Shown here piece by piece: positions 1 through 24,482 of a DNA stretch of 24,482 bases. Position 1 is the stretch's first letter; each line of letters begins with the position of its first letter. Origin of the DNA: a virus. The stretch lies in the IMG/VR virus record IMGVR_UViG_3300037587_000518, positions 1 to 24,482 of that record. The stretch is one strand, 5' to 3'. Below the pieces are notes generated by a model. It did not search any database and was not told the origin of the DNA. It saw only the letters and a list, made by a program, of their open reading frames with translations. The position numbers and the translations under genes were made by a program.

Positions 1-1
1 C

Positions 2-30
2 AGAGTAGGGCAGCCATGGATTACTGTCAA
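2..30 (-). promoter_or_regulatory. Putative sigma70-type promoter reading out of the window's left edge
   Basis: On the minus strand, 5 nt after the stop codon of the Mu F-like gene, there is a perfect -35 box TTGACA (30-25). It is followed after 17 nt by TACTCT (7-2), a weak -10. The preceding bases CGC match the context of the other promoters in this window (CGCTTGAC). It would drive the next minus-strand genes, presumably scaffold and capsid, which lie outside the window. The -35 is strong and the -10 poor. Confidence 0.4.
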
Positions 31-34
31 GCGT

Positions 35-946
35 TTATCTTGAGGGGAAGAAGGATTTACCTTCCTTTTTGACTTTGGCAACAAAGGCGGGGTTTTCAGG
101 GTTGCCGGATTTGTCTGTTAGGACTTCAATTGTCGAGCAGCGGCAGTTTATCGCTTGACCTGGGATTTGATACCACTCCTCCTGGTCGGTCGTGGTGTGC
201 AGCGTGCCATGCCTGGCCGCATGAGTTCGCCTGGTGGTGGGTAGCAGGGCGGATAGATGCAGCTCACGCGTAAACACTCCCAGATCATCCCTGGCGCTGT
301 CGGACTCCTCCCACCTGGCCCGGCGATGAGCCATGTTAACTTCTGTCCTTGCGATCCGCTCAGCCCTGGACTTTGCAACGCCGAACCGCTGGCGAACATC
401 TCTCGCTATAGTTCTAGGGCTCTGCCCGGATGCCATGCCTTCGCCGAGCACCCTGGCAAGGTCCGCCCGGGTGTCGCCAGCAAACCCCACCATCGTTTCA
501 AATGACCGAGCCTGGATGAACTGCAGGCGGCTCCTGTACGCCGGAGAGCTGAGCACCTGGACAATAGACCGGTTGTAATCGTCTGATATGCCGCCCAGGT
601 TAATGACGGCCTCACCGGTGCCGAGCTGGTAAGCGTCCTCAATGGCTTGATTTAGGAAATAGTCGGGGCTTCGATTCTCAAGGATGAACTGTTCAATAAT
701 GGACTCGATGAATTCTGATGTCTGAGCGATCAGGTTGGCGTCGAGCTCATAGATATACCGAATCTCACGGTTAACCACGGCGCCGGTCTCTGCGTCCACT
801 ATGCGAAACGGGATGGAATTGAATCTGGCAAGAACGAGCCGCTGAGCCTGAAGCAGTCTCTGCTTGATTACCTTGTCAGTGCGCCGAAGGATCCGCCCGG
901 TATTGCTCGGGTTTTTCTTGTTGCGCGGGAGGATGGGGTTAGGCAT
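35..946 (-). CDS. Phage head morphogenesis protein, Mu F / SPP1 gp7-like minor head protein
   Basis: The product has 303 aa. Proteins of this family are minor capsid components that bind the portal and act during prohead assembly or DNA entry. The diagnostic part is the C-terminal half: an arginine-rich helix with AERIARTEVNMA at about residues 191-202, then a conserved H...W segment ending in INCRCSTIEVL at about 264-274, the usual Cys-x-Cys signature of the Mu F domain. The N-terminal 100 residues are helical and basic. The start codon overlaps the portal stop codon by one base (TAATG), so translation is probably coupled. The order portal then Mu F-like protein is standard in tailed phages. 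The family assignment is firm; the precise role in this phage is inferred. Confidence 0.88.
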   Translation of the reverse strand: MPNPILPRNKKNPSNTGRILRRTDKVIKQRLLQAQRLVLARFNSIPFRIVDAETGAVVNREIRYIYELDANLIAQTSEFIESIIEQFILENRSPDYFLNQAIEDAYQLGTGEAVINLGGISDDYNRSIVQVLSSPAYRSRLQFIQARSFETMVGFAGDTRADLARVLGEGMASGQSPRTIARDVRQRFGVAKSRAERIARTEVNMAHRRARWEESDSARDDLGVFTRELHLSALLPTTRRTHAARHGTLHTTTDQEEWYQIPGQAINCRCSTIEVLTDKSGNPENPAFVAKVKKEGKSFFPSR

Positions 947-2298
947 TATTCGTCTTCATCCAGCTTATCAAGCTCATCCAGGTTGTCCAGGTTATCGCCC
1001 GGCCCATCGTCTTCCTCTTCCGCTTCAAACCCAGAAGCCTCTCTGATCTCATCCGAGCTGAACGGGATGACCCCGGCGCCAAGTCCGGCCGCATTTATCT
1101 TAGACATCTTTTCGCCGTTACCAAGCCGGTCAGACTGCGTTGGTTCCAGCAAGCTTTCCCAACCGACAACGAAATCCTTGCGCTCGATCGCCCCGATCTC
1201 CATCAGCCTGTGAACCGTCAGCTCAATCTGCGGGATCAGGAAGTTTTCACGCCTGGACATGTTTGTCTGAGCCCATTCAACGGTGTCCTCTCCAGACGCA
1301 AGGCGACCGGTCTGCATGCCAACAAGAATGGTAGACGGAATGGAGATCGACGCGGCAAAATCCTGCAGCGCAACCTGGAACGGCTTTTCCGGGTCGCCCA
1401 TGCTGATAGAGGTGCTATTCGAGGTCATAGCCTGCGTCAGGAGCTGCTTATCGTAACCCTTGGCGAATGCGTCAATCTGATCTTCCAAAGCGTCAGGCAG
1501 CCCTGTCATGTCGGTCCCGAGCGCCTGCGCCAGCTGCTGCAGGTTTGCATCCTTGTCGATGTCAATATGCAGGCTTCCGCGTGAGTTCTTCCAGAACCCC
1601 TCGCCGCCGGCACCGATGATCTTCTCCATGGTCTGCAGGTCGTTGAACCCAGCCTCAAGCGCTGGCACGCCGTAAATGCTGCCGTCGTCCGCCCCTTCTG
1701 CCCAGATGACCACACGGGACGGGTGGACATCGACAGCGCGCACGCTGTTGGGGTCTCGGTCTCCGGCGGCAGTCTCCTGGAACTGATACATCGAGGGCTC
1801 GGAATAGGCGTCGCTCGTCTGGTCCTGGTTCCAGTCTTTAACAAAAAGCTGCCCCTCAAACACCGGGATGAATTTGCTGAACTGCTCCGGGCGAATCCGG
1901 TCCATTGGTTGCGATAGCGTCTTTCCATCGCGAACGATCATGATCAGCCCGGCGTAGCGGCCAACCCGGTTGCGATAATCAACACCCCTCAATCGATTCC
2001 ACATGTAGATGTTTTTGGCGAACAGCTCGAAGCTCTTTTCCCACTCGGTCTGCTCATGAGGATCGCCAGCTTCCAGGATGGCCGGCATGGTTTGCCAGCT
2101 CTTCTCGACGGGGCGCATAATTCCGGCCTTGGCGATACCGAAGCGTCGATACATGCTCCATTGCATGTCAAATGTCAGGGTATCGGAATACCCAAAATCG
2201 GCCCAAGCCTGCTGATGCTTAGTATCCAACGTGCCGAAGCTCGACGCGAACCGGCTGATCAGCGCATTGGTGAAAATCTGTAAAAACGGCTTGGTCAT
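946..2298 (-). CDS. Phage portal protein, DUF1073-like
   Basis: The product has 450 aa. Its position directly after the large terminase and before the Mu F-like protein, its length, and the N-terminal region (a tyrosine/tryptophan-rich start, then GIAKAGIMRPVEKSWQ and a GRYAGLIMIVRDGK segment) fit the DUF1073 portal family. Portals form the dodecameric ring at the capsid vertex through which DNA enters and leaves. The middle region has a conserved-looking GVPALEAGFNDLQTMEKI helix and a MQTGRLASGEDTVEWAQ segment typical of portal stems. The C-terminus is very acidic (runs of E and D with repeated N-L-D units in the last 25 residues). The start lies 6 nt after the terminase stop; an AGG ribosome-binding element lies in the terminase's last codons. 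No truncation is seen. Confidence 0.85.
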   Translation of the reverse strand: MTKPFLQIFTNALISRFASSFGTLDTKHQQAWADFGYSDTLTFDMQWSMYRRFGIAKAGIMRPVEKSWQTMPAILEAGDPHEQTEWEKSFELFAKNIYMWNRLRGVDYRNRVGRYAGLIMIVRDGKTLSQPMDRIRPEQFSKFIPVFEGQLFVKDWNQDQTSDAYSEPSMYQFQETAAGDRDPNSVRAVDVHPSRVVIWAEGADDGSIYGVPALEAGFNDLQTMEKIIGAGGEGFWKNSRGSLHIDIDKDANLQQLAQALGTDMTGLPDALEDQIDAFAKGYDKQLLTQAMTSNSTSISMGDPEKPFQVALQDFAASISIPSTILVGMQTGRLASGEDTVEWAQTNMSRRENFLIPQIELTVHRLMEIGAIERKDFVVGWESLLEPTQSDRLGNGEKMSKINAAGLGAGVIPFSSDEIREASGFEAEEEDDGPGDNLDNLDELDKLDEDE

Positions 2299-2304
2299 GT
2301 TCTG

Positions 2305-3942
2305 CTACCTGTAGGCTCTGGCTTGCTGTCTTGTGGATAATAACATGTTTATGGCGGACTGCCCTGGTCTTGTGATTGCGATCTCCACTGCGTCGAGAAG
2401 GTTGTCTACCTGATCATCGAACGCATGAGAGTCATCAGCCGTAAACCCTGCGCACTCTGCTACGAAGTCCAAAACCCACGGCTCGCCGACAGGAAGGCAG
2501 ACTTTGCCCATAGCTACCTGCGGGGCGGCATCCATTGCCCGAGTCAGCTTATCCTGCCCCGCTCCGCGCTGAACTGCGGTAATGGGTAGAGGGGAGTGCC
2601 TAGCAGATTCTTGGATCAATCCTGAGCCTGATACCTTATCCTCCACGTGCACGCTTCGCAATATACCGTGGTTGCCGGTTGTGTTCAGATCCCAATGCTT
2701 CTGTATGAAGTTGATGAAATTGACCCTTAGCTCTGGCGCCTCCCATTTGGCGCGAACAAGATCGAGCAAATAGAGCTTATTTTGCCATACGCCCCAGGCG
2801 CAGAAAACAGTGTAATCGTTGTGGGTCTTTACCTTCTGGGCTGTGTCTGCGGTGATGAACCGGTATTCCATCGTAATCGGACGATCAACATCACCTCCAT
2901 CGCCATACCATACGAACTTGTCGGGGTTGATGATCTGGCCACCGAGGGTAATCGGGGCCTGTTGATACTGACTCAGGAAGGTGTAAGGGTTGGACTGCCA
3001 CAGATCGAATAATTGCTCAACCCCTTCAAAGGTTGGCCAGAACGATCGGTAGCCATCAATGGCTGGGGAGTCTTTTATATCGGACCAGCATTTATCTTTT
3101 ATCCACTGAGGCAGGCCCTGCAGGTACTCATCGTTAATCAGGGCAGGAACCTTGATCAGGTCGAATTTTATACCCATGCCGCCAGACATCATAAAGCCTG
3201 TCGCGTCGTTGACATGAAGGCGTTGCTGGACCGCAATTATCGGAGTCGGGTGAGCCTTTGACTTATCAGCCCTCCTTGATCGGATGGTATCAACCAGGAG
3301 CCTGTTTGCCGCTTCTCTCCTGACCGAGCTAAACATGTCATTCGGCTTCGATGCGTCATCGAGCAGGATTGCCCCGCTAAACTCAGGGCCAGGATAACCA
3401 CCCCGCGATCCGGTCACCTGTCCGCCTGATGACTTCGACACAATCTCAAAAAGTGACTTTCCGTCATCGTCAACCAAGATCCATTCGTCAGCGGCGTCTA
3501 CTCCGAAAGTGGACGGCCACAGCCCCTGATACTCTCTCGACTTGATCAAATCACGAACGCGGCGAGAGTTACGCTTAACTAGGCTGTCGGCATAGGACAG
3601 GGACAGAAATCGAGAGCGCTTCCCGGATAGAGTGCGCTTAACATTAGCATAAGCCGGCAGAGCTATAGAGATCTGCTCGGTCTTGCCGGATCCCGGCGGA
3701 ACGTTGAGTATCACATTGCGTCGCTTGCCAGAAAACACATCATCGACGACAGCCGCGACCAGGCGGGAGTGCCAATTAACGGCCATTCTCTCGCCCTGCT
3801 GGAACTGCCAGAATATACGCTGAAAGGTTAGAAAATCATGCTCGGACAAGGCTTTGGTTGCCTGCCTTTGCTGCTCAGTCATGGCTTCCCAATCGAGTAA
3901 GTCAGCCACCAGAAGCAACCCCATGGTTCTGGTGGAATCCAT
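2305..3942 (-). CDS. Terminase large subunit (packaging ATPase and nuclease)
   Basis: The product has 545 aa from the chosen start. The ATPase domain has a Walker A motif VPPGSGKTE (about residues 81-89) and a Walker B motif AILLDD (about 191-196). The C-terminal RNase H-like nuclease domain shows FITADTAQK (about 362-370) and the acidic DDQVDNLLDA (about 509-518). TerL cuts concatemeric DNA and pumps it through the portal. The open frame extends further upstream to 3993, but that part lies inside the HNH gene and looks like an out-of-frame shadow. I prefer ATG 3942 (MDSTRTMG) or ATG 3924 (MGLLLVAD); neither has a strong ribosome binding site, so translation may depend on ribosomes finishing the HNH gene at 3902. 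TerS lies 3.7 kb away, which is unusual. Confidence 0.93.
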   Translation of the reverse strand: MDSTRTMGLLLVADLLDWEAMTEQQRQATKALSEHDFLTFQRIFWQFQQGERMAVNWHSRLVAAVVDDVFSGKRRNVILNVPPGSGKTEQISIALPAYANVKRTLSGKRSRFLSLSYADSLVKRNSRRVRDLIKSREYQGLWPSTFGVDAADEWILVDDDGKSLFEIVSKSSGGQVTGSRGGYPGPEFSGAILLDDASKPNDMFSSVRREAANRLLVDTIRSRRADKSKAHPTPIIAVQQRLHVNDATGFMMSGGMGIKFDLIKVPALINDEYLQGLPQWIKDKCWSDIKDSPAIDGYRSFWPTFEGVEQLFDLWQSNPYTFLSQYQQAPITLGGQIINPDKFVWYGDGGDVDRPITMEYRFITADTAQKVKTHNDYTVFCAWGVWQNKLYLLDLVRAKWEAPELRVNFINFIQKHWDLNTTGNHGILRSVHVEDKVSGSGLIQESARHSPLPITAVQRGAGQDKLTRAMDAAPQVAMGKVCLPVGEPWVLDFVAECAGFTADDSHAFDDQVDNLLDAVEIAITRPGQSAINMLLSTRQQARAYR

Positions 3943-4465
3943 GCCTGAGTTCGTAATTCGTTCTTTCCTCGCTTGCTGCGGATAACGAATCAAATCTACC
4001 TAAATTAACTGTTCGCCCATCAAGTTCAGATTTTGCTGACCACTTGCCTCTTGATCTGTCCCATCCAATGCCAATCACGCCAGATGTATTGTTTCTTGGA
4101 AGTGACATATTGCGCCCATTCTGCTTATGCGATACATCTCTGAGATTGGAAATTCTATTGTTGGCAGGATCGTGATCGATGTGATCTATTTCTTCCTCAG
4201 GCCATTCGCCGGTGTGCATCAGCCAAGCAACACGATGGGCCTGGTAGCTCTTATTTGCTATGGCCAATCGGATATAACCGGTCTTCATTAGATTGCCTGC
4301 AGTCTTGCCAGCGCATCGGCTATTCCACCCCTTGTCCTGCTGCTTCAGAACGGGACGGGGCTTCCATGTGATTATTCCAGTTCCTGGGTTGTAATCTAGA
4401 AGGGATCTTGCCAGCTCAGCTGAAACTAAGGATTCTTTGCGGATTGTAGCGGGGGATTTTGGCAT
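3902..4465 (-). CDS. AP2-domain HNH homing endonuclease (copy 1, upstream of TerL)
   Basis: The product has 187 aa. The N-terminal half carries the HNH nuclease core: HRVAWLMHTGEWP, then EEEIDHIDHDPANNRISNLR, with His/Asn metal and catalytic positions around residues 76-110. The C-terminal half is an AP2-like DNA-binding domain beginning NNTSGVIGIGWDRSRGKW. The C-terminus HGFHQNHG is shared with the second copy in this window. Free-standing enzymes of this kind cut alleles lacking the gene and spread by repair. The ribosome binding site GGAG lies 7 nt before the ATG and can pair with the upstream leader (see the RNA feature). The 3' end overlaps the start of the TerL gene in the +1 frame. The gene is smaller and more A+T rich than terminase or portal, suggesting recent arrival. 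Confidence 0.9.
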   Translation of the reverse strand: MPKSPATIRKESLVSAELARSLLDYNPGTGIITWKPRPVLKQQDKGWNSRCAGKTAGNLMKTGYIRLAIANKSYQAHRVAWLMHTGEWPEEEIDHIDHDPANNRISNLRDVSHKQNGRNMSLPRNNTSGVIGIGWDRSRGKWSAKSELDGRTVNLGRFDSLSAASEERTNYELRHGFHQNHGVASGG

Positions 4466-4469
4466 GACG

Positions 4470-4562
4470 GGCTCCGATTGGTTGATCCCTAGCCAGATAA
4501 CCGGAAGAACTCAGCGGGTGATCAAGCCCGCCTCATTCCAGTTTCCCAACCACAGGAGAGCC
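4470..4562 (-). ncRNA. Structured 5' leader RNA of HNH copy 1
   Basis: Read on the minus strand, these helices can form. P0 is GGCTC (4562-4558) with GAGCC (4474-4470). P1 is TGGTTG (4552-4547) with CAACCA (4484-4479). P2 is AACTGGAA (4543-4536) with TTCCGGTT (4506-4499). P3 is GCGGG (4531-4527) with CCCGC (4518-4514), closing an 8-nt loop that contains TTGATC. The same arrangement, loop core and spacing from the -10 box occur before the second HNH gene with compensating base changes. P0 covers the GGAG ribosome binding site, so the leader could hold translation off. I do not recognise it as a named RNA family. Confidence 0.6.
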
Positions 4563-4565
4563 TAT

Positions 4566-4594
4566 AGTTTACCATTGACTGATTGCTCAATCAA
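4566..4594 (-). promoter_or_regulatory. Promoter for the HNH/TerL transcript
   Basis: TTGATT (4594-4589), a 17-nt spacer and TAAACT (4571-4566), preceded by TG one base upstream (an extended -10). Transcription would start about 4559, just before helix P1 of the leader RNA. The corresponding position before the second HNH gene also has an extended -10 (TGCTATACT) at exactly the same distance from P1, so the promoter seems to travel with the endonuclease gene. The -35 overlaps the stop codon of the 37-aa membrane peptide. Confidence 0.5.
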
Positions 4595-4700
4595 TTTTCA
4601 TCCTGGCCTTGGGCTTCCTGAGCAGGATTGGCCGCAAATACCAGACCCCTGCAGCAAGCGCCGCCAGTCCGATTATCAGAAACGTGATTGAGAAGTTCAT
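4587..4700 (-). CDS. 37-aa single-span membrane peptide, unknown function
   Basis: The small ORF begins MNFSITFLIIGL and ends KARMKID. Residues 3-22 are a continuous hydrophobic stretch (phenylalanine, leucine, isoleucine, alanine, glycine), followed by a basic tail (RKPKARMK), the profile of a single transmembrane helix with its positive end in the cytoplasm. A good ribosome binding site (AAAGGTG) lies 7 nt before the ATG. It sits between ssb and the HNH promoter. No family recognised. Lysis accessory peptides and superinfection-exclusion peptides look like this, but so do many uncharacterised phage miniproteins, so no function is assigned. Confidence 0.6.
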   Translation of the reverse strand: MNFSITFLIIGLAALAAGVWYLRPILLRKPKARMKID

Positions 4701-4733
4701 TGCTGCACCTTTGGTTCAGTGATTTGGTTGAAT

Positions 4734-4749
4734 GGCGGCCTGGGCCGCC
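4734..4749 (-). terminator. GC-rich hairpin after ssb
   Basis: A perfect palindrome GGCGGCC-TG-GGCCGCC starts 14 nt beyond the ssb stop codon. It can form 6 base pairs with a 4-nt loop. No T-run follows on the minus strand, so it is at best a weak intrinsic terminator; it may instead protect the mRNA 3' end or attenuate transcription. Confidence 0.3.
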
Positions 4750-4762
4750 TGTTTGATGGTGA

Positions 4763-5260
4763 TCAGAACGGGATACGGTCAAGCGGGTTGCCAGTATGCG
4801 GATCGAACTTAGCCTGGATTTGCTCCGCATGCGGCTGTTGAGCCTGACGATTATCTTGCGCCTGATTGATTTGCTGAGGATGAGCGGATGACTGGGTCTG
4901 TGCGTCATCCTGCCTTCCATCAAGCATCTGCATCTGGCCGCCGAACCCATCCATCACGATCTCGGTGGTGTAGCGATCCGCGCCACTCTGATCCTGCCAT
5001 TTGCGGGTTCGCAGAGCTCCTTCAACATAGATCTTGCTGCCCTTGCGGCAATACTGGCCGACAATCTCACCAAGCTTCCCGAAGAAAACAACCCGGTGCC
5101 ACTCGGTACGCTCTTGCGGCTGCCCGCTTTCCTTATCCTTCCAGCTTTCACTGGTGGCAAGGGTGATATTCGCCACCGCGTTGCCGTTTGGCATATATTT
5201 AACCTCGGGGTCTTGCCCCAGGTTGCCGATCAGGATTACTTTGTTTACTCCTCGTGCCAT
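4763..5260 (-). CDS. ssb: Single-stranded DNA-binding protein
   Basis: The product has 165 aa, close to the usual bacterial SSB length. It begins [21 protein letters not shown] and contains the OB-fold signature [11 protein letters not shown], then [21 protein letters not shown] and [18 protein letters not shown] (about residues 30-90). A glutamine-rich, disordered linker (about 115-150) leads to the tail NPLDRIPF. That keeps the IPF tip that recruits repair and replication proteins but is less acidic than the usual DDDIPF. SSB coats single-stranded DNA during replication and RecT-type recombination. The ribosome binding site is GGAGAG. Its place on the packaging strand between the terminase genes, rather than with recT and the helicase on the plus strand, is unusual. 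Confidence 0.95.
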
Positions 5261-5315
5261 TTTTCTACTCTCCGTTTGGGGTGATATAACGCCCGGTTAT
5301 GGGGTCGATTGGTAG

Positions 5316-5504
5316 TTATATTTCTGCCACGCCACTTCTTTCACAAAGGGTCGAAATCGTTTCTTTCGTGAAGTCGCTATCTTCGTCGTGACCAAACCAC
5401 TCGCAAGCAAACACAACCCCTATTTCTCGGATAGCATTCTCAAAAACATCTGCTTCACACTTAACCTGCACGTTTGGAATGTCTCCAGCTCCGCCAAATT
5501 TCAT
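5316..5504 (-). CDS. Small acidic phage protein, unknown function
   Basis: The product has 62 aa, beginning MKFGGAGDIPNVQVKCEADV. It has a very strong ribosome binding site (GAGGAGAGAAGG just before the ATG), which is the main reason to accept it. It is rich in Asp and Glu with three cysteines and no recognisable motif or membrane segment. It is the last of the small genes upstream of ssb, 55 nt from the ssb start, and probably shares the same transcript. No function can be assigned. Confidence 0.65.
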   Translation of the reverse strand: MKFGGAGDIPNVQVKCEADVFENAIREIGVVFACEWFGHDEDSDFTKETISTLCERSGVAEI

Positions 5505-5526
5505 AGCCTTCTCTCCTCATAACAAA

Positions 5527-5598
5527 TCATTTCGCTTCGTAAGTCATCGGCACCATTTCCCGCATCGGCTTGTCGAGATCCGGCTTATGCCGTGTCAT
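5527..5598 (-). CDS. Possible 23-aa peptide
   Basis: The small ORF reads MTRHKPDLDKPMREMVPMTY then EAK. It starts inside the last codons of the 56-aa gene in another frame, with GAGG about 6 nt before the ATG, and its end is close to the ribosome binding site of the 62-aa gene. It fits the tightly overlapping style of this stretch, but it is too short to judge from composition. Confidence 0.35.
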   Translation of the reverse strand: MTRHKPDLDKPMREMVPMTYEAK

Positions 5599-5755
5599 TC
5601 CAGGCCTCAACAGCTAGCCGCCAATCCAAGTTGAATACCGCCACCATCGCACAAAACAAACACCTGGCCGCGTATGCCGGGATAACCCAAGCAACTTGCC
5701 ATGCGATCATCAAATACCGCAAAATAAGGCGTTCAACACTCTTCGATTCACTCAT
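5585..5755 (-). CDS. 56-aa hydrophobic phage peptide, unknown function
   Basis: The ORF begins MSESKSVERLILRYLMIAW. Residues 10-43 are rich in Ile, Leu, Ala, Trp and Val with two Arg/Cys interruptions, suggesting one long or two short membrane-associated helices. A strong ribosome binding site (GAGGGGTGGG) precedes the ATG. Just upstream, a 10-codon ORF (5784-5752, MTEIKPRGGK) starts in the stop of the preceding 31-aa gene and ends overlapping this ATG, so the three may be translationally coupled. No family recognised; the evidence is start signal, overlap chain and composition. Confidence 0.55.
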   Translation of the reverse strand: MSESKSVERLILRYLMIAWQVAWVIPAYAARCLFCAMVAVFNLDWRLAVEAWNDTA

Positions 5756-5780
5756 TTCCCACCCCTCGGTTTAATTTCTG

Positions 5781-5876
5781 TCATCCCACCCGACCTATAA
5801 TCGATTCATTGAAAACCAGAATCAGAAGGAACAGCAGTCCCGACAAGCCTTGGTGTTTTTGAATCCAGCTGTACAT
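5781..5876 (-). CDS. 31-aa single-span membrane peptide
   Basis: The ORF begins MYSWIQKHQGLSGLLFLLIL. Residues 11-22 are strongly hydrophobic, giving a short membrane-spanning or membrane-anchored peptide. AAAGGG lies 8 nt before the ATG, inside the last codons of the DUF6378-like gene, whose stop is 2 nt upstream. The stop overlaps the start of the next mini-ORF. No family recognised. It is one of several tiny membrane peptides in this genome. Confidence 0.5.
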   Translation of the reverse strand: MYSWIQKHQGLSGLLFLLILVFNESIIGRVG

Positions 5877-5878
5877 GA

Positions 5879-6364
5879 TCACGCCCTTTCCTTGATAGCA
5901 GCTTCAGCCGCCAACGCAGCATATGCCGCCTCGTCTTCATAGTCGTCAATATTGACCTTGCCGTTAGCGGCCCTGGCGATCTTCAGCAGAACCATAAACT
6001 GCCACCCTTGCTCCTCTGTTAGCTTGGTGCCGAATATCGCGTTAAACGCCGTGACGACCTGGCTCATTGTGCGTTCACCGTTCGACTGGTCACGGGTGGC
6101 TGCGCGGTCACGGATATGGCCAGCTCCACGCTCCAGGATCTCATCGGCTGTCACAGCACCAGTTGCCACAATCCGATCCGCCAGGGGCTTGTCCCGAATC
6201 TGCTGGCCTACATCGCGGCGGGAGAGCATGGAGGGTAGTTCTTCGATTGGGTGATCCCCGGTAGCCTTATTTTGATAAAACCGGATCTCAATACCTCGAT
6301 GCTCGCCGGTATTTATAAGGATAAAGCTCTCAGCCCACTCCGGAACCCATTTGATATCATCCAT
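5879..6364 (-). CDS. DUF6378-like phage protein
   Basis: The product has 161 aa. The C-terminal half reads ILERGAGHIRDRAATRD, then GERTMSQVVTAFNAIFG, a tryptophan-containing GWQFMVLLKIARA segment, and an acidic DDYEDEAAYAALA end. This is the layout I associate with the DUF6378 family of small phage proteins, whose biochemical function is not known to me. The N-terminal 50 residues (WVPEWAESFILINTG and following) look like a separate short beta-rich segment. The start overlaps the end of the preceding gene by 8 nt, so the two are coupled. The family call rests on motif memory; the function is unknown. Confidence 0.6.
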   Translation of the reverse strand: MDDIKWVPEWAESFILINTGEHRGIEIRFYQNKATGDHPIEELPSMLSRRDVGQQIRDKPLADRIVATGAVTADEILERGAGHIRDRAATRDQSNGERTMSQVVTAFNAIFGTKLTEEQGWQFMVLLKIARAANGKVNIDDYEDEAAYAALAAEAAIKERA

Positions 6365-6656
6365 TGCTCAATGCCTCCTTGAGTTCGTCCCAGCCATCTG
6401 AATAACCGACTGAATCAAATTCTTCCAACACAAGCACCGCAGCCACCCGCAGCTGCTCATACTTCACCGACAGCCGCTTAAACCGCTCCTCTGCCTCGCT
6501 GACCATCTCGATGTAAAGGTGGTCGCCGCATACTGACTGTGCTGCCTCGTCGTGATCTACGTGGCTCTGAGTGATCCCAGCCTCAACCCCTATGCTATTG
6601 GCTGCATGGCGGAAGGCGGCCAACATGGCAGCCTGGTCGTCGTGATTGTTTTCCAT
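6357..6656 (-). CDS. Hypothetical phage protein, 99 aa
   Basis: The protein begins MENNHDDQAAMLAAFRHAAN. It is acidic and largely helical, with a central charged helix (VSEAEERFKRLSVKYEQLR, about residues 52-70) that could form a short coiled coil. No catalytic motif is visible. The promoter at 6717-6690 lies immediately upstream, leaving a leader of about 27 nt, so this gene starts a transcription unit continuing into the DUF6378-like gene. The ribosome binding site is weak (GAG about 6 nt before the ATG). Function unknown. Confidence 0.7.
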   Translation of the reverse strand: MENNHDDQAAMLAAFRHAANSIGVEAGITQSHVDHDEAAQSVCGDHLYIEMVSEAEERFKRLSVKYEQLRVAAVLVLEEFDSVGYSDGWDELKEALSNG

Positions 6657-6689
6657 ATCGATCTCGCTTGTTTAAATGGTCGAGCCTTG

Positions 6690-6717
6690 AGTATAGGCCC
6701 TTGAGTATCGCAGTCAA
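6690..6717 (-). promoter_or_regulatory. Sigma70-type promoter, -35 fused to a stop codon
   Basis: TTGACT (6717-6712), a 16-nt spacer and TATACT (6695-6690). The TGA inside the -35 is the stop codon of the preceding 68-aa gene. The upstream context CGC is shared with other promoters here. It drives the 99-aa and following small genes. Confidence 0.75.
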
Positions 6718-6920
6718 GCGTTATTGCATGACCCGATAACCAGCTCATCGCCAAACAGCGCAACCAGCTCGATAATGCCGAATGATTGGTGGTCGCCGTC
6801 CAGTTCGATGACGTAACTGGTGAATCGGGATTTGTGATAATCGCCAGCCTTGAGTTTTGACAGGATGAGCTGGCGATACCGGTCGTACTTATTGAGCCTG
6901 CCGGTGATTACGGCAGACAT
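6714..6920 (-). CDS. Hypothetical phage protein, 68 aa
   Basis: The protein begins MSAVITGRLNKYDRYRQLIL. The N-terminal third is basic (K/R-rich), followed by a beta-rich segment (SYVIELDG, FGIIELVALFGDELVIG). The start lies 2 nt after the stop of the upstream 84-aa gene and has no clear ribosome binding site, so coupling is likely. Its stop codon lies inside the -35 box of the next promoter. No family recognised. Confidence 0.6.
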   Translation of the reverse strand: MSAVITGRLNKYDRYRQLILSKLKAGDYHKSRFTSYVIELDGDHQSFGIIELVALFGDELVIGSCNNA

Positions 6921-6922
6921 GG

Positions 6923-7177
6923 TTAGATTTCAGCGCAGTTAACGCCAGGAACTAGATTACGCTCAAGGAACACAGGGCGGGAACAGTGATAGGTATCTTC
7001 TTCAGTCAGACGCACAACATAGTCGCCCGTCATCACCGGTTCGTAATGCTTGAAATCAACACGCACCTCGCCAACAACGAGCGTTGATGTTGATTCGTCA
7101 GGATGGTCGTGGATTTCGCCTTCGATAACTTCGTGCGCTAATCGAATACATGGCTTGCTTGAGTATTCATTGAACAT
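6923..7177 (-). CDS. Conserved-type small phage protein, 84 aa
   Basis: The protein starts MFNEYSSKPCIRLAHEVIEG. The pattern of an N-terminal SKP.IRLAHE, a middle VDFKHYEPV, and then GDYVVRLTEEDTYHC and VFLERNLV is one I associate with short uncharacterised phage proteins, often annotated only as hypothetical. A GGGGA ribosome binding site precedes the ATG, inside the end of the 69-aa gene. The cysteine/histidine pair in TYHCS might bind metal, but this is speculation. Function unknown. Confidence 0.7.
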   Translation of the reverse strand: MFNEYSSKPCIRLAHEVIEGEIHDHPDESTSTLVVGEVRVDFKHYEPVMTGDYVVRLTEEDTYHCSRPVFLERNLVPGVNCAEI

Positions 7178-7178
7178 G

Positions 7179-7388
7179 TTATTTCCCCATCATTTTCAGG
7201 ATTGCTTGGTTGGCGATCTTGGCTGGCTCGGTCCCGCGCCCGCATTCGCCCTCGAAAGCTACGTCATAGCAGGAGCATTCACCGCGAACTCCGAGGCTTC
7301 CGCGCTTATTAAGTAATACCATTGAATTCTCAGCCCAAGGCTGCTGCCGGTCAGACGCGTCGAGTATGTCCCTATGCTTGGCGATCAT
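7179..7388 (-). CDS. Hypothetical phage protein, 69 aa
   Basis: The protein begins MIAKHRDILDASDRQQPWAE. It contains a short cysteine group (GECSCYDVAFEGECG, about residues 36-50) that could coordinate a metal, and a helical, methionine-rich end. GGAG lies about 6 nt before the ATG. The start overlaps the end of the upstream 34-aa ORF. No family recognised. Confidence 0.6.
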   Translation of the reverse strand: MIAKHRDILDASDRQQPWAENSMVLLNKRGSLGVRGECSCYDVAFEGECGRGTEPAKIANQAILKMMGK

Positions 7389-7476
7389 ATCGATCTCCTA
7401 TGCCGGCCCAAGGCTCCAGATCTTCAGGGTCTTCAGTATTAGCCTGGAGGCCGGGCACCACATTAACCGCGATCAT
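7372..7476 (-). CDS. Possible 34-aa acidic peptide
   Basis: The ORF begins MIAVNVVPGLQANTEDPEDL and continues with EPWAGIGDRYD. Its ATG overlaps the stop of the upstream 34-aa ORF (ATGA), and its end overlaps the start of the 69-aa gene. It is acidic in the middle. Support is the overlap chain only; there is no clear family and the ribosome binding site is weak. Confidence 0.4.
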   Translation of the reverse strand: MIAVNVVPGLQANTEDPEDLEPWAGIGDRYDRQA

Positions 7477-7577
7477 GCAACGATCTGAAGGAAGGCCTTG
7501 ATATCATCCAGAGTTGCTTCGTGAAGCCTGCATGCATCTTTTGCTATGTGCGGGAGTAGTTCTTTCGTGTAAAGCAT
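7473..7577 (-). CDS. Possible 34-aa peptide, first gene after the 7639 promoter
   Basis: The ORF begins MLYTKELLPHIAKDACRLHE and would form an amphipathic helix. A GAGGCG ribosome binding site lies 7 nt before the ATG, and the gene is the first start downstream of the strong promoter at 7639-7612 with a leader of about 28 nt. These two facts make it likely to be translated. Function unknown. Confidence 0.5.
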   Translation of the reverse strand: MLYTKELLPHIAKDACRLHEATLDDIKAFLQIVA

Positions 7578-7611
7578 AATATCGCCTCATTGCTTATTGG
7601 TAACGTCATGT

Positions 7612-7639
7612 ATTATAGCAATCAATGGGCGAGCGTCAA
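7612..7639 (-). promoter_or_regulatory. Strong sigma70-type promoter
   Basis: TTGACG (7639-7634), a 16-nt spacer and a perfect TATAAT (7617-7612). It lies 3 nt after the TerS stop codon and is preceded by CGC, as in sister promoters. It drives the small-gene chain from 7577 leftward. Confidence 0.8.
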
Positions 7640-7642
7640 GCG

Positions 7643-8035
7643 CTAAAGCTTGTCGGCCACATCTGAGAGAGCCTGGGCATCGACAACGGCATGCTTGTGC
7701 TCTTGCGGGCCACCGCCTGGACCAGTGATCTCCTGGCGATCGGTCCAATTGAAATTCTTCAGCGCGAAGATGTGTCCGGCTCCGGCTCCTTTGGCAAGAC
7801 CATTCTCGTAAGCGTTCTCAACCAGGAAGCTGGCCCTTTTTACAGAGCAAGAAAACCCGTCCCTTTTCGCATAGTCATAAAACGATTGCCGACTAGCAAA
7901 ACCGAGGTGCAAAGCCATTCCTGTAATCGTCAGCGGCTCCTTGTCATCGAAGCATGCTAGGACGTATTCATCAACAAGATCATCAAACTGATCTGGTGAA
8001 TCAATAATCCTTGGCCGACCGTTTACGAGAGGCAT
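7643..8035 (-). CDS. Terminase small subunit / DNA-packaging protein
   Basis: The product has 130 aa. The N-terminus GRPRIIDSPDQFDDLVDEYV, followed by ITGMALHLGFASRQSFYDYAK (about residues 37-57), gives a helix-turn-helix-like DNA-binding region. The segment FSCSVKRASFLVENAYENGL leads to IFALKNFNWTDRQEITG (about 88-105), a hallmark of the Terminase_5-like DNA-packaging protein group. The protein recognises packaging sites and recruits TerL. Its ATG overlaps the stop of the preceding 55-aa gene (TAATG). A strong promoter begins 3 nt after its stop. It is separated from TerL by about 3.7 kb of small genes, ssb and an HNH gene, unlike the usual adjacent arrangement. Confidence 0.85.
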   Translation of the reverse strand: MPLVNGRPRIIDSPDQFDDLVDEYVLACFDDKEPLTITGMALHLGFASRQSFYDYAKRDGFSCSVKRASFLVENAYENGLAKGAGAGHIFALKNFNWTDRQEITGPGGGPQEHKHAVVDAQALSDVADKL

Positions 8036-8202
8036 TACTTGTCCTCGGCAACCAAGCGGAACTTTTTGGTCGGGTGCTTCTGGGTGAGGATGTAAGACGG
8101 CTTGCCTTCGATGGCCATGCTGAGCAGATCCTGGCAGCCTTCGCGCATAATCTCGCGGACTGTCTTGGCGTTGTTTCCTCGTTCGATCTTAGGTTTTGAC
8201 AT
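8035..8202 (-). CDS. Small basic phage protein, 55 aa, upstream of TerS
   Basis: The ORF begins MSKPKIERGNNAKTVREIMR. It is basic and compact: a helical N-terminal half, then GKPSYILTQKHPTKKFRLV. A good ribosome binding site (AGGGA, 7 nt before the ATG) and the one-base TAATG overlap with TerS support it. It is the first gene after the promoter at 8262-8235. No family recognised. Position suggests a role in packaging or early control, but this is inference only. Confidence 0.7.
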   Translation of the reverse strand: MSKPKIERGNNAKTVREIMREGCQDLLSMAIEGKPSYILTQKHPTKKFRLVAEDK

Positions 8203-8234
8203 AATGATTCCCTGGTGTTGGTTCGGTCAGTCAA

Positions 8235-8262
8235 TTGTTACCCATCAGCACTCCCTCGTCAA
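8235..8262 (-). promoter_or_regulatory. Promoter for the leftward packaging unit
   Basis: TTGACG (8262-8257), a 16-nt spacer and TAACAA (8240-8235). The -35 and spacer match the other promoters of the window; the -10 is weaker. The transcript would start about 8228, roughly 26 nt before the 55-aa gene. Confidence 0.55.
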
Positions 8263-8295
8263 GCCTTGTGAGTGTTTTTTGAGTCTGCCGATGGT

Positions 8296-8321
8296 TTGCC
8301 GCGCTTGCCGCAGCTTGCCGC
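8296..8321 (+). repeat. Three phased TTGCCGC heptamers (left outer array)
   Basis: Exact copies of TTGCCGC start at 8296, 8305 and 8315, spaced 9 and 10 bp, close to one turn of the helix, so they would face the same side of the DNA. They are the reverse complement of the GCGGCAA copies at 8614-8661. Confidence 0.8.
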
Positions 8322-8425
8322 AAAGAAGGGGGCATACGATTGATAATCATTCGCCCCTATAAGTAGTTGTTTTATAACAACAATAATAATAACAATATTC
8401 TATTATCTCCCTACTAATACCTATC

Positions 8426-8550
8426 TGCCCCTTTGCCCCTGGGTACTCTCCGTTTCTGATTTTCCTATTTCTTCAATTTAGTGCTTATAGAGCTCATTGG
8501 CATGCACTGGAGCATGTGGATATCGGCAGTCTTGCGGGGGCAAAGGGGCA
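8426..8550. repeat. 14-bp perfect inverted repeat of GGGGCAAA units (inner pair)
   Basis: TGCCCCTTTGCCCC at 8426-8439 is the exact reverse complement of GGGGCAAAGGGGCA at 8537-8550. The right arm is a perfect tandem of GGGGCAAA (8537-8544 and 8545-8552). The arms are 97 bp apart and lie inside the outer heptamer arrays. Confidence 0.85.
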
Positions 8551-8613
8551 AATGCTTGTGCATAAGTCCTATTCAGTTAATTAAATCAATGGCTTGAGTG
8601 GTTGTTTTTGCAG

Positions 8614-8661
8614 GCGGCAAGCAGGCGGCAAGGGGCGGCGAGCGCGGCAGATCGGCGGCAA
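8614..8661 (+). repeat. Five phased GCGGCAA-type repeats (right outer array)
   Basis: Copies start at 8614 (GCGGCAA), 8625 (GCGGCAA), 8635 (GCGGCG), 8644 (GCGGCAG) and 8655 (GCGGCAA). Start-to-start distances of 11, 10, 9 and 11 bp put them on one face of the helix. Orientation is opposite to the left array. Confidence 0.8.
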
Positions 8662-8798
8662 ACACGGGGCAAGTATGAAATATTGGTCACAAATCATCCA
8701 AAATAAAAGATAGTAGCTGATGCTAATATATATCTATCTCTGCGATATAGTTGCTGTATGCATCGCAATATCTCCTCTATTTTGCCTGGCCTTAGCCA

Positions 8799-8827
8799 TT
8801 GACTCATGCCGAACTATCTATTAGTCT
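8799..8827 (+). promoter_or_regulatory. Possible promoter of the rightward early unit
   Basis: TTGACT (8799-8804), a 17-nt spacer and TAGTCT (8822-8827). The -35 is good and the -10 weak. It is the best candidate before the gene at 8870. An imperfect dyad (GATAT..TTGC / GCAATATC) at about 8743-8772 just upstream could be an operator. Confidence 0.35.
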
Positions 8828-8869
8828 ATCTACAAATTAGGCATAATTGCGGGTAAAAAGGATATTCAA

Positions 8870-9082
8870 ATGACTTCAGAAGAAGAAAACGAGCGCATCA
8901 TGGAGCTGGTCGGAACTGACTTCCCCAGGATTGGAGACAAGAAAAGGAAGGAGTCAGCGGCCAAAGCAGTGGGCAAGAAGGCCGTTAAAAACATCATGAG
9001 GATGGCTGATGAATCAAAAAAGAGGCTGGCAGAGAAGCGCCGTGCGGAGAAGCGCAACCAAGAATCTAACGAGGAATTGTAA
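8870..9082 (+). CDS. Small, highly charged phage protein, 70 aa
   Basis: The protein begins MTSEEENERIMELVGTDFPR. Beyond residue 22 it is dominated by Lys, Arg and Glu with Ala (for example KKRLAEKRRAEKR), predicting one long basic helix that could bind nucleic acid. It is the first rightward gene after the repeat-rich control region, with AAAAAGGA before the ATG. Its TAA overlaps the next ATG (TAATG). No family recognised; first position beside the repeats makes it worth testing for DNA binding. Confidence 0.7.
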   Translation: MTSEEENERIMELVGTDFPRIGDKKRKESAAKAVGKKAVKNIMRMADESKKRLAEKRRAEKRNQESNEEL

Positions 9083-9306
9083 TGAGCGATGCTGATAATC
9101 AGCCGGTAGATAGAGCCGTATGGCCGTTTCGTGACATGGGCCTTGGAGAGGATGTCTTTTTCCCATTCGGTGAGCACACCCAAAGGGCAATAAGAGCTCA
9201 ATCCTACTGCCATATTTACGGACGCCAGTCAGGCAAATTATTCAGAACCCGAACCATAAGGCCAACTCACGGGGAGGCCGGGATCATGGTCCGGAGAGTC
9301 AAATGA
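9082..9306 (+). CDS. Small phage protein of the WPFxxM type, copy 1
   Basis: The product has 74 aa. The core reads VWPFRDMGLGEDVFFPF (about residues 13-29), a central SYCHIYGRQSGKLFRTRT and a C-terminal GIMVRRV. This W/Y-P-F..M..G.....F layout with a short beta hairpin end recurs in many uncharacterised small phage proteins. The next gene has the same layout, so the two are probably tandem paralogues. The start overlaps the preceding stop by one base. Function unknown. Confidence 0.7.
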   Translation: MSDADNQPVDRAVWPFRDMGLGEDVFFPFGEHTQRAIRAQSYCHIYGRQSGKLFRTRTIRPTHGEAGIMVRRVK

Positions 9307-9518
9307 GCGCGCCAAAGCGGCGAAGTAAGAGGTGGCCCTTCCAGAGAATGGCAGTCGGCGACTTTATTCAATACAGCCGAGACCAAGCCAACGATCGGGC
9401 AAATGCAGCCATGAAGTATATTCACACCTACATGCAAGGCAATGATAGAAAGTTCTCCTGTAAAACGCATAAAGCCGAATCAGGCGAGCGGGTCCTGGTA
9501 ATCACGCGCATCTCATAA
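9303..9518 (+). CDS. Small phage protein of the WPFxxM type, copy 2
   Basis: The product has 71 aa. It contains KRWPFQRMAVGDFIQYS (about residues 9-25), then a helix ANAAMKYIHTYMQGN and a final ERVLVITRI strand, matching the layout of the gene before it. It starts 4 nt before the end of that gene (ATGA overlap). The N-terminus is basic. Two diverged copies in a row suggest an old duplication. Function unknown. Confidence 0.7.
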   Translation: MSAPKRRSKRWPFQRMAVGDFIQYSRDQANDRANAAMKYIHTYMQGNDRKFSCKTHKAESGERVLVITRIS

Positions 9519-9538
9519 CCACAGCCGAGAAGTCAAAT

Positions 9539-11182
9539 ATGCAGATGGTAACGAAGGAGATATTCTCCGAGTTCACGACGGCGATCATCGAGCGCGACGA
9601 GCTGGATATGCCGAATGACATTATTTTACGGATTTCCAGAAAGCACGGCATCCCCACTCATCAATTCATAATCGAATGTATCAATGATAAGACTCAACAC
9701 ATCGTCGGATGCAACGCCACTTCGGCTCTATACGACCAGGCTGAAGGCTACAGCTGGTGGGTTGACGTAAACGGCGCGGCAACCGATAAGCCGATCACCG
9801 CTGAAATCTGCGACGACAGTCTCCTGGGGCGGTTCGTCAATGCGATATCGATGGCCATCAAGTTCCCTGTTCAAACAGCATTTCTTCATGGCCTCTCAGT
9901 TGTCGCCTCTGCCATGACGCGCAGCTTTAGGTATGAGATGTATGGCGATGACTCAAACCCCGTGAATCTCTATACAGTGAGCGCTCAGCCGCCTTCAACC
10001 GGCAAGTCCGGCATCAATGGCTACCTAAGCCGTCCAGTTAGGCAAAGCTTTGCAGAGCTTAACAAGGATAACTCGGTGGAACGCCAGGTGATCGAGTCTC
10101 AGCTTGAAGGGATGGCCGCCGAGAGGAAGTCAGAATCGAACGAGACAGCCAAGGCAAATATCATCAGAGAGATGGCGGCCCTTCAGGAGAGGCATAAGAC
10201 CCTTCCGAATTACGTCTACTCGGTCGATGACGCCACCCCTGAGGCCATGGAGAAGATCGCTGCAAACCAGCTGGGCATGATCAACGTGATTTCTGATGAG
10301 GCGGATATCATCAACATCGTCCTGGGCTCGGTGTACTCCGATAAAAAGGGGAACAACTCTATTTTCCTGAAGGCGTTCGACGGCGGCCACCATTCGTCAG
10401 CTCGATCTACCCGGGATGGATATGAAGGGCCGGTATATGGCTGCTTTGCTGTTCTGGCGCAGGATGAGTCGGTCAACGCTATCCTTGAGGCCGGGCAGCT
10501 TGGCCGTGGGATATCGGAGCGCTTCCTGATCATGCGAGAGCCCAACATCCTTGGGACGCGGGATTTCACCGTTTATCATGCGCCGGATCCGGAGCTGGTA
10601 AGAAGCTATGAGCAGCTGGTCAACAACCTGGTTAGGGCTGAGCCGACCGTGCTGCGGTTTGATGATCAGTCGATGATTCTCATCCAGCAGTATCGCAACG
10701 GCCTGGAGAAGCGACTGGCGGACGGTGGAGAGTACAGCAACTCAATGCTGCGCGGAACTCTTGGAAAGGCGGATAAGCAAATCTGTAAAATCTCATGCGT
10801 TCTGCATGGCGTCGATAACTTTCAGTTGTCATCGTCTGCGTCATCAAGGATCAAGCCGGAGACTGTAGAGCGTGCGATCGCCATGTATGATCAGCTCAAG
10901 GATGCCTATGTAAGGGCCACCGATAGCCAGGGTTATGCAGGCAACGGGGCTGCTGTGAAAGTCCTGATCGATAATCTGAGAAAGTTCGCCGATGATGGCA
11001 CGCTCGGAATAAATGTGCGCAAGCTGGCTCGGACCGTCGAGAAGTCATCCCTGTTTACCAACACATCAAAGCCCACGAAATACATCAGAGAAACGTGCCT
11101 CCCGGAGCTGGTGAAACTTGGGTTTATTGCCGTGCTGGGTGACAAGATATTTATCAACCCAAAGATCAACATAGGCGCTTGA
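9539..11182 (+). CDS. DUF3987-like (YfjI-type) replication-associated ATPase
   Basis: The product has 547 aa. A P-loop PPSTGKSG (about residues 151-158) follows NLYTVSAQ, and ISDEAD (about 251-256) serves as the Walker B region; both are in the places expected for DUF3987 proteins, which often replace or accompany primase/helicase genes in phages and mobile elements. The segment GQLGRGISERFLIMRE (around 320-335) also fits. The C-terminal 100 residues look like a winged-helix region (VRKLARTVEKS, YIRETCLPELVKLGFI). It probably acts in initiating or driving phage DNA replication; the exact activity is not established for the family. ATG 9539 is used; ATG 9545 is possible. Confidence 0.72.
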   Translation: MQMVTKEIFSEFTTAIIERDELDMPNDIILRISRKHGIPTHQFIIECINDKTQHIVGCNATSALYDQAEGYSWWVDVNGAATDKPITAEICDDSLLGRFVNAISMAIKFPVQTAFLHGLSVVASAMTRSFRYEMYGDDSNPVNLYTVSAQPPSTGKSGINGYLSRPVRQSFAELNKDNSVERQVIESQLEGMAAERKSESNETAKANIIREMAALQERHKTLPNYVYSVDDATPEAMEKIAANQLGMINVISDEADIINIVLGSVYSDKKGNNSIFLKAFDGGHHSSARSTRDGYEGPVYGCFAVLAQDESVNAILEAGQLGRGISERFLIMREPNILGTRDFTVYHAPDPELVRSYEQLVNNLVRAEPTVLRFDDQSMILIQQYRNGLEKRLADGGEYSNSMLRGTLGKADKQICKISCVLHGVDNFQLSSSASSRIKPETVERAIAMYDQLKDAYVRATDSQGYAGNGAAVKVLIDNLRKFADDGTLGINVRKLARTVEKSSLFTNTSKPTKYIRETCLPELVKLGFIAVLGDKIFINPKINIGA

Positions 11183-11206
11183 CGTTACTGCTTGATGGTG
11201 TATAAT
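11179..11206 (+). promoter_or_regulatory. Strong sigma70-type promoter, -35 fused to a stop codon
   Basis: TTGACG (11179-11184), a 16-nt spacer and TATAAT (11201-11206). The TGA of the DUF3987-type gene (11180-11182) lies inside the -35. It drives the 57-aa gene, the tRNA and the genes beyond. Confidence 0.82.
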
Positions 11207-11247
11207 GTCTTACATCAGCAATCAAACGAAACGCAGAGGGAAGAGAG

Positions 11248-11421
11248 ATGAAATATCGAATCATGCTCCAAGCAGAGGACGGCACAACCTGCGTACGCGA
11301 TGGATACGACACCCTGGCAAAAGCTGAGTATGTAGCTGATCGACTAGCTGAGAGCTACGGCGAAGGACAGACTCTATTCATAGAATCATACGGGCCTTAT
11401 CCACTAGCAGCCTTTATCTAA
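11248..11421 (+). CDS. Small phage protein, 57 aa
   Basis: The ORF begins MKYRIMLQAEDGTTCVRDGY. The layout is a beta strand, a helix (LAKAEYVADRLAESYG, about residues 23-38) and a short strand (QTLFIESYG), a compact alpha/beta miniprotein. A purine-rich ribosome binding site (GAGGGAAGAGAG) precedes the ATG and a strong promoter lies about 35 nt upstream. No family recognised. Confidence 0.65.
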   Translation: MKYRIMLQAEDGTTCVRDGYDTLAKAEYVADRLAESYGEGQTLFIESYGPYPLAAFI

Positions 11422-11481
11422 CCAACCCAACCCCTTTAACCGGGGCTTACTGGGTAACACTAAACGAAACGCTACATTCAG

Positions 11482-11571
11482 ACCGGGGTAGCTCAGAGGT
11501 AGAGCGGCTGTCATTAGTCAGCAGGTTTAGGCCGTTGAAGGACGCTGGTTCGAATCCAGCCCCCGGCACCA
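11482..11571 (+). tRNA. Class II tRNA-like gene, possibly tRNA-Leu(UAG); degenerate anticodon arm
   Basis: The acceptor 5' strand ACCGGGG (11482-11488) pairs with CCCCGGC (11561-11567) except for A1-C72. The D arm is GCTC/GAGC (11491-11505). The T arm GCTGG-TTCGAAT-CCAGC (11544-11560) is perfect, and CCA is encoded (11569-11571). The 87 nt before CCA implies a long variable arm of about 19-20 nt, as in Leu or Ser tRNAs. The anticodon arm is poor: the only alignment with U33 gives TAG as anticodon, with a mismatch and a wobble in the stem and a U at 37. The more stable fold (GCTG/CAGC) leaves an 8-nt loop. It could be a functional phage tRNA, a decaying one or a tRNA mimic. Confidence 0.7.
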
Positions 11572-11594
11572 AACAAACGAAAGGGAATACAGAG

Positions 11595-12011
11595 ATGGGA
11601 ACACGAAGCGTAACGCATATTCATGAGATGTCAGGCCTGGACGGAAAGATTGTATGCACCTTTTATCGGGGAATGGATGGATATCCAACAGGGCATGGCC
11701 AGGAGCTTGCGGACTGGCTCAAAGGCAAGAGGCTGGTAAACGGGATCGGCGCAAACTTTGAGAAAGGCATTGACCACAACAGAGCTGGACAGATGGCTAT
11801 AGAGTTAATGCATAGCCTGAAGCAAGACACGAGCATTGAAGTCACCCCTACGGGCCAGGAAAACCAGTGGTCTGATTTCAATTATATCATCACGTTCGAC
11901 GGTGGTTTTAAGATTGCAGTAGAAAGTTACGGGAAGGAATATGGACCAGTGTCAGCGGAAGAGTTCAACGGCAAAGAAGTAGAAGCGTTTTTTAGGGATG
12001 ACGAAGACTAA
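11595..12011 (+). CDS. Conserved-type phage protein, 138 aa, unknown function
   Basis: The protein begins MGTRSVTHIHEMSGLDGKIV and contains CTFYRGMDGYPTGHGQELADW (about residues 21-41). The MGTRSVT start with a tyrosine-rich MDGYP.GHG motif is one I know from uncharacterised phage and bacterial proteins. The frame is open further upstream, but that part lies inside the tRNA. ATG 11595 has AAAGGGA ahead of it and is the credible start. The C-terminal half is beta-rich and acidic (AFFRDDED end). Function unknown. Confidence 0.75.
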   Translation: MGTRSVTHIHEMSGLDGKIVCTFYRGMDGYPTGHGQELADWLKGKRLVNGIGANFEKGIDHNRAGQMAIELMHSLKQDTSIEVTPTGQENQWSDFNYIITFDGGFKIAVESYGKEYGPVSAEEFNGKEVEAFFRDDED

Positions 12012-12052
12012 CCACCCGCTTAACGGCTTTAGGTAAACAACGAGGAAAGATC

Positions 12053-13297
12053 ATGAAAGAGCTGATTAAAATCGAAAGCGTAACAGCTGTCGACGTATTC
12101 AATAACGCAGGGCTGGATCCGCTGCTTGAGCAGATCAAAGATGAGGTTCGCAGCTTTGTCCCTGATCTGTCGACGGTGACCGGGCGCAAGGCGATCGCAT
12201 CACTGGCGGCCAAGGTGGCGAAGTCTAAAACCTACCTTGACGGGCTTGGCAAAGACCTTGCTGCAGACCAGAAGGCGGCAATCAAAACGGTTGACGCTGA
12301 GCGCAAGCGTATGCGTGATGATCTGGACCTTCTTAAAATTGAGGCCCGAAAGCCGCTCACCGAGTGGGAGGATGCCGAGAAGTCGCGCGTTGAGCTGCTT
12401 AATAAGCGGCTGGCCGATCTGGAAGCAATGTCGGCAGAGGTTAACCCTGAAACCTTCGAGGAATACGACTCAGCGGCTCTGAAGACAATACTGGCCAATG
12501 TCGAAGCGATCGCTATCGACGACAGCTGGCAGGAATTTAAGCTCAACGCCGAGCGCGCGAAGGTGCAGGTTCTGGGGGCGCTTAGCCTGTCCATCAACAC
12601 CCGGCAGAAGGCCGAAAAGGATCAAGCAGACCTTGAGCAGTTCCGCCGAGATCAGAAGGAGCGCGAGCAAAAGGAGCACGAAGAACGAATTGCACGCGAG
12701 GCAGCTCAGAAAGCCGAACACGAAGCGGCTGAAAAAGCGGAGAAGAAGCGCCTTCGCGTTGAGCAGGAGCAGCAGGAAACTCAGCGTAAAGCCGATCAGG
12801 AGCGCAAGCGCATTGACGAGGATCGGAAGGCCGAGCAGCGCAAAGCTGACGAGGATCGGAAGGCTGTTCAGCAGAAGCTTGACGAAGAGCAGCTGGCCAG
12901 AGAAGAATCTGATCAGAGGGCAGCCAAAGCAATCGAAGACAGTCGCATTGCCAATGAGAACGCAGAGCGTGAGGCGGCCCAGAAAGCAGAGCAGGCGAAG
13001 AAGGATGCCGCCCAGGCTGAGCAGCGCCGCCTTGACGATCTAAAAAAAGCAGAAGAGCAGGCCAGGCAGCGCGAACAGGAAGCCGTCGATCGTGAGCGCA
13101 ATCGTCAGCTGCAAGAGAAAGCAGACGCCGAAGCCGCGGCTAAAAAGCGAGAGGCTAACACCCAGCACAAGGGCGGCGTTAATCGTCAGGCAGTGGCCGA
13201 TCTTATGGAATGGGCCGGACTGACTCAAGCTCAAGCCAGATCCGTCGTTACCTCTATCGCTAAAGGTTCCATTTCTGCCGTTTCTATCGCTTACTAA
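12053..13297 (+). CDS. Long coiled-coil phage protein, DUF1351-like
   Basis: The product has 414 aa. Residues 1-170 are a helical domain (VTGRKAIASLAAKVAKSKTY near residue 43 is typical). About 180-370 is an unbroken, highly charged coiled coil of Glu, Lys, Arg, Gln and Ala with repeated KADEDRKA-type units. The last 45 residues form a small conserved domain ending GLTQAQARSVVTSIAKGSIS and then AVSIAY. Similar proteins occur beside RecT/exonuclease cassettes in phages; a structural or recombination-associated role is inferred, not known. GAGGAAAGA precedes the ATG. The coiled coil makes the reading frames opposite and alongside look open, but they are shadows. Confidence 0.65.
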   Translation: MKELIKIESVTAVDVFNNAGLDPLLEQIKDEVRSFVPDLSTVTGRKAIASLAAKVAKSKTYLDGLGKDLAADQKAAIKTVDAERKRMRDDLDLLKIEARKPLTEWEDAEKSRVELLNKRLADLEAMSAEVNPETFEEYDSAALKTILANVEAIAIDDSWQEFKLNAERAKVQVLGALSLSINTRQKAEKDQADLEQFRRDQKEREQKEHEERIAREAAQKAEHEAAEKAEKKRLRVEQEQQETQRKADQERKRIDEDRKAEQRKADEDRKAVQQKLDEEQLAREESDQRAAKAIEDSRIANENAEREAAQKAEQAKKDAAQAEQRRLDDLKKAEEQARQREQEAVDRERNRQLQEKADAEAAAKKREANTQHKGGVNRQAVADLMEWAGLTQAQARSVVTSIAKGSISAVSIAY

Positions 13298-13308
13298 ATG
13301 ATAACCAC

Positions 13309-13337
13309 GGCCCTGACTCCACCCGGATTCCAGGGCC
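13309..13337 (+). terminator. Hairpin between the coiled-coil gene and the holin
   Basis: GGCCCTG (13309-13315) and CAGGGCC (13331-13337) form a 7-bp stem with a 15-nt loop. No T-run follows, so this may be a partial terminator, an RNA-stability element or a translation control near the holin start at 13361. Confidence 0.3.
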
Positions 13338-13360
13338 CTATCCAATTCAAGAGGTGATTT

Positions 13361-13882
13361 ATGACCCCGATAATTATGGGACTTATCCAGGCAGCGCCTA
13401 TGCTGGCAAAGTGGATCTCAGGCGACGACAAGGAAACTCCGATCGTTGAGAAGGCAATGGAGATTGCGCAGGCGCTGACCGGGCAGAAAGGCAAGTCAGC
13501 AGTTGACGCGATCAATTCAGACCCGGCCCTGGCGTTTGAGTTTCAGAAGGCTGTGATGGATAACGAGACCGAGCTGGCGCAAATATCAATGGAGCTCGTG
13601 CGCACCGTCAATAAGACCATGCAGAAAGAAAGCGAATCGGAGCATTGGATTCAGTATTCCTGGCGTCCATTCTGGGGCTTTATCTCGGCGATCTCGTTTC
13701 TGGTGCTGGTAATCTTCGTCTGCGTGCTGGCATGGCGCGCGATCACGAAAGCTGATGCGGCTGCTATGACGATGATCCCCCAGCTGATCTTCAACTTCAC
13801 TACCCTGTTCAGCATCCCGGGCGCCATCCTTGGGGTTACTGCCTGGCACCGTGGCAAACAAAAGCGGGAGCAGGCGAAGTGA
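13361..13882 (+). CDS. Three-helix holin (GTA_holin_3TM-like)
   Basis: The product has 173 aa. The conserved core is SWRPFWGFISAISFLVL (about residues 100-116), leading into a transmembrane helix, then a second around MIPQLIFNFTTLFSIPGAILG (about 142-162). An N-terminal hydrophobic segment (MTPIIMGLIQAAPMLAKWIS) precedes a soluble region rich in charged residues (about 21-98). The family is named for the holin of gene transfer agents; holins perforate the inner membrane to time lysis. The ribosome binding site GAGGTG is strong. No endolysin is nearby, and its place in the replication block is unusual. The stop codon overlaps the GTG of the helicase remnant at 13879. Confidence 0.75.
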   Translation: MTPIIMGLIQAAPMLAKWISGDDKETPIVEKAMEIAQALTGQKGKSAVDAINSDPALAFEFQKAVMDNETELAQISMELVRTVNKTMQKESESEHWIQYSWRPFWGFISAISFLVLVIFVCVLAWRAITKADAAAMTMIPQLIFNFTTLFSIPGAILGVTAWHRGKQKREQAK

Positions 13883-13935
13883 AAACACTGCGAGATTATC
13901 AGCAGACGGTTCACGAGTCATGCTATACTGATTGA
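13879..13935 (+). pseudogene. Remnant of the original helicase 5' end
   Basis: GTG at 13879 overlaps the holin stop. The frame reads V-KTLRDYQQTVHE and then runs into TGA at 13933. The functional helicase 700 nt downstream begins MEAI-KTLRDYQQTAHD. Eleven of 12 aligned residues after the start match or are close, while about a quarter of the bases differ, mostly at third positions. The fragment is best read as the resident helicase start, cut off by arrival of the HNH gene plus a new 5' end. Confidence 0.7.
13921..13929 (+). promoter_or_regulatory. Extended -10 promoter of HNH copy 2
   Basis: TG-C-TATACT. The matching -35 position is poor (GCAGAC with a 16-nt spacer), but extended -10 promoters tolerate this. 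It lies 13 nt before the conserved leader RNA, exactly as in HNH copy 1. Confidence 0.45.
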
Positions 13936-14028
13936 GCCTCATTTGCTGGGACACTGGAAGGGCTGGGATTGATCCCCCGGCCTAACCTTTCAGTACACTA
14001 GCGAGGCATCCAGCAATCGAATCGAGGT
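13936..14028 (+). ncRNA. Structured 5' leader RNA of HNH copy 2
   Basis: P0 is GCCTC (13936-13940) with GAGGT (14024-14028). P1 is TTGCTGG (13943-13949) with CCAGCAA (14010-14016). P2 is CTGGAAGG (13954-13961) with CCTTTCAG (13986-13993). P3 is GCTGGG (13962-13967) with CCCGGC (13976-13981), around the loop ATTGATCC. P1 and P3 differ in sequence from copy 1 but keep pairing (TGCTG/CAGCA against GGTTG/CAACC in P1). P0 covers GAGGTG, the ribosome binding site of the HNH gene, about 6 nt before its ATG. An alternative partner for P0 is GAGGC at 14003-14007, which would free the site, so a switch is conceivable. Confidence 0.6.
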
Positions 14029-14034
14029 GTCATC

Positions 14035-14613
14035 ATGAATCGCAATGCGCGTCTCCGTCTAAAGAAAGAATCCTTGCTTCCGTACAGCTTAGCCTCACAA
14101 CTCCTTGACTGTAATCCCGTAACTGGCAATTTTGCCTGGAAGGCTCGTCAATCAGATACTCATGCTGGAAAGATGTTTGCAGGGAGGTACTACGGGCTTA
14201 ATCCAGGGTCTCTGATACCTTGTGGATATATATCAATAATGGTAAACGGCCATGCATATAAAGCACACAGGCTTGCTTGGCTTTTGCATTATGGTAAATG
14301 GCCAGATAACCAGATAGATCATAAAGATCAAATCAGATGTAACAATTGGATTTCTAATCTTCGTGAAGCCTCGCTTGAGGATAACGCCAGGAATCACTCT
14401 ATACAATCAAACAACAGCACGGGGGTTGTTGGGGTAAGCCTACACAAGGCTCTAAACAAATATTCGGCATATATAACCGTGTCTAAAAAAAGAATACACC
14501 TAGGCGTATTTGCCACGATAGAGGAAGCATCTGCCGCAAGAAAGTCAGCAGAAGTCCACCATGGGTTCCATGAAAACCATGGTAATAAAAAAACAACTAA
14601 ATACGAGCGATAA
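14035..14613 (+). CDS. AP2-domain HNH homing endonuclease (copy 2, upstream of helicase)
   Basis: The product has 192 aa. The HNH core is AYKAHRLAWLLHYGKWPDNQ and then IDHKDQIRCNNWISNLREAS (about residues 75-115). The AP2-like domain starts NNSTGVVGVSLHKALNKYSA (about 127-146). The C-terminus HGFHENHG matches copy 1. The N-terminal module (SLLPYSLASQLLDCNPVTGN) also parallels copy 1. The gene is clearly A+T richer than its neighbours, with many ATA and AGA codons, a mark of transfer. It separates the broken helicase start from the intact helicase; its stop is 1 nt before the helicase ATG. It probably cleaves helicase alleles lacking the insertion, an inference from position. Confidence 0.9.
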   Translation: MNRNARLRLKKESLLPYSLASQLLDCNPVTGNFAWKARQSDTHAGKMFAGRYYGLNPGSLIPCGYISIMVNGHAYKAHRLAWLLHYGKWPDNQIDHKDQIRCNNWISNLREASLEDNARNHSIQSNNSTGVVGVSLHKALNKYSAYITVSKKRIHLGVFATIEEASAARKSAEVHHGFHENHGNKKTTKYER

Positions 14614-14614
14614 T

Positions 14615-16372
14615 ATGGAAGCCATAAAAACACTCAGGGATTACCAGCAAACAGCCCACGACGACACCATTGATCATATGCGAAGCAAAGACGGAAGTGA
14701 CCCGGTAATAATCTCGGCTTCTGTTGGGGCTGGCAAAAGCCTTATGATCGCTTATGCGGCAAAGAATACCGCAGAGAAGGGCGGCAAGGTGATGGTTATT
14801 GCTCGCCAGGGTGAGCTTTGCGAACAGAATTCTGACGAAACGTGGGCTATAAATCTCAGCAACTCAAAGTTTTCAGCCAGCCTAAAGTGCAGGTCTACAC
14901 GTCATCCTGTTATTTTCGCCACCGAAGGAACGGTGAGCAGAGCGCTAGATAAAGAGCTTTCCGGCTACGCGCCCCACTTACTTCTGATCGATGAGGCTCA
15001 TCAAGCGGACTTCTCTAACGATGATTGCCAGTTTATGCGGATCATTAACAGGTTCCGGTTTATCAATCCTAAAATGAGGATCATCGGCTATACAGGATCG
15101 CCATTCAGAGGGACTGAATCAATTATCGGCCATTTCTGGAAGAAGAAGATTGCCGATATTTCTACGGAATTCCTAACCGATAACGGCTGGCTTACCCCCG
15201 CTCTATTTGGGTTTGCATCAGATAAAGATAAGGAATTTGATTTTTCTGGAGTTCAGATGAAATCAGGAACGATGGACTTTTCTGACGCGGATCTTCAGAA
15301 GGTTGTTGGTGAGGACGTAACCCTGACTCACGGAATCATGCAGGATGTTGTCGATCGATGCGCTGATAGGCTTGGGCTAATCATATTCGCAGCCACTCAA
15401 AGGCATACCCTGGAGATAAGAGAGGGCCTGATAAGAGCTGGTGTTACTGATGATCAGATGGGGATAATCACTGATAAAACGAAAACTTCAGAGAGGCGCG
15501 AAATACTATCCAGAGCTAAGATAGGGAAGTGCAAGTATCTGATTAATGTCTCGGTGCTTTCAACGGGTCTGAATATACCTCGTCTTGATACCGTTGTTTA
15601 TCTGAGGCCCATAGGGTCGCTTGTTTTGCTGATACAGACAATTGGCCGAGGCCTTAGGCTTTGCCCAGAGCTAGGCAAGACAGATTGCCTGGTCCTTGAC
15701 CATGCGGGAGTATTCGACCGCCTCGGCCACCTCTACGACTCCCCCATGCTAGAAGAGGCCCAGCTACAGAAGGCCAAGATTGACCACGATATGATCCAGT
15801 GTCCGAAGTGCGAGACAGAGAATAGCAAGTTCGCCAGGCGCTGTATGGGCAAAGATATGGAGCAGCCCGATCTGCGATGCGATTTCTTCTGGCAGTCTCA
15901 AAAGTGCAAGCAATGCGATTGGGAAAACGACATCTCGGCAGTCGAGTGCCGGAACCCCGGCTGCCGGCATGAGCTGCGCGACCCTAACGCCCAGCTGCTG
16001 CATAAGGCCTACTCTGACGATGAGATGGTGCCGGTGGTGAGCATGAAGATCACATCAACGAAAAATCGAGCGGTGATGGTTCAATATATCCTCCATCAGA
16101 AGCCCGAGAGCGGCTGGCCGACCGAATTCTATGCCGTGGAGAACGATAAGATGGTGCGAGTTTGGCGGGCCCGGTTCGTTTCCGCGCACGTTCGAGACCC
16201 GGCCTGGCGTTCAAGAGTCATGTCGATGCGGTCGGCAGAAACCATCGTCAAGAACCAGGCGGTTTTCGATGCTCCGACTCACATTGCATTCAGGGTCAAC
16301 GAGAAGGGGCACCACGTTGTCGGCCGCAAGCGATTCATCAGCGGCAGGGAGGAGGAGCAATCTAGTTCTTGA
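14615..16372 (+). CDS. DEAH-box superfamily 2 helicase with zinc-binding C-terminal region
   Basis: The product has 585 aa. An N-terminal Q-like motif (TLRDYQQ) is followed by motif I SVGAGKSL (about 36-43), motif II LLIDEAH (about 123-129), motif III YTGSPFRGT and motif VI QTIGRGLRL (about 340-348). Beyond about 395 are cysteine pairs CPKC, CKQC and CRNPGC, probable zinc ribbons. It unwinds or remodels nucleic acid during phage replication or recombination. I start at ATG 14615, since the open part upstream lies within the HNH gene; a weak GAG precedes it, so coupling with HNH translation is likely. The first two thirds look more A+T rich than the last third, suggesting that the 5' part came with the HNH gene by recombination. 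Confidence 0.88.
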   Translation: MEAIKTLRDYQQTAHDDTIDHMRSKDGSDPVIISASVGAGKSLMIAYAAKNTAEKGGKVMVIARQGELCEQNSDETWAINLSNSKFSASLKCRSTRHPVIFATEGTVSRALDKELSGYAPHLLLIDEAHQADFSNDDCQFMRIINRFRFINPKMRIIGYTGSPFRGTESIIGHFWKKKIADISTEFLTDNGWLTPALFGFASDKDKEFDFSGVQMKSGTMDFSDADLQKVVGEDVTLTHGIMQDVVDRCADRLGLIIFAATQRHTLEIREGLIRAGVTDDQMGIITDKTKTSERREILSRAKIGKCKYLINVSVLSTGLNIPRLDTVVYLRPIGSLVLLIQTIGRGLRLCPELGKTDCLVLDHAGVFDRLGHLYDSPMLEEAQLQKAKIDHDMIQCPKCETENSKFARRCMGKDMEQPDLRCDFFWQSQKCKQCDWENDISAVECRNPGCRHELRDPNAQLLHKAYSDDEMVPVVSMKITSTKNRAVMVQYILHQKPESGWPTEFYAVENDKMVRVWRARFVSAHVRDPAWRSRVMSMRSAETIVKNQAVFDAPTHIAFRVNEKGHHVVGRKRFISGREEEQSSS

Positions 16373-16396
16373 TAACGCCTGTCGGTATGTTATGCT
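16369..16396 (+). promoter_or_regulatory. Promoter after the helicase, -35 fused to a stop codon
   Basis: TTGATA (16369-16374), a 16-nt spacer and TATGCT (16391-16396). The helicase TGA (16370-16372) lies within the -35. It drives the 33-aa membrane peptide and the following genes. Confidence 0.6.
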
Positions 16397-16420
16397 TGAT
16401 ATTAATAAGTGAGGAGCAAA

Positions 16421-16522
16421 ATGATGATCTGGGCAGGCCTGGGCGTTGTCATGATTATAGCCATAGGCATAGAAGGAAATATTGTTGAGTTCCGAGAATG
16501 GTTAGCGGAAGAATTTTATTGA
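16421..16522 (+). CDS. 33-aa single-span membrane peptide
   Basis: The ORF begins MMIWAGLGVVMIIAIGIEGN and ends in an acidic segment (FREWLAEEFY). Residues 2-17 form a transmembrane helix. A strong ribosome binding site (GTGAGGAGC) lies 5-10 nt before the ATG and a promoter lies just upstream. Its end is followed by TAAGGAG of the next gene. No family recognised. Confidence 0.6.
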   Translation: MMIWAGLGVVMIIAIGIEGNIVEFREWLAEEFY

Positions 16523-16545
16523 AGCGGGTTTTAAGGAGATTGGTT

Positions 16546-16809
16546 ATGGGGCTTACACTATCAGGACAAGAGATAAAGGATCTGGCCGAGTATTGTGGCT
16601 TTCAGATCGTTCCAGAAAGCATTGAACAGGACTTTTTAGAGGGTGATTTCTATATCGAGAAATGCCCAAAAGGAGGTGTTGCTGGTGATGATGGGGTGGC
16701 CAAGATGTACGGCCACGTTGTTACCTGTGATGGCTGTGAAGGTGGTGAGTGCATGCCTCTTGGTGAATGTATGGACGAAGTAAAACCGCTCGACTGTGAT
16801 CATCGATGA
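16546..16809 (+). CDS. Small cysteine-containing phage protein, 87 aa
   Basis: The protein begins MGLTLSGQEIKDLAEYCGFQ. The open frame extends further upstream, but ATG 16546 has TAAGGAG about 7 nt ahead and avoids overlap with the membrane peptide. Six cysteines in the second half (YIEKCPKGG, VTCDGCEGGECMPLGEC) are spaced as in a small metal-binding or disulfide module. Overall acidic. No family recognised. Confidence 0.65.
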   Translation: MGLTLSGQEIKDLAEYCGFQIVPESIEQDFLEGDFYIEKCPKGGVAGDDGVAKMYGHVVTCDGCEGGECMPLGECMDEVKPLDCDHR

Positions 16810-16922
16810 CTGCGCAGAGAAGCTACCAGCGGGCGAAGTTGAGTTGTTCGATCTGGACAGGCCTCCTGCAACAGTCAGCTATCAGCCGTTACTGTCAGAT
16901 GACTAAAACAGCCACGGAATAA
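16806..16922 (+). CDS. Possible 38-aa peptide (frame ambiguous)
   Basis: The ORF begins MTAQRSYQRAKLSCSIWTGL. Its ATG overlaps the preceding TGA (ATGA), and it ends 4 nt before the VRR-NUC gene, which favours it. A second frame in the same place, GTG 16796 to TAA 16906 (36 aa, VIIDDCAEKLPAGEVELFDL and following), has a more protein-like acidic composition but a GTG start and only a weak GAAG upstream. One of the two is probably translated; the sequence alone does not decide. Confidence 0.35.
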   Translation: MTAQRSYQRAKLSCSIWTGLLQQSAISRYCQMTKTATE

Positions 16923-16926
16923 CCAA

Positions 16927-17316
16927 ATGATCAAAACATACGACTCAGGCTACAGAGGCGCCTGCCGGAAGGAAGACGCCGAGCAGATCGACTGTGTGGC
17001 CTGGGTCCGGCACCATCATCCGGACATGGCCGCGCTGCTGATGCATCCGCCCAATGAAAGCAAAGTGCCGGTCCAGTACCGGGCCCAGCTGTCGAAGATG
17101 GGAATCTTGCCGGGGGCGTCCGATCTGATCCTTCTTTATCCCGCTTCTGGCCACCCCTACGCCATGTTTGAGCTAAAGCGATGCGATCGCACCAAGTCGC
17201 GCCTGTCTCCTGCGCAGCGTGGCGTTCTGGAGGCTGCTAATGCCGTCGGAGCCTTCGCCAGCGTCTGCTACGGCTTCGATCAGTTTAAGCTGGCGTTCAT
17301 TGATTATATTGGTTGA
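16927..17316 (+). CDS. VRR-NUC domain nuclease
   Basis: The product has 129 aa, a stand-alone VRR-NUC domain. Visible signatures are HPPNE (about 40-44), GILPGASDLILL (about 59-70) with the catalytic Asp, and FELKR (about 81-85) with the Glu-x-Lys of the PD-(D/E)XK fold. A downstream LSPAQRGVL helix is typical. VRR-NUC enzymes are structure-specific nucleases (the domain is shared with FAN1); in phages they sit in replication/recombination blocks and may resolve branched DNA. Its stop codon lies within the -35 box of the next promoter. Confidence 0.88.
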   Translation: MIKTYDSGYRGACRKEDAEQIDCVAWVRHHHPDMAALLMHPPNESKVPVQYRAQLSKMGILPGASDLILLYPASGHPYAMFELKRCDRTKSRLSPAQRGVLEAANAVGAFASVCYGFDQFKLAFIDYIG

Positions 17317-17340
17317 CGTTAGTCCTTAGATAGCTATACT
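17313..17340 (+). promoter_or_regulatory. Sigma70-type promoter of the recT operon, -35 fused to a stop codon
   Basis: TTGACG (17313-17318), a 16-nt spacer and TATACT (17335-17340). The VRR-NUC TGA (17314-17316) lies in the -35. The first bases of the spacer (TTA) match the promoter at 11179. It drives two small genes, recT, a tiny peptide and the exonuclease. Confidence 0.8.
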
Positions 17341-17382
17341 GTCAGACAACAGAAGCAACCAACCACAGAGAGAAATAGACAG

Positions 17383-17577
17383 ATGACTGATTCAATTAAG
17401 CTGTGTTGTGGAATTGAAGTTTCAGGCGCCACCAATCGAGAAGCTGCATTCATTAAAGGCAGGGATAAATTTATTTCCGAATGGTGCAAAAATAAAGGCC
17501 TTGATCCTAATAACCTTGATATTTTGCAGATTATGGAAATCAGGAAGCAAGACGGGTGGAAAAACCCAGCCATTTAA
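17383..17577 (+). CDS. Small phage protein, 64 aa
   Basis: The protein begins MTDSIKLCCGIEVSGATNRE. It is mixed alpha/beta with two adjacent cysteines at 8-9 and ends with IMEIRKQDGWKNPAI. It is the first gene after the 17313 promoter, with a purine-rich AGAGAGA about 10 nt before the ATG. No function can be assigned. Confidence 0.65.
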   Translation: MTDSIKLCCGIEVSGATNREAAFIKGRDKFISEWCKNKGLDPNNLDILQIMEIRKQDGWKNPAI

Positions 17578-17606
17578 TCTCAGCAATCAACCACGGAGAG
17601 AACAAT

Positions 17607-17825
17607 ATGATTGAACCAATGGATTATGAAGACCTCATCAAGAGGTCTGAAGCAACCACCAGGGCCATCATTGGCGACGATGATAATGCCGGCCATTTCA
17701 GTGCCGGAATGCACGGATGCCTGATGTCTCATCTTAAAAACGCAGTGAATCGGCACAACCTGCTGCTGAAGCTCTACAACGAGAAAATAGAAGAGTTCAA
17801 TAAGCTGCTGGAGGCAACCCGATGA
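17607..17825 (+). CDS. Small phage protein upstream of recT, 72 aa
   Basis: The protein begins MIEPMDYEDLIKRSEATTRA. The second half is an amphipathic helix (LMSHLKNAVNRHNLLLKLYN and following) able to form a coiled coil. ATG 17607 has GGAGAG ahead of it; the longer open frame from 17556 overlaps the previous gene and lacks a site. The stop overlaps the recT ATG (ATGA), so the two are coupled. Function unknown; coupling suggests a role with RecT. Confidence 0.65.
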   Translation: MIEPMDYEDLIKRSEATTRAIIGDDDNAGHFSAGMHGCLMSHLKNAVNRHNLLLKLYNEKIEEFNKLLEATR

Positions 17826-18775
17826 GCCTGCCACCAGCAGTACAGCAAGCCCAGGGTATCATCCTGGCGCAGGAGCAGCAATTCAACAGCCTGGTGGTTG
17901 ACGACAAGATCAAGTTTGCCGCTGAGTCTCAGTTTGCCTGCCAGTTGATGCGCGCCAATAGCTACTTGGCCGGCATCGCCACCAAAAACCCGCAGAGCAT
18001 GATCGACGCGGTTATCAACATTGCCGCCATCGGCATAAGCCTCAACCCAGCGCAGAAGCATGCCTATCTGGTGCCCCGGGACGGCAAGGTGTGCCTGGAT
18101 ATCTCCTACATGGGCCTGCTGCATATCGCGACAGATAGCGGATCTATCATGTGGGGGCAGTCTAAGATCGTCCATCAGAACGATACCTACGTGAATAACG
18201 GTGTGGATAAGGCGCCGACACATGAGTATGCCGCTTTCGGGAACCGCGGCGAAATAATAGGTGTCTATTGTACGGTTAAGACTGCCGGTGGTGATTTTCT
18301 CACCGAGGAAATGGATATCGAAAAAGTCCACGCTATACGACAGCGATCCGCCGGATTCGCCAGCGGCAAGAAGTCGCCTTGGAAAACCGATTACGAGCCA
18401 ATGGTCCGCAAAACCGTGGTCAAAAGTGCCTATAAATACTGGCCTCGCTGCGAGCGTATTGCGCAGGCGATCGACTATCTGAACCGGTCCGGCGAAGGAA
18501 TCGACTTCGATAACGAGCGCCGGGAAGCCGGGCCAGTCGACGTGAACCTGACCCCGGAGCAGATCGAGAAGATCACCAGCCAGATTGACGAGCTCGGCAC
18601 CACCAGAGATATCGTCCTTGGATTCGCCGCCAGCAACCTATTCAAGCGGGATGTGCAATCGCTTGCCGAGCTGACCAAAGACGAAGCAAGCAAGCTTTCT
18701 GACCTGCTGAGCCAGCGCTTGGGGCAGCAGAAGCAGAAGATGGAAAAACCAATTGATAGTGATGAGGTGTTTTGA
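17822..18775 (+). CDS. recT: RecT-family single-strand annealing protein
   Basis: The product has 317 aa. It has the RecT core: the QLMRANSYLAGIATKNPQSM helix, VINIAAIGISLNPAQKHAYL, VPRDGKVCLDISYMGLLHIA (about residues 75-105) and a later SPWKTDYEPMVRKTVVKSAY followed by KYWPRCERI. RecT binds single-stranded DNA left by an exonuclease and anneals it to complementary strands. The C-terminal 90 residues form a variable acidic tail. The YqaJ exonuclease downstream supplies its substrate, making a complete Red/RecET-like system. It starts by ATGA overlap with the small gene upstream. Confidence 0.93.
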   Translation: MSLPPAVQQAQGIILAQEQQFNSLVVDDKIKFAAESQFACQLMRANSYLAGIATKNPQSMIDAVINIAAIGISLNPAQKHAYLVPRDGKVCLDISYMGLLHIATDSGSIMWGQSKIVHQNDTYVNNGVDKAPTHEYAAFGNRGEIIGVYCTVKTAGGDFLTEEMDIEKVHAIRQRSAGFASGKKSPWKTDYEPMVRKTVVKSAYKYWPRCERIAQAIDYLNRSGEGIDFDNERREAGPVDVNLTPEQIEKITSQIDELGTTRDIVLGFAASNLFKRDVQSLAELTKDEASKLSDLLSQRLGQQKQKMEKPIDSDEVF

Positions 18776-18776
18776 G

Positions 18777-18854
18777 ATGAGCTGGCCAGAGGCTTTCGTA
18801 CAAGGATGCATGTTTTTATCAACAGCAATAGTCGCTTACGCAATATTCAAATAA
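18777..18854 (+). CDS. 25-aa single-span membrane peptide
   Basis: The ORF begins MSWPEAFVQGCMFLSTAIVA and ends YAIFK. Most of it is hydrophobic, enough for one membrane helix. GAGGTG lies 8-13 nt before the ATG, within the end of recT. A tiny hydrophobic peptide between the annealing protein and the exonuclease is odd; it may be only a spacer, but the start signal is good. Confidence 0.5.
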   Translation: MSWPEAFVQGCMFLSTAIVAYAIFK

Positions 18855-18867
18855 CGGAGAATAACCA

Positions 18868-19548
18868 ATGACAACCCACGCCGACCTACTAGCCCGCCTA
18901 GCCACCCACGAAGCCCGGCTAGGCTTCAACCCGGTCACCGTAGAGCAGCAGACCTTCGACTGGTTTAAGATGCGCCTCGGCGTTATCACGGCCAGCAAAG
19001 CCAGCATTCTGCTGATGAAGTCCGGCAGCCTGACCCGGCAGGGATACATGGCCGAACTGGTCGCTGAGATCGCCACAGGAGCGCCTCAGGAGGCGGCAAG
19101 CGCCAAGGCGATGCAATGGGGGAATGACCACGAACCCGCAGCAAGGGAGACATACCAGTTCATCACAGGCCGATCTGTTGAGCAGCTACCATTTGCCTAT
19201 GGCGACGAAGCTATGCGCACCGGGTGTTCACCTGACGGCATTGCCGACGATGGCCGTGGTGTCGAGATCAAGTGCCCGTTCAGCAGTAAGAACCATATCG
19301 AGTCCCTGGCGAACAACGTGATCAAAAAGGATTACATCGCTCAGATTGATTACAGCATGTGGGTGACCGCCCTGGAAGCCTGGGACTTCTGCAGCTTCGA
19401 CCCACGCATGCGCAAGAATAACCTGCACCGGATCGAGAAGGTAAGCGGCCCCGGCGTCAAATTGTTCGATGACGCCGTGCCGCAGTTTATTGAGGAAATG
19501 GACCGCATGCTTGCTGCGGTCGGTTTTGAGTTTGGGGATCAGTGGTAG
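18868..19548 (+). CDS. YqaJ-like viral recombinase / lambda-type exonuclease
   Basis: The product has 226 aa, the usual length. Motifs in order are WFKMRLGVITASKAS (about 32-46), QWGNDHEPAARETY (about 83-96), GCSPDGI (about 119-125) with the catalytic Asp, GVEIKCP (about 131-137) with Glu and Lys, and YIAQIDYSMW (about 156-165). These mark the PD-(D/E)XK exonuclease that degrades one strand of a DNA duplex 5' to 3', leaving ends for RecT. It is last in the rightward unit, followed at once by the bidirectional terminator. CGGAGA precedes the ATG. Confidence 0.92.
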   Translation: MTTHADLLARLATHEARLGFNPVTVEQQTFDWFKMRLGVITASKASILLMKSGSLTRQGYMAELVAEIATGAPQEAASAKAMQWGNDHEPAARETYQFITGRSVEQLPFAYGDEAMRTGCSPDGIADDGRGVEIKCPFSSKNHIESLANNVIKKDYIAQIDYSMWVTALEAWDFCSFDPRMRKNNLHRIEKVSGPGVKLFDDAVPQFIEEMDRMLAAVGFEFGDQW

Positions 19549-19554
19549 CAAAGA

Positions 19555-19578
19555 AAAGGGCTCAATTAAGAGCCCTTT
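19555..19578. terminator. Bidirectional intrinsic terminator
   Basis: AAAGGGCTC (19555-19563) pairs perfectly with GAGCCCTTT (19570-19578) across the 6-nt loop AATTAA. GTTT follows on the plus strand, and the A-rich sequence before the stem gives TTTCTTT on the minus strand. It separates the converging exonuclease and tail spike genes. Confidence 0.85.
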
Positions 19579-19608
19579 GTTTAATGAAAAATGGATATCT
19601 TGCCAGTC

Positions 19609-21765
19609 CTAGAAGTTATCAGATACCCGCTTGTTAACTCCGGTTCCTGCATCCGTCACCCCTGCAGTAGTGTTACCAGATACCAAGTTATCAGCAATTA
19701 TATAACGGTCTGAAGTCCCTCCATTTACAAGAACTCCTCTGTTTTGTGTGCCGAATCCGAGCGTCCCACCTAAACGACATCCTTGTATAGTAAAGTCATT
19801 AGTATTAGCAGCGATATTGATCCCACTTTCAGACACCCCCCCGGAATTATTTCCTGATACTGTGCAGCCTCTGAATCGCGTATCAATAGCGGTCGCTTTC
19901 ACTCGACACCCTGCTTTCCAGCTATTAACAAATGAGCAAACGTCAAAAACAATGCTTTCTGTAGTCTCTACATTACATCCGTCATTAGGCCTGTTGGAGA
20001 ACCAGCATTTGGTAAAGGTCAAGTCTACGCTGTTGTCGAGTTGTACCCCGTTATCCCCTGAATCAAAGAAGACATCAGTGAATCGACAAAACGCAGGCCG
20101 TACCGCTGTGGCAAATACTGCCGCAAAAGTCGTCATCGGGAAAACTCCCCCTATGACATCTCCTTGGCTTACGATGATTGCCTCACACTTATCTAGAAGC
20201 CTGATTCCTCCGAGCGTATGAGGCCTATCCAAGCTCGAAATTATAGCCACTTCAAGCGATGTCCCTCCGGTGATTGTTTCTGCGACAAAGAGAATGTTGA
20301 TCTCTTTGATATTTATAACTGTCGAACTCTCGATAGACAGCACTGTTCCGGTTGCTCCTGATGTTCCCCCGGTGATTGTCTCCCCGATTGTAAACCCGGC
20401 CGAGTCATCTACAGTGATTAGCATGGTCGGTGATGAAATAATAAAATTATGAATAAAGAAATCATTCACATCATGGGGATGAAAGCCTATATTCTTGCTA
20501 TCCAATAGCTCAAAGTTGGATGCGGTGCCTCTTGCGGTTGTCTCAAGCCCGATGAATGACCTTCTTATAACAAAATCGTCCGCAGAAAATCCAACAGCTG
20601 AGTTTTTTAACACCGTCCCAGAAGTCGGGTATTTGTCTGTAAAGGTGGAATTTACCGACAGACCGGAGAAAGAGGGGAAAATCCCTGTGTTAAAGTCAAA
20701 GCAATTGCAGGTTAGTGATGAATATCTTAGTTCTGACTTAAACGGGCCTGCACCAGTAGTCGCCTGTCCTTTCGAGACATCAATTGCTGTCGTCCCAGGT
20801 ATAGTCAAATTACCAACTGGCCATTCAACAACCCCAGAAGTCCTGCAGGCATCGTATGCTTTTTGAATATCTGTTAAGGCGTCTGTAGCAGTTCTAACCT
20901 TATCCCCCGCGAACCAAGCCACGAAAGAAGTGTCAAGGGTTGCTACAGATCCAAGACCAAAGAATATTTGTCTGCTTTCAGATGCTACAGGTTGTTCATC
21001 AAACGTAACCGTTACCCCTGTGTCAATGGTCAGCTGCGCCCCTTCGTTAAACAGTACGGTATTAGTGAACGTTAGATTTGATGAGATCCTATGTAATCCT
21101 GACGACAACTCAACATCCCCCAAAGCATCGAGCGCCGACAAGATAGCACGGTCGTCAGTAACCCCATCGGCTATAGCTCCACCATTCCTAGAAGTAACTT
21201 GGCCTTGTAGAATCGCGGTATTTCCATTAGCTAATAACCTCCGCGTTGTGGTGTTTGAGGTGTCTCCTGCCTCTATCAGATATGGGCCTTCCCCGCTCCC
21301 TCCTGCAGTCGTGAAGCCCTGAGTTTTGACCGTCATTCCTGCAGTAAGATTAACAACAACGCCATCAAGAGAGACAGGACTTGGTGACTCCATCGCCGCT
21401 ACCGTAGCAAATAACGGCCCATAGCGATTGTCACCCTGGTTTACAGTAACACCTTGGAACACTCTCCAATTTGCAATGTCGCCAGCAAAAGTAGCGCCAG
21501 AGGTGTGAGCAATAACTGCGATATAAAATATCCCAGAGTCTGTTACCAGATCTTTTACCTGATAACTCGTTGCAGTTGTCCAGGCTCCTCGGTCAGTAAT
21601 CGCTGAAATAGAAGCCAGGGCTTGCTCAAGAGACTGGACGACTTTTCCGGTTCTTGTCGATACAGATGCCGATTCATTTATCACTTTATCCAAATCAGCA
21701 GCATTTCTCTGAGCGACATCAAACCTGTCACTAGGTACTGGAAATTGAGATAGATCAGTAGCCAT
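19609..21765 (-). CDS. Tail spike / receptor-binding protein with right-handed beta-helix
   Basis: The product has 718 aa. An N-terminal helical virion-attachment part (1-58) is followed by a carbohydrate-binding-like module (GAWTTATSYQVKDLV...W, about 60-101), then GAIADGVTDDRAILSALDAL (about 196-215), the classic entry to a pectate-lyase-type beta-helix. Two short related stretches (GETITGGTSGATGTV at 461-475 and AETITGGTS at 495-503) resemble repeats seen in environmental phage spikes. The C-terminal third is made of beta-helix coils with Asn/Gly turns. It probably binds, and may degrade, a surface polysaccharide; no catalytic pair can be named. The gene is more A+T rich than the tail tip gene, suggesting exchange. 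The ATG overlaps the tail tip stop (TAATG). Confidence 0.82.
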   Translation of the reverse strand: MATDLSQFPVPSDRFDVAQRNAADLDKVINESASVSTRTGKVVQSLEQALASISAITDRGAWTTATSYQVKDLVTDSGIFYIAVIAHTSGATFAGDIANWRVFQGVTVNQGDNRYGPLFATVAAMESPSPVSLDGVVVNLTAGMTVKTQGFTTAGGSGEGPYLIEAGDTSNTTTRRLLANGNTAILQGQVTSRNGGAIADGVTDDRAILSALDALGDVELSSGLHRISSNLTFTNTVLFNEGAQLTIDTGVTVTFDEQPVASESRQIFFGLGSVATLDTSFVAWFAGDKVRTATDALTDIQKAYDACRTSGVVEWPVGNLTIPGTTAIDVSKGQATTGAGPFKSELRYSSLTCNCFDFNTGIFPSFSGLSVNSTFTDKYPTSGTVLKNSAVGFSADDFVIRRSFIGLETTARGTASNFELLDSKNIGFHPHDVNDFFIHNFIISSPTMLITVDDSAGFTIGETITGGTSGATGTVLSIESSTVINIKEINILFVAETITGGTSLEVAIISSLDRPHTLGGIRLLDKCEAIIVSQGDVIGGVFPMTTFAAVFATAVRPAFCRFTDVFFDSGDNGVQLDNSVDLTFTKCWFSNRPNDGCNVETTESIVFDVCSFVNSWKAGCRVKATAIDTRFRGCTVSGNNSGGVSESGINIAANTNDFTIQGCRLGGTLGFGTQNRGVLVNGGTSDRYIIADNLVSGNTTAGVTDAGTGVNKRVSDNF

Positions 21766-24482
21766 TATAAAACCCCATCCTTTTCGTAGATTCGTTCATC
21801 ATATTGAGATAATTCTATTGTAACACGACCGTCAGCACCGGGCTTTTTGGTGATCACAGTCCAGTCGGAAGCATTAACGTCATCAAGCACGCCGATTAGA
21901 TAGCGACTCCCGGCCTGGATTGCTGATCCATCTGCAACTATGCCGGATCCTGTAAAAGTGGCTGTGAATTGCTTTTGGCCGGTTACGGTTGCAGCTACAG
22001 GCCCGAGCACGGCACCCTGAGAATCGGTTATTACCGCGAAAATGGTTCCCGCCGGTAGTTCATCAAGGAGCTCACTTGTATCGAAGGTGGTTCCGTTGAT
22101 TGCTCTGATCTCGCCCTCGCTGACATCTCCGTCGAAGATATCGACCCATCCAACCCGGTCGCCGATATCAACCAGCATGCCATCAGATAGAACCTTGTCG
22201 GAAACCGTCCGGCGCTGCCTAAGTATTTTCCTCACTTCCAGATTCGCCCTGTCGGTTGCCTGCAGAACCGTCCTGCATCCTGCTAGGTCAATTTTATGCG
22301 GCCTGGTGCCTATGGACCCCTCAACTATGGTTTCTCCGACAGAGTCTATTTTGCGCTTAATTTCTGCCCTTTTACCGGTCACTGGATCAGTGTATCGAAG
22401 AGCAATGCTGTCAAAATCTTTCGGGCGCTGCAGCTTGTAGTTCTGTTTCTGATTGTCGCCGCTGGCAATGTTGCGCCGGTTAAACAGCGCACTCCTGGCA
22501 GTCTTTGTCTCATCCCTAAAGAATCTCCAAACCTGGCCGTCTCGATACACGCCGGCCCTGGCCGCGTTGCATATGGTCTGCACTCTCGACCCCAGGCTGA
22601 TGTCCTTGTCATCAAAGGAGTAATCAAACCGGCCAAGCTCCTGATCTGATAGCCCGTCTTGAATCTCATACAGAGTAGCTAGGTCGATTTCATCAAGCGG
22701 TCTGCCAGCAGAAACATTAAGCGAATACAGGACAGCATCAGCGAATTTGCGTGTGGCCGCCAGCGTTGGGTTAAATCCACCCAAAGCAGTCCAGGTAGGG
22801 AGCTTCCTTGTGCAGTCGATATTTATTTTTCGCTGAGATGAGCTGATAGCAAAGCTCGTGGCAACAGTATTTACGTCCACGGTGGTGATGTCACCAAACC
22901 CGGCGCCGGAATACGAGGTCACTGCAACAGTATCCTCCCATTTAACCTGGTCCAGTGCCGAGCCTGCGAATTTATTAGTGGTGCGCCTAGCTCTGACTCT
23001 ATAAAACCCGCCCGAAACTGGAGCTGTGAATTTCTCCGTCTTGAATTGCGCGTCAAAGGTTCCGCCTGTGAACGAATAATTCTCTGTATCGATAATGCCC
23101 GTCGGAGTGCCTCCGGAGTCCGTTTCTTGGATGTCAGCCTCGATATTGACTGTTATCACGTTCCCGCTCTGATCGCGGATGCCCCTCGGCATCTGGAAAT
23201 GGAACCACACTTGCTCTGCAGTATCGGCCAGCTGGAACCACCCAACGTTGGCGTCTGGGTCTTGCCCGAATCTAACCATTGTCGCAGACGCATCATCTTC
23301 ATCGATGACAGTTTCAGTGACCGTGAACCGGATCGCGCTTAAAGGAGTGCCGTCTATAGTCGGCAGGAACGTGTCTGGCCCGTGAGTGAGAACATTAAAA
23401 TCACCGTCGTTTGATGCGGTATCAGCAATGGTAAATTTATTCAGGGAGTCAATACCCAGGTTTTCCTCAACATTTAGGTCGAACGAATACACGACCATTG
23501 GCGCCGTCGTCACCCGGGTAAATGTCGCGGTCACTGGCCCCTCTGTAGTCACCCCGCTGGTGACATCAAGCTGCACCTGGCCAGCGTTGTCGGTGATCGA
23601 TGCTATGGTGAACGTTGCGTTATTGCTGGCCGTTCCTGTGACCACCAACTGATCACCGGGCGACAGGTCCAGGTTATAGGCAAAAGCGTTGTCAGGGATG
23701 TCAATCAGGTTTGCTGATGTGAACTGAACATTTGCAGGGCTGGCCGCGTCGAGCTTGTCCTTGAAGACGAGCCTGCCAACGCTTGAAAGCGTAGGGTCAT
23801 CAGGCGCAAGCAGTTCCTGTCCGTTGATGTCGTTTGTCTCCCTGCCAATCTGAAGGTCTGGAGGAATGTCGCCAGGATCACGAACAGTAGCAGAGGAGCC
23901 GGGTATTCCAGACAGAAGAGACTGACCGCTCTTGATTTCGTTTATCAGGAACTCACCAACGCCCAGGCCGAAAACTTCGCGCACCTGCTTGGTATTGGCC
24001 ACGTATTCAAATAGCGATGGCTGCAGCAGATCAGGGAATGAGATTATCCTCCCGAATATTTCCGGCATTGCCTGGTAGGGTCGAGCGATGTTTGTCTGTC
24101 CGCTTAGGGAGTTGTTTGGGCTGTCTTTGCCTGTCTGCCCTTGAGAGTTTGGAATTGATGGAGTAGGGATCAAAATAACAGTGGCGACAGCGATAACAGC
24201 TATGGCAATCAGGGCAATGGTGAGAGGGTCAAATCCGCTTGGCCGGTGAACGATGTGAAGAACATCACCATTACCAAGGATTCTGCCGCAATCCTGCTGA
24301 GAAATCATCGTTGATTCGTGGACGCTTCCAAGGTGTAGATCGGTTTCAATCCCATGGAAAGGCAGCTCCGCATCGCTCTTTTTGGGATAGCCTCTTTCTA
24401 GATGGCTGATTATTGGATGCCCGGAATCAACCGGGATAATCTGCTTATCCGTTGGGGTGTGGATTACAATCGTTGCCGACAT
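21765..24482 (-). CDS. Tail tip attachment protein, TipJ/J-like
   Basis: The product has 905 aa as seen; its ATG is the last three bases of the window, so a longer N-terminus cannot be excluded. A transmembrane-like segment (LTIALIAIAVIAVATVIL, about 87-104) is followed by NNSLSGQTNIARPYQAMPEI (about 123-142), FGRIISFPDLLQPSLFEYV and a VFGLGVGEFLINEIKSGQ segment, hallmarks of TipJ-family host-specificity proteins. The C-terminal third (TICNAARAGVYRDGQVWRFF, RNIASGDNQKQNYKLQRPKD) also fits. The protein forms the tail tip of long non-contractile tails and contacts the receptor. It is shorter than lambda J (over 1100 aa), consistent with a separate tail spike taking over binding. Confidence 0.88.
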   Translation of the reverse strand: MSATIVIHTPTDKQIIPVDSGHPIISHLERGYPKKSDAELPFHGIETDLHLGSVHESTMISQQDCGRILGNGDVLHIVHRPSGFDPLTIALIAIAVIAVATVILIPTPSIPNSQGQTGKDSPNNSLSGQTNIARPYQAMPEIFGRIISFPDLLQPSLFEYVANTKQVREVFGLGVGEFLINEIKSGQSLLSGIPGSSATVRDPGDIPPDLQIGRETNDINGQELLAPDDPTLSSVGRLVFKDKLDAASPANVQFTSANLIDIPDNAFAYNLDLSPGDQLVVTGTASNNATFTIASITDNAGQVQLDVTSGVTTEGPVTATFTRVTTAPMVVYSFDLNVEENLGIDSLNKFTIADTASNDGDFNVLTHGPDTFLPTIDGTPLSAIRFTVTETVIDEDDASATMVRFGQDPDANVGWFQLADTAEQVWFHFQMPRGIRDQSGNVITVNIEADIQETDSGGTPTGIIDTENYSFTGGTFDAQFKTEKFTAPVSGGFYRVRARRTTNKFAGSALDQVKWEDTVAVTSYSGAGFGDITTVDVNTVATSFAISSSQRKINIDCTRKLPTWTALGGFNPTLAATRKFADAVLYSLNVSAGRPLDEIDLATLYEIQDGLSDQELGRFDYSFDDKDISLGSRVQTICNAARAGVYRDGQVWRFFRDETKTARSALFNRRNIASGDNQKQNYKLQRPKDFDSIALRYTDPVTGKRAEIKRKIDSVGETIVEGSIGTRPHKIDLAGCRTVLQATDRANLEVRKILRQRRTVSDKVLSDGMLVDIGDRVGWVDIFDGDVSEGEIRAINGTTFDTSELLDELPAGTIFAVITDSQGAVLGPVAATVTGQKQFTATFTGSGIVADGSAIQAGSRYLIGVLDDVNASDWTVITKKPGADGRVTIELSQYDERIYEKDGVL

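Follow-up and report, generated by a model that had tools for sequence, protein, structure and literature searches.

The window, meaning the whole stretch of 24,482 nucleotides analysed here (the virus record IMGVR_UViG_3300037587_000518), contains a non-coding region between two divergent gene units, bounded by the gene at 8202 on the minus strand and the gene at 8870 on the plus strand. Direct reading and a pattern search located ten GSGGCAA-type heptamers in this region, arranged in inverted arrays that lie 0.87–1.24 kb upstream of a DUF3987 gene. The genes for RecT and a YqaJ exonuclease are also found on the rightward side, and the surroundings of the arrays are an early replication/recombination module. 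The features are as follows.

4763–5260, leftward side: SSB
7643–8035, leftward side, 260 bp left of the arrays: small terminase (family match to PF16677 and PHROG 606)
8035–8202, minus strand: 55-aa protein, first gene of the leftward unit; without a match in family scans, with a homologue recognized by eye in the relative L003
8296–8321, minus strand: left iteron array, three GCGGCAA units (TTGCCGC on the plus strand at 8296, 8305 and 8315; spacing 9 and 10)
8360–8419: AT-rich core, candidate unwinding element
8426–8439, minus strand: inner left arm, TGCCCCTTTGCCCC, with GGGGCAA-type units
8537–8553, plus strand: inner right arm, GGGGCAAAGGGGCAAAT
8557–8565, minus strand: single perfect DnaA-box match (TTWTNCACA), TTATGCACA, which could be chance
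8584–8596, plus strand: IHF-consensus-like match, AATCAATGGCTTG, which could be chance
8614–8672, plus strand: right iteron array, GCGGCAA at 8614, 8625 and 8655, GCGGCGA at 8636, GCGGCAG at 8645 and GGGGCAA at 8666
8870–9082, plus strand: basic 70-aa protein (pI 9.6), first gene of the rightward unit
9082–9306 and 9303–9518, plus strand: two adjacent related small basic proteins (family match to PHROG 28399)
9539–11182, plus strand: DUF3987 replicative-helicase-type protein (profile matches to PF13148 and PHROG 2373, 'DNA helicase')
10934–11179, plus strand: C-terminal region of the DUF3987 protein (residues 466–547, pI 9.8), of predicted winged-helix topology, the proposed iteron-reading domain
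11482–11571: tRNA-Leu gene, just 3' of the DUF3987 gene
14561–16372, rightward side: DEAD-type helicase

The window also encodes two HNH endonucleases (3902–4465, minus strand, and 14035–14613, plus strand) that are related to each other and have AP2-like tails; the first overlaps the beginning of the ORF for the large terminase.

A first-pass annotation of this DNA had described the left array as three TTGCCGC copies spaced 9–10 bp, and this was exactly what we found. Its five GCGGCAA-type copies on the right, 9–11 bp apart, held up in their spacing, while two of the five are imperfect and a sixth copy (GGGGCAA at 8666) follows them, giving distances of 11, 11, 9, 10 and 11 from 8614 to 8666. 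The exact 14-bp inner inverted repeat reported there, of GGGGCAAA type, was recovered as TGCCCCTTTGCCCC at 8426–8439 and GGGGCAAAGGGGCA at 8537–8550 and can be extended to 17 nt at 94%, and the outer arms form an imperfect 39-nt inverted repeat (8283–8321 and 8625–8663, 79% complementary). The heptamer clustering is far beyond chance: 400 bp hold 10 GSGGCAA-type sites, whereas the whole window, simulated 300 times with a first-order Markov model, reached 4 at most, and a local Markov model of the 670-bp region alone gave a mean of 0.33 sites and a maximum of 4 in 2000. An explanation of the repeats as coding sequence was rejected, since 8203–8869 is covered by no conserved gene, and Rfam revealed no RNA family in the array region.

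No near-identical DNA was found in the phage collection. In the closest relative, L002, the helicase is 97% identical, and the left array and AT core have about 98% identity; in the right half identity has fallen to about 50%, and GCGGCAA units remain there at new positions and spacings. Because these units persist despite the drift, selection appears to act on the heptamer unit itself. A further relative, L003 (56%), has TTGCGGCA units spaced 10, shares the block CTATCTGCCYCKTTGCCYC of the inner left arm, and has its AT maximum between its repeats. The first-pass annotation had regarded the GCGGCAA and GGGGCAA units as two different repeat families in an unusual nesting, which the relatives contradict: L002 reads GCGGCAAAGCGGCAAAT where the window has GGGGCAAAGGGGCAAAT, so that both are best read as variants of a single degenerate family, and phages of this group ordinarily have nested or two-sided arrays. 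Like an iteron origin, the region thus carries several phased copies of one short word in non-coding DNA. The basic protein encoded at 8870, earlier suggested as a possible binder of the repeats, has lost ground, because L002 keeps the arrays yet lacks nearly all of this ORF; it is unlikely to be a universal binder and is not needed for the conserved arrangement.

An A+T-rich stretch had been noted within the arrays, and it is indeed prominent: 8360–8419 is 80% AT, the highest 60-bp value of the 24.5-kb window, and sits between the arrays, where its composition makes it a candidate for the unwinding element that adjoins the repeats in iteron origins. A GC-skew profile, proposed earlier as a check, placed the cumulative minimum at 8474, the centre of the arrays. 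However, transcription also diverges here and divergence too gives GC-skew minima, so the skew alone is weak evidence. Only one consensus promoter-like site was found, at 8262–8234 on the minus strand, outside the arrays.

We then compared loci collected by the presence of DUF3987. Relatives have phased, mostly inverted short-repeat arrays around a local AT maximum at the same place by the DUF3987 helicase gene, built from lineage-specific words (GCGGCAA, TGGGGCA, GGGTAAT, TGTGTAAGA, CGGACAC, ATGACAC and GGGGGTA), as listed here.

L215: TGCGGCA/TGGGGCA
L223: CGTGGGG(CA)
Escherichia phage SandraMuster Bas78 (BASEL collection; L239), 1531–1828: CGTGGGG(CA), seven CGTGGGG units in the same architecture
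L231: TGGGGCA outside GGGTTAA
L216: GGGTAAT
L219 and Pseudoalteromonas phage TW1: TGTGTAAGA/CTTACAC
L232: CGGACAC, spacing 10 and 10
Vibrio phage K437b: ATGACAC, spacing 10 and 9
D93: GGGGGTA

L222, a locus close to L232, has the L232 word GTGYCCG in a degenerate form that drifts on each of the two arms. When 450-bp windows across 24 loci were scanned without bias for their most repeated 7-mer, the region upstream of the DUF3987 gene ranked first in 12 (one tie) and second in one more; the corresponding binomial test (12/23 loci, p = 3e-5) is indicative only, as it assumes a 15% background and the loci are related. Of 13 loci, 11 had their AT maximum between the arrays, and in the other two the AT peak there ranked second. 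Neighbouring same-strand units were mostly 8–12 bp apart, followed by 19–21 and 30–33 bp, which is consistent with one helix face, the uniform null of the spacing test being generous. The conservation expected by the first-pass annotation was therefore borne out for the array architecture, which recurs beside the same helicase gene, but not for the word, which differs by lineage. That the architecture is kept while the words turn over fits the expectation for iterons read by a co-evolving initiator. The claim is limited in extent, because no clear array was found upstream of DUF3987 in the T1-like L236, L240 and L242, nor in the more distant or other loci L218, L005, L006, L237 and L238, and a scan of the genome collection added only two distant loci, both without arrays. 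With these T1-like and distant exceptions, the arrays adjoin a replication helicase gene across relatives, again as in iteron origins. Because this architecture is kept beside the same helicase gene in many phages, the region is most likely where copying of the phage DNA starts.

The proximity of the small terminase gene raised the possibility that the arrays serve packaging, as a pac/cos recognition site to which its product binds. However, the arrays stay by the DUF3987 gene elsewhere; the terminase is 2.5 kb or more away in TW1, and in D93 no terminase is annotated in the 5 kb upstream of the helicase. Since terminase distance varies between loci in this way, we consider a packaging function very improbable.

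A more serious alternative is that the arrays are transcriptional operators through which a phage regulator switches both divergent early operons, and that they play no part in initiating replication. Their position between divergent units is that of a divergent promoter region, and small proteins do occur nearby: a small HTH protein is encoded between array and helicase in three relatives (L216, L215 and L219), that of L216 being of the YdaS/P22-Cro type by family scan and the other two alike by eye, and small basic proteins of PHROG 28399 occupy that place both in the window and in K437b. But the regulator type changes or is missing while the arrays stay, and family scans of the small proteins adjoining the arrays in the window gave no regulator match, so that the adjacent cognate repressor of an operator was not seen here. 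The sole promoter-like site lies outside the repeats, and an operator would explain neither why the AT maximum is enclosed nor why the arrays are linked to the helicase gene rather than to a regulator. Because regulator genes vary between lineages while the helicase and the AT core stay, a pure operator is the less likely explanation, and we judge it improbable. The first-pass annotation had named the region a candidate origin or master operator; the recurring architecture by the DUF3987 gene, the enclosed AT maximum and the GC-skew minimum at the centre now favour the first of these, and the second keeps some weight.

If the region is an origin, the DUF3987 protein is the best candidate for reading its iterons. 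An AlphaFold2 model built from 14 homologues (pLDDT 86) had MCM2-7/CMG subunits as its closest fold matches, which were weak (TM about 0.35, E 1e-4; about 10–13% identity). Residues 469–539 have the predicted topology H-E-H-H-H-E-E, and the winged helices of MCM4 and Orc were among the nearest matches of the C-terminal domain, the isolated domain reaching a best E of 0.017. As the MCM matches are weak and the isolated winged helix does no better than this, the support is one of fold, not of homology. A sequence search of solved structures found no replication helicase. Residues 452–543 also match a separate 179-aa family without assigned function, PHROG 7327, which may be the winged helix as a protein of its own. 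DUF3987 proteins have been predicted to be mobile-element helicases, and origin recognition has been proposed as a role of C-terminal WH domains (PMC5862659); moreover, in the SaPI and SCC Rep helicases the C-terminal domain binds the origin iterons (PMC7581432). The protein resembles the latter in its AAA+ helicase core (PF13148, PHROG 2373 and an MCM-like predicted fold) and, by prediction, in its C-terminal winged-helix domain (topology, wHTH neighbours and pI 9.8). On the strength of this analogy we propose it as the initiator, which would bind the iterons, melt the core and load at the origin.

The iterons of such an origin might instead be read by another protein, either a small early protein such as the PHROG 28399 pair (9082 and 9303) or a host factor, with DUF3987 recruited afterwards. 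In its favour, there is a single perfect DnaA box at 8557, and TTGCSGC arrays adjoin unrelated replication proteins in other phages. Among the matches listed in collection-wide scans for TTGCSGC triplets, most of which were set aside as codon-periodic repeats within genes, arrays lie beside replication genes in L007 (6197–6373), L048 (858–980) and L127 (372–555) and inside genes in L137, L165 and L015–L017. The replication genes at these arrays encode an AAA_25 ATPase (L007 and L048), a Prim-Pol/VapE helicase (L127) and replication-initiation proteins (for example L137); the loci were selected by the word, with no control word, and so speak for occurrence rather than enrichment. On the other hand, DUF3987 is the common replication gene of the compared loci, which were collected by it, while the intervening small genes differ by lineage (YdaS-like, HNH-related, PHROG 28399 or without a match), and a change of word between lineages disfavours one host factor. 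We regard a different reader as unlikely, although the arrays beside unrelated replication proteins make it more plausible.

We thus favour, with reasonable confidence, a model in which 8296–8672 is a theta-type origin for the DUF3987 protein. The MCM-like AAA+ helicase would use its C-terminal winged helix to bind the GSGGCAA iterons, and the two inverted, helically phased arrays would put an initiator assembly on each side of the AT-rich core (8360–8419). The core would then melt and two helicases would load facing each other, giving rise to bidirectional forks whose replisome would be completed by the phage SSB and host replication proteins. Iteron binding probably also autoregulates both divergent early operons. 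Of these steps, we infer the identity of the binding protein, the melting, the loading and the fork direction.

In oriLambda, the iterons of the O protein and an AT-rich region lie next to the initiator gene, and the present region is similar in having iterons beside an AT-rich element adjoining the gene of the proposed initiator. The lambda iterons are part of the O gene, whose product is not a helicase, whereas the arrays here are intergenic and inverted. Archaeal and eukaryotic MCM proteins provide the best fold match of the DUF3987 model, including the C-terminal winged helix, but to our knowledge cellular MCM does not read specific iterons. The SaPI/SCCmec origins (Rep, Cch and Cch2) have short iterons beside the gene for a self-loading helicase, which binds them through its C-terminal domain (PMC7581432), as is proposed here. 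However, their origin lies directly downstream of rep, while the arrays here are upstream, two-sided and inverted in a divergent intergenic region, and their helicases are of the DUF927 or D5-like families rather than DUF3987; the present system would therefore work like the SaPI/SCC type and is not filed as a member of it. The PLE satellite origin is likewise non-coding DNA with repeats, is required for replication and is bound by an encoded initiator, but that initiator is RepA_N rather than a helicase and the repeats are longer and semi-palindromic (PMC7145576).

More than 1,100 phage records contain a DUF3987 helicase, those of common T1-like coliphages among them. Lambda-type iterons are mentioned in a study in which origin repeats were not found in the T1-like coliphage TLS (PMC11447400), and the literature searched yielded no origin for the DUF3987 family; a two-sided iteron origin, as this most likely is, conserved across many DUF3987 phages was not previously described there. 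More broadly, we hold it an even question whether the DUF3987 family consists of MCM-like phage helicases that load themselves, act as initiators and read lineage-specific heptamers through the C-terminal winged helix, with the two-sided, inverted, AT-cored origins fixed and the word switching. The fixed architecture with changing words offers a concrete, testable initiator–origin pair, for which Bas78 is a convenient test system of the array architecture, and, if the model is true, these phages would form a natural series for studying the evolution of origin specificity.
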